Made by a program: the position numbers and the translations under genes. From assembly GCA_002086835.1 (NCBI GenBank), contig MVIG01000002.1:491265-555264 (forward strand): a stretch of 64,000 nucleotides of DNA, read 5' to 3'. A model generated the notes under the pieces. The model did not search any database, was not told the origin of the DNA, and was given only the letters and a program-made list of their open reading frames with translations. Shown one piece after another: positions 1 through 64,000 of this stretch. Position 1 is the stretch's first letter, and every line of letters starts with the position of its first letter. This DNA comes from Mycolicibacterium porcinum (GTDB lineage: Bacteria; Actinomycetota; Actinomycetes; Mycobacteriales; Mycobacteriaceae).

Positions 1-509
1 TACACCTCGGTGATGCGCAGGGACACGATCTCCATGTCGTAGAGCGAGTTGTACGCGCTGCCGAGCAGCTCACCGGCCACCTTCGTCACACCGTAGACGG
101 TGGTGGGGGCGGGCTTGATGTCTTCGGTGACGGGCCCGTCCCCGGTGATGTTGCCCAGCGCGCACTCCGAGGAGAAGAACACGATGCGCTGGACACCCGT
201 CATCCGGGCCGCTTCGTAAACCGCAAGCGTGCCATCGGCATTCGCGGCGAAGGTGGTGACGGGCAGTTCGATCGAGAGCGCCGGATGGCTCTGCCCGGCG
301 GTGTGGATGATGCGATCCACCTCGTAGGTGCGGAGGGTGTCCGTCAGGCGCGGGATGTCGAACAGTTCGCCGAGGACCGCGACGACTCCGTCCCGGGCGT
401 CGACGGAGTAGTCGCGGTTGTACATGACGACGCGTTCGCCCTCGGCGAGCAACTGGTCCACCACGTGGCGGCCGACGAATCCGCGCCCGCCGGTGACGAG
501 TGTGGTCAT
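1..509 (-). CDS. NAD-dependent epimerase/dehydratase, N-terminal part (cut by window edge)
   Basis: This is an extended short-chain dehydrogenase (nucleoside-sugar epimerase type). The start at 509 reads MTTLVTGGRGFVGRHVV, giving the TGGxGFxG dinucleotide-binding loop at residues 6-13. The YxxxK catalytic pair lies in VYGVTKVAGE near residue 135, after a FFSSECALG strand. The C-terminal half lies beyond position 1, so the substrate-binding residues cannot be judged. It is divergent from the PucR-family regulator at 615, with about 105 bases between the start codons, so the regulator may control it. The sugar substrate is not identifiable. Confidence 0.85.
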   Translation of the reverse strand, partial: MTTLVTGGRGFVGRHVVDQLLAEGERVVMYNRDYSVDARDGVVAVLGELFDIPRLTDTLRTYEVDRIIHTAGQSHPALSIELPVTTFAANADGTLAVYEAARMTGVQRIVFFSSECALGNITGDGPVTEDIKPAPTTVYGVTKVAGELLGSAYNSLYDMEIVSLRITEV

Positions 510-600
510 GCGTGCTCCTCACTGTTGTGTCGAACACAGAATGCCGCGCCACCCGCGCCACGACAACGGACGTTGTGTCATAGGTTTACCGACTGATATG

Positions 601-620
601 GGACATACTGTCGTATGTCC
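601..620. promoter_or_regulatory. Perfect inverted repeat over the PucR start codon (putative autoregulatory operator)
   Basis: GGACATAC-N4-GTATGTCC has perfect 8-base arms at 601-608 and 613-620. The second arm contains the ATG of the regulator gene at 615. A smaller repeat, ACAAC-N4-GTTGT, lies just upstream in the same divergent intergenic region. The placement fits a binding site that would block the regulator's own transcription or translation. Which protein binds is inference. Confidence 0.5.
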
Positions 621-2117
621 TTGTCTGTGGGAGACGTACTGGCTCACCCGTCGCTGCAATCGGCGAAGCCTGCAGTGCTCAGCGGCCACGACAGTCTCGA
701 GCACCCGGTGCGCTGGGTGCATTCCACCGATCTCTACGACATCGCGGGCCTGCTGCGCGGCGACGAAGTGCTGTTGACCAATGGTGTCGGCCTCCTAGAC
801 GTCAGCGATGCCGGCCGCCGGTTGTATGTCCGGAGGCTCGCCGAACGAGGGGTGGCCGGGTTGTTCTTCGAGGTCGGCAGGACATTCACGCAGGTACCGC
901 CGGAGATGGTCGAGGAGGCGCTGCCGCTGGGGTTCCCGGTGGTGGAACTGGCGCCGACGCTTCGGTTCACCGAGGTGGCCGAGGCTGTGAACAGTGAGCT
1001 CATCGACCGGTCGGTCTCCCGGTTGCGCTACGCCGACGAGACGTCCAGGGCGCTGTCGGAAGCGCTGGCCAGGGGCGCCACCCTGAATGAACTGATCGAT
1101 CAGGTCGCCTCGATGCTCGGGACGTCGGCCCGGCTGAGCGACTATGCGGGACGTGTCATGGTCGAGTCCGGGGCCGGCGACGGGTCCGGCGGTCCGCGGT
1201 CAGAGGTGCCGGTGATGGTCGACGGGACGGCATGGGGGCGGCTGTCGGTGGATCCCGACGGAGTGCCCGAATTGCTCTGTGCCGCAGTCCTCGACCGGGC
1301 ACCGACGGTACTGGGTCTTTGTTTGATGCGGGAGCAGACGGGTATCGCGGGCACGTTGCGGGCGCAGCAGTTGGTGCTCGATCAACTGGTGGCGAATCAA
1401 ACGGGCGACCATGGTGCGCTGGATGCGCGGCTGCGGGCCGCGGGCATCGCGACGACGGGCCAACGCTATGTGTGCGTCGCGATCGACCCGCAGCGCGTCG
1501 AATCGGTTGCCTCGGTGGCCGATGCCCTGATGCGTCAGGTCGGCCACGGCATCTTCGGACTCGTCGACGGTCTGCTGTGCGGTGTGCTGGCCATGCCTCC
1601 CGGGGTGCTGTCCGCGGAGGTCCTCGACGCCGTGCGCGCGGCGGCCCGGATCGCACGGCTGCCACGAAACCAGCTGTGCGCCACCGCCAGTCGCACGGTC
1701 GACGACATCGTCCTGCTGACGAGGGCCATGACCGAGGCACGGGAGACGCTGCGGCTCGGCCAGGAGTTGGGTGAGGCCGGCCCGGTGATCGGCGCGCAGG
1801 CGCTGGTGCTGGAGCGGCTGTTGGCCCACCACGGCGATGTCGGCGCTCTGCGCCAGTTCGTCGACGACCAGATCGGCGCACTGGAACGCAGCGACGAGGC
1901 CAAGGGCAGCGAGCTGGTTCGCACCGTGGAAGTTCTGATCGCGTGCGCGGGCAGCAAGGCCGAGGCCGCCAAGCGCTTACACATCCGCAGGCAGTCGTTG
2001 TACTACCGGCTCGACCAGGTCGCGCGTCTGCTCGAGATCAACCTCGATGAGCCCGGGCAGCTCACCACCTTGGCGGTTGCCATCGCGGCCCGCCGGGTCA
2101 CCCAGCCGAAGAACTGA
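615..2117 (+). CDS. PucR-family transcriptional regulator
   Basis: This 500-residue regulator has the PucR arrangement: an N-terminal PucR domain (about residues 5-125, beginning LSVGDVLAHP), a central GGDEF-like/linker region, and a C-terminal PucR-type helix-turn-helix near residues 435-485 (AEAAKRLHIRRQSLYYRL). The family commonly activates purine, allantoin or amino-compound catabolism in response to a small ligand. The downstream GMC oxidoreductase and NCS1 permease on the same strand are the likely targets. A second PucR-family gene closes the cluster at 5757. The ATG at 615 sits inside a perfect inverted repeat. The ligand is unknown. Confidence 0.85.
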   Translation: MSLSVGDVLAHPSLQSAKPAVLSGHDSLEHPVRWVHSTDLYDIAGLLRGDEVLLTNGVGLLDVSDAGRRLYVRRLAERGVAGLFFEVGRTFTQVPPEMVEEALPLGFPVVELAPTLRFTEVAEAVNSELIDRSVSRLRYADETSRALSEALARGATLNELIDQVASMLGTSARLSDYAGRVMVESGAGDGSGGPRSEVPVMVDGTAWGRLSVDPDGVPELLCAAVLDRAPTVLGLCLMREQTGIAGTLRAQQLVLDQLVANQTGDHGALDARLRAAGIATTGQRYVCVAIDPQRVESVASVADALMRQVGHGIFGLVDGLLCGVLAMPPGVLSAEVLDAVRAAARIARLPRNQLCATASRTVDDIVLLTRAMTEARETLRLGQELGEAGPVIGAQALVLERLLAHHGDVGALRQFVDDQIGALERSDEAKGSELVRTVEVLIACAGSKAEAAKRLHIRRQSLYYRLDQVARLLEINLDEPGQLTTLAVAIAARRVTQPKN

Positions 2118-2124
2118 CAGGTTG

Positions 2125-2172
2125 TTGACAGCGTTTGTGCGCATGCACAAGCCGGGTCCGGCGCTTTGTGCG
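2125..2172 (+). promoter_or_regulatory. Putative promoter and operator of the GMC oxidoreductase operon
   Basis: A TTGACA -35-like hexamer (2125-2130) is followed by the perfect inverted repeat TTGTGC-GCAT-GCACAA (2135-2150). A further half-site TTTGTGCG lies at 2165-2172, and its reverse complement TTCGCACA near 2214. No good -10 is obvious. Repeated half-sites between a PucR-type regulator gene and its presumed target suggest a regulator-binding region. Confidence 0.4.
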
Positions 2173-2249
2173 GATCGGTTCTCGCCCCGAGAGGTGTGAC
2201 GCACGCATCATTGTTCGCACAGCAGCCCATCTGACCTGGAGTGTGAGCA

Positions 2250-3866
2250 GTGGACACCCGAGACATCCATGACGAACCCGACGTCCTGATCGTGGGGGCC
2301 GGAGCTTCCGGCGGGGTGGCGGCCCTCGAACTGGCCCGCCACGGACTGAAGGTCGTCTGCCTTGAGCAGGGCGGCTGGAACCTGCCCGACGACTTCACCG
2401 CAGGCAAACCCGAGTGGGAGCTCACCCGCCTCAAGCAGTGGAACTCCAGCCCGAATGTTCGGCGGAACCAAGCCGATTATCCGATCGACAGCACCGACAG
2501 CCCGGTCGAACCGTTGATGTTCAATGGTGTCGGCGGCAGCACGATCATGTTCTCCGGACACTGGGTGCGTCCCATGCCGTCGGACTTCCGGGTCAGGACC
2601 CTCGACGGGGTGGCCGAGGACTGGCCGTTCACCTACGAGGACCTGCGTCCGTTCCTGGACGAGGTGACCCATCACATCGGGGCCTCCGGCCTCGAAGGAG
2701 ACCCGGCCTACCCCGACCCGCACACCTTCCCGCTGCCGCCGCTGCCGATCGGTAAGTACGGCCTGGTGGCGGCCAAGGGCATGAACAAGCTCGGCTGGCA
2801 CTGGTGGCCCGCGCCCAATGCCATCGCGTCGCGCAAGTACAAGAACCAGGAAGCCTGCCAGCGCTACGGTGCCTGCGAATCCGGCTGTCCCGTCGGCGCC
2901 AAGGCCAGCACCGACATCACCCACTGGCGTGACGCGATCAAGCTCGGGGTGCAGCTGGTCACCGGAGCCCGGGTCAGCAGGATCACCACCAACGACCGCG
3001 GACTGGCGACCGGTGCCGAGTACATCGACCGTGACGGCACGCTGCGGCATCAGGCCGCGCGGGTGACGGTGGTGGCGGCCAACGGAATCGGCACGCCGCG
3101 TCTGCTGCTGAACTCGGCACCCGATGGCCTGGCCAACTCCTCGGGCCTGGTCGGCAAACGCTTGATGACCCACCCCTACGCCTCGGTCTACGGCGCGTAC
3201 GACGAGGACATGGAGACCTGGCTCGGTCCGGCCGGCCAGGCGCTGCAGTCCCTACAGTTCTACGAGACCGACACCGACCGAGGATTCGTGCGCGGCGCGA
3301 AGTGGAACCTGATGCCGACCGGTGGTCCGTTGGCCCAGACCCTGTGGGAGCCCGGCGACGACTGGCGCGACGGATTCGGCGCCAACTTCCACCCGCGGCT
3401 GGCGAAGACGTTCGGGCGCTACACCGAGTGGGGAATCACCACCGAGGACCTGCCCGACGAAACCAACACCGTGACACTGGATCCCGACGTCACAGACTCC
3501 GACGGGATCCCGGCGGCCAAGATCCACTACCAGATCGGCGAGAATTGCCTGCGGATGCTCGACTTCAACGTCGCACGGGCCGTCGAGGCCCACGAAGCGG
3601 CCGGAGCCGTTGAGGTGCACCCGATTCCGGTGGTCCGGCACAGTGCCTGGCACCTGCTGGGCACCGCGAAGATGGGCACCGACCCGGCCACCTCCGTCGT
3701 CGACGAATGGTGCCGCGCGCATGACGTCCCGAACCTGTTCATCGTCGACGGCAGCACGATGGTCACCTCGACCGGTATGAATCCCACCGCCACGATCATG
3801 GCGGTCGCCCTGCGGTCCATGCGGCATCTGGCCGAGAACCGCTCCAGCATCCCGACTGCATTCTGA
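2250..3866 (+). CDS. GMC-family FAD-dependent oxidoreductase (large subunit)
   Basis: This 538-residue flavoprotein carries the N-terminal FAD-binding loop VGAGASGG (about residues 15-22), the GGSTIMFSGHW segment and the C-terminal GMC block with NLFIVDGSTM and TGMNPTATIMA. Three cysteines cluster in ACQRYGACESGCPVGAK near residue 210, as in dehydrogenase-type GMC enzymes of the gluconate 2-dehydrogenase group. No Tat or Sec signal is visible, so it is probably cytosolic. The GTG start at 2250 follows GGAG. It is followed after 8 bases by a small-subunit gene and then a nucleobase-type permease. The substrate is unknown; the permease suggests a ring-containing nitrogen compound or its sugar moiety. 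Confidence 0.85.
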   Translation: MDTRDIHDEPDVLIVGAGASGGVAALELARHGLKVVCLEQGGWNLPDDFTAGKPEWELTRLKQWNSSPNVRRNQADYPIDSTDSPVEPLMFNGVGGSTIMFSGHWVRPMPSDFRVRTLDGVAEDWPFTYEDLRPFLDEVTHHIGASGLEGDPAYPDPHTFPLPPLPIGKYGLVAAKGMNKLGWHWWPAPNAIASRKYKNQEACQRYGACESGCPVGAKASTDITHWRDAIKLGVQLVTGARVSRITTNDRGLATGAEYIDRDGTLRHQAARVTVVAANGIGTPRLLLNSAPDGLANSSGLVGKRLMTHPYASVYGAYDEDMETWLGPAGQALQSLQFYETDTDRGFVRGAKWNLMPTGGPLAQTLWEPGDDWRDGFGANFHPRLAKTFGRYTEWGITTEDLPDETNTVTLDPDVTDSDGIPAAKIHYQIGENCLRMLDFNVARAVEAHEAAGAVEVHPIPVVRHSAWHLLGTAKMGTDPATSVVDEWCRAHDVPNLFIVDGSTMVTSTGMNPTATIMAVALRSMRHLAENRSSIPTAF

Positions 3867-3874
3867 GGACCCTC

Positions 3875-4267
3875 ATGCTCAATCCCCAACAGCGCCAGGT
3901 GTTCGCCACCTTGGCCGAGACCCTGATCCCGGCCGGCGACACCATGCCGTCGGCCACCACCGCGGAGGTGTCCGGTGCACTGCTCGACCAGGTCCTGGGC
4001 TACCGGCCCGACCTCGTCGACGCGCTCACCGCGGCCCTGGACTCCAGCGCCGGTCAGGATCCCGAAGCCGCGCTGGACACCCTGTCCGCCGAGCGGCCCG
4101 ACCAGTTCGAAGCACTGACGGTCCTGGCAGCGGGTGCCTACTTCCTCAGCCCGGTGGTGAAAGCTGCCATGCCCTACGACGCGGCGCCCCGGCCGGCGCG
4201 CGACGACATGGACACCTATGTGGACATGCTCGAGACCGTCGTCGACCGCGGCTTCACGATCCGCTGA
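3875..4267 (+). CDS. Gluconate 2-dehydrogenase subunit 3-like protein
   Basis: This small 130-residue protein begins LNPQQRQVFATLAETLIPAGDTMPSA, the pattern of the gluconate 2-dehydrogenase subunit 3 family, which partners GMC flavoproteins. Typical members carry a Tat signal; this one starts directly with the domain, consistent with the partner also lacking a signal peptide. It is 8 bases downstream of the GMC gene and 33 bases before the permease. It probably stabilises or passes electrons from the large subunit, which is inferred from the family. Confidence 0.75.
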   Translation: MLNPQQRQVFATLAETLIPAGDTMPSATTAEVSGALLDQVLGYRPDLVDALTAALDSSAGQDPEAALDTLSAERPDQFEALTVLAAGAYFLSPVVKAAMPYDAAPRPARDDMDTYVDMLETVVDRGFTIR

Positions 4268-4300
4268 TCCGGCCGATCCCACTGAACAAGGACGTCTTTC

Positions 4301-5716
4301 ATGTCGCATGACAGTGCCTCGAGGGTCGAGTACCTGACCATCCAGCCGGTGCCTGAATCGCAGCGCACCGGAAAGGTGCGCCACCTTTTCTCGTTCTGGT
4401 TCACCGTCCAGATCATCCCGCTCGCCGTGGTCACAGGTCTTCTGGGGCCGACGATCTACAAGCTGGACGTCACCTCGACGATCATCGCGATCGTTCTCGG
4501 CAGTGTCGTGGGTGCGGTCTTCATGGCCCTGCACTCGGTGCAGGGGTCGGGCCTCGGTGTGCCGCAGATGATCCAGGCGCGCGCCCAGTTCGGGATGTAC
4601 GGGTCACTGCTGGTGATCGTCGTCGTAATCCTCGCGTACGTCGGCTGGATCGTCTCCCTGATGATATTGGCGCAGCAGACCCTGGTCGCGGTCTTCCCAT
4701 CTCTGAATTCTGTTGTGGCACTTGCCGTCAGTACGGCCCTCACGCTGGTCACCGTCGTGGTCGGCTACCAGCTCATCCTCCGGCTGAACCGGGTGATGGT
4801 CTGGCTCTCGGGCCTGGCCTTGCTGTTCACCCTCGGCTACACCGCAATCGCCGCGGCGCACGGCGGCATCGGCGGCGGCGTCGGTGGCGCCTTCAACTGG
4901 ACCGGCTTCCTGGGCATGGCATCGGTGGCCGGAATCTGGCAGCTTTCGTATGCGCCGTATGTCTCGGACTACTCGCGCTATCTACCGTCCTCGACCACCC
5001 CGCGTTCGGCGTTCTGGTTCACGTACTTCGGCACACTGCTGGGTGCCGCCGGAGCGATGATCGTCGGTGCGCTCCTCGTGGCGGGCCTGGGCGCCGATGC
5101 CCAACTGGCGAGTCTTTCGCGCATCATGCCCGGCCCGCTGTTCGTCTTCGTGATGCTCGTGTTCTTCTTCGGGGCCATCGATGCCGGTGTCATCAATATG
5201 TACGGATCGTCACTGTGCACGCTGACCTGCATCCAGGCCTTCAAACTCAAGTGGTCGCCGAAGTCCTCGGCCAGGAACATCACAGCGACAGCGATCGCGG
5301 TCGTGGTCTTCGTCGCCGCCGTCGGATTCTCCGATGACTTCCTCGTTCAGTACTCCAACTTCATCAGCATCCTGATCTACCTGCTGATTCCGTGGAGCAT
5401 CGTCAACCTGATCGACTACTACGTGGTGAAGAAGGGGCATTACGACCCAGCCTCGTTCAGCGACCCGAAGAGTGGATACGGCGCCTTCAACGTGCCGGCC
5501 GTGCTCAGCTACTTCCTCGGCTTCGTCGTCCAAATCCCCTTCATGTCAACGGCGTTCTATCAAGGTGCGATTGCCGGCAGGATCGGTGGCATCGATACGG
5601 CGTGGATTGTGGGGACGATCGCGACGTTCTTCATCTACCTCGGTCTGATCAAGCTGTGGCGGGTACGCGGGGCCGAGCAGATGCAGCCCGCCCTCGCTGC
5701 CGAGAGTGCGCGCTGA
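4301..5716 (+). CDS. NCS1-family nucleobase/allantoin-type permease
   Basis: This 471-residue integral membrane protein has about twelve hydrophobic segments. The family signature GLGVPQMIQARAQFGMYGS lies near residues 85-105, and YAPYVSDYSRYLP near residue 215. The NCS1 family imports cytosine, purines, allantoin, hydantoins or pyridoxine by proton or sodium symport. It follows the GMC oxidoreductase genes in the same direction and lies between two PucR regulators, so it probably imports the substrate of that pathway. The exact substrate cannot be read from the sequence. Confidence 0.85.
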   Translation: MSHDSASRVEYLTIQPVPESQRTGKVRHLFSFWFTVQIIPLAVVTGLLGPTIYKLDVTSTIIAIVLGSVVGAVFMALHSVQGSGLGVPQMIQARAQFGMYGSLLVIVVVILAYVGWIVSLMILAQQTLVAVFPSLNSVVALAVSTALTLVTVVVGYQLILRLNRVMVWLSGLALLFTLGYTAIAAAHGGIGGGVGGAFNWTGFLGMASVAGIWQLSYAPYVSDYSRYLPSSTTPRSAFWFTYFGTLLGAAGAMIVGALLVAGLGADAQLASLSRIMPGPLFVFVMLVFFFGAIDAGVINMYGSSLCTLTCIQAFKLKWSPKSSARNITATAIAVVVFVAAVGFSDDFLVQYSNFISILIYLLIPWSIVNLIDYYVVKKGHYDPASFSDPKSGYGAFNVPAVLSYFLGFVVQIPFMSTAFYQGAIAGRIGGIDTAWIVGTIATFFIYLGLIKLWRVRGAEQMQPALAAESAR

Positions 5717-5756
5717 TTCCAGTGGCGTGACCGCGGTGACTCGATACGGTTGGCAT

Positions 5757-7259
5757 GTGAGCATCACGGTGCGCGAACTGCTGGACATGCCGCACCTGCA
5801 GCTGCGCCTGCACTCGGGCAAGGCCGGGCTGGACCGTCAGGTGACCTGGACGCACACCTCGGATCTGCCCGAGCCGTGGCAGTGGGTCAGCGCCGGGGAA
5901 CTGCTGATGACCAATGGAATGTCGTTCCCGTCGTCGGCGGCCGATCAGGAGCACCTGCTCGAGGAACTGCATCGGGTGGGGGCCAGTGGCCTGGCGATCG
6001 GCGAGGACATGTTCTGCCCTCAGCTCACCCAACGGTTCTCCCGGGCCAGCGAACGGCTCGAGCTGCCGGTGCTGTGGATCCGCTATCCGATGCCGTTCGT
6101 GGCGATCTCGCGCGCGGTCGCCGAGGCCACCCTGCTCGAGCAGTCCCAGAGGCTCATGCGCACGGCACGCATCTATGACGCGTTGCGCCATTCCACGGCT
6201 GGCGATGCGGGGCGATCGAGCATTGCCGATGCACTGACGAAGGAACTGAAATGCGCTGTGTACGTGTGCGATCGGATGACAGGGGAGGCCTATCACCCTG
6301 ACGGGCCGCACCCGCCCGGCGATGTGAAGGAGACCGTACGGACGGCCTCGCAGGGCACGCTGGCCGCCGGGGCGCGATCGGTGCTGACCACCGGCGGGAT
6401 CGAGGTGCTGGTCGGCGAGGTGCCCACGCATGACGACGCGGTGCTGGCCGTCATCCGCGAAGGCGGAGCCGCGCTCGACGGGGTGCTGATCCAGCACGCC
6501 GCGACCGTCGTCGCGCTGGAGTTGTCCCAGACCCACCTGACCCTCGAACACGCCCGGCGCTCAGGCGCCGAGCTCACCGCGCAGCTCATCGACGGCCGGA
6601 TGGACCAGCGCGTCGGGCGCAGGCAACTGCTGTCCTCGGGGCTGGATCCGGCGACGTCGATGTTCGTCTCGGCCACCTGCGATGACGAACGGCGGTTGCG
6701 CGATCTCCATGTGGCGTTGTGGCGCCGCCGCATCCCCCATGTCTCCGCGTTCCGGTCAGGCGTCGCGCACGCGGTGGTCCCGGGAACCGATGCCGCGGTC
6801 GAGGCCATCGCCGCCTCCCTCGGGCCAACGGCCAGGGTCGGTGCTGGCCGGGTGCTGAAAACCGTTGCCCGCTCGGCGGAATCGGCGCGCGAGGCGACCT
6901 GGGCGCTGGGCACCGCGCAGCGGACCGGAGATGCCGTGGTGCGCTACGGCACCGCCACCTCGTGGGTGGGCATGGGCGGTGTCGAGGATGCCAGGGCGAT
7001 GGTGGAGCGCTGGCTCGGGCCGCTGATCGAGCACGACGCCCAGCACCGGACCGATCTGGTCGAGACCCTGGAGGCGTTCCTGGCCAACCAGCGGTCGTGG
7101 CAGCGCACGGCGGCCGCGATGAACGTCCACCGGCAGACCGTGCTCTACCGCGTGCACAAGGTCGAGGAACTCACCGGCGCGCACTTGTCCGACACCGCGG
7201 ACATCGCCCAGCTCTGGCTGGCCCTGCAGTCCCGAGACCTGTTGGCCGGCGGCAAATAA
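5757..7259 (+). CDS. Second PucR-family transcriptional regulator
   Basis: The N-terminal PucR domain begins at SITVRELLDMPHLQLRLHSG, and the C-terminal PucR helix-turn-helix lies in QRTAAAMNVHRQTVLYRVHKVEEL. I chose the GTG at 5757 because the domain begins immediately after it and because TACGGT six bases upstream is placed as a -10 for a leaderless transcript. An upstream ATG at 5706 would overlap the permease gene and add an unrelated extension. The protein is 500 residues, the same length as the first PucR protein, but the two are clearly diverged. It probably regulates the permease/oxidoreductase cluster. Confidence 0.85.
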   Translation: MSITVRELLDMPHLQLRLHSGKAGLDRQVTWTHTSDLPEPWQWVSAGELLMTNGMSFPSSAADQEHLLEELHRVGASGLAIGEDMFCPQLTQRFSRASERLELPVLWIRYPMPFVAISRAVAEATLLEQSQRLMRTARIYDALRHSTAGDAGRSSIADALTKELKCAVYVCDRMTGEAYHPDGPHPPGDVKETVRTASQGTLAAGARSVLTTGGIEVLVGEVPTHDDAVLAVIREGGAALDGVLIQHAATVVALELSQTHLTLEHARRSGAELTAQLIDGRMDQRVGRRQLLSSGLDPATSMFVSATCDDERRLRDLHVALWRRRIPHVSAFRSGVAHAVVPGTDAAVEAIAASLGPTARVGAGRVLKTVARSAESAREATWALGTAQRTGDAVVRYGTATSWVGMGGVEDARAMVERWLGPLIEHDAQHRTDLVETLEAFLANQRSWQRTAAAMNVHRQTVLYRVHKVEELTGAHLSDTADIAQLWLALQSRDLLAGGK

Positions 7260-7266
7260 CCCGCTG

Positions 7267-8577
7267 CTAGTGATGGAGGAGAAGGGTGCGTAGCGCGACC
7301 GCCTCGGGGTCGTTGCCGAAGTGCTCGACGACCTGCACCTGGATCTCGCCCACGACGCCGCCGAGGATCGCGCCGACCGCGATCATGGTCGGCTCGTCGT
7401 CCTTGAAGACCGGCCGCAGGATCGACTCGTACTCCTCATTGGTGAGCTGGCCCATCTTGTCGATGATGGTCTTCTCCAGGTCCAGCGCGTTCATGGCGTA
7501 GTCCTGAGCCTCGACCAACGTGGTGGGGAGCCGCTCCAGCACCATCTTCACCAGGTGGTCCTTGAGGGCGTTGTAGCGCTGGGTGCCGACGGCGAACTTG
7601 ACCAGCGGGGTCGCAATGCCGGTCTGCGCGTCGATGGCCGCCTCGACCTCCTTGCCGATCAACGAGAACAGCTTGTCGGCGCCCGGGCCGCGCAGCACGC
7701 CGTCGAACAGGATCTCGGGTGAGAACAGGTCTTCGGCCAGGATCCGCGCGTAGTCCTGGGTGATCTTGTCGCGCTCGGCGTGCAGCAATCCCTGGAACGG
7801 GATGAAGCCGAGGTAATTCGTCGGCCGCACGGGCCGGAACAGCATGTTGAGCGCGATGTAGTCGCTGACCAGGCCCACCCCGAAGCCGAAGGCAGGCATG
7901 ATCCACGGGTTCTGGAACAACGCCCACGCGACCATCTGGACCACGCCGATCACGAGCCCGAAGTAGATCCCGCTGCGGCGGACGAAGGCCATCGCGTTGT
8001 CGCCCAGCCCGCGCATCAGCTTGTTGAGCTTGTCCTTGTTGCGGACCAGCGTCGTGACCGCCAGGTACTGGATGTCGACGAATCGGTTGAGGTCCGACCG
8101 CATCTCGTTGAGCATCTTCTCCACGACCTTGGGTGTCTGGTCGTGGATGCGCGCCATGATCGCCTTGCGCGCGGCGTCGGGCAGCGAGTCCCACAGCCCG
8201 GGGCGGATCTGCTCGGCGATGTCGCGGGAGATGTCGTCGACCGCCTGGGTCAGCGGTTGCCGCAACGCGTCGACGGCCTCCTTGGCGTCGACCTTCTCCA
8301 GCAGCTCCTCCGGTTTCAGCAGATTCTGGGTGAGCAGCTCGATGGTCTTCGATCCCACCTTGCCCGCGCGCCGGGGCACGATGCCCTGCCAACCGAACAG
8401 GCCGATGCCCTTGAACTCCATCGGCCGGTACAGCATCTCGAGCGCGACGATCTTGGTGCTCCACCCGACGAAGGCGGCGACGAAGGGCATGGACAGATAG
8501 ATCAGCCAGTTGACGCTGAAATCTGCCTTGATCTCCTGCCAGGTCTGGATCGCGAGAAGTGTCTCGGCTGTACTCAT
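7267..8577 (-). CDS. DUF445 family membrane protein
   Basis: This 436-residue protein begins with an amphipathic stretch and a membrane segment (VNWLIYLSMPFVAAFVGW, residues 22-40), then TKIVALEMLYRPMEFKGIGLFGWQGIVPRRAGK. That segment is typical of DUF445. The NMLFRPVRPTNYLGFIPFQGLLHAERDK stretch near residue 245 repeats the same pattern, suggesting an internal duplication. A second membrane pair lies near residues 205-245. It lies 39 bases downstream of the Abi-alpha-like gene in the same direction. The function of DUF445 is not established. Confidence 0.8.
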   Translation of the reverse strand: MSTAETLLAIQTWQEIKADFSVNWLIYLSMPFVAAFVGWSTKIVALEMLYRPMEFKGIGLFGWQGIVPRRAGKVGSKTIELLTQNLLKPEELLEKVDAKEAVDALRQPLTQAVDDISRDIAEQIRPGLWDSLPDAARKAIMARIHDQTPKVVEKMLNEMRSDLNRFVDIQYLAVTTLVRNKDKLNKLMRGLGDNAMAFVRRSGIYFGLVIGVVQMVAWALFQNPWIMPAFGFGVGLVSDYIALNMLFRPVRPTNYLGFIPFQGLLHAERDKITQDYARILAEDLFSPEILFDGVLRGPGADKLFSLIGKEVEAAIDAQTGIATPLVKFAVGTQRYNALKDHLVKMVLERLPTTLVEAQDYAMNALDLEKTIIDKMGQLTNEEYESILRPVFKDDEPTMIAVGAILGGVVGEIQVQVVEHFGNDPEAVALRTLLLHH

Positions 8578-8616
8578 GCGCGATTCGCCTTCGGCTTCTC
8601 GCCGCTGGCCATGCGG

Positions 8617-9435
8617 CTACGAACCGTCCCGTAGCACCGCGGCTTCCCACAGGCCACGCCCCAGCCCTGACAGCGTCAGCGTCAGCTTGTCCACCCGGGC
8701 CGTGAGCGGCCCACGGGATGCGCTCTTGATCGCCCGCAGCACCATCGGCTCTGCCATGAGCACCTCGTACTCGGCCTTCTGCGACGGATCCTCGGGCCCG
8801 GTCTCGACCAGACCCAGCGACAGCAGGTGGCCGACGTACTGCGGGACCATCGTCGGCAGCGCCACATTGGCGGTGCGGCCGATCAGGCAGGCGTTCTCCA
8901 GAACCGCCTGTCCCGGCGTCCGGGCCCGCGTCCAGGTGTAGACGTTGACCAACGGCGAAGCCGCACCCTCCGACAGTGCGCCGATGATCCGGGCCTCGTC
9001 GGCGACCAACTGGTCGAGCAGGCGGTGATAGAGCTCGACCTGGCTGCCGGCCGTGCTCTGGTCCAGGGCGCGGTCCAGTAGCCGGTCCATCTTGCTGTTC
9101 AGCGATTCGGCCGTCGGCTCCTCCGCCGTGGCCACCGGGGTCGGCCGTGACGTCGATTCGATGGCCTCCAACCGGTTCTTCACCAGGGTCGCCAGCTGCT
9201 CTTCGCCCCACGCCGCCAGCTTCATGCTGGTCTTCGCGGCATCCACCGCGCGGTCGGTGAGGCCGAATGGATCGAATCGCTTCGGGACCAACGGGCGTTG
9301 GTTGCGCGGGGTACGGATCGCAAAGGCGATCTCGCCGATCGGGGTGTCGAGTTTGAACGCCCGCCGCTGGTAGCCGCGCTTGGCAGGCTTGTCAGCGGGC
9401 ACGTTCTGCCCGGTCGTCGTTATCTCGTCTGCCAT
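8617..9435 (-). CDS. Abi-alpha (DUF4393)-like protein
   Basis: This 272-residue soluble protein has a basic N-terminus and central helices (MDRLLDRALDQST), then the segment LLDQLVADEARIIGALSEG with SPLVNVYTWTR. I recognise that segment as the pattern of the Abi-alpha/DUF4393 family. The C-terminal half resembles a small winged-helix region (VPQYVGHLLSLGLVETG). The family is named after abortive-infection proteins, but a defence role has not been shown for actinobacterial members as far as I know. It is divergent from dnaK and in tandem with DUF445. The assignment is by recalled pattern only. Confidence 0.6.
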   Translation of the reverse strand: MADEITTTGQNVPADKPAKRGYQRRAFKLDTPIGEIAFAIRTPRNQRPLVPKRFDPFGLTDRAVDAAKTSMKLAAWGEEQLATLVKNRLEAIESTSRPTPVATAEEPTAESLNSKMDRLLDRALDQSTAGSQVELYHRLLDQLVADEARIIGALSEGAASPLVNVYTWTRARTPGQAVLENACLIGRTANVALPTMVPQYVGHLLSLGLVETGPEDPSQKAEYEVLMAEPMVLRAIKSASRGPLTARVDKLTLTLSGLGRGLWEAAVLRDGS

Positions 9436-9636
9436 CGCCGGTCGATCCCCCTCGAGTGGCTGCTAGCGCGCGGTCGAGCCGACCGGGCATTTGATTATGG
9501 GGCACGGTACCCGGTCGCGGCGGGGCCGAGTCCGGCGGCGACGCCGGCTCCAGGCCTGCTTGAAGACCCGCTGCGAAAAACTTGTCCGGTCGGGGAACAA
9601 AACCGCCGAAACCCCCGTTGACCACATCGACAACAA

Positions 9637-9657
9637 GTTGAGTGACATTGACTCAAG
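9637..9657. promoter_or_regulatory. HAIR operator 1 upstream of dnaK (HspR binding site)
   Basis: GTTGAGT-N7-ACTCAAG matches the HspR-associated inverted repeat consensus CTTGAGT-N7-ACTCAAG at 13 of 14 arm positions. It lies about 83 bases before the dnaK start. A TTGACT -35-like hexamer overlaps its right arm (9648-9653), so HspR binding would occlude RNA polymerase. I see no gene or other feature in 9436-9636, the rest of this 304-base divergent intergenic region. Confidence 0.85.
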
Positions 9658-9691
9658 TCTGGGTTGACAAGTTAGGTTTACCCGGAGCAAG

Positions 9692-9712
9692 CTTGAGCGC
9701 AGTCCGCTCAGA
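9692..9712. promoter_or_regulatory. HAIR-like operator 2 upstream of dnaK
   Basis: CTTGAGC-N7-GCTCAGA has the same 7-7-7 geometry as the first HAIR, but with mismatches in the right arm. It lies 35 bases downstream of operator 1 and 27 bases before the dnaK start codon. Two sites on the same face of the helix region would allow cooperative HspR or HspR-DnaK repression. This is inferred from spacing and consensus. Confidence 0.6.
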
Positions 9713-9739
9713 CCCCTATATCTCTATCAGGAGGCAACC

Positions 9740-11589
<1,850 letters not shown>

Positions 11590-11593
<4 letters not shown>

Positions 11594-12231
11594 CCGAGAA
11601 CGATTCGCACGAGCCGGTGACCGTCACCGACAAACGGCGCATCGATCCCGACACCGGTGAGGTTCGTGAGCAGGCGCCGGCCCCGAGTGGGCCGGCGTCG
11701 GCCGCCTCCGCTGCCGGGGAGTCGGCGAGCGAGAGCGACGAGGTTGCCGAACTCAAGGCCACGCTGCAACGCGTGAAGGCCGAATACGACAATTACCGCA
11801 AGCGGGCACTGCGCGATCAGCAGGTCACCGCCGACCGGGCCAAGGCCGCCGTCATCACCCAATTGCTGGGTGTGCTCGACGACCTCGACCGGGCCCGCAG
11901 CCACGGCGACCTGGAATCCGGACCGCTCAAGTCGGTTGCTGACAAGCTCGTCAGCGCCCTTGAAGGACAAGGCCTTTCCGGATTCGGCGTGGAGGGTGAC
12001 GAGTTCGACCCGTCGCTGCACGAGGCTGTGCAGCACGAGGGCGAAGGCACTCATCCCGTGGTCGGGACCGTGATGCGCCGGGGCTACAAGATCGGTGACC
12101 AGGTGGTCAGGCACGCCCTCGTCGGCGTGGTCGACACGGTGCCGGACTCCGACGCCGGTGCTGATTCTCCGTCGGGGAGAGCGAATAACGCTGACGCCGC
12201 AGGCGATCAGGCCGCAGAATCAGACAATTAG
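11590..12231 (+). CDS. grpE: Nucleotide exchange factor GrpE
   Basis: This 213-residue GrpE has a long disordered N-terminus, then the coiled coil ([24 protein letters not shown], about residues 54-78) and the C-terminal beta domain with [28 protein letters not shown]. It releases ADP from DnaK. The GTG start overlaps the dnaK stop by four bases (GTGA), indicating translational coupling. An acidic, low-complexity C-terminal tail follows the conserved domain. Confidence 0.95.
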
Positions 12232-12268
12232 ACAATCCAACTAGAGAGAAGAGGTAAGGAGGTGGCGC

Positions 12269-13435
12269 ATGGCCCAACGCGAGTGGGTCGAGAAGGACTT
12301 CTATAAAGAACTCGGCGTCTCCTCTGACGCCAGCGCCGACGAGATCAAGAAGGCCTACCGGAAACTGGCCTCCGAACTGCATCCCGACCGCAATCCCGAT
12401 GCGGGAGCGGCAGAGCGGTTCAAGGCGGTTTCCGAGGCGAACAGTGTCTTGTCGGACCCCGCGAAGCGCAAGGAGTATGACGAGACCCGCCGGCTGTTCG
12501 CCGGGGGTGGGCGTCGGTTCAACACGGGCGGAAACTTCAGTGGCGGGTTCGGTTCCGACGGAGCCGAATTCAACCTCGGAGACCTGTTCGACGCGGCCGG
12601 GCAGAGCGGCGGCGCCAACATCGGTGACCTCTTCGGCGGGTTGTTCGGGCGCGGTGCGCAACCGCGGCCGAGTCGGCCGCGCCGGGGCAACGACCTGGAA
12701 ACCGAAACCGAGCTGTCCTTCCTGGAAGCCACCAAGGGCGTGGCCATGCCGCTGCGGCTGACCAGCCCGGCCCCGTGCACCAACTGCCACGGCAGTGGTG
12801 CGCGGCCGGGCACCAGCCCCAAGGTATGCCCGAACTGCAACGGCTCGGGCGTGGTCAACCGCAACCAGGGGGCGTTCGGATTCTCCGAACCCTGCACCGA
12901 ATGCCGGGGCAGCGGCTCGATCATCGAGCACCCCTGCGCCGAATGTCAGGGCACCGGCGTCACCACCCGGACCCGCACGATCAACGTGCGGATCCCACCG
13001 GGGGTCGAGGACGGTCAGCGCATCCGGCTGGCCGGCCAGGGCGAAGCCGGGCTGCGAGGTGCGCCGTCTGGCGACCTCTACGTCACCGTGCACGTGCGTC
13101 CGGACAAGGTGTTCGGACGTGATGGCGACGACCTGACCGTCAGCGTTCCGGTCAGCTTCCACGAATTGGCACTGGGGACAACGCTTTCCGTTCCCACGCT
13201 GGACGGCAAGGTCGGGGTGCGGGTGCCCAAGGGCACCTCCGATGGCCGGATCCTGCGGGTGCGCGGACGTGGGGTGCCCAAACGCTCCGGCGGCCACGGT
13301 GACCTGCTGGTCACGGTGAAGGTCGCGGTGCCGCCCAACCTGGAAGGTGAAGCGGCGGAGGCGCTGGAGGCCTATGCGAAAGCCGAACGGGCCAGCGGTT
13401 TCGATCCGCGGGCCGGATGGGCAGGCAACATATGA
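12269..13435 (+). CDS. dnaJ1: Chaperone DnaJ (Hsp40, DnaJ1)
   Basis: This is a 388-residue type I Hsp40. The J domain (residues 10-75) carries the HPD motif in [11 protein letters not shown] Gly/Phe-rich linker follows ([16 protein letters not shown]), then four CxxCxGxG zinc repeats ([32 protein letters not shown]) and the C-terminal substrate domains. A strong AAGGAGG site lies upstream of the ATG. Third gene of the chaperone operon, it stimulates DnaK ATPase and delivers clients. Its stop overlaps the hspR start. Confidence 0.96.
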
Positions 13436-13806
13436 GCCAGCGGAAAGAGGAAGCACGCACGTTTTTGATCTCGGTGGCCGCCGAGCTGGCCGGTATGCAC
13501 GCGCAGACGCTGCGCACATACGACCGGCTCGGGCTGGTCAGCCCGCAGCGCAGTTCCGGCGGCGGGCGTCGCTACTCCGAGCGGGACGTCGATCTGCTCC
13601 GTGAGGTGCAGCGGCTGTCGCAGGACGAGGGCGTGAATCTGGCCGGGATCAAGCGCATCATCGAACTGACCAATCAGGTCGATGCGCTGCGCACCCGGGT
13701 TTCCGAGTTGACCCAGCAGGTCGAACAACTCAGCGATCAGCGCCGCGATGTCTCGGTGGCATCGAAAGCGGTGGTCCTGTGGCAGCCGCGCCGAGGTGCG
13801 CGTTAG
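13432..13806 (+). CDS. hspR: Heat-shock repressor HspR (MerR family)
   Basis: This 124-residue MerR-type repressor has its winged helix at residues 13-80 ([21 protein letters not shown], then [17 protein letters not shown]) and a C-terminal coiled coil ([15 protein letters not shown]). It binds HAIR sequences, three of which are visible in this window: two upstream of dnaK and one upstream of clpB. The ATG at 13432 overlaps the dnaJ stop (ATGA). I prefer it to an upstream in-frame start inside dnaJ. It is the last gene of the chaperone operon, so repression is autoregulatory. Confidence 0.95.
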
Positions 13807-14711
13807 CCCACTCTGATCGAAAAGGTGGCCGTCTCCGGACTTCCGGGGGCGGCCATTCTGTAATTCCCCCGGCGCAGCGCGTCCGTCGGTGCGGCCATGG
13901 GTTCGATGCCCACCACGGCGTCGTTGCCCGGCGCGAAAAGCTGTGCGGCGGTGTAACCCTCGTCGAAGCTGACATCGACCCGGTGGTCGCCACCGGACAG
14001 CGTGAACACCGCACCCGGTTCGACGTCATCGAATCCATCGTCGAGTTCGGTGGCACCCAGCCGCCTGGCCTCGCCCGGCCACTCCCGGGACTCACCCGTG
14101 GGCAGCCCCCGGTCATCGACGAGCAGGTGCCGCATGGTCGGCGTCTGCAACTGCCAATCTTCGCGGGGCACACCGGGAATCGTCACGTACGGGTGGTAGC
14201 CGTAGCACAGTGGCACCGCCCGATCGGCGGCCGGCTCCACGGTCGTGGACACGGTGAGGGTCCGGCCGGTCAGCGTCACCGCCATCGTCAGGCGGTGGGG
14301 GAACGGGAACGTCGCCAACAAGCCGGGGTGGGCGCCCCAGTCCAGTGAAGCAGTCAGCGTGTTCTCGGTTTGTTCGACCACCTGCCAGTCCGGATTGGCG
14401 GCCAGCACACCGTGCATCGGTGCCCCGTGTGCGTCGGCGCGCACACCGTTCATCCCGGGTGCCACGCGCACATCGATGTTGTAGACCCGGTACTCGTTGG
14501 CGCTCAATCGGTTTGCCCACGGGTAGAGGATCGGGATACCCATCGTCTTGCCGTCGGTGAGGTAGGCCTGCAGCCCGCGCCGCTGGCCCAGGTATTCGAC
14601 GCCGGTGGCTTTGTCGGCCAGGGAGGTACAGATCATCCCCGCGGCCGGAACGTACGTGGCCGCCAGCGACGACGACGGGTCATGCAGGGTGACTGGTTGA
14701 ACCGCGGTCAT
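13803..14711 (-). CDS. Aldose 1-epimerase (mutarotase-like)
   Basis: This 302-residue galactose-mutarotase-like protein contains GIPILYPWANRLSANEY near residues 58-74 (the substrate-site NR segment), HGAPMHGVLA near residue 97, CYGYHPYVTIPG near residue 172 (catalytic His) and GIEPMAAPTDALRRG near residue 275 (catalytic Glu region). It interconverts sugar anomers. It converges on hspR with a 4-base stop overlap and lies 18 bases downstream of the flavohaemoglobin gene's end, possibly co-transcribed with it. No secretion signal is visible. Confidence 0.85.
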   Translation of the reverse strand: MTAVQPVTLHDPSSSLAATYVPAAGMICTSLADKATGVEYLGQRRGLQAYLTDGKTMGIPILYPWANRLSANEYRVYNIDVRVAPGMNGVRADAHGAPMHGVLAANPDWQVVEQTENTLTASLDWGAHPGLLATFPFPHRLTMAVTLTGRTLTVSTTVEPAADRAVPLCYGYHPYVTIPGVPREDWQLQTPTMRHLLVDDRGLPTGESREWPGEARRLGATELDDGFDDVEPGAVFTLSGGDHRVDVSFDEGYTAAQLFAPGNDAVVGIEPMAAPTDALRRGNYRMAAPGSPETATFSIRVG

Positions 14712-14729
14712 GGCGCCAGTCTGGCATCC

Positions 14730-15896
14730 TCAGCGGGTCAGCGGGTCGTGCTGGATGCGTTCGACCGGAGCCCCCCGCTCGACCAGGGCGGCTTTGGTGG
14801 CGGTGACCATGTCCGGTCCGCCGCAGATGAGGATCTGCCGATCGCCCCAGTTGCCGTACCTGGTCACCACCTCGGCCAGGGTGCCGGTCTGGCGCACATG
14901 CAGGCCGCGTGGCGGCTGGACGCTCGGATACTGGCCGGCCCAGGGTGGGTCGGTGCTGTATTCCGACACCGGGGTCACCGACAACCACGGATTGGTCGAG
15001 GCGATGTGCCACAGCGTTTTCAGGTCGTACAGGTCGCAGGGAAAGCGGCCACCGAAGAACAGGTGCACGCGCGGATTCTCGCCGTGCAACGTCATGTCCA
15101 TGATGATGTTGCGCAGTGGGGCCAGGCCCGTGCTGCCCGCGACCATCAGCACGTCTTCACCGTCGCGGTCGACGTGCAACCCGCCGTGCGGGCTGGACAT
15201 GCGCCAGCGGTCCCCGATCTTGGTCTCGGCGACGATCGCGGTGCTCACCATGCCGCCGGGTACGGACCGGATGTGGAACTCGATGCCCCCGGACCGGTCG
15301 GAGGGGACCGCCGGGCTCAGGTAGCGCCACCGGCGCGGCCATTGCGGCACCTGGACGGTCACGTACTGGCCGGGGTGATAGAACAGCGCCTGGTCGAGCT
15401 GCAGCCGGATCACCGAGACGTCGCGGGTGACCCGGTGGTGCTCGATCACGGTGCCGTCGCAGTAGGCCGGGGAGTCCTCGGCGTCGGCAGCTCCGCGCAT
15501 CACCCCGATGATCAATGCCACGGCATCGCGGGTGGCCTCGGCCAGCCGGCCATCCCATTCGGGCTCGAGGTGGCGGTGCAGCGCGTTGTACAGCGCCTCC
15601 TGCATGGAGTCGTAATGGCTCTGCGTCACACCGTATTTGCGATGGTCGCGCCCGAGTTGAGCCAGGAACGCCACCGGCTCCTCGGCGCGCTGCGCGATCA
15701 GCTCCCCGAACAGCCAGGTGAGGGCGCGGGCAAAGACGTCGCGCTGGCTGTCCATGTCGGGAGGGAACAGGTCGCGGGCCGAGAGGTCGGTGGCGAACCA
15801 CTGGGTGTAGAAGTCGCGGATCAGCGTCGCGGAGCCCTGCTTGGGGTCGACAGCGTTCTGGAGTGTCTCCAGTGCTTGACGGTCATCGAGTCCCAC
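14730..15896 (-). CDS. Flavohaemoglobin-like globin-FAD/NAD reductase (mycobacterial type II-like)
   Basis: This 388-residue fusion has an N-terminal globin (residues 1-140) with FYTQWF in helix B and RDHRKYGV supplying the proximal His. The reductase half follows: FAD domain with HPGQYVTVQVP and WRYLSPA, NAD(P) domain with AGSTGLAPLRNII and ICGGPDMV. The usual FAD-stacking RxYSxS motif is altered to RYLSPA. This resembles mycobacterial type II flavohaemoglobins such as Rv0385, which are reported to oxidise D-lactate rather than act as classical NO dioxygenases. Its 3' neighbour is the aldose epimerase, and its start overlaps the end of the upstream membrane protein gene. Confidence 0.8.
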   Translation of the reverse strand: MGLDDRQALETLQNAVDPKQGSATLIRDFYTQWFATDLSARDLFPPDMDSQRDVFARALTWLFGELIAQRAEEPVAFLAQLGRDHRKYGVTQSHYDSMQEALYNALHRHLEPEWDGRLAEATRDAVALIIGVMRGAADAEDSPAYCDGTVIEHHRVTRDVSVIRLQLDQALFYHPGQYVTVQVPQWPRRWRYLSPAVPSDRSGGIEFHIRSVPGGMVSTAIVAETKIGDRWRMSSPHGGLHVDRDGEDVLMVAGSTGLAPLRNIIMDMTLHGENPRVHLFFGGRFPCDLYDLKTLWHIASTNPWLSVTPVSEYSTDPPWAGQYPSVQPPRGLHVRQTGTLAEVVTRYGNWGDRQILICGGPDMVTATKAALVERGAPVERIQHDPLTR

Positions 15897-16917
15897 GACG
15901 TCGCATCATAGGCGCGGAACTTCCCGGCCGCCGCAAAGCGGCGATGATCACCAACGTCAGCCCGGCCAGCACCCAGCAACTGAGCACGATGATCGCCAGG
16001 TCCGCGCCGGCGCCGCCGAAGTATGCCGTGGATCGCAGCAGCGTCGCGGTGGCACCCTGCGGCAACAATTGGCCGAGCTGGCCCCAGCCGGCGGGCAGCA
16101 TCTCGGGCGCGGCCGTCAACCCCGACAGCGGGTTGCCCAACAGCAGGGCCAGCGCGGCGCCCACCCCGAGGCCGACCTTGCCGAACAGTGAGCCCAGCCC
16201 GAGAACGGTCAGTCCGGCTGCGGCGATCCCCAGTGTCAGGCCGGTGGCCACGCCCCAGAAGTCCGAGTCGATCGAACCGAATACGTACTGGAGCAGGGCC
16301 GCGACGGTGATGCCTGCGACTGCGGAGAACACGATCGCGGTGACCAGCCGGGTCCACACCTCACGCCGCAACACCAGCACGAGCGCGACGGCGGGCAGGA
16401 TCCCGGCCAGGGTGATCGGCAGGGCCGACGCGGCCAGGCCGGTGCCGCGCGGATCCTGGCTGGTCGGCGGGGCCAGGTCTTCGGTGTGCAAGGTCATGCC
16501 GGAGTGTGTGGCGATGCCGGTGCCGATCTGGGTGAGCAGTTGCGCGACGGCGGGGCTGCCCCCGGTGGCGGTGAGCAGGGTCGGGCCCTCTGGTCCGAAA
16601 GCGATGCCGCCGTAGATGTTTCGATTGAGGATCGCCTCACGCAGGGCTTCCGCGCCGGGGTAGTAGGTCACCGCGAAGGCGCCTGGAGCCTGCTGTTCCA
16701 GGCGTTCGGCCACCTGGCTGGTGGCGGCCTGGGGTCCTGCAGCACCGATCGGAATGTCGTTGGGCTTGGAACGCGAGGCGGGCAGGGCGAAGGCGATGGC
16801 GACGATCGCGATCGCGATGGTCAGCACGGCGATGACGCCCACGGCACGCAGGGCGGCGGGCGGTTCGTGTTCGGGTGCCGCGTGGTGGACGGGCGTCGTG
16901 GCCTGGGGCGAGAGCAT
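15883..16917 (-). CDS. ABC-2/YhgE-type membrane protein
   Basis: This 344-residue protein has one N-terminal membrane segment (residues 25-46), an extracytoplasmic domain of about 120 residues, and about five or six C-terminal hydrophobic helices (LPITLAGILPAVALVLVL onward). This is the layout of YhgE/Pip or ABC-2 permease-like proteins. It is divergent from a TetR regulator, and a palindrome covers the shared promoter region, so it is probably TetR-controlled and efflux- or envelope-related. Its 3' end overlaps the flavohaemoglobin start by 14 bases. Confidence 0.65.
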   Translation of the reverse strand: MLSPQATTPVHHAAPEHEPPAALRAVGVIAVLTIAIAIVAIAFALPASRSKPNDIPIGAAGPQAATSQVAERLEQQAPGAFAVTYYPGAEALREAILNRNIYGGIAFGPEGPTLLTATGGSPAVAQLLTQIGTGIATHSGMTLHTEDLAPPTSQDPRGTGLAASALPITLAGILPAVALVLVLRREVWTRLVTAIVFSAVAGITVAALLQYVFGSIDSDFWGVATGLTLGIAAAGLTVLGLGSLFGKVGLGVGAALALLLGNPLSGLTAAPEMLPAGWGQLGQLLPQGATATLLRSTAYFGGAGADLAIIVLSCWVLAGLTLVIIAALRRPGSSAPMMRRRGTR

Positions 16918-16983
16918 CGTTCCCTCTTTTCATCCGATGTTGAATTAATCGGTTGGTGTGAGGGTAGCGCTCGGTTCGAATGT

Positions 16984-17001
16984 TTTCAACAGTCATTGAA
17001 A
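16984..17001. promoter_or_regulatory. Putative TetR operator in divergent promoter
   Basis: TTTCAA-N6-TTGAAA is a perfect inverted repeat ending four bases before a TAGTGT -10-like hexamer (17005-17010). That hexamer is six bases from the regulator ATG at 17017, so the message would be leaderless. The repeat would cover the -35 region of the regulator and the upstream region of the divergent membrane protein gene. Confidence 0.6.
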
Positions 17002-17016
17002 TGATAGTGTCGATGT

Positions 17017-17646
17017 ATGGCTTCACCAGGGAAAACTGCGACCCGGCGCGGGCGACGTCAGGGTGACCCGGTGTCCCGCGACGCGGTGCTGGCGGCCGCC
17101 AAGCTGCGCTTCGCGGCCGAGGGATATGAGAAGACGACGCTGCGCGCCATCGCTGCGGACGCGCACGTCGACGCGTCGATGGTGCTCTATCTGTTCGGCT
17201 CGAAGGCCGACCTGTTCCGGGAATCGCTGCGCCTGATCCTGGATCCCGACGTGCTGGTGGCTGCCCTGCAGGGGCCGCCCGAGGAGATTGGCGAACGCAT
17301 GGTCCGCGTCTACCTGAAGATGTGGGAGACGCCCGATACCGCCGCCAGCATGCGGGTCATGCTGCAATCGGCAACATCGAATTCCGATGCGCACGTGGCA
17401 TTTCGAACGTTCATGCAGGACTACGTGCTCACCGCGGTGTCGGGCGTCCTCGGTGGTGGCGAGCAGGCCCGATTGCGCGCGATGCTCGCCGCATCGAACC
17501 TGGTCGGAACCGCGATGCTGCGATACGTGATGGCCGTGCCGCCGATGGCGACACTCGACGGCGAGGAGGTCGTGCGGCTGCTCGCGCCGACGGTGACCCG
17601 CTACCTCACCGCCGACGCGGATGAGCTGGGGTTGCCGGAGTTGTAG
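17017..17646 (+). CDS. TetR-family transcriptional regulator
   Basis: This 209-residue regulator has a TetR helix-turn-helix at about residues 22-65 (AVLAAAKLRFAAEGYEKTTLRAIAADAHVDASMVLYLFGSK in pieces). The C-terminal ligand domain resembles the AcrR/TetR_C_17 type found in mycobacteria. It is divergent from the YhgE/ABC-2-like membrane protein and probably represses it and itself through the palindrome at 16984-17001. Its stop is four bases from the convergent EspD/H-like gene. Confidence 0.85.
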   Translation: MASPGKTATRRGRRQGDPVSRDAVLAAAKLRFAAEGYEKTTLRAIAADAHVDASMVLYLFGSKADLFRESLRLILDPDVLVAALQGPPEEIGERMVRVYLKMWETPDTAASMRVMLQSATSNSDAHVAFRTFMQDYVLTAVSGVLGGGEQARLRAMLAASNLVGTAMLRYVMAVPPMATLDGEEVVRLLAPTVTRYLTADADELGLPEL

Positions 17647-17650
17647 GCGC

Positions 17651-18238
17651 TCAGTGCTGCGGGTCGGAATGCCGTGCGATCAGCGCAAGCTCGGCTTCAC
17701 CGGCCTGCTCCGGCGTTGCGAACGGCATATTCGTGCCCACGAATTCCCGGGCTTCACGGAAATCCATGCCCTGCTCGACCAGCATGTTCACCACTCCGAT
17801 GTGCACAAGCGCGGTTGCGCGCTTGGCGGCCACGCCGGCGACGAACCGGACCTCGTCGGCCAGTTGCGCCTCGGTCAGGGTGGTCACCTTCGGGTCCAGG
17901 TCCACCTGGGCCACCGAGCCGTTGAGATAGGCCGTGACAGTGACGGTTCCTGGCGGGTTGATGGCCTGGACGACAGGGATCTGTTCTTCGTCCGTCGGCT
18001 CAGTTTCGGCGTCGATGGCACCGAACCCGTCGTCCTCGTCCTCGACTTCGTGGTGGGCGTGGTCGTGAACCCCGTCGAGGCCCACCCCGTGATCGACTGC
18101 CTCGGCGGTGTCGTAGTCGTCCAGGGCATCGAGTCCGGAGGCGTCGTCGTCGAACACCGGAGTGTCGAAATCGAGCGCGTCGAGGCCGTTGTCGTCGGCG
18201 TCGGCGTCGTCCCAGTCGTCGGAACCGTGAGGCGTCAT
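17651..18238 (-). CDS. EspD/EspH-like ESX secretion-associated protein (DUF2694 type)
   Basis: This 195-residue protein has a very acidic N-terminal half rich in LDALD/DDYD repeats. A folded domain follows, beginning near residue 90: INPPGTVTVTAYLNGSVAQVDL, then TEAQLADEVRFVAGVAAKRA and LREFVG-like AREFVGTNMPFATPEQAGEAE. This matches the layout of mycobacterial EspD (Rv3614c) and EspH (Rv3867). Such proteins assist or stabilise ESX-1 substrates in the cytosol. It is the third gene of a minus-strand cassette after EspA/E-like and EspC-like genes, separated from the latter by 46 bases. No core ESX gene is nearby. Confidence 0.8.
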   Translation of the reverse strand: MTPHGSDDWDDADADDNGLDALDFDTPVFDDDASGLDALDDYDTAEAVDHGVGLDGVHDHAHHEVEDEDDGFGAIDAETEPTDEEQIPVVQAINPPGTVTVTAYLNGSVAQVDLDPKVTTLTEAQLADEVRFVAGVAAKRATALVHIGVVNMLVEQGMDFREAREFVGTNMPFATPEQAGEAELALIARHSDPQH

Positions 18239-18284
18239 ACGTCAGTCATATCCCATCGCGGTCCGCAGACCCACAATCTCGAGC

Positions 18285-18605
18285 TCACCGCGGGTGCATC
18301 TCCTTGCCGATGTCTGCTCCGGCTTGGGCGTCGGTCTCGTCATATTGTGCTGCGGAGACCTTCAGTTTCTCCGACATATCCTGCGATACGGATGCCATTG
18401 CCGCGCATGCGGCGGCGCGGGCATTGTCGGCCATCGCCAGCGCGGTGATGCTGACAGCACAGACCGGACCGTGATTTACCAACATGGAAGCGCAGACACC
18501 GTCGGTGACTTCGGCTGTGAGCTCGATGTACTTCTTTGCCATGCCCTGACCGTCGGACAGTTCCTGGATGTGGGAAGTGGTAACGCCGAGTGTGCCCTCA
18601 GACAT
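18285..18605 (-). CDS. EspC/EspF-like type VII secretion target
   Basis: This small 106-residue helical protein begins SEGTLGVTTSHIQELSDGQ. It has two helices and ends with the type VII export signature YDETD (Y88-x3-D92). Size and ending fit the EspC/EspF (DUF2580) family, secreted through ESX-1. I chose the ATG at 18605 because it overlaps the end of the EspA/E-like gene by eight bases; longer readings enter a low-complexity region. It probably forms a complex with the adjacent EspA/E-like protein, as EspC does with EspA. Confidence 0.8.
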   Translation of the reverse strand: MSEGTLGVTTSHIQELSDGQGMAKKYIELTAEVTDGVCASMLVNHGPVCAVSITALAMADNARAAACAAMASVSQDMSEKLKVSAAQYDETDAQAGADIGKEMHPR

Positions 18606-19488
18606 TGATCGATCCTTCCCCTGTCCCTGTCGATGAGCCGGTCGACGGAGACCACGGTGTTGAAGTCGTATTTCCACCCGGCGGCGATACGAACGCTGGC
18701 GGAGCTCCCTTGGGCTTGGCGCCGGCAGCGACTTGTTGATAGGCGTTGGCTGCTTGCTGGAACTTCTGCGCATTCGCCACGGTCAGCGCCTCCATCGTCC
18801 CAAATGCCCCTAAAGCGATGGGCATCGCTCCTGCGACTGCACCGAGCTCGAACGCCATCTGTTGCGCCGGTCCCGTCGGCGGAATTTTTCCGATGACGAT
18901 CGCAATCGGGATGCAGATGGTCAGCGACGTCGCAACGATCTCGAGCGCGGTGCGTGTGTTGTCGATCTGCTGCGCCTGGTTGGCGATAATGCCTTTTACT
19001 TCCGTGTCGATTTTGCCCATCGCGGCTGCACGTTCCTGCTGCCGTTCGTTCTCACCGGCGTAGGCTTTCGATCCGCTGCCATGCCACTGCTCGGTGGGCG
19101 TTGCGCGCTCCAAGGTGTCTGAGATCGCCTTGAATCCGTTTGCTCCCTTAGCGAACCGATCACCGGTCTCCGGATCGCCGACGCCGCACATCAGCTGCAT
19201 GCCATTAATGGCGAGAAGGGCCGCGCCGATGATGGGTGTACCGAAGCCTGTAATCCTTTTTGCCGACGAGCTGTATGAGCTGAAGCTGGTAGGGGTCACC
19301 CCGAAGAGTTTGTCCGCGCCAAACTCGCCGACCATCTGCGTTGCACCTATGCCGTCTGCCACGAAGCCGAGTTTGGCGAGGCGGGCTTTCGCCGGATCCT
19401 CCGAATCCTTGGCGTCCAGATGCTCCCAAAAGCCCTTGCCTGCGAAGCCGATCTCGACAATCTTCTGGACGTGCTCCAGCTTGCTCAT
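18598..19488 (-). CDS. EspA/EspE-like type VII secretion substrate
   Basis: This 296-residue protein has an N-terminal region with GFVADGIGATQMVGEFG, a hydrophobic helix, and the WxG turn in EQWHGSGSKAY at about W135. Next come a long coiled region, a hydrophobic stretch LTICIPIAIVIGKIPP and a Pro/Ser/Thr/Gly-rich tail. This is the EspA/EspE family plan. It heads a three-gene cassette (EspA/E, EspC/F, EspD/H types) lacking EccA-E, MycP or WXG100 genes, so secretion would depend on an ESX system elsewhere. Bases in this region look less GC-rich than the flanks, suggesting acquisition by transfer. Confidence 0.8.
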   Translation of the reverse strand: MSKLEHVQKIVEIGFAGKGFWEHLDAKDSEDPAKARLAKLGFVADGIGATQMVGEFGADKLFGVTPTSFSSYSSSAKRITGFGTPIIGAALLAINGMQLMCGVGDPETGDRFAKGANGFKAISDTLERATPTEQWHGSGSKAYAGENERQQERAAAMGKIDTEVKGIIANQAQQIDNTRTALEIVATSLTICIPIAIVIGKIPPTGPAQQMAFELGAVAGAMPIALGAFGTMEALTVANAQKFQQAANAYQQVAAGAKPKGAPPAFVSPPGGNTTSTPWSPSTGSSTGTGEGSINV

Positions 19489-19630
19489 TGGCCCCCTCCC
19501 CCTATGCGCTTCGTCACCCTAACAGCGTGATGACTGACCTCAGCGCGGCAATTTGAGCGGGCATCGGTCTCGCCGGCGAGGGGTGCGGCTATGGGGTACT
19601 GGGCCGACGTGGCCTGGTTAGACTGCGGGC

Positions 19631-20071
19631 ATGCTGGTTCTGGGGGGAGGGTTTGTCCCGCTGTCGGGACGAAGTTGGCCGGACACTCCGCAAGAAGCAC
19701 TGGCTCGTGCGATCTTCTTAATCCTCTTGGCAGCAGTGATCATCCCGGCCGTGTATTGGGTTTGCTGGTGGTTCACTACGAATCGGCCGATGGCCTGCCA
19801 GCGACAACTGGCGAAGGCGTCGGCCGAGTTCCGTGCCCGCTGGCCGGCTGGCCAACTCAACTGTGCGCCCTATGACCAGTTGGACGAGGAGGCGGAGCGG
19901 TGTTGGCTGTTGATTCTTCTGCTCGAGGAGCGGCAACTGGAGGCCACCGGTGGTGACGAGTCATCTATCGACGTTGCCGCTGTGCGTCACTGGCTCGACA
20001 GCGTGGTGGCGGCATTGAACGCAGCCGCCGCGCGAGATCGGCAGGCCGCCGGCGCGGGGGATTCGTGGTGA
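19631..20071 (+). CDS. Small membrane-anchored protein, copy A of an A-B tandem duplication
   Basis: I do not recognise this family. The 146-residue protein has a short N-terminus, one strong membrane segment (LARAIFLILLAAVIIPAVYW, about residues 24-43, then VCWWF) and a cytoplasmic or periplasmic helical domain. That domain starts with EFRARWPAGQLNCAPYDQLDEEAERCW (in pieces; RWP at 70-72, APY at 79-81) and ends in a helix VRHWLDSVVAALNAA. The same motifs recur in the gene at 20571 (A'). It faces away from the Esp-like cassette across 142 bases. The next gene overlaps its stop by four bases (GTGA). Confidence 0.65.
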   Translation: MLVLGGGFVPLSGRSWPDTPQEALARAIFLILLAAVIIPAVYWVCWWFTTNRPMACQRQLAKASAEFRARWPAGQLNCAPYDQLDEEAERCWLLILLLEERQLEATGGDESSIDVAAVRHWLDSVVAALNAAAARDRQAAGAGDSW

Positions 20072-20535
20072 CAGCGAGCGCTACCTTCGACGTAGGTGCC
20101 TTCATCGAGGGGTCCGTGCCTTTTGCGATTATTGGGCTGGCCACCATCATCGGCGGTGCTGTCTTCTTCTTTGGGATCGATTGGTACAGCAGAAAGGCCT
20201 CGTACCGCGAGCTCGCCCGCCTGTATACGCACTCCTCAGCGTTCTGGGCGCGCTGGCCTGGAGATCGTCTTTGGGTGGCACCGTATGGTGAGTTGGCTGC
20301 TGAAGCTGATAGGTGCGACGAGCTCATCAGAAGTATCGGCGGCAAAAGGCTGAAGCTCAGTGTGAAAATGGCGCTGACGGAGAAGAAGCGCGCCAAGGAG
20401 TTACGCGCTGAATTCCGTCAGCAGCTCGAACGCGAGGAAGCCATGTATCAGCAGATGCTCGCAACCGTCCGTAGCGCCATGAACTACGCGATCGCTCAAG
20501 GTAGGGGCCCGCAGGCGCGGCCGTACAGCGCGTGA
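20068..20535 (+). CDS. Small membrane-anchored protein, copy B of an A-B tandem duplication
   Basis: This unrecognised 155-residue protein has a membrane segment at about residues 17-36 (VPFAIIGLATIIGGAVFFF), then AFWARWPGDRLWVAPYGEL (WARWP at 60-64, APY at 71-73). A charged helix or coiled coil (MALTEKKRAKELRAEFRQQ) follows, and a strongly conserved end YQQMLATVRSAMN...QGRGPQ. The end is nearly identical in copy B' at 21060. The GTG at 20068 overlaps the stop of copy A, indicating coupled translation and probably a hetero-complex of A and B. Confidence 0.65.
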   Translation: MTASATFDVGAFIEGSVPFAIIGLATIIGGAVFFFGIDWYSRKASYRELARLYTHSSAFWARWPGDRLWVAPYGELAAEADRCDELIRSIGGKRLKLSVKMALTEKKRAKELRAEFRQQLEREEAMYQQMLATVRSAMNYAIAQGRGPQARPYSA

Positions 20536-20570
20536 GTCCAGGTGGGCCGCCGCGCGTTTAGGCTGTGGCC

Positions 20571-20999
20571 GTGCGAGGGGACGAAGCGGCAATGGAGTTT
20601 GTCGCCCGTGGACGGCTGCCGAGCACACCGGAGGAATGGCTCGGGCTTTTGGCGGCCATTGGTGTGATGGTCGCAACCTATGTGCTGGTGCAGATTTGGG
20701 CCGGCCGCGGCGTAGCCAAGGAGTTGGATGCGCTGGAAGCGCGGCTTTCAGCCGAATCATCCCAGTTCAGGTCGCGGTGGCCGGCGCAGCTGCTGTGGCA
20801 GGCGCCGTACGCCGAGCTCGAAGCGGAGGCGGAGCGTTCTTGGAGGATGGTCTTCCTACTGGAGCAGCGCCGCGATCTCGGGCACCGAAGCCGAGGTGGT
20901 GACTTTGATGCCCAACTCGCTGCCGTCCGCAACTGGATTACGACAGTCGTCAATGCAATGAATGTCGTTGCTTCCCGTGGACGGCAATCCGATGTATGA
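20571..20999 (+). CDS. Small membrane-anchored protein, copy A' of the duplication
   Basis: This copy of the gene at 19631 has a membrane segment LGLLAAIGVMVATYVLVQIW followed by FRSRWPAQLLWQAPYAELE and AEAERSW, then AVRNWITTVVNAMNVVASRGR. I chose the GTG at 20571 because TAGGCT (20559-20564) lies six bases upstream, the spacing of a leaderless mycobacterial promoter; an alternative is the ATG at 20592. The separate promoter suggests the A'-B' pair can be expressed apart from A-B. Function unknown. Confidence 0.65.
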   Translation: MRGDEAAMEFVARGRLPSTPEEWLGLLAAIGVMVATYVLVQIWAGRGVAKELDALEARLSAESSQFRSRWPAQLLWQAPYAELEAEAERSWRMVFLLEQRRDLGHRSRGGDFDAQLAAVRNWITTVVNAMNVVASRGRQSDV

Positions 21000-21059
21000 C
21001 CATGTGCTTGCTGCGGGCTCGCATGAGCCAAAGGGATTTCTTACCTGACGGTTGGTCTG

Positions 21060-21434
21060 GTGTTGTCTGCGGTCTTCGCTGCCGGAGCGATTGGCTTGGC
21101 CATGATCCCGTCAAAGGCAGGCGAACGACTGGATGCCGAGCGGGCAAGGCTGTTCACCCACTCGGAAGCATTTTGGGCGCGATGGCCGGGCAATCGTGTG
21201 TTCGAGGCGCCCTATGACGAATTGTTCGTCGAGGCGACCCGTTGCGAGCGGGTCATCGAGATCTATCAACGGCAGCGCGGCACGAATGTCCGCCCGGCAA
21301 CGGGACAAGCTCGAAAAATCTACGACGTAGCCAACCGCCAAATCGCCACTTACCAGCAGATGCTCGCAACCGTGCACAACGCCATGAACCATGCGATCTC
21401 ACAGGGTCGCGGCCCTCAACTGCCTTCGAATTGA
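21060..21434 (+). CDS. Small membrane-anchored protein, copy B' (probable N-terminal frameshift)
   Basis: This copy of the gene at 20068 has AFWARWPGNRVFEAPYDEL and the end YQQMLATVHNAMNHAISQGRGPQL. The open frame here starts at a weak GTG (21060) inside the membrane segment. An ATG at 20996 overlaps the A' stop exactly as B overlaps A, but it is in another frame. Removing one A from the AAA run at 21030-21032 would join that start to MSQGISYLTVGLVLSAVFAA and restore a full membrane helix. This copy is therefore either a young pseudogene or carries a sequencing error. Its 3' end overlaps the convergent CYTH gene. Confidence 0.6.
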   Translation: MLSAVFAAGAIGLAMIPSKAGERLDAERARLFTHSEAFWARWPGNRVFEAPYDELFVEATRCERVIEIYQRQRGTNVRPATGQARKIYDVANRQIATYQQMLATVHNAMNHAISQGRGPQLPSN

Positions 21435-22039
21435 TTCCGCCCCAACGTATCCACGAAGGTAGGGCCGCGGCGCTCTAGTTCACCGCGGTATTCGTCGGCC
21501 CAGGTGCTGAATGGATGATGGGCCAGATGCTCATTGCGGAACCGGTCGTCCTCGGACACCTCGGAAACGCAGAAAGCGGGAATGGCGAGATCGACCACGG
21601 GGCCGCCGCGCTCGACTTCGGCGAGCAGCAGCGGTGCGTTTCTGCCGAGGAACTGGTCGATGATCCAGCCGTCCTCGCCCAGCCACATCGAATAGCGAAC
21701 CTTCGCGATCACATGTTCGGAACGGCCGACGATCTGGGCCGCGATCAATGGATCGAGCTCGCGTTCGGCCTCGTAGCGGGTGCCGCCGACGGCGGGACCT
21801 TTCGCGGTCATGGTCCCGAGCGAATCCTCGCCCAATGTCGCGACAAGGTGGGCGGGGGTGGCAGTCAATTCGGCGGGAGCGGGCCCTTGCACCCGGACGC
21901 GTACCGCGTATCCGTCGGACGCGAACAGATACGCCTGCACGATGAGGGCAGGTGCGGGATCCGACGCGGCCGCCGCGGGCAATTCGCGGACAAAAAACTT
22001 CCGCTCGAATTCGAAATCACCGAAACCTGATTCGGACAT
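21416..22039 (-). CDS. CYTH-domain (triphosphate tunnel) protein
   Basis: The 207-residue protein carries the CYTH signature ExExK at the start (FEFERKFFVRELP, about residues 8-20). Alternating charged strands of the tunnel fold follow: AVRVRVQG, GTMTAKGP, RYEAERELD, VIAKVRYSM, WIIDQFLG and LLLAEVERGG. Family members hydrolyse triphosphates or polyphosphate, or make cAMP; the specific reaction is not evident. I chose the ATG at 22039 over an upstream GTG. Its end overlaps copy B' convergently. Confidence 0.8.
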   Translation of the reverse strand: MSESGFGDFEFERKFFVRELPAAAASDPAPALIVQAYLFASDGYAVRVRVQGPAPAELTATPAHLVATLGEDSLGTMTAKGPAVGGTRYEAERELDPLIAAQIVGRSEHVIAKVRYSMWLGEDGWIIDQFLGRNAPLLLAEVERGGPVVDLAIPAFCVSEVSEDDRFRNEHLAHHPFSTWADEYRGELERRGPTFVDTLGRNQFEGS

Positions 22040-22076
22040 GCGCACACCGTAGCCCGATCTGCATCGAATGCGTCGT

Positions 22077-22745
22077 CTATAGGGCGTGAATTCCCTTGTA
22101 GAGCACGAGGAGGCCGATCACCACGAGAATCGCGGCAACCAACACGGGGTGATTGCGTTCCATCCATTCCTTGAGCCGGGCAAGCGCCGGGTCCAAGCGC
22201 TCACCGGACACCGCATAGGCGAGGATCGGCAAGGCCACGGTCGAGCCGGCTGCCACCACGAAATAGAGCCCCGCAGCCCAGACACCGGGTTGGCCGAGAC
22301 CGGCGCTGCCGATGGCCAAACCCGCTGCCACGCAGATGAACAGCACTTTGGGGTTCACCACGGTCAGCGCCAGGCCCGCAGCACCTGCCCGGACCGGCGT
22401 GAGCTTGCTCAGGCTGGCCATCCACTTGGGGCTGTGCTCTGACTTGGCCCGGGTCAGATAGCGGTACACACCGAAGGCGATCAAGGCGGCACCGACCACG
22501 ATGCGCAACCACGACGCCCACGTCGGGGGCTCGTCGAGCCGGCCGAACAGTCCGGAGATGGCGACGAAGATGGCGGTCAGCGCGGCCAGACCGAGAATCC
22601 ACCCGGCGAGGAAGGACAGACCAGTCGGCCGTGGGCGGGGAGTGTGGAGCACGAGTACCGCCGGAATAATCGACAGCGGTGACAGCGCCACCACCATGGC
22701 CAGCGGGATGAGTTCGGCGAAAACCGAACCCCAACTCTCCGTCAT
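22077..22745 (-). CDS. GAP-family (Gap/LysE-like) membrane protein
   Basis: This 222-residue protein has six hydrophobic segments, starting FAELIPLAMVVALSPLSIIPAVLVLHTPRPR. That opening is characteristic of the mycobacterial GAP family, whose members are linked to export of glycolipids such as glycopeptidolipids. A second family segment is LTVVNPKVLFICVAAG near residue 127. The ATG at 22745 is ten bases after the stop of the glycosyltransferase gene, so the two are probably co-transcribed. Together they suggest glycosylation and surface transport of a lipid; the substrate is inferred only. Confidence 0.8.
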   Translation of the reverse strand: MTESWGSVFAELIPLAMVVALSPLSIIPAVLVLHTPRPRPTGLSFLAGWILGLAALTAIFVAISGLFGRLDEPPTWASWLRIVVGAALIAFGVYRYLTRAKSEHSPKWMASLSKLTPVRAGAAGLALTVVNPKVLFICVAAGLAIGSAGLGQPGVWAAGLYFVVAAGSTVALPILAYAVSGERLDPALARLKEWMERNHPVLVAAILVVIGLLVLYKGIHAL

Positions 22746-22754
22746 GAGCAAAAC

Positions 22755-23933
22755 CTAGCAACCCGCGACGATGTCTTCGACGGCATCGGCGGCGTGCTCC
22801 GGTCCGCCGTGCGCGTGGATCTCCTCGCGGATGGTGTCGAGGTTGCGTCGGATCTGACGATCGGCGGCGACACCGAGCACCGCGTCGCGCAGTTCCGCCA
22901 CACTGGGCAGCCGATCGGGGAGGTGACGGCCGACTCCGATGGTCTCCAGACGTGCGGCATTCGCCGGCTGGTCGACCGCCTGCGGTATCGCCACCATCGG
23001 CACCCCGAACCACAGACCCTCGGTGCACGAGCCCATTCCGGCGTGGGTGATGAAGCAGTCGGCCCGTTGCAGCACGGCCGGCTGGGGAACCGACTCGTGC
23101 ACCTCAACCCACGACGGAACCGGGCCGAGGGCGTCGACGTCGGCGCGGCCGGTCGCCAGCACCAGGCGCCAGCCCTGCCCGTCGAGCGCATTGATCACGT
23201 TGCGGTACACGTCGGCTCGTTCCGTGTAGGCGGTGCCGAACGCCAGCAGGGCCAATGGGCCGTCGCCGGGCGGTGGGGTCCAATCGCCCGGATCCAGGCG
23301 TCGCGGGTCGATGCACGGGCCGACGAATCGGTAGCGGTCGCCGACACGGTCGGAGTGCCGTTGCATCACTCGCGGGATGAGCACCAGGCAGTGGCGCGGC
23401 ACGCCGGTCACCTCGTCGAAGGTCAATCCCGACCGGGAATCGCGGAGCCACGTGTCGAATGCCTCGCGATAGGCCTGTCCGCTCGGACTGTTGAAGATCG
23501 GGTCGAGGATCTCGGCCATGTCCTCGTGATAGCCCTCCCAGGCCACCTCGCTGGGTGACAACTGCGCCGCGGGCACGCCCCAGGATTCGGCGGCCACGGG
23601 TCCGGCCATGCCGCCGATGTCGTAGAGCACCAGGTCGGGCCGGTCGGCGTCGAGGGCAGCGTGGACCTGGGGCAGAACATGCACGGCCTCGTCGAAGAAC
23701 ATCCGCATGCCGGCCACGGGGTCGGCTTCGTCGAAGGACTCGGGCGCCCCGGGCGCCCCCGGGAGCATCGAGGTGCAGGCGATGACGTCGGCTCCGGTCG
23801 GTGTCACGAGGCCGGCCAGATGGGCTCCGACCAGGTAGCTGACCCGATGGCCGCGTCGGACCAGCTCGTGGACCACCGCCAAATGTGGGTACATGTGACT
23901 GGGGACGGACGCGGCGACGACGGCGATGTGCAC
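22755..23933 (-). CDS. MGT/GT1-family glycosyltransferase
   Basis: This 392-residue GT-B enzyme has an N-terminal acceptor domain starting [28 protein letters not shown] and a C-terminal donor domain with [35 protein letters not shown]. The latter is the UDP-glycosyltransferase signature of the macrolide/UGT group (His and Glu of the donor site at about 292 and 300). It is divergent from clpB over 132 bases containing a HAIR, and is followed by a GAP-family exporter gene. The likely acceptor is a lipid or small hydrophobic molecule. Confidence 0.85.
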
Positions 23934-23965
23934 GTGGTCGAGTCTGCCCGGAGAAAATTTTTAAA

Positions 23966-23986
23966 GTTGAGCGGAACAGACTCAAC
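23966..23986. promoter_or_regulatory. HAIR operator between the glycosyltransferase and clpB
   Basis: GTTGAGC-N7-ACTCAAC has the 7-7-7 geometry of HspR sites, with 11 of 14 arm positions matching the consensus. It lies about 80 bases before the clpB GTG, and only 33 bases before the divergent glycosyltransferase start. HspR control of clpB is established in actinomycetes; control of the glycosyltransferase is inferred from position. Confidence 0.8.
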
Positions 23987-23989
23987 CTT

Positions 23990-24029
23990 GACTACGTTGT
24001 ACAACGCGACAAGCATTTTCCACGTAGTC
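23990..24029. promoter_or_regulatory. Second dyad in the clpB leader
   Basis: GACTACGT (23990-23997) and ACGTAGTC (24022-24029) form a perfect 8-base inverted repeat with 24 bases between. The palindrome GTTGTACAAC (23996-24005) overlaps the left arm. They lie between the HAIR and the clpB start, so they could be another regulator's site, or fold in the leader RNA. No run of T follows. Confidence 0.4.
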
Positions 24030-24065
24030 GAAAAGGCCGTGGATAGACATAGAAGGGGAGGTGTC

Positions 24066-26612
24066 GTGGACTCGTTCAACCCGACCACGAAGACCCAGGC
24101 GGCGCTGACCTCGGCGTTGCAGGCGGCTACCGCCGCAGGCAATCCACAGATCACCCCCGCTCATTTGTTGATGGCGTTGCTGACGCAGAACGACGGCATC
24201 GCCGCACCACTGTTGGAGGCGGTCGGAGTCGAGCCCGCAACCATCCGCGCAGAGGCCGAGCGCCTCATCGGCCGGCTGCCGAGCGCGAGTGGCTCCAGTT
24301 CGCAGCCGCAGCTTTCGCCGGAATCGATCACCGCGATCACCACCGCGCAGAACCTCGCGACCGAGATGGATGACGAGTACGTCTCCACCGAACACCTGAT
24401 GGTCGGCCTGGCCACCGGCAGCTCCGACGTCGCCAAGTTGCTCACCAATCACGGTGCGTCTCCGCAGGCGCTGCGTGAGGCATTCGTCAAGGTGCGCGGC
24501 AGCGCCCGGGTCACCAGCCCGGATCCCGAGGGCAGTTACCAGGCGCTGGAGAAGTACTCCACCGACCTGACCGCCCGCGCCCGGGAAGGCAAGCTCGATC
24601 CAGTTATCGGTCGCGACACCGAGATTCGTCGCGTCGTACAGGTGCTGAGCCGCCGCACCAAGAACAACCCGGTGCTCATCGGCGAGCCCGGCGTCGGCAA
24701 GACGGCGATCGTCGAGGGCCTGGCCCAGCGCATCGTCGAAGGCGACGTGCCGGAAAGCCTGCGGGACAAGACCGTCATCAGCCTGGACCTCGGCTCGATG
24801 GTGGCCGGTGCCAAGTACCGCGGTGAATTCGAGGAACGACTCAAGGCCGTCCTCGATGACATCAAGAACTCGGCCGGCCAGGTGATCACCTTCATCGACG
24901 AGCTGCACACCATCGTGGGTGCCGGTGCCACCGGCGAGTCCGCGATGGACGCCGGCAACATGATCAAGCCCATGCTGGCCCGTGGCGAGCTGCGGCTGGT
25001 CGGCGCGACCACCCTCGAGGAGTACCGCAAGTACATCGAGAAGGACGCCGCCCTGGAGCGTCGCTTCCAGCAGGTGCTGGTCGGCGAGCCGTCCGTCGAG
25101 GACACCGTCGGCATCCTGCGCGGCCTCAAGGACCGCTACGAAGTGCACCACGGCGTGCGGATCACCGACTCGGCGCTGGTCGCCGCGGCCACACTGAGTG
25201 ACCGCTACATCACCAGCCGGTTCCTGCCGGACAAGGCCATCGACCTGGTCGACGAGGCCGCGTCCCGGCTGCGCATGGAGATCGACTCGCGGCCCGTCGA
25301 GATCGACGAGGTCGAGCGGTTGGTCCGCCGCCTCGAGATCGAGGAGATGGCGCTGTCCAAAGAAGAGGACGACGCGTCGAAGGAGCGGTTGGAGAAGCTG
25401 CGCGGCGAGCTGGCCGACTACAAGGAGAAGCTGGCCGAGCTGACGACTCGTTGGCAGAACGAGAAGGGCGCCATCGACGTCGTCCGCGAGTACAAGGAGC
25501 AACTGGACACGCTGCGCGGTGAGGCCGACCGTGCCGAACGCGACGGCGATCTGGCCAAGGCCGCCGAGCTCCGGTACGGACGCATCCCCGAGGTCGAGAA
25601 GAAGCTCGACGCCGCTCTGCCGGTGGCCGAGGCTCGCGAGAACGTGATGCTCAAGGAGGAGGTCGGCCCCGACGACATCGCCGATGTGGTCGAGGCGTGG
25701 ACCGGCATCCCTGCCGGGCGCATGCTCGAAGGCGAGACGGCCAAGCTGCTCCGCATGGAGGAGGAGCTGGGCAAGCGTGTCATCGGCCAGACAGAGGCCG
25801 TGGTCGCGGTTTCCGACGCGGTGCGCCGGTCGCGCGCCGGTGTCGCCGATCCCAACCGGCCGACGGGCTCGTTCATGTTCCTGGGCCCGACCGGCGTCGG
25901 TAAGACCGAGCTCGCAAAAGCGTTGGCGGAGTTCCTGTTCGACGACGAGCGGGCGATGGTCCGCATCGACATGAGCGAGTACGGCGAGAAGCACTCGGTG
26001 GCCCGCCTGGTTGGTGCGCCTCCGGGATACATCGGCTACGACCAGGGTGGTCAGCTGACCGAGGCCGTGCGTCGGCGTCCGTACACGGTGGTGCTGTTCG
26101 ACGAGATCGAGAAGGCCCACCCGGACGTGTTCGACGTGCTGCTGCAGGTGCTCGACGAGGGCAGGTTGACCGACGGCCAGGGCCGCACGGTCGACTTCCG
26201 CAACACGATCCTGATCCTGACCTCCAACCTGGGTGCCGGCGGCACTCCGGAGCAGGTGATGGCCGCGGTGCGGGCCGCGTTCAAGCCGGAGTTCATCAAC
26301 CGGCTCGACGATGTGCTGATCTTCGAGGCACTCAAGCCCGATGAACTGGTGTCGATCGTCGACATCCAGCTCCAGCAGCTCGACAAGCGGCTGGCGCAGC
26401 GCAGGCTGTCGCTGGACGTGTCGTTGGAGGCCAAGAAGTGGCTGGGCGACCGTGGGTTCGACCCGCTGTACGGTGCCCGCCCGCTGCGCCGACTGGTGCA
26501 GCAGGCCATCGGCGATCAACTCGCCAAGAAGCTGCTGGCCGGTGAGGTGCACGACGGAGACGTGGTGCCGGTCAACGTCAGCGCGGACGGCGAAAGCCTC
26601 GTCCTGGGCTGA
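24066..26612 (+). CDS. clpB: Disaggregase ClpB
   Basis: This 848-residue Hsp100 has an N-terminal Clp_N repeat domain ([18 protein letters not shown] onward) and AAA1 with Walker [14 protein letters not shown] and Walker [11 protein letters not shown]. The M-domain coiled coil follows (about residues 400-530), then AAA2 with [14 protein letters not shown] and [12 protein letters not shown]. It rescues aggregated proteins together with DnaK. The GTG at 24066 follows AGGGGAGG and matches the usual start of mycobacterial ClpB; longer readings run back through the promoter. HspR control through the upstream HAIR is expected. A strong terminator follows. Confidence 0.97.
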
Positions 26613-26622
26613 TTCACAAGCG

Positions 26623-26657
26623 AAAAGTCCCGCCACACACGGTGTGGCGGGACTTTT
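26623..26657 (+). terminator. Rho-independent terminator of clpB
   Basis: A 16-base perfect stem (AAAAGTCCCGCCACAC and its complement) closes over a three-base ACG loop and runs into TTTTT. It starts 11 bases after the clpB stop. The A/T-ended stem may also work in reverse for the gene ending at 26787. It is the clearest intrinsic terminator in the window. Confidence 0.9.
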
Positions 26658-26673
26658 TGTGTCATTGCGCAGG

Positions 26674-26749
26674 CGAGTGTGCACGCACGGCGGTGACTGT
26701 GCGTCAGGGGCGGCCGCACAGCCGATCGAGCGCCCTGAGCGCACACTCG
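26674..26749. repeat. Unexplained long-range inverted repeat downstream of clpB
   Basis: CGAGTGTGC (26674-26682) pairs perfectly with GCACACTCG (26741-26749), enclosing 58 bases that contain further TGTGCG/CGCACA half-repeats. It lies between the clpB terminator and the convergent end of the next gene. It has no poly-T and no reading frame. It could be a dispersed mycobacterial repeat or a folded RNA; nothing in the sequence decides. Confidence 0.4.
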
Positions 26750-26786
26750 GCACCCGCTGTCCATTTTTGAGGGATTCGGCCCCGGT

Positions 26787-27866
26787 TCAGAGGGCAAACC
26801 GGCCGGCGAAGCCGCGCAACGGCACGTCGGCGCTCGTCAGCAACCCGGGCGGGGCCTTGACCACCGAGGTGATGGCGTTGAGGGCGGGCAGCCCCGTCAC
26901 GGTCATGCCGATGGAGGCGAACGAGTCCGGATCGGACAGGTCCACACCGGGTTTCGGGAAGATCATGTGCTTGTTGTAGACACACGGATCACCCTTGATC
27001 TGAGTGATGTAGCAGCCCTTGATATCCCAGCTCGGATCGGTGTGCGGGGTCATCTGCCATTCCAGGTGGGTTTCGACGCGCGGCACACCGTCGACCATGC
27101 CCTGGTACTTGATGTAGTTGCCGCCCAGCGATCCCTTGGGCAGGGTGTACCAGCCCAGATCGACGTCCTTGGTGCAGGCACCCAGCTCGTAGCTGAACTT
27201 GACCTCGTCGAGCTCGAGCCCGAAACAGTCGGCCATCATCAGCACGCTGTCGGCGAAGACCCGGGTGTACTTCTCGAGCTTGCCCGGGATCGACGGGTCG
27301 TCGACGGGCATGCCGTAGCCGACCTCGATCCAGGTGTCCTTGCTGTGATGGCATGAGACGTCGACGGATTCGATGGTGGTGACGTTCTCGATCTCGGCGA
27401 CATCGGCCGAACACACCACGCCCAGGATCTGATTGACGCCGGGGTTCATGCCGGTGCCGTAGAACGTCGACCCACCCTTTTCGCATGCCTCGGCCAGCAG
27501 CTGTGATACCGGCTTGCCGGACGGATGCGGATGGTTGGTGTCGCGGTGCCAGCCGGTGATCCAGTCGGCGGTGGTGACGATGTTGATGCCGGCCTCGAGG
27601 ACTTTCACGTAGAGGTCCTCGTCGGGGAACACGCCGTGGAAGGTCAGCACGTCCGGTTTGGCCGCGAGGATCTCGTCGATCGACCCGGTGGCCGTCACCC
27701 CGATCGGATCGATGCCGGCGATCTCACCGGCGTCACGGCCGACCTTTTCCGTTGTATAGCAATGCAATCCGATGAGCTCGAGATCGGGCCGCTTGCCGAT
27801 GCGCTTGATCATCTCGGTGCCGACATTGCCGGTCGCCACCTGGAAAACGCGGATCTTCTCGGTCAT
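26787..27866 (-). CDS. DapB-like NAD(P)-binding protein (dihydrodipicolinate reductase/amine dehydrogenase-like)
   Basis: The 359-residue protein has an N-terminal Rossmann fold (RVFQVATGNVGTEMIKRIGKRP) and a long C-terminal domain with YGTGMNPGVNQILGVV near residue 140. This is the pattern of a large mycobacterial family annotated as dihydrodipicolinate reductase-like, related to 2,4-diaminopentanoate dehydrogenase. It overlaps the Rieske oxygenase gene start by four bases (reverse ATGA). Here it is probably a catabolic dehydrogenase of the same pathway rather than a lysine biosynthesis enzyme. Confidence 0.7.
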   Translation of the reverse strand: MTEKIRVFQVATGNVGTEMIKRIGKRPDLELIGLHCYTTEKVGRDAGEIAGIDPIGVTATGSIDEILAAKPDVLTFHGVFPDEDLYVKVLEAGINIVTTADWITGWHRDTNHPHPSGKPVSQLLAEACEKGGSTFYGTGMNPGVNQILGVVCSADVAEIENVTTIESVDVSCHHSKDTWIEVGYGMPVDDPSIPGKLEKYTRVFADSVLMMADCFGLELDEVKFSYELGACTKDVDLGWYTLPKGSLGGNYIKYQGMVDGVPRVETHLEWQMTPHTDPSWDIKGCYITQIKGDPCVYNKHMIFPKPGVDLSDPDSFASIGMTVTGLPALNAITSVVKAPPGLLTSADVPLRGFAGRFAL

Positions 27867-28894
27867 TCTGTGTCCACTTTCCTCACTCTTGCCAGGTCGG
27901 CGGCGCTACCGCCCAGACCGTCCGGATAGAACTGCATGGCCCACTTGCGAATTGCGGTGAAGCCCTCGTACTCGGCGGTGGCCAACGCCGGAGGATCGGA
28001 GTAACGCTGGTGTGACCAGATATGGATGTCCTGGGTGAACTGACGGATCACCTCGTCGCCGAATTCGTTGGCGCGCTGGGCTGCTCGGGTACTGTCCTTG
28101 CCTGGGGTCCGGCCGATGTAGACCATGAACCGGACGTCGGAGGTGGACTCGTCGACCGGGGTCACCGCGGAGATGGTGCGGTTGTCGATCATTCCCCAGC
28201 TCTTGGTCACCGCGATGCCCAGGCCACCGTTGATCGCCTCGACGCCGCTGCGCACGTCGTCGATCGACTGCTGATCGTCACCCTCGAAGGTGATCGTGAA
28301 GTCGACATAGGAGATCGGGGCGGCGAAGTCGTGGCGGGTGAACACCGGAACGATCGGCGTCTGGTGCACGAACTTGAAGTGCGCGAAGTCGACGCCGTTC
28401 TCCAGGACGTACTGCGGATGCAGCTCGAGCCCTGCGCGGAACAGCCGCTGCTGGGGGTAGTAGTCGGCGGCGCTGCTGCCGTCGGCGAACGACGCGAACA
28501 CGTCCGGCGCGTCGAAGAACGGCTCCCGCCCTTCGGTGTCGTGCCAGATGTAGATGGCTTCGTTGAGCTCCGCGACGGGGTATGTGCGCATGCGGCGGCC
28601 GCGGTTGGGCCGGTCCTGGTACGGGATGCAGACGTTGCGGCCCTCGGCGCTCCACTGCCAGCCGTGGAACGGGCACTGGATGACCTCGCCGACCACCTGC
28701 CCGCCGAATCCCAGATGGGCGCCCAGGTGCTCGCAGAAGGCGTTCATCACGGTCACCTGCCCGGATTCCGAACGCCAGGCGACCATCTCCTCGCCGAAGT
28801 ACTTCATGGCGTGTACAGCTCCGACGCCCACCTGGTCCGACCAGGCGACTTGGAACCATCCTGTCGGTTTCATCGACAACGGTGGTTTGGCCAT
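27863..28894 (-). CDS. Rieske [2Fe-2S] aromatic/steroid-type oxygenase
   Basis: The 343-residue oxygenase has the Rieske cluster ligands in CEHLGAHL (near residue 53) and CPFHGWQW (near residue 73). The mononuclear iron site is DFAHFKFVH (near residue 168), as in KshA-like Rieske hydroxylases. I chose the ATG at 28894; a longer reading would overlap the divergent TetR regulator. It forms a two-gene operon with the DapB-like dehydrogenase and is divergent from the TetR gene. The substrate, perhaps a steroid or terpenoid ring, is not determinable. A separate reductase must supply electrons. Confidence 0.85.
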   Translation of the reverse strand: MAKPPLSMKPTGWFQVAWSDQVGVGAVHAMKYFGEEMVAWRSESGQVTVMNAFCEHLGAHLGFGGQVVGEVIQCPFHGWQWSAEGRNVCIPYQDRPNRGRRMRTYPVAELNEAIYIWHDTEGREPFFDAPDVFASFADGSSAADYYPQQRLFRAGLELHPQYVLENGVDFAHFKFVHQTPIVPVFTRHDFAAPISYVDFTITFEGDDQQSIDDVRSGVEAINGGLGIAVTKSWGMIDNRTISAVTPVDESTSDVRFMVYIGRTPGKDSTRAAQRANEFGDEVIRQFTQDIHIWSHQRYSDPPALATAEYEGFTAIRKWAMQFYPDGLGGSAADLARVRKVDTE

Positions 28895-28910
28895 GACGGA
28901 AATCGTAGGA

Positions 28911-28945
28911 GGTTCTGTGAAACTTTGGAAGAGGGTTCTGTGAAA
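28911..28945. promoter_or_regulatory. Direct repeats in the Rieske/TetR divergent promoter
   Basis: GGTTCTGTGAAA occurs twice in the same orientation (28911-28922 and 28934-28945), with starts 23 bases apart, about two helical turns. TAGCCT (28952-28957) follows, seven bases before the TetR ATG, giving a leaderless promoter. The repeats are likely regulator-binding sites; direct rather than inverted symmetry is unusual for TetR proteins. Confidence 0.55.
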
Positions 28946-28964
28946 AAGGGGTAGCCTCTGGGAG

Positions 28965-29609
28965 ATGACCGACGCCGACGTTGTTGCGCGCCGCACCAAC
29001 CGGCGCGGTGAAGCCACCCGCGAGAACATGCTGGAAGCCGCTCGCAAGACCCTGGCCACCGGCGATCCCGGCGCGGTCTCGGCCAACCGGATCGCCAAGG
29101 ACATCGGCGTCACGTGGGGCGCGGTGAAGTACCAGTTCGGCGATATCGACGGATTCTGGGCCGCGGTGCTGCAACGCACCGCGGAGCGGCGCGCGGGAAT
29201 GTTCAGCCACCACGACAGCGCTGCGTCGTTGCGTCAACGCGTCGCCGCGATCATCGACCTGCTCTATGACGGGCTGACCGCCGGCGATTCACGCGCGATC
29301 GAGAATCTGCGTGCGTCGTTGCCGCGGGACCCCGCCGAACTCGAACGGCTCTACCCGAAGACCGCCGCGGAGCTGTCCTCCTGGGGGCAGGGCTGGCTGC
29401 AAACCTGTCAGCAGGCCTTCGCCGACCTCGGTGTCGACCCCGAACGGGTGCGGGAGGTGGCCGCGTTCATCCCCGGGGCGATGCGTGGCATCACCTCCGA
29501 GCGTCAACTCGGCAGCTTCATCGACCTCGACGTGGCCCGGCGGGGCCTCACGAATGCGATCGTCACCTACCTCGAAGAGTCTCGGTCACGGCGCTCTGAT
29601 CACCAGTAA
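28965..29609 (+). CDS. TetR-family transcriptional regulator
   Basis: This 214-residue regulator has its helix-turn-helix in residues 15-60 (TRENMLEAARKTLATGD, then RIAKDIGVTWGAVKYQFG). The variant WGAVKYQFG replaces the common YYHF ending. It is divergent from the Rieske oxygenase operon and is the obvious candidate regulator. A TAGCCT -10-like box seven bases before the ATG supports this start and a leaderless message. Confidence 0.85.
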   Translation: MTDADVVARRTNRRGEATRENMLEAARKTLATGDPGAVSANRIAKDIGVTWGAVKYQFGDIDGFWAAVLQRTAERRAGMFSHHDSAASLRQRVAAIIDLLYDGLTAGDSRAIENLRASLPRDPAELERLYPKTAAELSSWGQGWLQTCQQAFADLGVDPERVREVAAFIPGAMRGITSERQLGSFIDLDVARRGLTNAIVTYLEESRSRRSDHQ

Positions 29610-29614
29610 CCGGG

Positions 29615-29661
29615 TTGTGACCTCACAAGGCTGGGGCATTCCCGCAGTCAACAAGTAGGCT
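29615..29661 (+). promoter_or_regulatory. ttfA promoter region with short palindrome
   Basis: TTGTGA-CC-TCACAA (29615-29628) is a perfect palindrome. TAGGCT (29656-29661) is a good mycobacterial -10, seven bases before the ttfA ATG, which predicts a leaderless transcript. The palindrome lies roughly where a -35-region regulator would bind. It has a 2-base rather than 6-base centre, so it is not a standard CRP site. Confidence 0.5.
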
Positions 29662-29668
29662 ATGCCCG

Positions 29669-30535
29669 ATGGTCCCGCTCTGGTTCACGCTGTCCGCACT
29701 CTGTTTCGTGGGTGCGGCGGTGCTGCTGTACGTCGACATCGACCGTCGACGTGGGTTGGGACGGCGCCGCAAGTCGTGGGCGAAGTCGCATGGCTTCGAC
29801 TACGAGCACGAGTCGCACGAGATCCTCAAGCGCTGGAAGCGCGGGGTGATGTCGACCGTCGGTGACGTCACGGCCAAGAACGTCGTACTCGGCCAGATCC
29901 GTGGCGAGGCGGTGTTCATCTTTGACATCGAAGAAGTGGCGACGGTGATCGCGCTTCACCGCAAGGTCGGCACGAACGTGGTCGTCGATCTGCGGCTCAA
30001 GGGCATCAAGGAACCCCGGGAGAGCGATATCTGGCTCCTCGGCGCGATCGGCCCGCGGATGGTGTACTCCACCAACCTCGACGCCGCTCGCCGTGCCTGC
30101 GACCGCCGGATGGTCACGTTCGCCCACACTGCGCCCGATTGCGCCGAGATCATGTGGAACGAGCAGAACTGGACGCTCGTCAGCATGCCGGTCACGAGCA
30201 CCCGCGCCCAGTGGGACGAGGGGCTGCGCACCGTGCGTCAGTTCAACGACCTGCTGCGGGTGCTGCCGCCGGTTCCGCAGAACGGTGTGGCGCCGCAGTC
30301 GGGCCAGGGCAGCCAAGCGGCGCTGGCACGTCGCGCGGGTTCGCCCAGCCGTCCGCTGGCACCGACGCAGGCCGGGCGTCGGGAGCTGCCGCCGGGCCGG
30401 GCCGACTCGGCACCCGGACGTGGTGACATCAGCCGCTACACGCAACCGCGCCAGGAGCCAGGCCGTCCGGACGCGGTCCGTCGGACCCCGCCGCCGGCGC
30501 GCAACGGGCGCCACGCACCGCACTACCAGCGCTAG
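29669..30535 (+). CDS. ttfA: TtfA, trehalose monomycolate transport factor
   Basis: This 288-residue protein is anchored by an N-terminal membrane helix (PLWFTLSALCFVGAAVLLYVDI, residues 3-24), followed by a basic stretch. A conserved cytoplasmic domain comes next (KSWAKSHGFDYEHESHEILKRWKRG to WDEGLRTVRQFNDLLRVLPP). The tail is long, disordered and Arg/Pro-rich. It matches mycobacterial TtfA (Rv0383c), an MmpL3 partner needed for trehalose monomycolate transport to the cell envelope. Near clpB, as in M. tuberculosis. The leaderless ATG start is supported by TAGGCT seven bases upstream. Confidence 0.85.
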   Translation: MVPLWFTLSALCFVGAAVLLYVDIDRRRGLGRRRKSWAKSHGFDYEHESHEILKRWKRGVMSTVGDVTAKNVVLGQIRGEAVFIFDIEEVATVIALHRKVGTNVVVDLRLKGIKEPRESDIWLLGAIGPRMVYSTNLDAARRACDRRMVTFAHTAPDCAEIMWNEQNWTLVSMPVTSTRAQWDEGLRTVRQFNDLLRVLPPVPQNGVAPQSGQGSQAALARRAGSPSRPLAPTQAGRRELPPGRADSAPGRGDISRYTQPRQEPGRPDAVRRTPPPARNGRHAPHYQR

Positions 30536-30569
30536 TCGGCGCGGCAGAACAGTTCAGTAACCTGTCGGC

Positions 30570-31346
30570 ATGCCTCGTCCCGTCGCGCTGATCACTGGAC
30601 CGACCTCGGGTCTCGGCGCAGGGTTCGCGCGCCGATATGCGCGCGATGGTTATGACCTCGTCCTCGTGGCGCGCGACGGCGCCCGGTTGGAACAACTCGC
30701 CGCCGAACTACGCGACGAGGCCGGCGCAGCCGTGGAGGTAATTCCTGCCGACCTGGCGTGCGCTCCGGACCGGGCGAAGGTCGCCGACCGGTTGCGAGCC
30801 GGGGTGCAGGTGTTGGTGAACAACGCCGGCTTCGGCACATCCGGTGAATTCTGGACCGCCGATCTGGCCCAGCTGCAGGCCCAACTGGATGTCAACGTCA
30901 CCGCGGTGATGGAGCTGACGCACGCCGTATTGCCGTCGATGGTCGACGCCGGTGCCGGCACGGTCATCAACGTGGCCAGCGTCGCCGGGCTGGTGCCCGG
31001 GCGCGGATCGACGTATTCGGCGTCCAAGGCCTGGGTCGTCTCGTTCAGCGAGGGGCTGGCCAACGGGCTGGGCGGCACGGGGGTCGGCGTGCACGCGCTG
31101 TGCCCGGGTTTCGTCCATACCGAGTTTCATGCCAGGGCGGGCATCGACATGGCGGGCACACCGTCGTTCCTGTGGCTGCAGGTCGACGACGTGGTGCGTG
31201 ACTGTCTGGCCGACGTGGCCGCAGGCAAAGTGGTCATCGTGCCCGGCCTGCAGTACAAGGTGCTCACCACCGGGGGCCGGCTGGTTCCGCGAAACCTGGT
31301 GCGCGCCATGACAAAAGCAGTGGGAAAAGGTCGTGGGAGAACTTAG
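30570..31346 (+). CDS. Short-chain dehydrogenase/reductase (SDR)
   Basis: This classical SDR of 258 residues has [16 protein letters not shown] (residues 9-24) as cofactor loop, LVNNAGFG near residue 86 and catalytic YSASK near residue 149. The sequence resembles the mycobacterial group annotated as ketoacyl- or estradiol-type reductases. TAACCT six bases before the ATG suggests a leaderless transcript separate from ttfA. The substrate is unknown. Confidence 0.85.
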
Positions 31347-31358
31347 GACAGAACTGAC

Positions 31359-32255
31359 GTGGCAGTGCGGGCGCTGATCGCGGCGGTGATGGCGGTACTT
31401 CTCGTCGTCACCGCGGGCTGCTCATCCGATGAACCCGCACGCACGTATGAAGCGTCGACTGCCGAGCTCGGCCAATCGATGGACATCCTCGGCTGGAATC
31501 TGAAGGTGTCGGATCTGCGGTTCGACTCCGAACACGTCCTTGTCGACGTCGAGGGCTCGGCAACCGGCGATGCGCACGCAAAACCGGAGGACATCCGGTT
31601 CGGTCTGTACGGCGCCCTGGCGCATCCGATCGAGGCCGATGCGCTGCATGGTTGTGACGGCATCACCAACCTGGGCCTGCGGCCACTGTCCGCCCCGGCA
31701 CCCGACAAGCTCAGCGGCACAGTCTGCTTGGGGCCGCAGCGGGACCAGAGCCAGGTGCGCGGCGTGTACGTGTACTCGCCGCGCGAGCGCATCGCGGGCA
31801 CCACCATCGCCTACCCGGCCGCCTTCCCGGTCGGGGTGCTGCCGACCAGCGTCGACGATGCCGGGGTCACCCTCAAGTCCACCAGCGTGGATGCGTTCAG
31901 CGCCGACGGCGGACAATTGGCGCCCACCGCAATCGGTGACCCCACCGCGTTCAACGGCAAGGGCTACATGTTGATGGGTCTCGAAATCGACGGTGCGGCA
32001 AAGCGTTATGCGGACGATGCGACAGCGCGCGGCGGTCCGCTGATGGTGGTGGCCGGCCCATCGCTGCCGCCACCCGGGCTCAGCCGGGCCTGCTCGGCGT
32101 ACGGCTCATCGGTGCTGATCCTGCCCGAGGCCTCGCGTGAGGCCGTCAACGTGCGGGCCTCGCTGTGTACGCAGGGGGAGATGACCGCGGCCTTGCTGTA
32201 TGCCTCGGTTTCCGTGATCGGCACCCATGCCGCGCTATGGACCACCCGTGGTTGA
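31359..32255 (+). CDS. Putative lipoprotein
   Basis: The N-terminus has a short signal peptide (AVRALIAAVMAVLLVV) ending in the lipobox VTAGC, with Cys near residue 21. The 298-residue protein would be lipid-anchored on the outer face of the membrane. The mature part has several beta-rich segments and four further cysteines but no domain I recognise. It starts 12 bases after the SDR and overlaps the methyltransferase gene by 29 bases, so the three are probably one transcript. Confidence 0.7.
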   Translation: MAVRALIAAVMAVLLVVTAGCSSDEPARTYEASTAELGQSMDILGWNLKVSDLRFDSEHVLVDVEGSATGDAHAKPEDIRFGLYGALAHPIEADALHGCDGITNLGLRPLSAPAPDKLSGTVCLGPQRDQSQVRGVYVYSPRERIAGTTIAYPAAFPVGVLPTSVDDAGVTLKSTSVDAFSADGGQLAPTAIGDPTAFNGKGYMLMGLEIDGAAKRYADDATARGGPLMVVAGPSLPPPGLSRACSAYGSSVLILPEASREAVNVRASLCTQGEMTAALLYASVSVIGTHAALWTTRG

Positions 32256-32901
32256 GGCCGTCGGGCCCACTGAGTGGGGAGAGTCCCCTGGCGTGGGACC
32301 GTGGGAGGGGCCGTTACCCTCCGGTGCGGACGCCGCGCGGTACGACGCCGAGCTCCTGCGCGACGGGGATACCCGCAATGTCGTTGACGCCTACCGGTAC
32401 TGGACCCGGGAGGCGATCATCGCCGACATCGACCGGCGGCGGCATCGGCTGCACATCGCGATCGAGAACTTCGGCAACGACGCCAACATCGGCGCGGTGG
32501 TGCGCACCGCCAACGCCTTCGCCGTCGACACCGTGCACATCGTGGGGAAGCGCCGGTGGAACCGGCGGGGCGCCATGGTCACCGACCGCTACCAGCGGCT
32601 GTGCCACCACGACACCACCGCCGACCTGCTGGCGTTCGCCGCCGACGCCGGGCTGACCGTCGTCGCGGTGGACAACGTGCCCGGCGCCGTGCGGCTGGAA
32701 CAGACCGAACTACCGCGCGACTGCCTGCTGATCTTCGGGCAGGAAGGCCCGGGGATCACTCCGGAGGCTCAGGCCGGCGCCGCGGTGACGGTCTCCATCG
32801 CCCAGTTCGGGTCGACCCGGAGCATCAACGCCGGGGTCGCGGCGGGAATCGCCATGCACGCCTGGATCACTCGCCACGCGGATTTTTCGCAGGCCTGGTA
32901 G
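32227..32901 (+). CDS. TrmH/SpoU-family RNA 2'-O-methyltransferase
   Basis: The C-terminal SPOUT domain shows the three motifs: ENFGNDANIGAVVRTANAF (near residue 78), LLIFGQEGPGI (near residue 165) and VSIAQFGSTRSINAGVAAGIAMHAW (near residue 185). This fits a SAM-dependent ribose methylation of tRNA or rRNA. The 224-residue protein has an N-terminal extension. The ATG at 32227 overlaps the lipoprotein gene; a GTG at 32248 is an alternative. It converges on the deaminase gene with a 35-base overlap. The target nucleotide is not known. Confidence 0.85.
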   Translation: MPRYGPPVVEAVGPTEWGESPGVGPWEGPLPSGADAARYDAELLRDGDTRNVVDAYRYWTREAIIADIDRRRHRLHIAIENFGNDANIGAVVRTANAFAVDTVHIVGKRRWNRRGAMVTDRYQRLCHHDTTADLLAFAADAGLTVVAVDNVPGAVRLEQTELPRDCLLIFGQEGPGITPEAQAGAAVTVSIAQFGSTRSINAGVAAGIAMHAWITRHADFSQAW

Positions 32902-33394
32902 CGGTGGGGGCTCCGGGCACCCGGCGTTCGCCGCCGTTGCGGTCCTGCCAGAGTCTGTAGACATCGACCGCGGCATCGCGAGGTTCGTAGCGCATCGGTA
33001 GCCGTCGTTCGTTCCACGGCTTGGCGAACTCGTCGTAGAACGTGTTCAGCTCGAAGTACTTTCGGTCGTCAACGTAGTGCGGTTCGTAGGTGTCCCGGGT
33101 GGTCAGGAACACGACTTCGTCCGGCGAGCAGTAGTAGAGCGAACCCAGGCACATCGGGCAGGGCTGCGCCAGCACGTAGATCGTGGCGCCGCTCAGGTGT
33201 TCGGTGCCGAGCTTGGTGCACGCCTTGCGGATCGCGAGGATCTCCGCGTGTGCCGTGGGATCATGGGTCTGGGCAACCAGGTTGGGGCTCTCGGCCAGGA
33301 TCTCACCGTCTTTGACGATGACCGTCGCGAACGGACGGCCGCCCTCGGTGACGTTCTGGCGTGCGATGTCGATGGTGCGTTGTGCGAAGTCCAT
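32867..33394 (-). CDS. Nucleoside/guanine deaminase-like protein (CMP/dCMP deaminase family)
   Basis: The zinc site is clear: HAEILAIRKA near residue 48 (His and catalytic Glu) and PCPMCLGSL near residue 78 (two Cys ligands). The fold and the C-terminal YFELNTFYDEF resemble guanine deaminase/tRNA-deaminase relatives. This 175-residue enzyme should remove an amino group from a purine or pyrimidine, releasing ammonia. It lies 25 bases downstream of cynS in the same direction, so it belongs to a nitrogen-scavenging operon. Its last residues overlap the methyltransferase gene. Confidence 0.8.
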   Translation of the reverse strand: MDFAQRTIDIARQNVTEGGRPFATVIVKDGEILAESPNLVAQTHDPTAHAEILAIRKACTKLGTEHLSGATIYVLAQPCPMCLGSLYYCSPDEVVFLTTRDTYEPHYVDDRKYFELNTFYDEFAKPWNERRLPMRYEPRDAAVDVYRLWQDRNGGERRVPGAPTATRPAKNPRGE

Positions 33395-33419
33395 GGGGCC
33401 TCCTCGTTATCGGATTCGA

Positions 33420-33890
33420 TCAGAAGGGTTTGGTGGGAAGGTATTTGCCGTCCAGCGTGATGACGGCGCGTTCTCCGCCTTCGGGATCGGCGACCTTGCG
33501 CACATCGAGCTTGAAGTTGATGGCGCTGATGATGCCGTCACCGAACTGTTCGTGGACCAAGGCCTTCAGCGTGGTGCCGTAGACCTGGAGCATCTCGTAG
33601 AAGCGGTAGATCGTCGGGTCGTTGGGGATCCCGCCGGGGATCGAGCCGCGGGTCGGAATGGTCTGCAGCAGCATTGCGGCGTCGTCGTCGAGTCCGAGCA
33701 GCGCGGCGACCGCCGTCGCCGACTTGGCGGGCAGCGCATGCTGCCCGAGGACAGCGGCGGTCACGAAGGCCGGTGAGAGCTCGGCGGCATCCGCGATCTG
33801 CTGCCAGGTGAGGTCCTTGCGAGTCTTGGCCTCCACGGCGGCGATGGCCAAGGTCTCGCGGGCGGTCGGATCAAATTGGGCGTGCACCAT
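33420..33890 (-). CDS. cynS: Cyanate hydratase (cyanase)
   Basis: This 156-residue cyanase has an N-terminal helix-turn-helix-like dimerisation domain ([27 protein letters not shown]). The C-terminal catalytic domain carries [34 protein letters not shown], containing the Arg, Glu and Ser of the decameric active site. It converts cyanate and bicarbonate to CO2 and carbamate, which breaks down to ammonia. The carbonic anhydrase gene upstream replenishes bicarbonate. It is the second enzyme gene of the operon. Confidence 0.95.
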
Positions 33891-33937
33891 TTTCGGTGTC
33901 CTTTCCTTGTGGGGGTCTCTGTGGGGTTCGGTCGGGA

Positions 33938-34516
33938 TCAGGCGTTGTCGACGGCGGAGACCACGCCGCTGGCGATGTCGAAGACCCAGCCGTGCAGGGC
34001 GACGGCGTGGGCGGCGAGGGCGCGGGCCACGGCGGGATGGGTGGTGAGGTTGGCTACCTGTGCACGGACGTTCTCGCGCACGAGGTGTGAAACCTTGTCT
34101 CTATCAACGTTTTCAGTTGACATCGAGTGGTCGTGGCCGGCCTGGCGCAGCCATTCGGCAGTGGTCGGCATGGCGCTCAGGTCGTGGTTCTCGGCCAGCG
34201 CAGTCATCGCGCCGCAACCGGAATGGCCGCAGACCACGATGCGGGATACGCCCAGTGCAGACACGGCGTATTCGATGCTGGCGGCGATGCCGTCCGCGGC
34301 TGGGTGGTAGGCCGGGACCAGGTTGCCCGCCGTACGTATGACGAACAACTCGCCCGGTTCGCTGCCGGTGATCAGCTCAGGGACGACGCGGGCATCTGAG
34401 CAGCCGATGAACAGCGTGTGTGGGCGATGCGTGGTGGCGAGGTGGGCGAACAGGTCGGCCTTCGCGGGAAACGTGTCGCGCTGGAACAGGGCGATGCCCT
34501 CGGCAAGGTCGTACAT
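33938..34516 (-). CDS. cynT: Beta-class carbonic anhydrase
   Basis: This 192-residue beta-carbonic anhydrase shows the zinc ligands in [12 protein letters not shown] (Cys and Asp-Arg dyad, near residue 40) and CGHSGCGAM (His and Cys, near residue 98). It is 47 bases upstream of cynS and probably returns CO2 to bicarbonate for cyanase. An ATAG-N7-CTAT site lies 59-73 bases upstream of the ATG, where a LysR-type activator would bind; an AAGG site precedes the start. Confidence 0.92.
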
Positions 34517-34574
34517 GACAACTACCTTGCGCGCGAACTGCTATAGCGTCCAATACTTACTTTCCATCGGACCG

Positions 34575-34589
34575 ATAGATGATGCCTAT
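34575..34589. promoter_or_regulatory. LysR-type operator upstream of cynT
   Basis: ATAG-N7-CTAT has the T-N11-A geometry of LysR-family sites. It overlaps the stop codon of the regulator gene and lies 59 bases before the cynT start codon. The same ATAG-N7-CTAT sequence occurs upstream of the regulator's own start (35488-35502), which strongly suggests that one protein binds both. Confidence 0.65.
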
Positions 34590-35476
34590 GGTTGCCGAGG
34601 GTGGGAGTAGCGCTCGGCGATCGCGCTGAACGCTCGCGCGGCCGCGGACTGATATCCCGCCGACCGGTGCAGGAGCGCGACCTCGCGTGACGGCAGCGGG
34701 GGATCGGGTCGGATCGGATGCAGGTCGGGCTGCGCCTGCGTGATCGCGTCCGGCAACACCGTGGCAAGCGTGCCGAGACGGACGAACTCGATCAGCGCGC
34801 TGATGGAGTTCGCCTCGATCGCGATGCGGGGCGCGACGTTCTGGGCGGCGAAGAACTCATCGATGTAATTGCGCGTCGCGAAATCTCGGCTGAGCAAGGC
34901 CAACGGTTGCGAGGGCAGATCCGCGATCGCGAACGTCGCAGCCCGCAAATGCAGCGGATGGTCGGCGCCCACAACCAGGCTGAGAGTCTCGGTGAAGAGC
35001 GCCGATGCGGCCACCCCCGCGGCGTGGTGGCCCGCGAAGGCGATGCCGAGGTCGATCCGGTCGGCGAGCAGGTCGGCTTCGAGCAGGTCCTGGGTGGTCT
35101 CGATGACCGTGAGGGTGACACCGGGATGCTCGGCATGGAACTGCCGGACCAGTGGACCGATGAGATAGGCGGTGATGGTCGGCGTCATCGCGATCCGAAG
35201 GTGGCCGCGACTCAGGTCGTGGACGTCATGCACTGCCCGCTCGGCGGCATCGAGGTCCCGTAGGGCCAGGCGTCCGTGCCGGGCGTACGCCTCGCCGGCG
35301 TCGGTCAGCCGGACCGAGCGCCCGGAGCGATCGAGGAGGGTGGCGCCGACCTCCCGCTCCAGCTGTTTGATCTGCTGCGACAGGGTGGGTTGCGACACAT
35401 GTAAGGCCTCGGCTGCCCTGGTGAAGTTGCCGTGGTCGGCGACGGCCAGCAGGTAGCGCAGGTGGCGCAGCTCCAT
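34586..35476 (-). CDS. cynR: LysR-family regulator, CynR-like
   Basis: This 296-residue LysR protein has an N-terminal winged helix (MELRHLRYLLAVADHGNFTRAAEALHVSQPTLSQQIKQLE in pieces) and a C-terminal effector domain. The same-strand cynT-cynS genes 69 bases downstream make it the likely cyanate-responsive activator. It could also act on the divergent amidohydrolase. TATACA eight bases before the ATG suggests a leaderless start, and the ATAG-N7-CTAT site overlaps it, as expected for autorepression. Confidence 0.85.
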   Translation of the reverse strand: MELRHLRYLLAVADHGNFTRAAEALHVSQPTLSQQIKQLEREVGATLLDRSGRSVRLTDAGEAYARHGRLALRDLDAAERAVHDVHDLSRGHLRIAMTPTITAYLIGPLVRQFHAEHPGVTLTVIETTQDLLEADLLADRIDLGIAFAGHHAAGVAASALFTETLSLVVGADHPLHLRAATFAIADLPSQPLALLSRDFATRNYIDEFFAAQNVAPRIAIEANSISALIEFVRLGTLATVLPDAITQAQPDLHPIRPDPPLPSREVALLHRSAGYQSAAARAFSAIAERYSHPRQP

Positions 35477-35487
35477 CGGATCAATGT

Positions 35488-35502
35488 ATAGGCATCGCCT
35501 AT
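35488..35502. promoter_or_regulatory. LysR-type operator at the regulator's own promoter
   Basis: ATAG-N7-CTAT (ATAGG at the left, CCTAT at the right, perfect 5-base arms) lies 12 bases before the LysR start codon and eight bases before the divergent small reading frame. It matches the site upstream of cynT. Position fits autorepression of the regulator and possibly control of the divergent transcript. Confidence 0.65.
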
Positions 35503-35509
35503 CGTTGTG

Positions 35510-35686
35510 ATGAGAACTGCGTCTTGGACACTATGGCTCATGGCGGGGCACGTTGGAACCATGCCTGATTCCCGTCGTGTCTTCGGCCGCGCTGCGGCCG
35601 CGCTTGCCGTGATCGCGCGCACCGCGCTGGACAACGCCGAGCGACTCGGCCAGGTTCAGGTGGCAGCCATCCTGCGCTCACGATGA
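35510..35686 (+). CDS. Possible small protein upstream of the amidohydrolase
   Basis: A 58-codon frame (or 41 codons from the ATG at 35561, reading MPDSRRVFGRAAAALAVIAR) ends in a TGA that overlaps an in-frame ATG of the amidohydrolase (ATGA at 35683). The C-terminal part is Ala/Arg/Leu-rich and helical, ending VAAILRSR. I do not recognise it, and the ribosome sites are weak. It could be a real small protein, a leader peptide coupling translation, or chance. Confidence 0.3.
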   Translation: MRTASWTLWLMAGHVGTMPDSRRVFGRAAAALAVIARTALDNAERLGQVQVAAILRSR

Positions 35687-35712
35687 AAAACCAAGAGACG
35701 GAGCATTTTCAG

Positions 35713-36939
35713 ATGACTGGCCCGAAGGTCGACGCGCTCGTCGACGTGGTGCTGCCCGACGGCCGTCGGGCCGATGTCACGCTGCGAGAAGGACGCGTCA
35801 GTGCGATAACCGATCACCAGCAAGCGGTTTCGACACCGGAGGCGCCCGGCCGGCACGTCGTCGACTGCGGCGGTGCCCTGCTGTTGCCCGCATTCGTCGA
35901 CGGCCATTGCCATTTGGACAAGACCTTCTGGGGGACACCGTGGCGGCCGCACCGGGCCTCAGGGTCGTTGCGGGAGCGCATTGCCGACGAACGAGAATTA
36001 CGTACCCGGATCGGGGTTCCCGTCACGACCCGCGCGACCGCATTGGCCGAGCACATGGTGTCGCTGGGCACGGGGCACGTCCGGTCGCACGTCGACATCG
36101 ACCCCGATGTACAGCTCGACGGCCTGCACCAGCTGGTGCAGGTCCGGGAATCGCTGCGCGACAAGCTGAGTATCCAATTGGTGGCCTTCCCGCAGAGCGG
36201 TGTCGTCACCGCCCCAGGTGTGCCCGATCTGCTCGACGCGGCCCTGGCCGAGGGGGCTGATCTGATCGGCGGGCTCGACCCGGCGGGGTTCGACGGGGAT
36301 GTCGACGGTCAGCTCGACGTGGTGTTCGGGTTGGCCGAACGGCACGGGGCGGGTATCGACATCCATCTGCACGACGGTGGCGACCTCGGCATCCGGCAAC
36401 TCCATGCGATCGCCGAGCGGACGAAAACCCTTGGGCTGGGCGGCAAAGTGACTGTCAGTCACGCCTATTGCCTGGGGCAGGTCGACGAGGCCGCGGTCGA
36501 CCGGACCGCGACGGCGCTGGCCACCGCCGGGGTTTCGCTGATGACGAACGGTCCGGCCGGAACCATGCCGCCGGTTCTGCGGCTGCGTGACAACGGGGTG
36601 CTGGTGTTCGCCGGCTCGGACAACATCCGCGACGCCTGGTGGTCGTACGGCACCGGCGACATGCTCGAACGCGCCACGATCATCGGCCTGGAAGGTGGTC
36701 TGATGACCGACGAGGAACTCGGGTGTGCGGCGTCACTGGTTACCGATTCGGCGGCCACCGCCCTCGGACTCGCCGATTACGGCTTGGCTCCAGGCGACCG
36801 AGCTGACCTGGTGGTGATCGCCGCGGCGAACCCCGCAGAAGCCGTGGCCGGCCATCCGGAGCGGCTGCTGGTCTTGCACGACGGCCGGGTGGTGAGCCGG
36901 AAAACTGTTCGACATGCCGACAATTCGAAGGCCTGGTAA
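35713..36939 (+). CDS. Cytosine deaminase-like metal-dependent amidohydrolase
   Basis: The TIM-barrel amidohydrolase motifs are present: DGHCHLDKTFW (metal ligands), HVDIDPDVQLDG, DIHLHDGG, VSHAYCLGQ and GSDNIRDAWW (final Asp). This pattern fits the cytosine deaminase/ammelide hydrolase group, which releases ammonia from ring amino groups. I chose the ATG at 35713 because GGAG lies ten bases upstream; an upstream ATG at 35683 has no good ribosome site. Next to cyanase, it suggests breakdown of triazine or pyrimidine nitrogen. Confidence 0.8.
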   Translation: MTGPKVDALVDVVLPDGRRADVTLREGRVSAITDHQQAVSTPEAPGRHVVDCGGALLLPAFVDGHCHLDKTFWGTPWRPHRASGSLRERIADERELRTRIGVPVTTRATALAEHMVSLGTGHVRSHVDIDPDVQLDGLHQLVQVRESLRDKLSIQLVAFPQSGVVTAPGVPDLLDAALAEGADLIGGLDPAGFDGDVDGQLDVVFGLAERHGAGIDIHLHDGGDLGIRQLHAIAERTKTLGLGGKVTVSHAYCLGQVDEAAVDRTATALATAGVSLMTNGPAGTMPPVLRLRDNGVLVFAGSDNIRDAWWSYGTGDMLERATIIGLEGGLMTDEELGCAASLVTDSAATALGLADYGLAPGDRADLVVIAAANPAEAVAGHPERLLVLHDGRVVSRKTVRHADNSKAW

Positions 36940-36954
36940 GGCAGGATCGTCTGC

Positions 36955-38055
36955 ATGGATCAGCTATGGGCTAACCGTGCGGCCAGCGCCGAAGCTGCGA
37001 TCACCCAACGCCACCTGAAGAAGCTCTGGGGTCTCCCTGGTACCCAGCTCGGCGTGGTGGCCTGGCCGGCGACCAAGAAGTACCGAAAGTTCGGAACCTG
37101 GCATTACTGGTGGCAGGCACATCTTCTGGACACCCTGGTTGACGCGCAGGTGCGTGATCCGCAGCCCGAGCGCAAAACCCGCATCGAACGGCAGATCCGG
37201 GCACACCACATCCGCAACAACCTGTCGTGGACCAACAGCTACTACGACGACATGGCCTGGCTGGCACTGGCACTCGAACGGGCCGGGCGGCTGGTCGGGG
37301 TCGAGAAATCCGGTGCGCTCAAGAAGCTCTGCGCGCAGTTCGTAGATGCGTGGGTGCCCGAGGACGGCGGCGGTATCCCGTGGCGTAAGCAGGATCAGTT
37401 CTTCAACGCCCCGGCCAACGGTCCGGCCGGGATCTTCCTGGCCCGGTACGACGACCGCTTGCGCCGAGCCCAGCAGATGGCCGACTGGATCGACGACACG
37501 CTGATCGATCCGGAAACCCACCTGGTGTTCGACGGCATCAAGGCCGGTTCGATGGTGCGCGCGCAGTACACCTACTGCCAGGGCGTGGTGCTGGGACTGG
37601 AGGTCGAACTGGCGGTGCGCACCGAGGACGCCCGGCATGCCGAACGGGTACGTCGCCTGGTGGCCGCGGTCGCCAAGGAGATGTCCACCGACGGTGTCAT
37701 CAAGGGCGCCGGAGGCGGCGACGGCGGCCTGTTCAACGGCATCACGGCGCGGTACCTGGCGCTGGTGGCGAACACGCTGCCGGGGGAGACCGCCGACGAC
37801 GACGCCGCGCGCGATACGGCGCGCTCGCTGGTGCTCAAGTCCGCCGAGGCGGCCTGGGACAACCGCCAGTCGGTTGACGGCCTGCCGCTGTTCGGGTCGT
37901 TCTGGGACCAGACCGCCGAGGTGCCCGGGGCAGAAGGGCAGCAAGCACAGTTCGTCGACGGCGCGGTCAACGCGTCGGCGATCCCCGAACGTGACCTGTC
38001 GGTTCAGATTTCGGGCTGGATGTTGATGGAAGCCGCGCACACGCTGGCCGAGTGA
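36955..38055 (+). CDS. Glycoside hydrolase family 76-like protein (alpha-1,6-mannanase type)
   Basis: This 366-residue alpha/alpha barrel has WTNSYYDDMAWLALALERAG near residue 100, carrying the paired Asp (DD) of GH76 active sites. IPWRKQDQFFNAPANGPAG and YTYCQGVVLG also fit the family. No signal peptide is visible, so it seems cytoplasmic, as in its likely M. tuberculosis homologue Rv0365c. GH76 enzymes cut alpha-1,6-mannan, here perhaps lipomannan-type intermediates. The start is 15 bases after the amidohydrolase stop. Confidence 0.8.
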   Translation: MDQLWANRAASAEAAITQRHLKKLWGLPGTQLGVVAWPATKKYRKFGTWHYWWQAHLLDTLVDAQVRDPQPERKTRIERQIRAHHIRNNLSWTNSYYDDMAWLALALERAGRLVGVEKSGALKKLCAQFVDAWVPEDGGGIPWRKQDQFFNAPANGPAGIFLARYDDRLRRAQQMADWIDDTLIDPETHLVFDGIKAGSMVRAQYTYCQGVVLGLEVELAVRTEDARHAERVRRLVAAVAKEMSTDGVIKGAGGGDGGLFNGITARYLALVANTLPGETADDDAARDTARSLVLKSAEAAWDNRQSVDGLPLFGSFWDQTAEVPGAEGQQAQFVDGAVNASAIPERDLSVQISGWMLMEAAHTLAE

Positions 38056-38074
38056 TGCCGGCGGCGGCCCCGAA

Positions 38075-38103
38075 CTGAGCGTTCGCTCAGCGGGGGATAG
38101 GTT
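38075..38103 (+). promoter_or_regulatory. Palindromic operator and leaderless promoter of xdhC-luciferase operon
   Basis: CTGAGCG-TT-CGCTCAG (38075-38090) is a perfect 16-base palindrome of the kind bound by TetR-family proteins. TAGGTT (38098-38103) follows as -10, seven bases before the GTG start at 38111. The palindrome would sit between -35 and -10. No TetR gene is adjacent, so the regulator would be encoded elsewhere. Confidence 0.6.
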
Positions 38104-38110
38104 AAGCAAC

Positions 38111-39262
38111 GTGAGAGATGTGCTCGCCGAGCTGCTGGCCGTCTGGCGTGCCGGCGGCACCGCGGGCCTGGCGACCGTGGTGCGCACCTTCCGTTCGGCG
38201 CCTCGACCCGCCGGGGCTTCCATGGTGGTGGCCCCCGACGGCACGGTGACCGGGTCGGTATCGGGCGGTTGCGTCGAAGGCGCGGTATACGAGCTGGCCG
38301 GCGAGGTGGTCGCTACGGGCACACCGGCGCTGCAGCGTTACGGAGTGAGCGACGACGACGCCTTCGCCGTCGGGCTGACCTGCGGCGGTGTGCTCGACGT
38401 GTACGTCGAACCCGTATCCCGGCGGACGTTCCCGGAACTGGAAGCACTCGTAGGCGACATCGAGGCCCATCAACCCGCCGCGACCGCGACCGTCATCGCA
38501 CATCCCGATCCAGCCTGGCTCGGCCGACGCCTGGTCATCCGGGCCGACGAGGTGACCGGCACCCTCGGCTCCGCTCGTGCGGACGGCGCGGTCACCGACG
38601 ATGCCCGCGGTCTGCTCGACACCGGCCGCAGCGGGGTACTGACATTCGGGCCGGACGGCGAGCGGCGCGGTGAGGGCATGGACGTCTTCGTCGCGAGTTT
38701 CGCGCCGCGGCCCCGGATGCTGGTATTCGGCGCGATCGACTTCGCGGCCGCCGTGGCACGGCAGGGCTCACTGCTCGGCTACCGGGTCACGGTCTGCGAC
38801 GCCCGCCCGGTGTTCGCGACCGCCGCCCGGTTCCCGACCGCCGACGAGGTCGTCGTCGACTGGCCCAACCGGTACCTGGCCGCGCAGGCCGCCGCGGGTG
38901 CGATCGACGGCCGTACCGTCGTCTGTCTGTTGACACACGATCCGAAGTTCGACGTGCCCCTGCTCGAGGTGGCGTTGCGGCTGCCGGCGATCGGCTACAT
39001 CGGCGCGATGGGCTCACGCCGGACCCATGAAGACCGGCTGGCCCGGCTGCGCGAGATCGGCCTGACCGAGGCAGAACTCGCCAGATTGTCCAGCCCCATA
39101 GGGTTGGACCTGGGCGCCAGGACACCGGAGGAGACGGCGGTGTCGATCGCCGCGGAGATCATCGCCCAACGCTGGGGCGGCAGCGGCAAGCCGCTGACGG
39201 AAACCGGCGGACGCATCCATCACGAACACAACGAACCGAGTGAATTGAGGAGCGGTCAGTGA
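38111..39262 (+). CDS. XdhC/CoxI-family protein
   Basis: This 383-residue protein has an N-terminal CoxI-like domain with SVSGGCVEGAVYE and LTCGG near residues 55-92. A C-terminal Rossmann XdhC domain follows (RMLVFGAIDFAAAVARQG, then VCLLTHDPKFDVPLL and YIGAMGSRRTH). The family sulphurates or inserts the molybdenum cofactor of xanthine or CO dehydrogenases. No such dehydrogenase is encoded in the window. The gene is coupled to the luciferase-like gene by a GTGA overlap and starts seven bases after a TAGGTT box. Confidence 0.85.
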   Translation: MRDVLAELLAVWRAGGTAGLATVVRTFRSAPRPAGASMVVAPDGTVTGSVSGGCVEGAVYELAGEVVATGTPALQRYGVSDDDAFAVGLTCGGVLDVYVEPVSRRTFPELEALVGDIEAHQPAATATVIAHPDPAWLGRRLVIRADEVTGTLGSARADGAVTDDARGLLDTGRSGVLTFGPDGERRGEGMDVFVASFAPRPRMLVFGAIDFAAAVARQGSLLGYRVTVCDARPVFATAARFPTADEVVVDWPNRYLAAQAAAGAIDGRTVVCLLTHDPKFDVPLLEVALRLPAIGYIGAMGSRRTHEDRLARLREIGLTEAELARLSSPIGLDLGARTPEETAVSIAAEIIAQRWGGSGKPLTETGGRIHHEHNEPSELRSGQ

Positions 39263-40158
39263 CACGAGCCAGGATCGATTTCCCGAGCCGAATCGGCGTG
39301 TGGTGGGCCAGCGACACCTGGTCCATGCCGGATGCGCAGCAGGTCGCGCGGGAGATCGAGGCGCTGGGGTTCGGTTCGCTGTTCCTGCCGGAGGTGGTCG
39401 GCAAGGAGGCGCTGACCCAGTCGGCGGCGTTCCTGGCCGCCACCGAGCGGCTCGTGGTCGGCACCGGCATCGCCAACATCCACGTCCGGGTGCCCTCGGC
39501 CGCCGAAACCGGGGCGCGGACCTTGACCGCCTTGCACCCGGGGCGGTTCGTACTCGGGTTGGGCGTCAGCCACGGACCGCTGGTCGAGCGCGGCCTGGGC
39601 GGAACCTACGCCAAGCCACTGGCCACGATGCGGACCTACCTGGAGCGGATGGCCGCGGTTCCCGAGCAGATCGAACCGGGGGTCGGACGCCCGCCCCGGT
39701 TGGTGGCCGCGCTCGGACCGAAGATGATCGAACTGTCCGGCACGCACGCCGACGGTGCACACCCGTACCTGGTCACGCCCGAGCACACCGCGACGACGCG
39801 CGAGATCCTGGGTCCGGACCGCTGGGTGGTGTCAGAACAGGCCGTCGCCATCGGCGGTGACGACGCCGACCAACTGGCGCGGGCGCACCAGCACCTCGAG
39901 GTCTACAGCGGGCTGCCGAACTACCGGAACTCGTGGCTGCGCCAGGGTTTCGACGAATCAGACCTGGTCCGGGGCGGCTCGGACCGGCTGGCGCGTCGCC
40001 TCGTCGGCATGGGCTCGGTTGACCAGGCAGCCGCGGTGATCACCGCCCACCTGGATGCCGGGGCCGATCACGTCGTCGTGCAGGCGCTCGGGGAGAACCC
40101 GACGGCCGATCCGCGCCCGGCGCTGCGCGAGCTCGCCGCCGCGCTGGGTCTCGGGTAG
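39259..40158 (+). CDS. F420-dependent luciferase-like oxidoreductase (LLM class)
   Basis: This 299-residue LLM-class protein has RIGVWWASDTW at the N-terminus, GTGIANIHVRVP near residue 75, FVLGLGVSHGPLVE near residue 97 and HPYLVTPEHTATTRE near residue 168. This matches the F420-dependent subgroup common in mycobacteria. F420 is available, since fgd1 begins at the right edge. The GTG start overlaps the xdhC stop. The substrate is unknown. Confidence 0.8.
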   Translation: MTRARIDFPSRIGVWWASDTWSMPDAQQVAREIEALGFGSLFLPEVVGKEALTQSAAFLAATERLVVGTGIANIHVRVPSAAETGARTLTALHPGRFVLGLGVSHGPLVERGLGGTYAKPLATMRTYLERMAAVPEQIEPGVGRPPRLVAALGPKMIELSGTHADGAHPYLVTPEHTATTREILGPDRWVVSEQAVAIGGDDADQLARAHQHLEVYSGLPNYRNSWLRQGFDESDLVRGGSDRLARRLVGMGSVDQAAAVITAHLDAGADHVVVQALGENPTADPRPALRELAAALGLG

Positions 40159-40168
40159 CGGGCGGAAG

Positions 40169-40861
40169 CTAGACCTGCTCGGCGGACTTCTTGGCGGCGC
40201 GGCGGCGCTTGAGCCACTCGAAGAACATCGGGGCGACCGAAGCCACGACGATCAGGATGAAGATCGGCTCGAGCAGCTTCTGGATGATCTCGAACTGGCC
40301 CAGCCAGTAGCCGAGCAGGACGAGGCCGACGCCCCACACGATCGCGCCAAGGACGTTGAACGTGGTGAACACCGAGTAGCGCATCTTGGCGGCACCGGCG
40401 ACGATCGGCGCCAAGGTGCGCACGATCGGGACGAAGCGGGCGATCACGATCGCAAACGGGCCGCGCTGCTCGAAGAACGCGTGGGCCTCGTCGAGGTACT
40501 TCTGCTTTAGCACCCGGGCGTCGGGCTTGAACATCTCGACCCCGATGAACCGGCCGATGAAGTAGCCGACCTGGCCACCGAGGATCGCTGCCAGCGGGAT
40601 GAACACCAGCAGCTGCCAGAGGGCGAAGTTGGCGTTCACGGCCGTTCCCTGGGCGGCAGTGCCCGCCGCGAGCATGCCGGCGACGAACAACAACGAGTCG
40701 CCCGGCAGGACGGGGAACAGCACCCCGGACTCGACGAAGACGACGACCAGGATGCCCACCAGGGCCCAGGTGCCGAAAGATCCGATGAGATGCAGCGGAT
40801 CCATGAAATCCGGCATGAGTGCCAGATTGGTCGTAGCCTCAGGGAGGGCGATGTCGATCAC
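40169..40861 (-). CDS. DedA-family membrane protein
   Basis: This 230-residue membrane protein has the family's FVESGVLFPVLPGDSLLFVAGMLA near residue 45 and IVIARFVPIVRTLAPIVAGAAKM near residue 140, with about five hydrophobic helices. DedA proteins support envelope integrity and are implicated in lipid-carrier flipping. It is divergent from fba (74 bases between starts), the same neighbour as Rv0364 in M. tuberculosis. The C-terminus is basic. Confidence 0.88.
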   Translation of the reverse strand: MIDIALPEATTNLALMPDFMDPLHLIGSFGTWALVGILVVVFVESGVLFPVLPGDSLLFVAGMLAAGTAAQGTAVNANFALWQLLVFIPLAAILGGQVGYFIGRFIGVEMFKPDARVLKQKYLDEAHAFFEQRGPFAIVIARFVPIVRTLAPIVAGAAKMRYSVFTTFNVLGAIVWGVGLVLLGYWLGQFEIIQKLLEPIFILIVVASVAPMFFEWLKRRRAAKKSAEQV

Positions 40862-40935
40862 GACTCCCTAGGGTACCTGGGCCCCACCACCGGTCTTCAC
40901 CTGCGATAACCCGCGTCCAGATGGAAGGACAAGCC

Positions 40936-41973
40936 ATGCCGATCGCCACGCCTGAGGTCTATGCCGAGATGCTGGGCCGGGCCAAGGAGCATTCGTTCGC
41001 GTTCCCGGCCATCAACTGCACGTCGTCGGAGACGATCAACGCCGCCATCAAGGGTTTTGCCGACGCTGGTAGTGACGGCATCATCCAGTTCTCGACCGGT
41101 GGGGCCGAGTTCGCCTCCGGGTTGGGGGTCAAGGACATGGTGACCGGCGCCGTGGCGCTGGCCGAGTTCGCCCACGTGATCGCCGACAGGTATCCGATCA
41201 CGGTGGCCCTGCACACCGACCACTGTCCGAAGGACAAGCTGGACACCTACGTGCGGCCGTTGTTGGCCATCTCGGCCGAGCGGGTCGCCGCGGGCCGTAA
41301 CCCGCTGTTCCAGTCGCACATGTGGGACGGCTCGGCGGTCCCGATCGACGAGAACCTGACCATCGCGCAGGAACTGCTGAAGCTAGCGGCAGCGGCCAAG
41401 ATCGTGCTCGAGGTCGAGATCGGTGTGGTCGGCGGTGAAGAGGACGGGGTCGAGGCCGAGATCAACGAGAAGCTCTACACCTCTTCGGAGGATTTCGAGA
41501 AGACCATCGACGCGCTGGGCGCAGGTGGGCAGGGGGCCTACCTGCTGGCCGCGACGTTCGGCAACGTGCACGGCGTGTACAAGCCCGGCAATGTGGTGCT
41601 CAAGCCCGAGGTGCTGGCCGAGGGGCAGCGTGTTGCCGCCGCCAAGCTTGGATTGGCCAGTGATGCAAAGCCTTTCGACTTCGTCTTCCACGGCGGCTCG
41701 GGTTCGCTGAAGTCCGAGATCGAAGATTCCCTCAAGTACGGCGTGGTGAAGATGAACGTCGACACCGACACCCAGTACGCCTTCACCCGACCGCTGGCGG
41801 CGCACATGTTCACCAACTACGACGGGGTGCTCAAGATCGACGGCGAAGTGGGCAACAAGAAGGTCTACGACCCGCGCAGCTATCTGAAGAAGGCCGAGGC
41901 GTCGATGTCCGAGCGTGTCATCGAGGCCTGCAACGACCTGCACAGCGCCGGGCGCAGCGTCACCGGCTCCTAG
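40936..41973 (+). CDS. fba: Class II fructose-1,6-bisphosphate aldolase
   Basis: This 345-residue zinc aldolase begins MPIATPEVYAEMLGRAKEHSFAFPAINCTSSET. It contains the catalytic Asp and zinc His in VALHTDHCPKDKLD, further His in GNVHGVYKPGN and FVFHGGSGSLKSE, and the phosphate loop VKMNVDTDTQYAFTR. It splits fructose-1,6-bisphosphate in the cytosol. I chose the ATG at 40936, preceded by GGAAGGA; an ATG at 40921 would place five extra residues before the conserved start. Its stop overlaps the convergent CHAP gene by four bases. Confidence 0.96.
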   Translation: MPIATPEVYAEMLGRAKEHSFAFPAINCTSSETINAAIKGFADAGSDGIIQFSTGGAEFASGLGVKDMVTGAVALAEFAHVIADRYPITVALHTDHCPKDKLDTYVRPLLAISAERVAAGRNPLFQSHMWDGSAVPIDENLTIAQELLKLAAAAKIVLEVEIGVVGGEEDGVEAEINEKLYTSSEDFEKTIDALGAGGQGAYLLAATFGNVHGVYKPGNVVLKPEVLAEGQRVAAAKLGLASDAKPFDFVFHGGSGSLKSEIEDSLKYGVVKMNVDTDTQYAFTRPLAAHMFTNYDGVLKIDGEVGNKKVYDPRSYLKKAEASMSERVIEACNDLHSAGRSVTGS

Positions 41974-42560
41974 CCGTTCAGGCGGCCGTATCCGAGGATG
42001 CCCGCGATCTCGGCGTCATCGAGGGTGTGCACGCGGATGCCGCCCTCCTCGTTGCCGCCGACCGTGGTGATCGCGTTGTCATCCGCGACCACAACGAAAT
42101 TCGTGTGCAATCCGAGCGGGCTGCCATCGGCGTACATCACCACGTCACCGGTGTGCGGCCGGTATCCGTTCGCCTCGGCGAAGCGGCCTGCGGACTGGTA
42201 GTACTCCTGCAATGTGTAGACGCCCGGGATCCGCCAGCTCCCCGAGTTCGGGTTGGTCAGCGGCTGCCCCGCCTCGTTGAGCACCCAGCTGACGAAGTCG
42301 GCGCACCACGGCTCCTCGACGCCCTCGGAGAAACGGCTCCCGCCGGGCTGGTCGTCGTACTGCGCCTGCAGCACGTCGACGATGCGTGCCTGGGCCGGAT
42401 CGAGCGCGGCGCGGTCGAGTTCGGGAAAGGCCACGCGTTTGCCGGGCAGGACGTCGAGCACGGAGTCGGTATCCCGGACCAGCAGGGTGGTCAGGCCCAC
42501 GACGATGACCGCGCCGAGTGCGCACAGTGCCAACCAGAGCCTGGGTCTGCGCAGCGTCAC
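41970..42560 (-). CDS. CHAP-domain peptidoglycan amidase-like protein, membrane-anchored
   Basis: A single N-terminal membrane segment (LWLALCALGAVIVVGLTTLLV, residues 8-28) leads to an outer domain. It carries the CHAP catalytic Cys in PWCADFVSWVLNEAG (near residue 85) and His in LGLHTNFVVVADD (near residue 151). CHAP enzymes cleave peptidoglycan amide or peptide bonds. The 196-residue protein is probably a wall-remodelling hydrolase. It is nine bases downstream of the Rv0361-like membrane protein and is probably co-transcribed. Confidence 0.8.
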   Translation of the reverse strand: MTLRRPRLWLALCALGAVIVVGLTTLLVRDTDSVLDVLPGKRVAFPELDRAALDPAQARIVDVLQAQYDDQPGGSRFSEGVEEPWCADFVSWVLNEAGQPLTNPNSGSWRIPGVYTLQEYYQSAGRFAEANGYRPHTGDVVMYADGSPLGLHTNFVVVADDNAITTVGGNEEGGIRVHTLDDAEIAGILGYGRLNG

Positions 42561-42569
42561 CCGATCAGG

Positions 42570-43373
42570 TTAGCCGGTGGGCGCCTGGCAGATCTTCCAC
42601 TGATTGTCGCGGAACTGGAGGTCGAAGCTGCGGGTCGAGCGGGTTTGCGGGGCGAACGCCATGAAGCTGGTGACGTTGGCTTCGGCGTGGTCACCGTTGA
42701 CGACGACCTGATCGATGCTGGCCACCACGGGGTACTGCTTGGCGGCGGCCACCCGGGCGTGGGTTTCATCCCAGGCCTTCTGGTCGTACTTGACGTAGTT
42801 GTCGCTCGTGGTGCCGCAGGTCATCGACCGCAGGGCGGCCAGGTCGCCGCGCTGGATGGCCGAGTCGAAGCTCTGGATGGTCTCGCGGACGTCGTCCTCC
42901 TGGGAGGCGGCCGACGACGATTTGCGGGTCAGCAGGACGGTGCCGAGCACCGCGATCGCCACCAGCGCCGCGATCACCAGCACGACCGCGACCACCCAGC
43001 CCCAGCTCCGGCGGGCCGGCGGAGGCGGCGTCTTGTCCGCCTCTTCGCGTGGCGGGATCACTTGTGGGGCGGCGCCTTTCGGCGCCTCGGCGGCGACGGT
43101 GTCACCGTCGGCGGGCGGCGCGAAGACCTCGGTCTCCGGGTCGGGCGGGGTGTCGATCTTCTGCGTCGACCCGGCGTCGAATCCGGATGGTGCGGTGAAA
43201 CGCCGCTCCTCGCTGCGCGCCACCGCCTCGGTGACCTCGTCGGCCGAGCCGATAATCTCGGTGGCCGGCTCGGTCACATCTGACATCCGGGGCAACTTGA
43301 CCTGCTCGGTCGGCGTATCGCTGTTGTCGGTGGGTGGTCCAGCCTGCTCGTCAGGTCCCGTTGGGTTCGACAT
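42570..43373 (-). CDS. Membrane protein with disordered N-terminus and NTF2-like outer domain (Rv0361-like)
   Basis: This 267-residue protein has a long disordered cytoplasmic N-terminus with Pro/Thr/Glu runs, then one membrane helix (SWGWVVAVVLVIAALVAIAVLGTVLL in pieces, about residues 122-148). A small outer domain (DDVRETIQSFDSAIQRGDL to DLQFRDNQWKICQ) resembles the NTF2/DUF4878 fold. It resembles M. tuberculosis Rv0361 in position and layout. No function is established. Its plan resembles the shorter protein at 55751. Confidence 0.7.
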   Translation of the reverse strand: MSNPTGPDEQAGPPTDNSDTPTEQVKLPRMSDVTEPATEIIGSADEVTEAVARSEERRFTAPSGFDAGSTQKIDTPPDPETEVFAPPADGDTVAAEAPKGAAPQVIPPREEADKTPPPPARRSWGWVVAVVLVIAALVAIAVLGTVLLTRKSSSAASQEDDVRETIQSFDSAIQRGDLAALRSMTCGTTSDNYVKYDQKAWDETHARVAAAKQYPVVASIDQVVVNGDHAEANVTSFMAFAPQTRSTRSFDLQFRDNQWKICQAPTG

Positions 43374-43437
43374 CCCTGCTGCGGTCCTCCCGTACGTCGG
43401 TACCGGTGGAGCTTATCGGTCGGTGCACAATAGGCCC

Positions 43438-43854
43438 ATGACACGGATGGGTGATTTGTTGGGGCCGGATCCGGTGCTCCTTCCCGGGGACCCTGAGGCC
43501 GAGGACGAATTGGCTGCGGGTGAGAAGGCCGCTGTGGTGGCCGCTGCCCACCCGTCGGCGTCGATCGCATGGGCGGTACTGGCCGAGCAGGCGCTGGCCG
43601 ACGACAAGGCCGTCACCGCATATGCGTACGCCCGCACCGGATATCACCGCGGGCTCGATCAGCTGCGCCGCAACGGCTGGAAGGGTTTCGGCCCGGTGCC
43701 GTTCGCTCACGAGCCGAATCAGGGCTTCCTGCGGTGTGTGGCCGCGCTGGCCCGGGCCGCCGGTGACATCGGCGAGACGGACGAGTTCCAGCGGTGCCTC
43801 GATCTGCTCGACGATTGCGATCCGTCCGCGCGTGGCGAGCTCGGCCTGGCCTGA
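43438..43854 (+). CDS. DUF3151 family protein
   Basis: This 138-residue protein begins MTRMGDLLGPDPVLLPGDPEAE and contains HPSASIAWAVLAEQAL, AYAYARTGYHRGLDQLRRNGWKG and the DDCDPSARGELGL end. This pattern matches DUF3151 (Rv0360c). It looks like a small TPR-like helical protein of unknown function. I chose the ATG at 43438; the open frame extends far upstream but only as an antisense shadow of the neighbouring gene. It converges on zitA with a three-base gap. Confidence 0.85.
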   Translation: MTRMGDLLGPDPVLLPGDPEAEDELAAGEKAAVVAAAHPSASIAWAVLAEQALADDKAVTAYAYARTGYHRGLDQLRRNGWKGFGPVPFAHEPNQGFLRCVAALARAAGDIGETDEFQRCLDLLDDCDPSARGELGLA

Positions 43855-43857
43855 GCC

Positions 43858-44754
43858 TCAGTCCTTCGCTTCGCAGGAGCAGTCTTCGGCGGAGGTGGGC
43901 GGCTCCACCTGCACGGTGGCGTGTGCCAGCCCGCGCGCGTTCAGCACCGCGCGGGCGTCGTCGAGCACCCGGGCGGTGTCGGCGCTGCTGGTCAGGTGCG
44001 CGGTGACCATGTCCTTGCCGGGCACGAGCGTCCACACGTGCAGATCGTGCACCTCGGTCACGCCGTCCACCGATTCGAGCGCAGCCCGCAACTCGTTCAC
44101 GTCGATGTGTTGCGGCGACGATTCGCTGAGGATCCGCAGCGCGGCGCGGGCCAGCGCGATGGCCCGGGGTAGCACCCACAGGGCGACCAGGACCGCGACC
44201 ACCACGTCGGCGTAGGGCCAGCCGGTCGTGACGGTGACGATGCCTGCGATCAGGACGCCGATGCTGCCGACGGTGTCGGCCATGACCTCCATGTAGGCGC
44301 CCTTGACCGCCAGGCTGTCCTTGGACTGCGAACGCAGCAGCAGCACCACGACGGCGTTGGCGGCCAAACCGGCGAGTGCCACCACGATCATGGGCACACC
44401 GGGGACTTCGGGCGCATTGCCGAGGCGTTCGACGGCCTCGTAGAGGATGAAGGCCGCCACGCCGAGCAGGAGAGCGGCGTTGGCCACGGCGGTGAAGACC
44501 TCCGCGCGGTGCCAGCCGTAGGTGCGGGCCGGCGACGAGCTACCGCGCTTGGCCAGCAGTACCGCGGTCAACCCCATGAACATGGCGACCAGGTCGGTGA
44601 GCATGTGGCCGGCGTCGGCGAGCAGGGCGATCGAGTTGATCAGCAGTGCGGTGACCAACTCGAGGACGAAGAACGCGCTGAGGATCGCCGCGGCGATGAT
44701 CATCCTGCTGACGCGGGTATCGCTGCTGTGGCTGTGATCGTGGCCGGCACCCAT
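43858..44754 (-). CDS. zitA: Cation diffusion facilitator, zinc exporter
   Basis: This 298-residue CDF transporter has six membrane helices. The metal-site motifs are LLADAGHMLTDLVAMF (HxxxD, near residue 45) and YMEVMADTVGSIGVLIAG (DxxxD-like, near residue 160). A His-rich start (GHDHSHSS) precedes them, and the C-terminal domain carries HVWTLVPGKDMVTAHL. It should export zinc. A perfect SmtB-type palindrome ends 11 bases upstream of the start codon, supporting zinc-responsive derepression. The symbol follows the M. smegmatis zinc exporter as I recall it. Confidence 0.85.
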   Translation of the reverse strand: MGAGHDHSHSSDTRVSRMIIAAAILSAFFVLELVTALLINSIALLADAGHMLTDLVAMFMGLTAVLLAKRGSSSPARTYGWHRAEVFTAVANAALLLGVAAFILYEAVERLGNAPEVPGVPMIVVALAGLAANAVVVLLLRSQSKDSLAVKGAYMEVMADTVGSIGVLIAGIVTVTTGWPYADVVVAVLVALWVLPRAIALARAALRILSESSPQHIDVNELRAALESVDGVTEVHDLHVWTLVPGKDMVTAHLTSSADTARVLDDARAVLNARGLAHATVQVEPPTSAEDCSCEAKD

Positions 44755-44764
44755 GTCCCGAAAT

Positions 44765-44784
44765 ATATGCGTAAATACGCATAT
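44765..44784. promoter_or_regulatory. Perfect SmtB/ArsR-type operator upstream of zitA
   Basis: ATATGCGTA-AA-TACGCATAT is a perfect palindrome with 9-base arms and a two-base centre. It resembles the 12-2-12 sites bound by zinc-sensing ArsR/SmtB repressors. It lies only ten bases before the zitA ATG, within the core promoter. The flanking A/T-rich bases extend the symmetry partly. No ArsR gene is present in the window. Confidence 0.85.
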
Positions 44785-44794
44785 GTGGCAAGCG

Positions 44795-45574
44795 TCAGAG
44801 CCAGGCGGACCAGAACCGGGTCAGCTGGCTGCCGATCGACACCAGCTGGCTCGGCACGCCGGAGAGGTCGACGAACCAGAAGACCACCGAGAAGAACCAG
44901 CGGTTGAGCGTCGGCGTGAACAGCAGGATCAGCAGGATGAACAGGCCCCACTGCTTGGCCGGCGCGAGCGCCCGTTGCGTGTCGGGGCTCAGGTGCGGTT
45001 CCAGTGCGCCGTAGCCGTCCAGCCCGGGTACCGGCAGCAGGTTCAGCACTACCGCGGTGACCTGCAGGAATCCCAGAAACGCCAGCCCGGACCAGAACAC
45101 GCTGTGAGCCGGGTCGAAGAAGATCCGGGTGACGGCGAGCAGCAGCACGGCCAGCACCAGGTTGGCGGCCGGCCCGGCCAGGCTGACCAGGGTCTTCTGC
45201 CGGGCTGTCATCCAGGAGGTGCGGACATACACCGCGCCGCCGGGCAGCCCGATACCGCCGAGGGCGATGACGAGCACCGGAAAGCCCAGGGACAGCAGCG
45301 GATGGGAGTACTTGAACGGGTTCAGCGTCAGGTACCCGCGCACCGCGACGTCGTGGTCACCGAACCGCCACGCGGTGAAGGCATGGCCGAACTCATGCAG
45401 GCACAGCGACACCAGCCAGCCCGCGATGACCAGGATGAAGACGCCGACGTAGGACAGCGGCTTGACGTTGTCGGCCGCGAGCCAGGCCACCACCCCGCCC
45501 GCGGCGGCGAGCGCGACGACGGCCAGGAATACCGGGCTCGGCCGGACCGACTGATGCAGCGGGCGGATGTTCAC
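44795..45574 (-). CDS. Site-2 protease family (M50) membrane protein
   Basis: This 259-residue protein has about six hydrophobic helices. The zinc-binding SLCLHEFGHAFTA (HExxH, near residue 60) and the third-ligand motif NLLPVPGLDGYGAL (near residue 178) are clear. This is the compact M50/SpoIVFB-like form without PDZ domain, homologous in position to Rv0359. It would cleave membrane proteins within the bilayer. Its start is divergent from nothing close; the upstream gene is 51 bases away on the same strand. Confidence 0.88.
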   Translation of the reverse strand: MNIRPLHQSVRPSPVFLAVVALAAAGGVVAWLAADNVKPLSYVGVFILVIAGWLVSLCLHEFGHAFTAWRFGDHDVAVRGYLTLNPFKYSHPLLSLGFPVLVIALGGIGLPGGAVYVRTSWMTARQKTLVSLAGPAANLVLAVLLLAVTRIFFDPAHSVFWSGLAFLGFLQVTAVVLNLLPVPGLDGYGALEPHLSPDTQRALAPAKQWGLFILLILLFTPTLNRWFFSVVFWFVDLSGVPSQLVSIGSQLTRFWSAWL

Positions 45575-45625
45575 GATTCGACGCTACGGCAATCCGGCGG
45601 GGCTCAGCCGTCGCTTGGGTGCAGC

Positions 45626-46207
45626 TCAGCCGACGCGCAGCCAACCTTCGGTGTGCCGGTAGAACGTCGAGCGCCGGACGGTCCGCGGCGCGGGAACGCC
45701 GTCGCGGATCACCTGCGCGCCCGGGGTGCCCAGCTGTGCGGCGCGTCCGGCCACCCAGCGGCGCGGCCTGCCACGGTCCGACAGCACGCTCGCGCGCAGT
45801 CCCGGCATGCTCAGCGTCGGCTCGATCCGGACACCCGGCGCCACGCCGTCGAACAGCACGATGTCGTCGACGATGGCTTCGCCCTCCAGGCCCGCACCGT
45901 CGGGTCCATGCCACTGCGCCGCGCTGACCAGCACCGTTCCGGTCTCATCGCGAATCAGTGGGACACGCCGGGCGGTCGCTCTGAGGGCGCGGCGCGCCGA
46001 CCAGGTGCCGGTCGCCGCGGCGACCTCGACGTCGAGCCGATCGGCGCGCAGCAACGCGCTGAGCACGGCCGCCAGCTCGGCTTCGCCGCCGGTCACGACC
46101 AGTCTGCGGTGGTTGCCGAGGTCATCGACGTCGGCCTTCGGCAGGTTGCGGAGTGGGCGTGGAACGGGCCCCGTACCGACCACCGCAACCCCATCTGAGG
46201 TGGTCAA
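45626..46207 (-). CDS. Conserved mycobacterial protein (Rv0358-like)
   Basis: I recognise this only by neighbourhood: a conserved protein divergent from purA. The 193 residues include NHRRLVVTGGEAELAAVLSALLRADRLDVEVA and EGEAIVDDIVLFDGVAPGVRIEPTL. This recalls lipid-kinase-like N-terminal segments, but no catalytic motif is evident. It lacks membrane segments. Function unknown. Confidence 0.65.
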   Translation of the reverse strand: MTTSDGVAVVGTGPVPRPLRNLPKADVDDLGNHRRLVVTGGEAELAAVLSALLRADRLDVEVAAATGTWSARRALRATARRVPLIRDETGTVLVSAAQWHGPDGAGLEGEAIVDDIVLFDGVAPGVRIEPTLSMPGLRASVLSDRGRPRRWVAGRAAQLGTPGAQVIRDGVPAPRTVRRSTFYRHTEGWLRVG

Positions 46208-46297
46208 AACTGCTCCTCGGGGTCAGAGAAATGTGTTCCTGGCGTGAGCTGGGATAAGGTGACCTACCGGCTGCATCACATTAGTGCGGAAGATTAG

Positions 46298-48231
<1,934 letters not shown>

Positions 48232-48250
48232 GCCGTGTCACGATGACGCG

Positions 48251-48922
48251 GTGGTTCAACAACACCTGCACCGTCTGTCTACGCCCCGGGCGGCTGCATT
48301 GGCGGGCGTGCTGTTCGCCGTGCTGTTCGGGGTGGCCCTGGTCCTGATCCGCACGGCGCTGCCCGAGGGGGCCGAGCCCGGTTCGCAATGGATCGACGGT
48401 GCGACCACGCGATTGCGGGTGGCATCGGTGTTGATGCCGTTCGCCGGGATCGCGTTCCTGTGGTTCATCGGGGTGGTGCGCGACGGCTTCGGCCGCTACG
48501 AGGACCGCTTCTTCTCGTCGGTGTTCCTCGGCAGCGGAATCCTGTTCTTGGCGATGATGTTCGTGTCGTCGGCCGTCGGTGCCGGGCTGATCGCCAGCCG
48601 GGCGGGGATTTCCGACGCCACCGCCTTCAGCCATGTCGCCACGTTCGGACAGATGGTGCTGATGGCGCTGAGCAAGACCTACGGCGTCCGGATGGCGGCC
48701 GTGTTCATGATGTCGCTGGCGACGATCTGGCTGAAGACAGGTCTGATGCCGCGCCCGCTGGTGTACACGACTTACCTTGTCGCAGTGGGCCTTCTGATCG
48801 CCGGCAACGTCAGCATGTGGATCGTGCTGGCGTTCCCGCTGTGGGTGCTCGTGGTCAGTGTGCTGATCCTGGTCAAGGCCGGGGTGATCGACCTACCGGG
48901 TGAGCGGGAGCGTTCCGAGTAG
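48251..48922 (+). CDS. Four-helix membrane protein of unknown function
   Basis: This 223-residue protein has about five or six hydrophobic segments: AALAGVLFAVLFGVALVLI, VLMPFAGIAFLWFIGVV, FLGSGILFLAMMFVSSAVGAGL, then TTYLVAVGLLIAGNV and IVLAFPLWVLVVSVLILVK. A basic RDGFGRYEDRFFSSVFLGSG loop lies near residue 77. I recognise no family. It begins 19 bases after the thioesterase gene with a GTG and may belong to the purA operon. Confidence 0.6.
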   Translation: MVQQHLHRLSTPRAAALAGVLFAVLFGVALVLIRTALPEGAEPGSQWIDGATTRLRVASVLMPFAGIAFLWFIGVVRDGFGRYEDRFFSSVFLGSGILFLAMMFVSSAVGAGLIASRAGISDATAFSHVATFGQMVLMALSKTYGVRMAAVFMMSLATIWLKTGLMPRPLVYTTYLVAVGLLIAGNVSMWIVLAFPLWVLVVSVLILVKAGVIDLPGERERSE

Positions 48923-48978
48923 CGTTCGGATGCCGTCTGACGTGTCACCCCGTGGTGGCATCAGCGGACCGCCCGCCG

Positions 48979-49173
48979 TCACTCCCCGGTGAGCTTCAAT
49001 GCCGACGCGGGGCACAGCTTGACGGCCTGGCGCGCCTGATCGATCTGGTCGTCAGGCACCTCGTCGACGAGGACTTCGACCACGCCGTCCTCGTCCTGAT
49101 CGAAGATGACCTCGGAGATCATCACGCAGTTGCCCGATGCGATGCATGCGTCCTGATCTGCTTCTACTTTCAT
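48979..49173 (-). CDS. 3Fe-4S ferredoxin (P450 redox partner)
   Basis: This 64-residue ferredoxin has the three-cysteine pattern C-x5-C (CIASGNC, residues 10-16) and a distal CPASA (residue 54). The second canonical cysteine is missing, as in [3Fe-4S] ferredoxins that serve actinobacterial P450s. I chose the ATG at 49173, four residues inside a longer frame. The gene is five bases downstream of the P450 gene, so both are made from one message. Confidence 0.88.
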   Translation of the reverse strand: MKVEADQDACIASGNCVMISEVIFDQDEDGVVEVLVDEVPDDQIDQARQAVKLCPASALKLTGE

Positions 49174-49178
49174 GGCAT

Positions 49179-50384
49179 TCACCACGTTACCGCCAATGAT
49201 TTGAGCCCGTAGATGAAGTGAAAAGACCGGTACTGCACGGCTTCGAACGATTCCGCCAGGGTCAGGGCGGGGAACCGCCGCAGCAGGGCCGGGAAGGCGA
49301 TCCGCATCTCCATGCGGGCCAGCGGGGCGCCGAGGCAGTGGTGCACGCCGTGGCCGAAGGCCAGGTGTCCGGGCGCGCCACGGCGGATGTCGAGCGTGTC
49401 AGGGTTGTCGACGAAGTCGGGGTCGCGGTTGCCTGCGGGCAGTGAGGCAAACACCAACTCGCCCGCGGGGATCCGTACTCCGGCGACCTCGACGTCGGTG
49501 GTGGTGAAGCGGGGGATGGCGTTCTGCACGATGGACAGCCAGCGCAGGAGCTCCTCGACGGCCGGTCCGACGGCATCCGGGTCGTCACGCACCGCGGCCA
49601 ACTGGTCGGGGTGGCGAAGCAGCGCCAGGACACCGAGGCCCAGCATGTTCGACGTGGTCTCGTGCCCGGCGAGGAGCAGCAGCCCGGCGATGCCGACGAG
49701 TTCGTCGTCGCTCAATTCGGAGCCGTGGTCGCGGATCAGCATGCCCAGGATGTCCTCACCCGGATTCTGCCGCGCCCGGCCGACCAGGCCCCGCATGTAG
49801 TCACGGCTCTGCCTTTGCAGCGCAAGGCGTTCCGCGATGGGAAGGGACAGGTCGAGCTGAAGTGTCGAGCGGTGCTGGAAGTCGTCACGGTCCTCGTAGG
49901 GCACCCCGAGCAGTTCGCAGATCACCAGTGACGGGATGGGGAGGGCGAAGTCGGCCACCAGGTCCGATGGCGGACCGGCCGCGGCCATCGCGTCGAGGCG
50001 GGCGTCGACGATCTCGACGATGCGCGGTTCGAGCCGCTTCATCCGGCGGATGGTGAACTCCGCGGTGAGCATGCGGCGCAGCCGCTGGTGTTCGGGCGGG
50101 TCGAGTCCCAACAGATTGCCGGCCCGGGCGCTGGCCAGCTCCTCCTCCGACATCTCGGGAGCTCCGGGCAGGGTGAAACCCGGTGGCCTGCTGTTGGAAA
50201 ACCGTTCGTGGTCACCCAGTACCGCCTTGACGTCCTCGTAGCGGGTGACCAGGTACACCGGGTTGCCGAACGCGCTGATGACGGTGCGCACACCGTCGTT
50301 CTCGCGGATCTCGGCCAGATCGGGCGTGGGGTCGAAGGCGTTGCGCCGCATGTGCAGCGGCGGCAGGACAGGAGCCTCGGTCAT
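49179..50384 (-). CDS. Cytochrome P450
   Basis: This 401-residue bacterial P450 has the I-helix oxygen-binding LLLAGHETTSNML near residue 240, the ExxR (EELLR) near residue 280 and the haem loop FGHGVHHCLGAPLARMEMRIAF near residue 345. It oxidises an unknown small hydrophobic substrate, with electrons from the adjacent ferredoxin. The reductase is encoded elsewhere. The general sequence resembles actinobacterial CYP105/107/CYP1xx-type soluble enzymes; I cannot assign a CYP number. Confidence 0.9.
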   Translation of the reverse strand: MTEAPVLPPLHMRRNAFDPTPDLAEIRENDGVRTVISAFGNPVYLVTRYEDVKAVLGDHERFSNSRPPGFTLPGAPEMSEEELASARAGNLLGLDPPEHQRLRRMLTAEFTIRRMKRLEPRIVEIVDARLDAMAAAGPPSDLVADFALPIPSLVICELLGVPYEDRDDFQHRSTLQLDLSLPIAERLALQRQSRDYMRGLVGRARQNPGEDILGMLIRDHGSELSDDELVGIAGLLLLAGHETTSNMLGLGVLALLRHPDQLAAVRDDPDAVGPAVEELLRWLSIVQNAIPRFTTTDVEVAGVRIPAGELVFASLPAGNRDPDFVDNPDTLDIRRGAPGHLAFGHGVHHCLGAPLARMEMRIAFPALLRRFPALTLAESFEAVQYRSFHFIYGLKSLAVTW

Positions 50385-50409
50385 TCCTCGACGGTACGCG
50401 CGCCTGCGA

Positions 50410-52449
50410 CTAGCGATCCGCCCGCAAACCCGGCCACCAGATCCGCGGGCCGATCAACGTGAACAGTGCGGGGATGATCACCGTGCGCACCACGAAGGTG
50501 TCCAGCAGGATGCCCAGCCCGACGATGATCCCGAGCTGGGTCAACACGATCAGCGGCAGCACGCCCAGCACGCAGAACACCGCCGCCAGCACCACACCGG
50601 CACTGGTGATCACCGCGCCCGTGGCGGAGACCGCGCGCACGATGCCCTGCTGAGTGCCGTGTTCCGGAGTCTCCTCGCGGGCGCGCGTCACCAGGAAGAT
50701 CGTGTAATCCACGCCGAGGGCCACCAGGAACAGGAACGCGAACAGTGGGGTGCTGTTGTCCAGCGCCGGGAAACCGAACACGTGCACGCTGGCCCAGCCG
50801 CCCAGCCCGAGCGCGGCCAGTGCGCTGAGCACGGTGACCCCGACGAGCACCAGCGGTGCGAACGCAGAGCGCAGCAGCAGGTAGAGCACGGCCAGCACTA
50901 CCGCCAGGATCGCCGGGATCACCACCAGCCGGTCGCGTTGGGCCGCTGCCGCGGTATCCCTGGCTTGTGCGTCAGACCCGCCGACGACCGCGGTGGAGTC
51001 CGCAGATCGGACCGAATCACGCAGGGCGTCAATGGTTTCGAACGCCTCGTCGGAGGCGGGCTCGGCCTTGAGCACCACCGACCACTGGGTCAGCCCGGTC
51101 GGTGACTGACCCGCCGGTGCGGCGGAGACGACGCCGGGAGTGTCGGTGATCGCCCGCTGTACCGCACCGGCCTTGGCCGTGGAGGCGATGACGCGGGTCG
51201 GGTCGGTCAGGCCGCTCGGGAAATGCGCCGCCAGGGTCTGGTAGCCGGTCACCGATTCGGCCTGCACCCGGAACTGCTCGGTCTGGGTCAGCCCGATCGG
51301 GGTGGCCAGCAGGGCGGTGCACAGCACGGCCAGGCCGGCCAGCGAAACCACCGCGACGCGGACGGGTTTGCGCGCCACCGAGTCCGCAATCCGGTGCCAG
51401 ACACCGCTTTCGGTCAGCGGCGCGGCGCCCACCTTGGGGATGAAGGGCCAGAACAGCCGTTTGCCGCACAAGGCGAGCAGCGGCGGCAACACGACCAGGA
51501 CGAAGATCGCGGCGACCACCAGACCGGACGCGGCCTGCACGCCCAGGCTGCGGTTGCTGGGCGCGGACGCGAACAACAGTGTGAGCAGGGCCAATACGAC
51601 GGTCGCGTTACTGGCGACGATGGCCGGGGCGGCCGCGCGCACCGCAACCACCAGGGCTTCGCGATGCGCTGTGCCCGTTTCCTCTTCGCGCGAGCGCTCA
51701 TCGGCGGTGCGACTGAGCTCCTCGCGGTAGCGCGAGATCAACAACAGCGCATAGTTGGTGCCTGCCCCGAACACCAGCACGCTGGTGATGCCGGATGTCG
51801 AACCGTCCGGGCTCAGGCCGAACCCGGAGGCCACCGCGGTCCCGACGACGGAGCCCACGCGGTCGGCGAAGGCGATCACCAGCAGCGGCACCAGCCACAG
51901 CACCGGCGAGCGGTAGGTGACGATGAGCAGCAGCGCCACCACCGCGGCGGTCACCGCCAGCAGTGTGATATTCGCTCCGGCAAACGAATTGGCGATGTCG
52001 GCACCGAATGCCGGGCCGCCGGTGATCTCGGCCCGCAGCTCGGCGGGCAGGCCGTTGGTCGCGGTCGCGCGCAGAGCCTTCACGGCGTCGTTGAGCCCGA
52101 AACCGGACAGGTCGGCCTTCAACGGCACGGTGGCCACCGCGGCCCTGCCGTCGTCGGAGACCACCACGGGCGGGCCCGGCGCATCGGTCATCCGGTTGCG
52201 CGCATCGGCGGTGGCGTCGACATCGGCCATGGTGAGCTCACCGCCGTCGGTCCGGGTCACCACCAGGATCGCCGGCACCTGATCCCCACCGGGGAACTCG
52301 GTCCGCAGGGCATCGGCCCGCGCCGATTCGGCATCGGCCGGAACGGCCACCGGAGATTGCGAGGCGGCGTCGCCTCCGGTCAACAGGCCGAGCAGTCCAC
52401 CGGAGACGACCACGACCAGCACGGCCAGCCACGTCAAACGCCTAATCAC
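50410..52449 (-). CDS. MMPL-family RND transporter
   Basis: This 679-residue transporter has two repeats of a large extracytoplasmic loop and five or six helices. The paired motifs are VFGAGTNYALLLISRYREEL (near residue 225) and FLVALGVDYTIFLVTRAREE (near residue 575), which carry the GxxxDY-type proton-relay positions; the first copy has Asn-Tyr instead of Asp-Tyr. This fits lipid or drug exporters of the MmpL group. Its start overlaps the antiporter gene stop by eight bases, so the two are coupled. Confidence 0.88.
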   Translation of the reverse strand: MIRRLTWLAVLVVVVSGGLLGLLTGGDAASQSPVAVPADAESARADALRTEFPGGDQVPAILVVTRTDGGELTMADVDATADARNRMTDAPGPPVVVSDDGRAAVATVPLKADLSGFGLNDAVKALRATATNGLPAELRAEITGGPAFGADIANSFAGANITLLAVTAAVVALLLIVTYRSPVLWLVPLLVIAFADRVGSVVGTAVASGFGLSPDGSTSGITSVLVFGAGTNYALLLISRYREELSRTADERSREEETGTAHREALVVAVRAAAPAIVASNATVVLALLTLLFASAPSNRSLGVQAASGLVVAAIFVLVVLPPLLALCGKRLFWPFIPKVGAAPLTESGVWHRIADSVARKPVRVAVVSLAGLAVLCTALLATPIGLTQTEQFRVQAESVTGYQTLAAHFPSGLTDPTRVIASTAKAGAVQRAITDTPGVVSAAPAGQSPTGLTQWSVVLKAEPASDEAFETIDALRDSVRSADSTAVVGGSDAQARDTAAAAQRDRLVVIPAILAVVLAVLYLLLRSAFAPLVLVGVTVLSALAALGLGGWASVHVFGFPALDNSTPLFAFLFLVALGVDYTIFLVTRAREETPEHGTQQGIVRAVSATGAVITSAGVVLAAVFCVLGVLPLIVLTQLGIIVGLGILLDTFVVRTVIIPALFTLIGPRIWWPGLRADR

Positions 52450-54034
52450 GGTTCAGTGTCGCCTCTTCCAGATCGAGCCCATGGAGCACAGTACGCAGCA
52501 CTTCGTCGTCGATGTGCCCGGCATCGCGTTCGGCGATGAACGTGTCTCGTTCGGCGGCAAGCATTTCCAGTCGCAGCCGGCGGAAGGCCGCCGTCGGGCT
52601 CTCGCCGATGTCGTCCTCGCCGCGACCCAGTCGCTCCCAGGCGGCGTTGCGCCGCCGGGTGTTCCACGCCCGCAACACGTCGGCGGCGCGCTGGGGCACG
52701 TCGGTGGTGGCGGATTGCTCGGCGAGCAACTCGTCGAGCCGCTCGGCAGCGGCGCGGGCCGCCTTGTCCTGGGCGGCCGCGGTAGCGATCGCGTCGCTGT
52801 GGGCCTCGTCGCCCTGCGCTCCTAGGACCCGGATGAACCACGGCAGCGTCAGCCCGTGCAGCAACAGGGTCCCGACCACGACGACAAAGGTCAGGAACAC
52901 CAGCTGTGGTCGGCCGGGGAAGGGGTCGCCGGCCAGCGTGGTGGCCGGGACACCGAATGCCGCGGCCAACGACACCACGCCGCGCATACCGGCCCAGGCG
53001 ACGACGAACACCTGGGCCCGTGACGGTTCGGGTTCGTGGTCGCGGATCCGCTTGGACAACAGCCGGGGCAGATACGTGGTGACGTACACCCACACCATCC
53101 GCACCCCGATCACCGCGGTGAGCACGGCGGCCGACGAGATGGCCAGCGTCGCCGCCGAGATCCCGGCCAACTCGCTGATGACCTTCGGCAGCTGCAGCCC
53201 GATCAACAGGAACGCGAACGATTCCAGGATCAGCTGCAGCGCTTTCCACACCGCCTTGTCCTGCAGCCGCGTGGCATAGCCGGCCTGCGATTCCCGCTGG
53301 CCCAGCAACAGCGCGGCCACGACGACGGCGATCACGCCCGAGCCGTGGATCTCCTCGGCCAGCAGGTACGTGAAGAACGGTGCCACCAGCCCGATGGCGC
53401 TCTCGACCAGCGGGTCGTCGAGCCGGGTGCGGACGAAGTGCACCACCATGCCGATCACCCAACCGACCACCACGCCGCCGACCGCGGCCAGGGCGAACGT
53501 GCCCAGCCCACTACTCCAGGTGGCGGCCGTGCCGATCGCGGCGCCGAGGGCCACCTTGTAGGCGGTCAGCGCGGTGGCGTCGTTGAGCAGGCTCTCCCCA
53601 CCCAGCAGCGTCATGGTGCGCCGGGGCAGGCCGAGCCTGCGGCCGACCGCGGTGGCCGACACCGCGTCGGGCGGGGCCACGATCGCGCCCAGGGTCAGCG
53701 CCGCGGCGATCGTGAGTTCGGGCACGGTGTGGAAGGCGACGATGCCGACGACGAACGTCGTGGCCAGCGGGAGCCCGACGGCCAGGAACCCGATGGGGCG
53801 GATGTTGCGGCGCAACGCCACGTAGCTGCTCTCCAGCCCTGCTGACCACAGCAGCGGCGGCAGGATCACGAAGAGCACCAGGTCGGGATCCAGGTGCACG
53901 TCGTGGAAGCCGGGCAGGGCGCTACCGGCCAGCCCGGCCACCACCAGTGCCAGCGGAGCCGAGACGTCGAAGCGGCGGGCCAGGGCGGCCAGCAGAATCG
54001 CGGCGACCAGCGCCGCCAGGAGTGAGGCACCCAC
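52442..54034 (-). CDS. Na+/H+ antiporter (CPA1 family)
   Basis: This 530-residue protein has about twelve membrane helices with LILP-type FVILPPLLWSAGLESSY, APPDAVSATAVGRRLGLPRR and GGESLLNDATALTAYKVALG, the ion-binding ND of CPA1 exchangers. A long soluble C-terminal helical tail follows. I chose the GTG at 54034, nine bases after AAGGAGG; an upstream frame runs into the divergent zinc-finger gene. It should exchange sodium for protons across the membrane. It overlaps the MMPL transporter gene at its end. Confidence 0.88.
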   Translation of the reverse strand: MGASLLAALVAAILLAALARRFDVSAPLALVVAGLAGSALPGFHDVHLDPDLVLFVILPPLLWSAGLESSYVALRRNIRPIGFLAVGLPLATTFVVGIVAFHTVPELTIAAALTLGAIVAPPDAVSATAVGRRLGLPRRTMTLLGGESLLNDATALTAYKVALGAAIGTAATWSSGLGTFALAAVGGVVVGWVIGMVVHFVRTRLDDPLVESAIGLVAPFFTYLLAEEIHGSGVIAVVVAALLLGQRESQAGYATRLQDKAVWKALQLILESFAFLLIGLQLPKVISELAGISAATLAISSAAVLTAVIGVRMVWVYVTTYLPRLLSKRIRDHEPEPSRAQVFVVAWAGMRGVVSLAAAFGVPATTLAGDPFPGRPQLVFLTFVVVVGTLLLHGLTLPWFIRVLGAQGDEAHSDAIATAAAQDKAARAAAERLDELLAEQSATTDVPQRAADVLRAWNTRRRNAAWERLGRGEDDIGESPTAAFRRLRLEMLAAERDTFIAERDAGHIDDEVLRTVLHGLDLEEATLNRD

Positions 54035-54077
54035 GTTGTCGTTCCTCCTTCGTGTGCCGTGCCTATCCTTGATCAAC

Positions 54078-54380
54078 ATGTTGAGGAGATCACGCCGGCG
54101 TGAGCACAGTCCGGCGCCTCGTACCTGCGAACACCTCGATGCGGCGGTCGACGAGCCGCAGCCGTTGACCCCCGGGGAGTGCCAGGACTGCGAAGAACTC
54201 GGCGAGCACAACTGGGCGCATCTGCGGATGTGCCTGACGTGCGGCCACGTCGGTTGCTGTGACTCGAGTCCGCATCAGCATGCCACCAAGCACTTTCAGC
54301 AGTCGGGTCATCCGGTCATGCGGTCGGCGGAACCCGGTGAGAGTTGGCGTTGGTGCTATATCGACCATCGAGTCGGGTGA
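54078..54380 (+). CDS. Stand-alone UBP-type zinc-finger protein
   Basis: After a short basic start (MLRRSRRREHS), this 100-residue protein is a complete ZnF-UBP domain: TCEHLD, ECQDCEELGEHNW, MCLTCGHVGCCDSSPHQHATKHFQQSGHPV, and the closing SWRWCYIDH. The Cys/His ligands are all in place. In eukaryotes this domain binds the free C-terminus of ubiquitin; here there is no ubiquitin. The gene is divergent from the antiporter with only 43 bases between starts. Bacterial role unknown. Confidence 0.85.
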   Translation: MLRRSRRREHSPAPRTCEHLDAAVDEPQPLTPGECQDCEELGEHNWAHLRMCLTCGHVGCCDSSPHQHATKHFQQSGHPVMRSAEPGESWRWCYIDHRVG

Positions 54381-54404
54381 TGATCTGGCAGGGTGGTGAG
54401 TGCG

Positions 54405-55745
54405 ATGAGTGAATCGATAGAAGACGTGCAGCCCGCCGGGGAGACACCTGACCTGACCGACGATCAGGTCGACGGCGCCGAAGATGCTCCGGCCGAGGCC
54501 AAGCCCGCCGACAACGGGCAGGACGCACTCCAGCCCGCCGAAGTCAACACCCCTGAAGTCAAACCCGCAGAACCGGCAGCGACGGTTCTGCTGCTGGGTT
54601 CGGGGGATCTGAGCCGTGAGCTCGCTCTGGCGTTTCAACGGCTGGGCGGCGTCGTCGTCGCCGCGGACCGGTACTACGCGCCCGCGCACGGTGTGGCGGA
54701 CCGTTCGGCGGTGATCAAGATGAACGACGCCGAGGAACTCGCCGCACTGATCGAGCGGGAGAAGCCCCGTTACGTGGTGGCCGAATCCGGTGTCATCGCC
54801 GCCGACGCGTTGATCTCGGTCGCCGAGCGCGGCGACATCGAGGTTCTGCCGGCCCCGCGCAGCATCCGGCTCAGTCAGGACCGCGAGGGCCTGCGTCGGC
54901 TGGCGTCGGACGAGCTGGGCCTGCCTACGGTGCCGTTCTGGTTCGCCGGGTCGGCCGAGGAGCTGACCGCGGTGGCCGAGCATGCCGGGTTCCCGTTGCT
55001 GGTCAAGCCGGTGGTCGGGGCCCAGCGCGACGGTGAGTCGGTGCTGCTGCGTCCCGACGACATCGAGCCGGCCTGGCAGCGGGCCACCACCGCCGGCCAC
55101 ATCGCCCACAACCGGGTGCTGGCCGAGTCCGTCGTCGAGGTCGAATACGAGATCACGATGCTGACCGTGCGTACCGCCGGACCCAGCGGCCCCGGTGTGC
55201 AGTTCTGTGAGCCGATCGGACACCGTCGGGTGGGTACCGACGTGCTGGAGGCCTGGCAGCCGCAGCCGCTGTCGCCTGCTGCGCTGGACGCCGCGAAGTC
55301 GATCTCCGCACGGATCGTCAACTCGCTGGGCGGCCGCGGAGTTTTCGGGGTTGAGCTGCTGGTTCAGGGCGACGACGTGTACTTCTCGGATGTGCGGATC
55401 CGGCCCCATGACAGTGGGCTGGTGACACTGCGGTCGCAGCGGCTTTCGGAGTTCGAGATGCACGCCAGGGCGATCCTGGGCCTGGCGGTGGACACCATCA
55501 TGATTTCCCCGGCGGCTGCCGAGGTCAGCTACGGCGGCGCCGACGCCGTCGAGACGTCGGCGGACATCAGTGCGGTGCTGGCCGAGGCGCTGGCCACCTC
55601 CGAGAGCGATGTGCGGCTGTTCGGTGGCCCCGGCGAATCCGAACCGCCGCGCCGTCTCGGGGTGGCGCTGGCCACGGCTCCCGACGTGATCATCGCCCGT
55701 GACCGCGCCCGTCGGGTCGGCACCGCGCTGCGCAAGCTGTGGTAG
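54405..55745 (+). CDS. purT: PurT-like ATP-grasp protein with degenerate motifs
   Basis: The fold and many motifs match formate-dependent GAR transformylase PurT: VAADRYYAPAHGVADRS, EGLRRLASDELGLPT, HRRVGTDVLEAWQPQ and RPHDSGLVTLRSQRLSEFEMH. Several key positions differ from E. coli PurT. The ATP-loop SSSGKGQ is replaced by GAQRDGE near residue 205, GGELG by GSGDLS, and the metal-site SEVSPRPHD by SDVRIRPHD. An extra 55-residue acidic N-terminus precedes the fold. Activity as a transformylase is therefore doubtful. It heads a run with a membrane protein, a rhodanese and metZ. Confidence 0.75.
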   Translation: MSESIEDVQPAGETPDLTDDQVDGAEDAPAEAKPADNGQDALQPAEVNTPEVKPAEPAATVLLLGSGDLSRELALAFQRLGGVVVAADRYYAPAHGVADRSAVIKMNDAEELAALIEREKPRYVVAESGVIAADALISVAERGDIEVLPAPRSIRLSQDREGLRRLASDELGLPTVPFWFAGSAEELTAVAEHAGFPLLVKPVVGAQRDGESVLLRPDDIEPAWQRATTAGHIAHNRVLAESVVEVEYEITMLTVRTAGPSGPGVQFCEPIGHRRVGTDVLEAWQPQPLSPAALDAAKSISARIVNSLGGRGVFGVELLVQGDDVYFSDVRIRPHDSGLVTLRSQRLSEFEMHARAILGLAVDTIMISPAAAEVSYGGADAVETSADISAVLAEALATSESDVRLFGGPGESEPPRRLGVALATAPDVIIARDRARRVGTALRKLW

Positions 55746-55750
55746 CCGGA

Positions 55751-56206
55751 ATGGCTGAGGAAACCGGCGAAACCGAGGATCGCCCGACGATGGCGCCCTT
55801 CCTGGGCGCGTTGGCCGTCATTGTGCTCGTGGTGATCGTTGTCATCCTGCTCAACGTCTTCGGCACCGACGGACGCAGCGAGGAGCAGAAGGTGAGCTTC
55901 GCGGCGGTGGGCCAGAACGACGCGCTGCAGCGCGAGAATTTCGGTGAATTCTCCGGGTACACCTGCACAGCCCAGCGCGGAGCCGAGGCAGATTTTATTG
56001 CCCGCCAGCGTGATTCGGTGGCAAAGCAGGGCGCCAGGTATGTGGACGAGGTCAAGGACATCAAGGTCGACGGGGATCGGGCCTCCGCGACGGTGGTCTA
56101 CCACTTCGGCAACACCCCGGACGCCAAGGTGGACACCGAGACGGCCTTCGTGCGTGAGGACGGCCAATGGCGGGTCTGCTCGAGTGTGGGAGACTCACGC
56201 CCGTGA
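55751..56206 (+). CDS. Single-pass membrane protein with small outer domain
   Basis: This 151-residue protein has an acidic start, one membrane helix (LGALAVIVLVVIVVILLNVF, about residues 18-37) and an outer NTF2-like domain. The latter includes YTCTAQRGAEADF, VDEVKDIKVDGDRASATVVYHFG and DGQWRVCSS. The layout, with paired cysteines, parallels the larger Rv0361-like protein at 42570. The function is unknown. It lies five bases after the PurT-like gene and overlaps the rhodanese gene start (GTGA). Confidence 0.7.
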   Translation: MAEETGETEDRPTMAPFLGALAVIVLVVIVVILLNVFGTDGRSEEQKVSFAAVGQNDALQRENFGEFSGYTCTAQRGAEADFIARQRDSVAKQGARYVDEVKDIKVDGDRASATVVYHFGNTPDAKVDTETAFVREDGQWRVCSSVGDSRP

Positions 56207-56616
56207 GCTATGCGGGAGACATCACGCCCGAGGAAGCCTGGAAACTTCTGAGTGAGAACTCGGAGGCCGTGCTGGTGGACTGTCGGACCGACGCCGAATG
56301 GCGCTTCGTCGGTGTGCCGGACCTGTCCAGCCTTGAGCGTGACGTGGTGTACGTGGAATGGAACCGGAACGACGGCAGCCATAACGATGGGTTCGTCGAC
56401 GACCTCAAGGCGTCGGGTGTGACGCCGGGTGAGCGGCCGGTGGTCTTCCTGTGTCGCTCCGGCAACCGTTCGATCGGCGCCGCGGAAGCGGCCACCGCGG
56501 CCGGTATCGCGCCGTCGTACAACGTCCTAGACGGATTCGAGGGCAATCTCGACGAGAACCGCCACCGCGGCGGTACGGGCTGGAAAGCCGTCGGGTTGCC
56601 CTGGAAACAAAGTTGA
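56203..56616 (+). CDS. Rhodanese-like sulfurtransferase
   Basis: This single-domain 137-residue rhodanese has LVDCRTDAEWRFVGVPDL near residue 25 (CRT instead of DVR in the first motif) and the active-site loop FLCRSGNRSIGAA near residue 83, with catalytic Cys. It ends GGTGWKAVGLPW, typical of proteins next to metZ. It probably carries sulphur as persulphide for the MetZ reaction. I chose the GTG at 56203, which overlaps the preceding stop by four bases. It corresponds in position to Rv0390. Confidence 0.9.
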   Translation: MSYAGDITPEEAWKLLSENSEAVLVDCRTDAEWRFVGVPDLSSLERDVVYVEWNRNDGSHNDGFVDDLKASGVTPGERPVVFLCRSGNRSIGAAEAATAAGIAPSYNVLDGFEGNLDENRHRGGTGWKAVGLPWKQS

Positions 56617-56636
56617 GCCGCAGAGTCGAGAACAAC

Positions 56637-57845
56637 ATGACCGACATCCCATCCGTCCGGATCCCGGCTGCGCTGCCCGAGGGCGTCAGCCAGGCCACCA
56701 TCGGTGTGCGCGGCGGCCTGCTGCGCTCGGAGTTCGAGGAAACCGCCGAGGCGATGTACCTGACCTCCGGTTACGTCTACGAGTCCGCGTCCGCGGCCGA
56801 GAAGGCCTTTACCGGCGAGATCGACCGCTTCGTCTACTCCCGCTACGGCAACCCGACCATCTCGATGTTCGAGGAGAGGCTGCGCCTGATCGAGGGCGCG
56901 CCCGCGTGCTTCGCCACCGCCACCGGCATGGCGGCGGTGTTCACGGCGCTGGGTGCGTTGTTGGGTGCCGGCGACCGCCTCGTGGCCGCCCGCAGCCTGT
57001 TCGGGTCGTGCTTCGTGGTGTGTAGCGAGATCCTGCCGCGGTGGGGCGTGGAGACGGTGTTCGTCGACGGGGACGACCTCTCGCAGTGGGAGGAGGCGCT
57101 GTCGGTCCCGACCCAGGCGGTGTTCTTCGAGACGCCGTCCAACCCGATGCAGTCGCTGGTGGACATCGCCGCGGTGTCCGAGCTGGCGCACGCTGCCGGT
57201 GCGAAGGTGGTGCTGGACAACGTCTTTGCCACCCCGCTGTTGCAGCAAGGTATGCCGCTCGGCGCGGATGTGGTGGTGTACTCCGGCACCAAGCACATCG
57301 ACGGCCAGGGCCGGGTGCTGGGCGGAGCGATCCTCGGCGACCAGGAGTACATCGACGGCCCGGTGCAGAAGCTCATGCGCCACACCGGTCCCGCGATCAG
57401 TGCCTTCAATGCCTGGACGCTGTTGAAAGGCCTTGAGACGCTTGCGGTTCGGGTGGACTACTCGAATCGTTCGGCGCACTCGGTGGCCGAGTTCCTGGAA
57501 GCCAAGTCCGGGGTCAACTGGGTGAAATACCCGTTCCTGGAATCGCATCCGCAGTACGACCTGGCCAAGCGGCAGATGCGTGGGGGCGGCACCGTCGTCA
57601 CCTTCGAGCTGGATGGCGGCAAGGACCGCGCCTTCGAGGTGCTCGACAAGCTGCGGGTCATCGACATCTCCAACAACCTGGGCGACGCCAAGACCCTGAT
57701 CACCCATCCGGCCACCACCACCCATCGGGCCATGGGTCCGGAGGGGCGTGCGGCCATCGGCCTCGGCGACGGCGTGGTCCGCATCTCCGTCGGCCTGGAA
57801 GGGACCGAGGACCTGATCGCCGACCTGGATCAGGCGCTGGGTTAG
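56637..57845 (+). CDS. metZ: O-succinylhomoserine sulfhydrylase
   Basis: This 402-residue PLP enzyme of the Cys/Met-metabolism family has YSRYGNPTISMFEERLR near residue 65, ATATGMAAVFTAL near residue 88, FFETPSNPMQSLVDI near residue 160 and the PLP lysine in VVYSGTKHIDGQGRVLGG near residue 210. It makes homocysteine from O-succinylhomoserine and sulphide. The ATG at 56637 matches the usual start; a TTG overlapping the rhodanese stop is less likely. The rhodanese upstream may supply sulphur. Confidence 0.95.
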   Translation: MTDIPSVRIPAALPEGVSQATIGVRGGLLRSEFEETAEAMYLTSGYVYESASAAEKAFTGEIDRFVYSRYGNPTISMFEERLRLIEGAPACFATATGMAAVFTALGALLGAGDRLVAARSLFGSCFVVCSEILPRWGVETVFVDGDDLSQWEEALSVPTQAVFFETPSNPMQSLVDIAAVSELAHAAGAKVVLDNVFATPLLQQGMPLGADVVVYSGTKHIDGQGRVLGGAILGDQEYIDGPVQKLMRHTGPAISAFNAWTLLKGLETLAVRVDYSNRSAHSVAEFLEAKSGVNWVKYPFLESHPQYDLAKRQMRGGGTVVTFELDGGKDRAFEVLDKLRVIDISNNLGDAKTLITHPATTTHRAMGPEGRAAIGLGDGVVRISVGLEGTEDLIADLDQALG

Positions 57846-57848
57846 CGC

Positions 57849-58262
57849 GTGTCACGGGGATCCGACGCGAAAAAGGCCCGCCGCCGCAAGCGGCAGGCGG
57901 TCCGGAGCGTGAACCGGGTGTCGGCCGAATCTGTCGAGCAATTGGCGGACATCCCCGATGCCGTGGTCGCCGACCTGGCCGAGTTCGACGAGCGAATCAC
58001 CCAGCGCGGCTGGGAGTTCGACGAGGAACAGTCCAACGACGATTACGCGGTGTGGTTCTACGAGCAGTCCGGAGCCCACGTGGAGGACGGTCTGCCGGTG
58101 ACCTCACTGTGGCTGGATGCGGCCGAGGACGGCGAGATCGTGCGGGTGGTGTTCGTCGGCAGCGTCGAACGCTACGAGTTCACCCACGAGGAACTGCTCG
58201 GCGGCGCCCTCGACGTCATCGAGGGCTACCGCGCCGGTCAGCCGTTGCCGGAGTTCGGCTAG
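57849..58262 (+). CDS. Conserved mycobacterial protein of unknown function
   Basis: This 137-residue protein has a very basic start (SDAKKARRRKRQAVRSVNRV) followed by an acidic domain (DIPDAVVADLAEFDERITQRGWEFDEE, WFYEQSGAHVEDGLPVTSLWLD, VVFVGSVERYEFTHEELL). I recognise no family. The basic tail could contact nucleic acid or the ribosome. It starts with GTG three bases after metZ and is probably co-transcribed with it. Confidence 0.65.
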   Translation: MSRGSDAKKARRRKRQAVRSVNRVSAESVEQLADIPDAVVADLAEFDERITQRGWEFDEEQSNDDYAVWFYEQSGAHVEDGLPVTSLWLDAAEDGEIVRVVFVGSVERYEFTHEELLGGALDVIEGYRAGQPLPEFG

Positions 58263-58276
58263 CTCGGCCGACAAAC

Positions 58277-58307
58277 TTGACCCTCACGCTACGTGAGGCA
58301 CCAGCCT
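58277..58307 (+). promoter_or_regulatory. MerR-type promoter with 19-base spacer and palindrome
   Basis: TTGACC (58277-58282) and CAGCCT (58302-58307) are separated by 19 bases. That is the over-long spacer expected of MerR-activated promoters. The spacer contains CCTCACG-CTA-CGTGAGG, a perfect palindrome with a three-base centre. CAGCCT ends seven bases before the GTG at 58315, so the message would be leaderless. The geometry indicates autoregulation by the TipA-like protein. Confidence 0.8.
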
Positions 58308-58314
58308 GATCTAT

Positions 58315-59097
58315 GTGACGCGGGAGATGCAGGTGGACGAACTCACCGTGGGCGAAGTCGCGGAGCGCTTCGGTATCACGGTCCGGACGCTTCACCACTA
58401 CGACGCAATCGGGTTGTTGAACCCGAGTCGGCGTGCTGTCTCGGGATATCGGGTGTACACGTCGGCGGACCTGACACGCCTGTCCCAGATCATCGTTTAC
58501 CGCCGGCTCGAGCTGTCGCTCGACGAGATCGCGAGCCTGCTGGACGAGGGCGACGAGATCAGCCACCTGGTTCGTCAGCGCGAACGCGTCATGACCCGCC
58601 TCGACGAGTTGAAGGACCTCGTCGAGGCAATCGACCAGGCATTGGAGAAGGTAATGACCGATACCCCCATGACCGACGACGATATGCGCGAACTCTTCGG
58701 CGACGGCTTCGACGACTACCAGGCGGAGGCTGCGCAAAAGTGGGGCGACACCGAAGAGTGGAAGGAATCGCAGCGGCGGGCGAAGTCCTACGGCAAGGAC
58801 GACTGGGTCCAGATCAAGGGCGAAGGCGAGGCGGTGGAGAAGGCCTTGTCGGATGCTTTCCGCGCTGGGCTCGCGCCCGACTCCGAAACGGCGATGGACG
58901 CAGCCGAGCAGCACCGGCTCCACGTGAATCGCTGGTTCTACGACTGCCCGCCGGCCCTCCATCGCAAGCTCGGCGACATGTACGTGAGCGACCCGAAGTA
59001 CGTCGCCACGTACGACGAATCATTCGGGCTCCCCGGCCTCGCGGCCTACTGCCGTGACGCGATCCATGCGAACGCGGACCGAACTGTGGGCGATTAG
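58315..59097 (+). CDS. TipA-type MerR regulator
   Basis: This 260-residue protein has an N-terminal MerR winged helix (LTVGEVAERFGITVRTLHHYDAIGLL, then SGYRVYTSADLTRLSQIIVYRRL) and a coiled coil. The C-terminal TipAS domain carries the antibiotic-binding signature HRLHVNRWFYDCPPALHRKLGDMYVSDPKYVATYD. TipAS domains bind thiopeptides and other drugs, switching on the regulator. The GTG at 58315 is seven bases from its own -10. No obvious target gene is adjacent; autoactivation is likely. Confidence 0.9.
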   Translation: MTREMQVDELTVGEVAERFGITVRTLHHYDAIGLLNPSRRAVSGYRVYTSADLTRLSQIIVYRRLELSLDEIASLLDEGDEISHLVRQRERVMTRLDELKDLVEAIDQALEKVMTDTPMTDDDMRELFGDGFDDYQAEAAQKWGDTEEWKESQRRAKSYGKDDWVQIKGEGEAVEKALSDAFRAGLAPDSETAMDAAEQHRLHVNRWFYDCPPALHRKLGDMYVSDPKYVATYDESFGLPGLAAYCRDAIHANADRTVGD

Positions 59098-59957
59098 CGC
59101 GTCCCGCCGGAGTCGATGACTCCCTGGGCCGACTGGGCCCGGTCCTCATAGCTCTTGCGCTTGGCGGCGTCGAACTCCAGGAACACGCTGTCCAGGCCGA
59201 GCTTCTTGTTCATCCAGCGACGGCCCTTGGGTGGCAGCATCTGTGCGGCCTGCGCGGTGAAACGCAGCGGCGGCGGGACCGACACATGGGTCTTGGGCTT
59301 GTTGAGCGTCTTGATGATCGCCGCGGCAATGTCCTCGGGCTCGACCGGCTTGATTGCCCCACTGGACTTGGTGCCTGCGATCAGGTCGGTGTTGGTGAAC
59401 GGCGGCATGACCACGGAGACGTCGACCCCGTGCGGGGCCATCTCGTCGGCCAGCGCGGTGGTCAGTCCGACCACGGCGTACTTGGCGCCGACGTAGACCA
59501 CCTGGCCGGGCAACGGGATCAGTCCCGACAGCGAGGCGATGTTGATGACGTGGCCGCTGCGCCGCTTCACCATCTCCGGCAGTGCCAGCTGGCAGCCGGT
59601 GAGCACGCCGTAGACGTTGACCTCGATGGACGACCGGATGGACTGCTCGGACTGCTCCAGGAAGGGGCCGATGGGCATGACGCCGGCGTTGTTGATCAGG
59701 ACGTCGATGTGCCCGCCGCCGTCGGTCCGGGCCTTGTCCAGGAACGTCGCGAACGACTCGCGGTCGGTTGCGTCGAGCGGGTAGCCGGACACCGGGCCGA
59801 GCTTGGTCAGCTCGACGACCGCCGATTCCTGAAGCGCAACGTCACGGTCACCGATGACGACGCGGGCGCCGCGGGCCAGCAGGGCCTTGGCGGTGGCGTA
59901 ACCGATGCCGCGCGCGGCGCCGGTGATCGCGATGGTCTTGCCCCTGATGTTGTCCAT
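59094..59957 (-). CDS. Short-chain dehydrogenase/reductase (SDR)
   Basis: This 287-residue SDR has [22 protein letters not shown] (residues 10-31), INNAGVMP near residue 88 and the catalytic Tyr-Lys in [12 protein letters not shown] near residue 154. A C-terminal extension with [16 protein letters not shown] is typical of a mycobacterial subgroup. I chose the ATG at 59957; longer frames run into the divergent methyltransferase region. It converges on the TipA-like gene with a four-base overlap. The substrate is unknown. Confidence 0.87.
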
Positions 59958-60027
59958 GGCGGCGAACTTTACACGTGTCAAGTTTTGGGCGGAAGGGGGT
60001 GATCCCAGCGGCGTAGTCTGGGCGGGC

Positions 60028-61110
60028 GTGATGGCGAATGGCACCGATCAGCAGGCAATTACCGAAACCGCAGAAGATTTCTTCGAACGGGTCACCGCGG
60101 CGATCGACAGCGCAGGGCTGACCCTTCTGTTGAGTATCGGTCACCAGACCGGGCTGTTCGACGCGATGGCGAAGCTGCCGTCGGCGACCAGCGCGGAGAT
60201 CGCCGAGGCAGCCGGCCTCGATGAGCGCTATGTCCGGGAATGGCTGGGCGGGATGGTCGCCGGGCGGGTGGTCGACTACGACGCGCAAGCCTCCACCTAC
60301 CGGTTGCCCGCCCACCGCGCCGCTGCGTTGACGCGCGAGTCGGGCCTGGGCAATCTGGCGCGGCTGGCCCAGTACGTCCCGCTGATGTGCGAGGTCGAAC
60401 AGAAGATCCTCGGCTGCTTCCGCGAGGGCGGCGGCTTGAGCTACGGCGACTATCCGCGCTTCCACACGGTGATGGCCGAGCGCAGTGGTGAGGTGTTCGA
60501 CGCCGCCCTGATCAGTGACGTGCTGCCGTTGGTCGAGGACCTCCCGCAGCGGCTCGAGGCCGGCATCGACGTCGCAGACTTCGGTTGTGGCAGTGGGTAC
60601 GCGATCGGTCTCATGGCCCGGGCCTATCCGGCCAGCCGATTCACCGGTATCGACTTCTCCGAAGAGGCGACTGCCACCGGGGCGGCCGAGGCGGCCCGAC
60701 TCGGGCTGACCAATGCCGCGTTCCTGCCCGCCGACTTGGCGGAACTCGACGTGACCGCTGCTTACGACCTCATCACGGCATTCGATGCGATCCATGACCA
60801 GGCGCAGCCGGCTCAAGTGCTGGCGAACATCTATCGTGCGCTGCGGCCGGGCGGGGTGCTCCTGATGGCCGACATCAAGGCTTCGAGCCGGCTGGAGGAC
60901 AACATCGGGGTGGCGATGAGTACGTATCGCTATGCCGTGTCGCTGACCCATTGCATGTCGGTCTCGCTCGGTCTGGGTGGCGCCGGGCTGGGGACGATGT
61001 GGGGCAGGCAGTTGGCCGTGTCAATGCTGGCCGATGCCGGCTTCGCCGATGTGGAGGTCGCCGAGGTCGACCAGGACCCATCGAATTACTACTACCTCGC
61101 CAGGAAATGA
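60028..61110 (+). CDS. SAM-dependent class I methyltransferase
   Basis: The protein has an N-terminal winged-helix-like domain ([41 protein letters not shown]) and a Rossmann methyltransferase domain with motif [17 protein letters not shown] near residue 185. Next come [14 protein letters not shown] and [13 protein letters not shown]. This is the layout of rv-type methyltransferases for small molecules. The GTG at 60028 is eight bases after TAGTCT, suggesting a leaderless message; ATG at 60031 follows directly. The substrate is unknown. Confidence 0.83.
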
Positions 61111-61215
61111 CCGGCGCGGCAGATTTTCGATCAGGCTGAGTCTGTGGGCATATCCCGCCCCCGGCCGTGCGTTGAATCCGCCGTGGGTATGCAAACGGTG
61201 GTTAAGTCAGCCTCC

Positions 61216-61716
61216 GTGAGTGGTATGCGGTTTGTCGCCGTCGAAGTCGATGATCCACTGGCCGCACCGTTGCTGGCCGAGCTGGCGGTGGAGTACTCGG
61301 GGCGTTACGGCGGAACCGTCGACCAGATGATGGGCTGGCTGCGGGGAAAGTCCGCCGACGAGTTCGCCCCACCGTCGGGCGGGCTGTACATCGGTGTGCT
61401 CGACGGCGTGCCGGTCACCGGCGGCGCCTTCACCCGATTCGACGACGAGACCGCCGAACTCAAGCGCATCTGGACCGACAGCCGGTTCCGGAAGCGTGGA
61501 TACGGCAGGGTGCTCCTTTCCCACCTCGAATCCGAGATCGCCGCCCGCGGGTATCGGAGGGTCTATCTCACGACGGGCCATCTGCAGCCGGAAGCCGAGG
61601 CGCTCTATGACTCCGCCGGGTACACCCGGCTGAGCGTGCCGCTGCCGCCCGAGGGCGACGGGGCGGTGTTCCCGATCGCGTTCGAGAAGGAGCTGTCGAG
61701 GGAAGGATCCGCATGA
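61216..61716 (+). CDS. GNAT-family N-acetyltransferase
   Basis: The 166-residue GNAT protein has ELKRIWTDSRFRKRGYGRVLLSHLESEIAARGY near residues 85-115, containing the acetyl-CoA pyrophosphate loop (R-x-x-G-Y-G), and LTTGHLQPEAEALYDSAGYTRL. I chose the GTG at 61216, eight bases after TTAAGT (leaderless type); ATG at 61189 is possible. Its stop overlaps the luciferase-like gene (ATGA). Acceptor substrate unknown. Confidence 0.8.
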   Translation: MSGMRFVAVEVDDPLAAPLLAELAVEYSGRYGGTVDQMMGWLRGKSADEFAPPSGGLYIGVLDGVPVTGGAFTRFDDETAELKRIWTDSRFRKRGYGRVLLSHLESEIAARGYRRVYLTTGHLQPEAEALYDSAGYTRLSVPLPPEGDGAVFPIAFEKELSREGSA

Positions 61717-62810
61717 CAGTCCCGCTCTCGATTCTCGACCTGGCACCGATCAGCGCGGGCAGCGACGCACAGACCGCGCTGCGCAACACCGTCGACCTGG
61801 CTCGGCACGCCGAACAATGGGGCTTCCAACGCTATTGGGTCGCCGAGCACCACTTCGTCTCGGTCGCCAGCTCGTCACCCGCGGTTCTGGTGGGGCAGAT
61901 CGCCGCGTCCACCGAGCGGATCAGGGTCGGTACCGCGGCCGTGCAACTCGGCCATACGACCGCTGTCGCCGTGGTGGAGAGCTTCGGCACGCTGGCCGCG
62001 TTCCACCCCGACCGGATCGATCTCGGGGTCGGCCGCTCGGGGCAGAAACGCGCCGAAGCGGTGCGGGACAAGCCCCGTGAGCCCAGGCCGCCGCGGGAAT
62101 GGCATGAGGTCGACGGCGTGGTGATCCCGGCGCCGTATGACATCAGCGCGCTGATGCGCGACCCACGGCTGCGGTCCCGCATGGCGGTGTTGCAGCAACC
62201 CGAAGCCGTCACACCGGATTTCGCCGAACAGGTCGACGACATCCTGGCCATGCTGACCGGCCGGTACCCGGTCGGCACGGCTGTCCCCGGCGCCGGGGCG
62301 GGACTGACCCCGTGGGTGTTCGGCAGCAGCAAGGGACAGAGCGCCAGGGTTGCCGCCGCCCGTGGGCTGCCATTTGTGGCGAGCTATCACATCACCCCGG
62401 CTACCGCGCTCGAGGCAATCGAGGTGTACCGCAACGGATTCACTCCGTCGGAGCACCTGTCCGAGCCCTATGTGGCGGTGTCGGCCGACGTGGTGGTGGC
62501 CGAGGATGAGGCGACTGCGCGGTACCTGGCGTCCAGCTATGGCCATTGGGTGTACTCGATCCGGGCCGGCGGCGGTGCGGCTCCCTACCCGGATCCCGCC
62601 GACTGCCAACCGCTGTCCGACGAACAACTGGAAGTGGTCCGCGACCGCACCGCAACACAATTCGTCGGGGATCCCGACCAGGTGGCCGCGCGGCTGCAGG
62701 CCCTGGCGCGGGTCAGCGGGGCGGACGAACTCGTCATCACCTCGGTGACGCACCGGCACGAGGATCGGCTGCGCTCCCACCAGCTGATCGCGCAGCGGTG
62801 GGGCCATTAG
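61713..62810 (+). CDS. Luciferase-like monooxygenase (LLM class)
   Basis: This 365-residue LLM protein begins SILDLAPISAGSDAQTALRNTVDLARHAEQWGFQRYWVAEHH, the MsnO8-type start. It has GTAAVQLGHTTAVAVVESFGTLAAFHPDRIDLGVGRS near residue 72, which fits FMN-dependent alkanal-type enzymes. An insertion of about 45 residues follows (REPRPPREWHEVDGVVIP). The ATG overlaps the GNAT stop by four bases. Flavin use is inferred from the family. Confidence 0.85.
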   Translation: MTVPLSILDLAPISAGSDAQTALRNTVDLARHAEQWGFQRYWVAEHHFVSVASSSPAVLVGQIAASTERIRVGTAAVQLGHTTAVAVVESFGTLAAFHPDRIDLGVGRSGQKRAEAVRDKPREPRPPREWHEVDGVVIPAPYDISALMRDPRLRSRMAVLQQPEAVTPDFAEQVDDILAMLTGRYPVGTAVPGAGAGLTPWVFGSSKGQSARVAAARGLPFVASYHITPATALEAIEVYRNGFTPSEHLSEPYVAVSADVVVAEDEATARYLASSYGHWVYSIRAGGGAAPYPDPADCQPLSDEQLEVVRDRTATQFVGDPDQVAARLQALARVSGADELVITSVTHRHEDRLRSHQLIAQRWGH

Positions 62811-62834
62811 CCGCTAGGCTGGCCCCCGGAGCTG

Positions 62835-63158
62835 TTGTCGCCGCTGGGGGTCTATTTGCCGAGTCTGCAGGTAATCGTGGGATCGTTGCTGCTGGCCGCG
62901 GCCGCGGTGGTGTTCGCGGCCGGGGTGGCTCTTCGGCTGTTCATCGGTCGCCGGGCGGAGTCGGCGGAATCACGGCGACGGATGCACGCGTTTCGCCGGA
63001 CCAAGTTTGCCCGGGTGCTGTTCGGCTCGGTGTACGACGACGAAGTGTTCGACCCCGACGAACTCGATCAGATGGTCCTGATGCCCACGATCGTGCTGGC
63101 CTGCGGCTTGTGCCTGACCGGGTTCTTCCTACTGGGTTACCGCATCCTGCAGCACTAA
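62835..63158 (+). CDS. Small two-helix membrane protein
   Basis: The protein is about 93-107 residues, with an N-terminal helix (VGSLLLAAAAVVFAAGVALRLFIG) and a C-terminal one (PTIVLACGLCLTGFFLLGYRIL). These flank a basic-to-acidic loop (RRMHAFRRTKFARVLFGSVYDDEVFDPDELDQ). No ATG is available; TTG at 62835 or 62856, or GTG at 62877, are candidates. TAGGCT at 62815-62820 is a likely promoter. I recognise no function. It converges on the MBL gene with a four-base overlap. Confidence 0.6.
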   Translation: MSPLGVYLPSLQVIVGSLLLAAAAVVFAAGVALRLFIGRRAESAESRRRMHAFRRTKFARVLFGSVYDDEVFDPDELDQMVLMPTIVLACGLCLTGFFLLGYRILQH

Positions 63159-63889
63159 GCGTGCCGGGCGGCCGCTGCGGAGGCAGCCTCGGCGATCGAC
63201 CCGCGCCACATGGGCCCGTGTCCGGGCAGCATCACCTCGGCCTCGACGGCGGCCAGCGTCTCCAGGCTGGACAGGCAGCCCGCCTCGTCGTGGTTGAACA
63301 GCGCCGGCAGCAGCTGCGGTCCCCCCTTGGCGACCAGCGGATGTCCGGTGACCAGGGCATCGCCACTGACCAGCACCCCATCGACGATGAAGGAGCAGTG
63401 CCCGCCGGTGTGTCCGGGGGTGGGCACTGCCGAGGGATTGCCTGGGAGATCGACCGAGTCGGTCAGCGCCTGGGCGGTCGGGATGCCGTCGTGGTTCATG
63501 CCGCCCTTGGCGGTGATGGTGGCTGCCCACTTCAGCCAGCGGGGCTGCCAGATGTTGCGCACCACATCGGCCGGGGCGGCCTGCTCGAGGTACTCGCGCT
63601 TGGCGTGCCCGAGTTCGGTCTCGTGGCAAAAGACTGGTGTGCCATGGGTTTTCGCCAGCCAGATGGCGGTACCGAAGTGGTCGATGTGGGCGTGGGTCAG
63701 AAGCACGGCGGCGATGTCGTCGATGGTGAAGCCGAGTTGGCGGACCGAACCGATGACGTCCTCGCGCTGCCCCGGGAACCCGGCGTCGATCAGCATGACC
63801 CGGGCGCCGTCGGTCACCAGCGTCCAGTTGACCAAGTCGGTTTGTGCGAAGTGCACATGCTCGGTGATCGCGCTCAGGGCTGCTGCCAT
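63155..63889 (-). CDS. MBL-fold metallo-hydrolase
   Basis: This 244-residue metallo-beta-lactamase-fold hydrolase has [21 protein letters not shown] (HxHxDH, near residue 62), [16 protein letters not shown] (near residue 137) and a further Asp/His in [12 protein letters not shown]. It should be a dinuclear-zinc hydrolase, like its positional homologue Rv0406c next to fgd1. No signal peptide is visible. It is divergent from fgd1 with 35 bases between starts. The substrate is unknown. Confidence 0.88.
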
Positions 63890-63924
63890 GTCGCGAGTTT
63901 AAGCAGAGGAGTAGAAACGAACTC

Positions 63925-64000
63925 GTGGCTGAACTGAAACTGGGATATAAGGCATCGGCGGAGCAGTTCGCGCCGCGGGAACTCGTGGAGCTGGCGGTGC
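63925..64000 (+). CDS. fgd1: F420-dependent glucose-6-phosphate dehydrogenase, N-terminus only
   Basis: The first 25 codons read [20 protein letters not shown] and continue VELAV, matching the start of mycobacterial Fgd1 (Rv0407). The enzyme reduces coenzyme F420 with glucose-6-phosphate, supplying F420H2 to LLM-class enzymes such as the one at 39259. The GTG start is preceded by AGAGGAG. The rest lies beyond the window. The neighbour MBL gene is the same as in M. tuberculosis. Confidence 0.88.

What the first reader, a model, noticed from the sequence alone, without database searches (positions are those of the whole stretch)
19631..21434. A-B-A'-B' tandem array of unrecognised membrane-anchored proteins facing an orphan Esp cassette
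Four adjacent small genes alternate between two related types. All have one N-terminal membrane helix followed by RWP and APY motifs. The B types share the near-identical end YQQMLATVxxAMNxAIxQGRGPQ. In both pairs a start codon overlaps the preceding stop by four bases, suggesting an A-B hetero-complex duplicated as a unit. I do not recognise the family. The array is divergent from an EspA/C/D-like type VII cassette across only 142 bases, so the two may be one mobile functional module, for example accessory membrane factors for that substrate set. The link is inferred.
Basis: partly seen in the sequence, partly recalled or inferred. Interest (0 to 1): 0.85.

Follow-up and report, generated by a model that had tools for sequence, protein, structure and literature searches.

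The report
Membrane-protein pairs tied to ESX-1 substrates
A small undescribed family of paired membrane proteins in some mycobacteria sits beside one class of genes for proteins secreted by the ESX-1 system and has moved with them between two places on the chromosome, so the two probably work together.

Summary
The array is real. A and B are two old branches of one undescribed family: one membrane helix, then a helical domain predicted to face the cytosol. I read 16 A/B clusters in 12 Mycobacterium genomes (17 pairs, 2 single genes). All 16 lie head-to-head with an EspA- or EspC-type gene of an EspACD-like cassette, at only two places: inside the ESX-1 locus (8) or at a site beside clpB (8, the window's site). 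The window's genome has both. Trees of A+B and of EspA+C+D each need two changes of site; one origin for the four clpB-site type-1 cassettes is rejected (p-AU 0.0018). Two details fail: the second pair is not a recent copy of the first (A2 is 82% identical to a pair standing alone elsewhere, 38% to A1), and the four-base overlap holds for pair 1 only, because B2's frame is interrupted near its start. Function is inferred: a membrane-tethered A-B pair that docks EspA/C/D-type substrates at ESX-1. Binding, secretion and co-expression are untested. The distribution is narrow (9 of 198 genus genomes), so the clusters are not independent cases.

The parts
19631..20071 (+). A1, type-1 A protein, 146 aa, one N-terminal membrane helix (about residues 28-48)
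20065..20535 (+). B1, type-1 B protein, 156 aa; start overlaps the A1 stop by 7 (GTG 20065) or 4 bases (GTG 20068)
20565..20999 (+). A2, type-2 A protein, 144 aa; 82% identical to A2 of G523 (L107), 38% to A1
21060..21434 (+). B2, type-2 B protein, ORF as it stands (124 aa); reading frame interrupted near the 5' end, with matching first codons from 20992 in another frame
19489..19630 (.). 142-base divergent intergenic stretch; TAGACT at 19619-19624 just before the A1 start codon (pattern TA.ACT in 10 of 10 type-1 loci), -10-like TAGGGT towards EspA at 19521-19516 (promoter reading inferred)
18598..19488 (-). EspA-type gene
   Evidence: PF18879 E 9e-25; tree
18285..18716 (-). EspC-type gene (ORF open to 18773)
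   Evidence: PF10824 E 7.3e-19
17651..18238 (-). EspD/EspH-like gene
   Evidence: 36% identity, E 7e-26, to the espH-position gene of the own ESX-1 locus; no significant Pfam match
14730..17646 (.). left border of the site: flavohaemoprotein-like gene 14730-15896 (-), membrane protein 15883-16917 (-), TetR-type regulator 17017-17646 (+)
21416..26612 (.). right border of the site: CYTH-like gene 21416-22045 (-, name recalled, no Pfam match), Sap/SfLAP gene 22077-22751 (-), glycosyltransferase-like gene 22755-23933 (-, name recalled), clpB 24060-26612 (+, recognised by eye)

Best explanation
[quoted passage not shown] Each sits in the inner membrane by one helix and its helical domain faces the cytosol. 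A and B are made together and probably pair with each other. The most likely job is docking: they hold the EspA-EspC complex and its EspD-like chaperone at the cytosolic face of the ESX-1 membrane complex. Shown here: the family, the linkage, shared movement of A/B with EspACD, coupled stop and start codons, purifying selection. Predicted: topology and helical fold. Inferred: the A-B complex, binding to Esp proteins or to ESX-1, and any effect on secretion.
For: All 16 A/B clusters read face an EspA (14) or EspC (2) gene; in the 198-genome sample 12 of 12 A/B clusters lie within 2.6 kb of an EspA hit, 11 of 12 within 500 bases. All are at the ESX-1 locus (8) or the clpB site (8). A+B, EspA+C+D and joint trees each need two changes of site; p-AU 0.0018 against one origin at the clpB site. 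9 of 9 A/B genomes in the sample have an ESX-1-type eccD, 106 of 198 overall (chance 0.003 if genomes were independent, which they are not). Stop of A and start of B overlap or lie 1 base apart in 14 of 15 pairs. After the membrane helix the chain is more positive than before it in 31 of 36 proteins. Another EspA clade has a different membrane protein beside 7 of 9 members, as if such cassettes need a membrane partner.
Against: Many EspA genes have no A/B: 27 of 43 in the tree, 4 of them close kin of A/B-linked ones, so A/B is not needed for EspACD in general. The lineage is narrow (9 of 198 genomes), so the clusters are not independent. C-type homologues have no Esp neighbour (0 of 9), so the domain is not bound to secretion. 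In G135:C78 the A-B type does not follow the EspACD tree. The window's B2 is interrupted, so pair 2 may be dispensable. No interaction, secretion or expression data.
Confidence: 0.45

Rival explanations
1. Polymorphic self-identity or immunity module: the EspACD variant is a signal or effector passed between cells and the matching A/B pair in the membrane recognises or neutralises it, as in kin recognition or effector-immunity systems.
For: Cassettes change faster than flanking genes (dN/dS 0.14-0.64 against 0.04-0.13), are stacked and exchanged, and some lie between eccD and eccE (G192, G135:C78, G021), the part of the M. smegmatis esx1 locus where the mid genes and the self-identity gene Msmeg0070 lie (PMC9040860, abstract and passages).
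Against: The A/B domain is predicted to face the cytosol. Candidate Msmeg0070-like proteins of G124 show no similarity to A/B (best blastp E 1.9). I saw no toxin domain in EspA/C/D (Pfam). Variation between strains of one species was not examined.
Confidence: 0.15
2. Chaperone or assembly factor of another kind: A/B stabilise EspA/EspC or help build an EspC-containing envelope structure, without docking to the secretion machine.
For: Same linkage as above. EspD and EspH stabilise EspA/EspC and EspE (PMC6107294, passages); EspC filaments are in the title of a paper cited in PMC8217490 (reference list passage only).
Against: An EspD/EspH-like chaperone gene is already in the cassette. The cytosol-facing domain does not fit an outer structure.
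Confidence: 0.2
3. Passengers: A/B are lineage genes that happen to sit at two recombination hotspots where Esp cassettes also collect, with no working link.
For: Narrow distribution (9 of 198). The clpB site also holds Esp cassettes without A/B (L109, L110, L111, L113, L114, L117, L118). C-type homologues live away from Esp genes (9 of 9).
Against: The same head-to-head arrangement at two unrelated sites, an invariant box before the A start in 10 of 10 type-1 loci and joint movement are hard to get by hitchhiking.
Confidence: 0.15

Closest known systems
Lap1/Lap2 targeting factors of type VIIb LXG effectors (PMC9600955, abstract and passages)
   Same: Two small helical proteins encoded beside one secreted substrate; there shown to form a complex with it and to be needed for its export.
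   Different: Lap proteins are described there as small WXG100-like helical proteins and no membrane helix is mentioned in the passages I saw; A/B carry one. No sequence kinship was tested directly; a LapA3/LapA4 structure appears only as a non-significant fold match (E about 3).
EspD and EspH, dedicated chaperones of EspA/EspC and EspE/EspF (PMC6107294, passages)
   Same: Substrate-specific accessory proteins encoded with Esp substrates.
   Different: EspH acts in the cytosol and is YbaB-like; A/B are membrane-bound and unrelated. The cassette here has its own EspD/EspH-like gene as well.
M. smegmatis mid genes, Msmeg0070 (PMC9040860, abstract and passages)
   Same: Polymorphic genes within the esx1 locus, some with a membrane helix; orthologues reported elsewhere in the genome in some species.
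   Different: Msmeg0070 is about 388 aa, proline-rich, membrane helix at 67-89; A/B are about 150 aa. Proteins of Msmeg0070-like make-up in G124 do not resemble A/B. The M. smegmatis sequence itself was not in hand.
espACD-like operon of the M. fortuitum complex (PMC8217490, passages)
   Same: Probably the same kind of Esp cassette as here, reported for strain TNTM28 and M. fortuitum.
   Different: The passages I saw mention neither the facing membrane-protein genes nor movement between two sites.
WXG100 proteins (EsxA/EsxB)

Membership tests
EspACD-like substrate cassette (the genes facing the array) | EspA/EspE-family gene | tested here: met
   PF18879 E 9e-25, cut-off 27 bits, score 87
EspACD-like substrate cassette (the genes facing the array) | EspC-family gene next to it | tested here: met
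   PF10824 E 7.3e-19, above cut-off
EspACD-like substrate cassette (the genes facing the array) | EspD/EspH-family gene next to it | tested here: inconclusive
   36% identity, E 7e-26, to the espH-position gene of the own ESX-1 locus, but no significant Pfam or NCBIfam match
EspACD-like substrate cassette (the genes facing the array) | Secreted by ESX-1 | not testable with these tools
   No secretion data
Lap1/Lap2-type targeting factors | Two small helical genes beside one type VII substrate gene | tested here: met
   14 of 16 clusters hold an A-B pair facing an Esp gene; helical models
Lap1/Lap2-type targeting factors | Membership of DUF3130 or DUF3958 (Lap families) | tested here: not met
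   No such Pfam match for the four window proteins at E 5 or for 29 A/B proteins at E 0.1
Lap1/Lap2-type targeting factors | Pair binds its substrate and is needed for its export | not testable with these tools
   No complex prediction or assay available
WXG100 proteins | WXG100 profile match | tested here: not met
   No match of the four window proteins at E 5 or of 29 A/B proteins at E 0.1
WXG100 proteins | Helical hairpin fold | tested here: inconclusive
Msmeg0070 / mid self-identity proteins | About 380-390 aa, proline-rich, membrane helix near residues 67-89 | tested here: not met
   Intact A/B of the array are 144-156 aa with the helix near 18-48
Msmeg0070 / mid self-identity proteins | Sequence similarity | tested here: inconclusive
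   No blastp hit better than E 1.9 to four mid-region proteins of G124; the M. smegmatis protein itself was not available

The most novel reading that the evidence does not exclude
EspACD plus its own A/B pair is a polymorphic, exchangeable cassette of ESX-1 that gives cells a matched secreted signal and membrane receptor: a second, unrecognised self-identity system beside the mid genes, kept at a second chromosomal site (clpB) and exchanged with the ESX-1 locus.
Probability: 0.13. Interest if true: 0.88.

Novelty: new variant of a known kind. Interest (0 to 1): 0.62.

Why it matters
How EspA/EspC-type substrates are chosen and brought to ESX-1 is not settled, and the accessory factors known to me for them (EspD, EspH) are cytosolic. 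A membrane-bound pair that accompanies one EspACD class is a concrete, testable candidate for the docking step. The traffic between two sites also shows that ESX-1 substrate sets behave as exchangeable cassettes with their own partners.

Tried and rejected
No known family: Pfam, NCBIfam, PHROGs, PADLOC and PDB sequence searches gave nothing convincing for A/B. Best values were E 0.034 (Pfam) for the window proteins and E 0.00099 (a phage holin model, 2 of 29 A/B proteins), which I take as membrane-helix noise. Foldseek of both models against PDB: nothing at E 0.001 or better. Plasmid and phage collections, tblastn with B1: no match at E 0.01. Wider searches: 8 of 401 family genomes and 4 of 298 order genomes match; outside the genus there is one weak hit of 31-36 residues, G224, not followed. 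In those two searches only 9 or 13 candidates per genome were scored, so distant members may be missed.

C-type homologues (9 of the 22 matching genomes, also G519) were considered as the same module and rejected: no EspA/C/D hit in the 6-20 kb fetched around 9 of 9. Four weak hits (G016, G052, G091, G054) were taken as chance; for two (G016, G054) 20 kb was fetched and no Esp gene was found. Recent local tandem duplication was rejected by the tree. Identity with Msmeg0070 was rejected on size and make-up.

Rows dropped before counts: G481 (same contig as M. setense L007); L056 A2 (frame broken) left out of the A/B tree; L056 B2 cut to 130 residues there; window B2 and L056 not in the topology count. 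The match list was cut by the tool, so EspA genes without A/B are undercounted. The 20 comparison EspA loci were the next-best hits, not a random draw. The site group tested was named by position, but after the EspA tree had been seen.

Full report
What is there. The window is Mycobacterium DNA (G000, contig C15; genus from kinship with named records). Four ORFs alternate A-B-A-B at 19631-21434. A1/A2 and B1/B2 are related, and A is related to B. They face an EspA-EspC-EspD-like cassette across 142 bases (EspD by homology only). The claimed four-base overlap holds for pair 1 (7 or 4 bases, depending on the start) but not for pair 2: that ATGA reads another frame, and B2 is interrupted near its start compared with relatives.

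The family. No curated family covers A or B convincingly. An alignment of 29 A/B proteins keeps eight invariant positions, S57 F60 R63 W64 P73 L77 E80 R83 in B1. In 36 proteins (33 A/B, 3 C-type) the 15 residues after the membrane helix are more positive than those before it in 31, equal in 2 and less positive in 3, so the domain is predicted to face the cytosol. AlphaFold2 gives a long first helix through the membrane, a turn at RWP and two further long helices (mean pLDDT 79 and 81, pTM 0.60 and 0.59). The last hairpin of B superposes on WXG100 proteins, but no better than on unrelated bundles, so I draw no kinship from it.

Distribution. Of 198 genus genomes 22 match B1 at E 0.01. Nine carry A/B clusters, nine a distant single gene (C type), four are weak. 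A/B was not found in 189 of 198. Searches of 401 family and 298 order genomes add G481 (the M. setense genome), G523 and one more C-type genome, G519, in this genus, and one weak hit outside it. Named carriers are M. setense, M. houstonense and Mycobacterium sp. GA-1841, URHD0025 and PS03-16.

Linkage. Sixteen distinct A/B clusters in 12 genomes were read: 17 pairs, counting two with an interrupted member (window pair 2, L056), and 2 single genes. All 16 face an EspA gene (14) or an EspC gene (2: L056, L107). Eight are inside the ESX-1 locus: G000:C19, G192, G020, G124, two in G135:C78, G021, G523. Eight are between the flavohaemoprotein-like gene and clpB: window, M. setense, M. houstonense, G128, G042, G135:C56, G049, G523. 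No third place was seen. In the 198-genome sample the 12 A/B clusters lie 194-2555 bases from an EspA match, 11 of 12 within 500. The ESX-1 locus of G000 was checked with family models: EspA/EspE, an EccA1-specific domain, EccB, two FtsK/SpoIIIE, PE, PPE, two WXG100, EccD, EspB, YbaB, EccE and a subtilase, the last named mycosin by NCBIfam. All nine A/B genomes of the sample have an ESX-1-type eccD, against 106 of 198 overall. Much of this may reflect one lineage: eight of the ten genomes with eccD at 90% identity or more to the query carry A/B, two (G119, G176) do not, and the ninth carrier, G042, stands at 77%.

History. In a tree of 40 proteins B forms a group of 17 (96/91) and A one of 18 with the single genes (84/75), and types 1 and 2 recur in both. 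The window's A2 is 82% identical to A2 of G523, where type 2 stands alone, and 38% to its own A1. So the array was most likely made by stacking two old cassette types. M. houstonense has the same stack; GA-1841/G192 shows another with a different second pair. Among 43 EspA proteins, 13 of 16 A/B-linked ones form a group with no A/B-less member (89/88; 12 of them 97/92); the other three lie in a group of seven with four A/B-less ones. Ten type-1 cassettes, analysed as A+B, as EspA+C+D and together, need two changes of site each time; holding the four clpB-site cassettes together is rejected, p-AU 0.0018. In the joint tree the window's nearest cassette is the ESX-1-linked one of G020 (96/93), not the ESX-1 copy in its own genome. 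One disagreement: G135:C78 has window-like EspACD but a divergent A-B type, so partners can be swapped.

Expression signs. The stop of A and the start of B overlap or lie 1 base apart in 14 of 15 pairs, with starts as I chose them. In 10 of 10 type-1 loci TA.ACT stands just before the A start codon, as in leaderless messages, and a second box points towards EspA in most of them. The promoter reading is my inference. dN/dS is 0.20-0.64 for A1, 0.14-0.50 for B1 and 0.17-0.33 for EspA, against 0.04-0.13 for two flanking genes: kept by selection, but changing faster.

A pattern beyond A/B. Another EspA group has its own neighbour, a membrane protein of about 240 aa with several hydrophobic segments, beside 7 of 9 members; three cassettes at the clpB site carry related proteins, one of which was tested and matches DUF2510. 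So Esp cassettes may in general come with a dedicated accessory protein.

How it most likely works. Membrane-tethered, cytosol-facing pairs that follow EspACD cassettes fit a substrate-specific docking factor, comparable in role to Lap1/Lap2 of type VIIb systems (PMC9600955, abstract and passages) and additional to an EspD-like chaperone (PMC6107294, passages). Binding, complex formation and effect on secretion are not shown. Against it stand the many EspA genes without A/B, the narrow lineage and the interrupted B2.

Literature. The searches gave no description of these pairs in the listings, abstracts and passages I saw. An espACD-like operon in the M. fortuitum complex is in print (PMC8217490, passages). 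Only open-licence papers are in that library, so a description elsewhere is not excluded.

Noticed in passing
L109, L110, L111, L113, L114, L117, L118: The clpB site holds other EspA/C/D-type cassettes without A/B in seven further loci; it looks like a general landing place for Esp cassettes in this genus.
   Followed up: partly
L053:14459-15193, L115:4190-4957, L120:4585-5295, L121:5820-6629, L123:4150-4899, L124:4164-5018, L127:4439-5158, L059:13874-14629: A second membrane-protein family (about 240 aa, several hydrophobic segments, no Pfam match for the two tested) beside EspA genes of another group; in L059 it stands next to espL without EspA.
   Followed up: partly
L042-L050, L105:9396-9854: C-type single genes distantly related to A/B, away from Esp genes; in the two read in full they lie beside an SDR-like and a monooxygenase-like gene (recognised by eye).
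   Followed up: partly
L059:18080-18664: A lone EspD-like gene (80% identical to the window's) beyond mycP in G021, where other species have the whole cassette; perhaps a remnant.
   Followed up: no
L098:7662-8855 and 4213-5454: Two proline-rich proteins with one membrane helix just after eccD in G124, of the make-up described for Msmeg0070; possibly a duplicated mid gene.
   Followed up: no
L053:232-1599 (-) and 17834-19201 (+): Two ORFs of 456 aa with the same first 70 residues, transposase-like by eye, flank the ESX-1 end with its cassettes in G124; a possible vehicle for movement.
   Followed up: no
L046:13622-14014: A small protein that looks like the ESX-1 regulator EspR (recalled resemblance only) near a C-type gene.
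   Followed up: no
L056:9339-9776: A2 of G135:C56 has a broken frame near its start, as B2 has in the window; type-2 pairs may be decaying.
   Followed up: no
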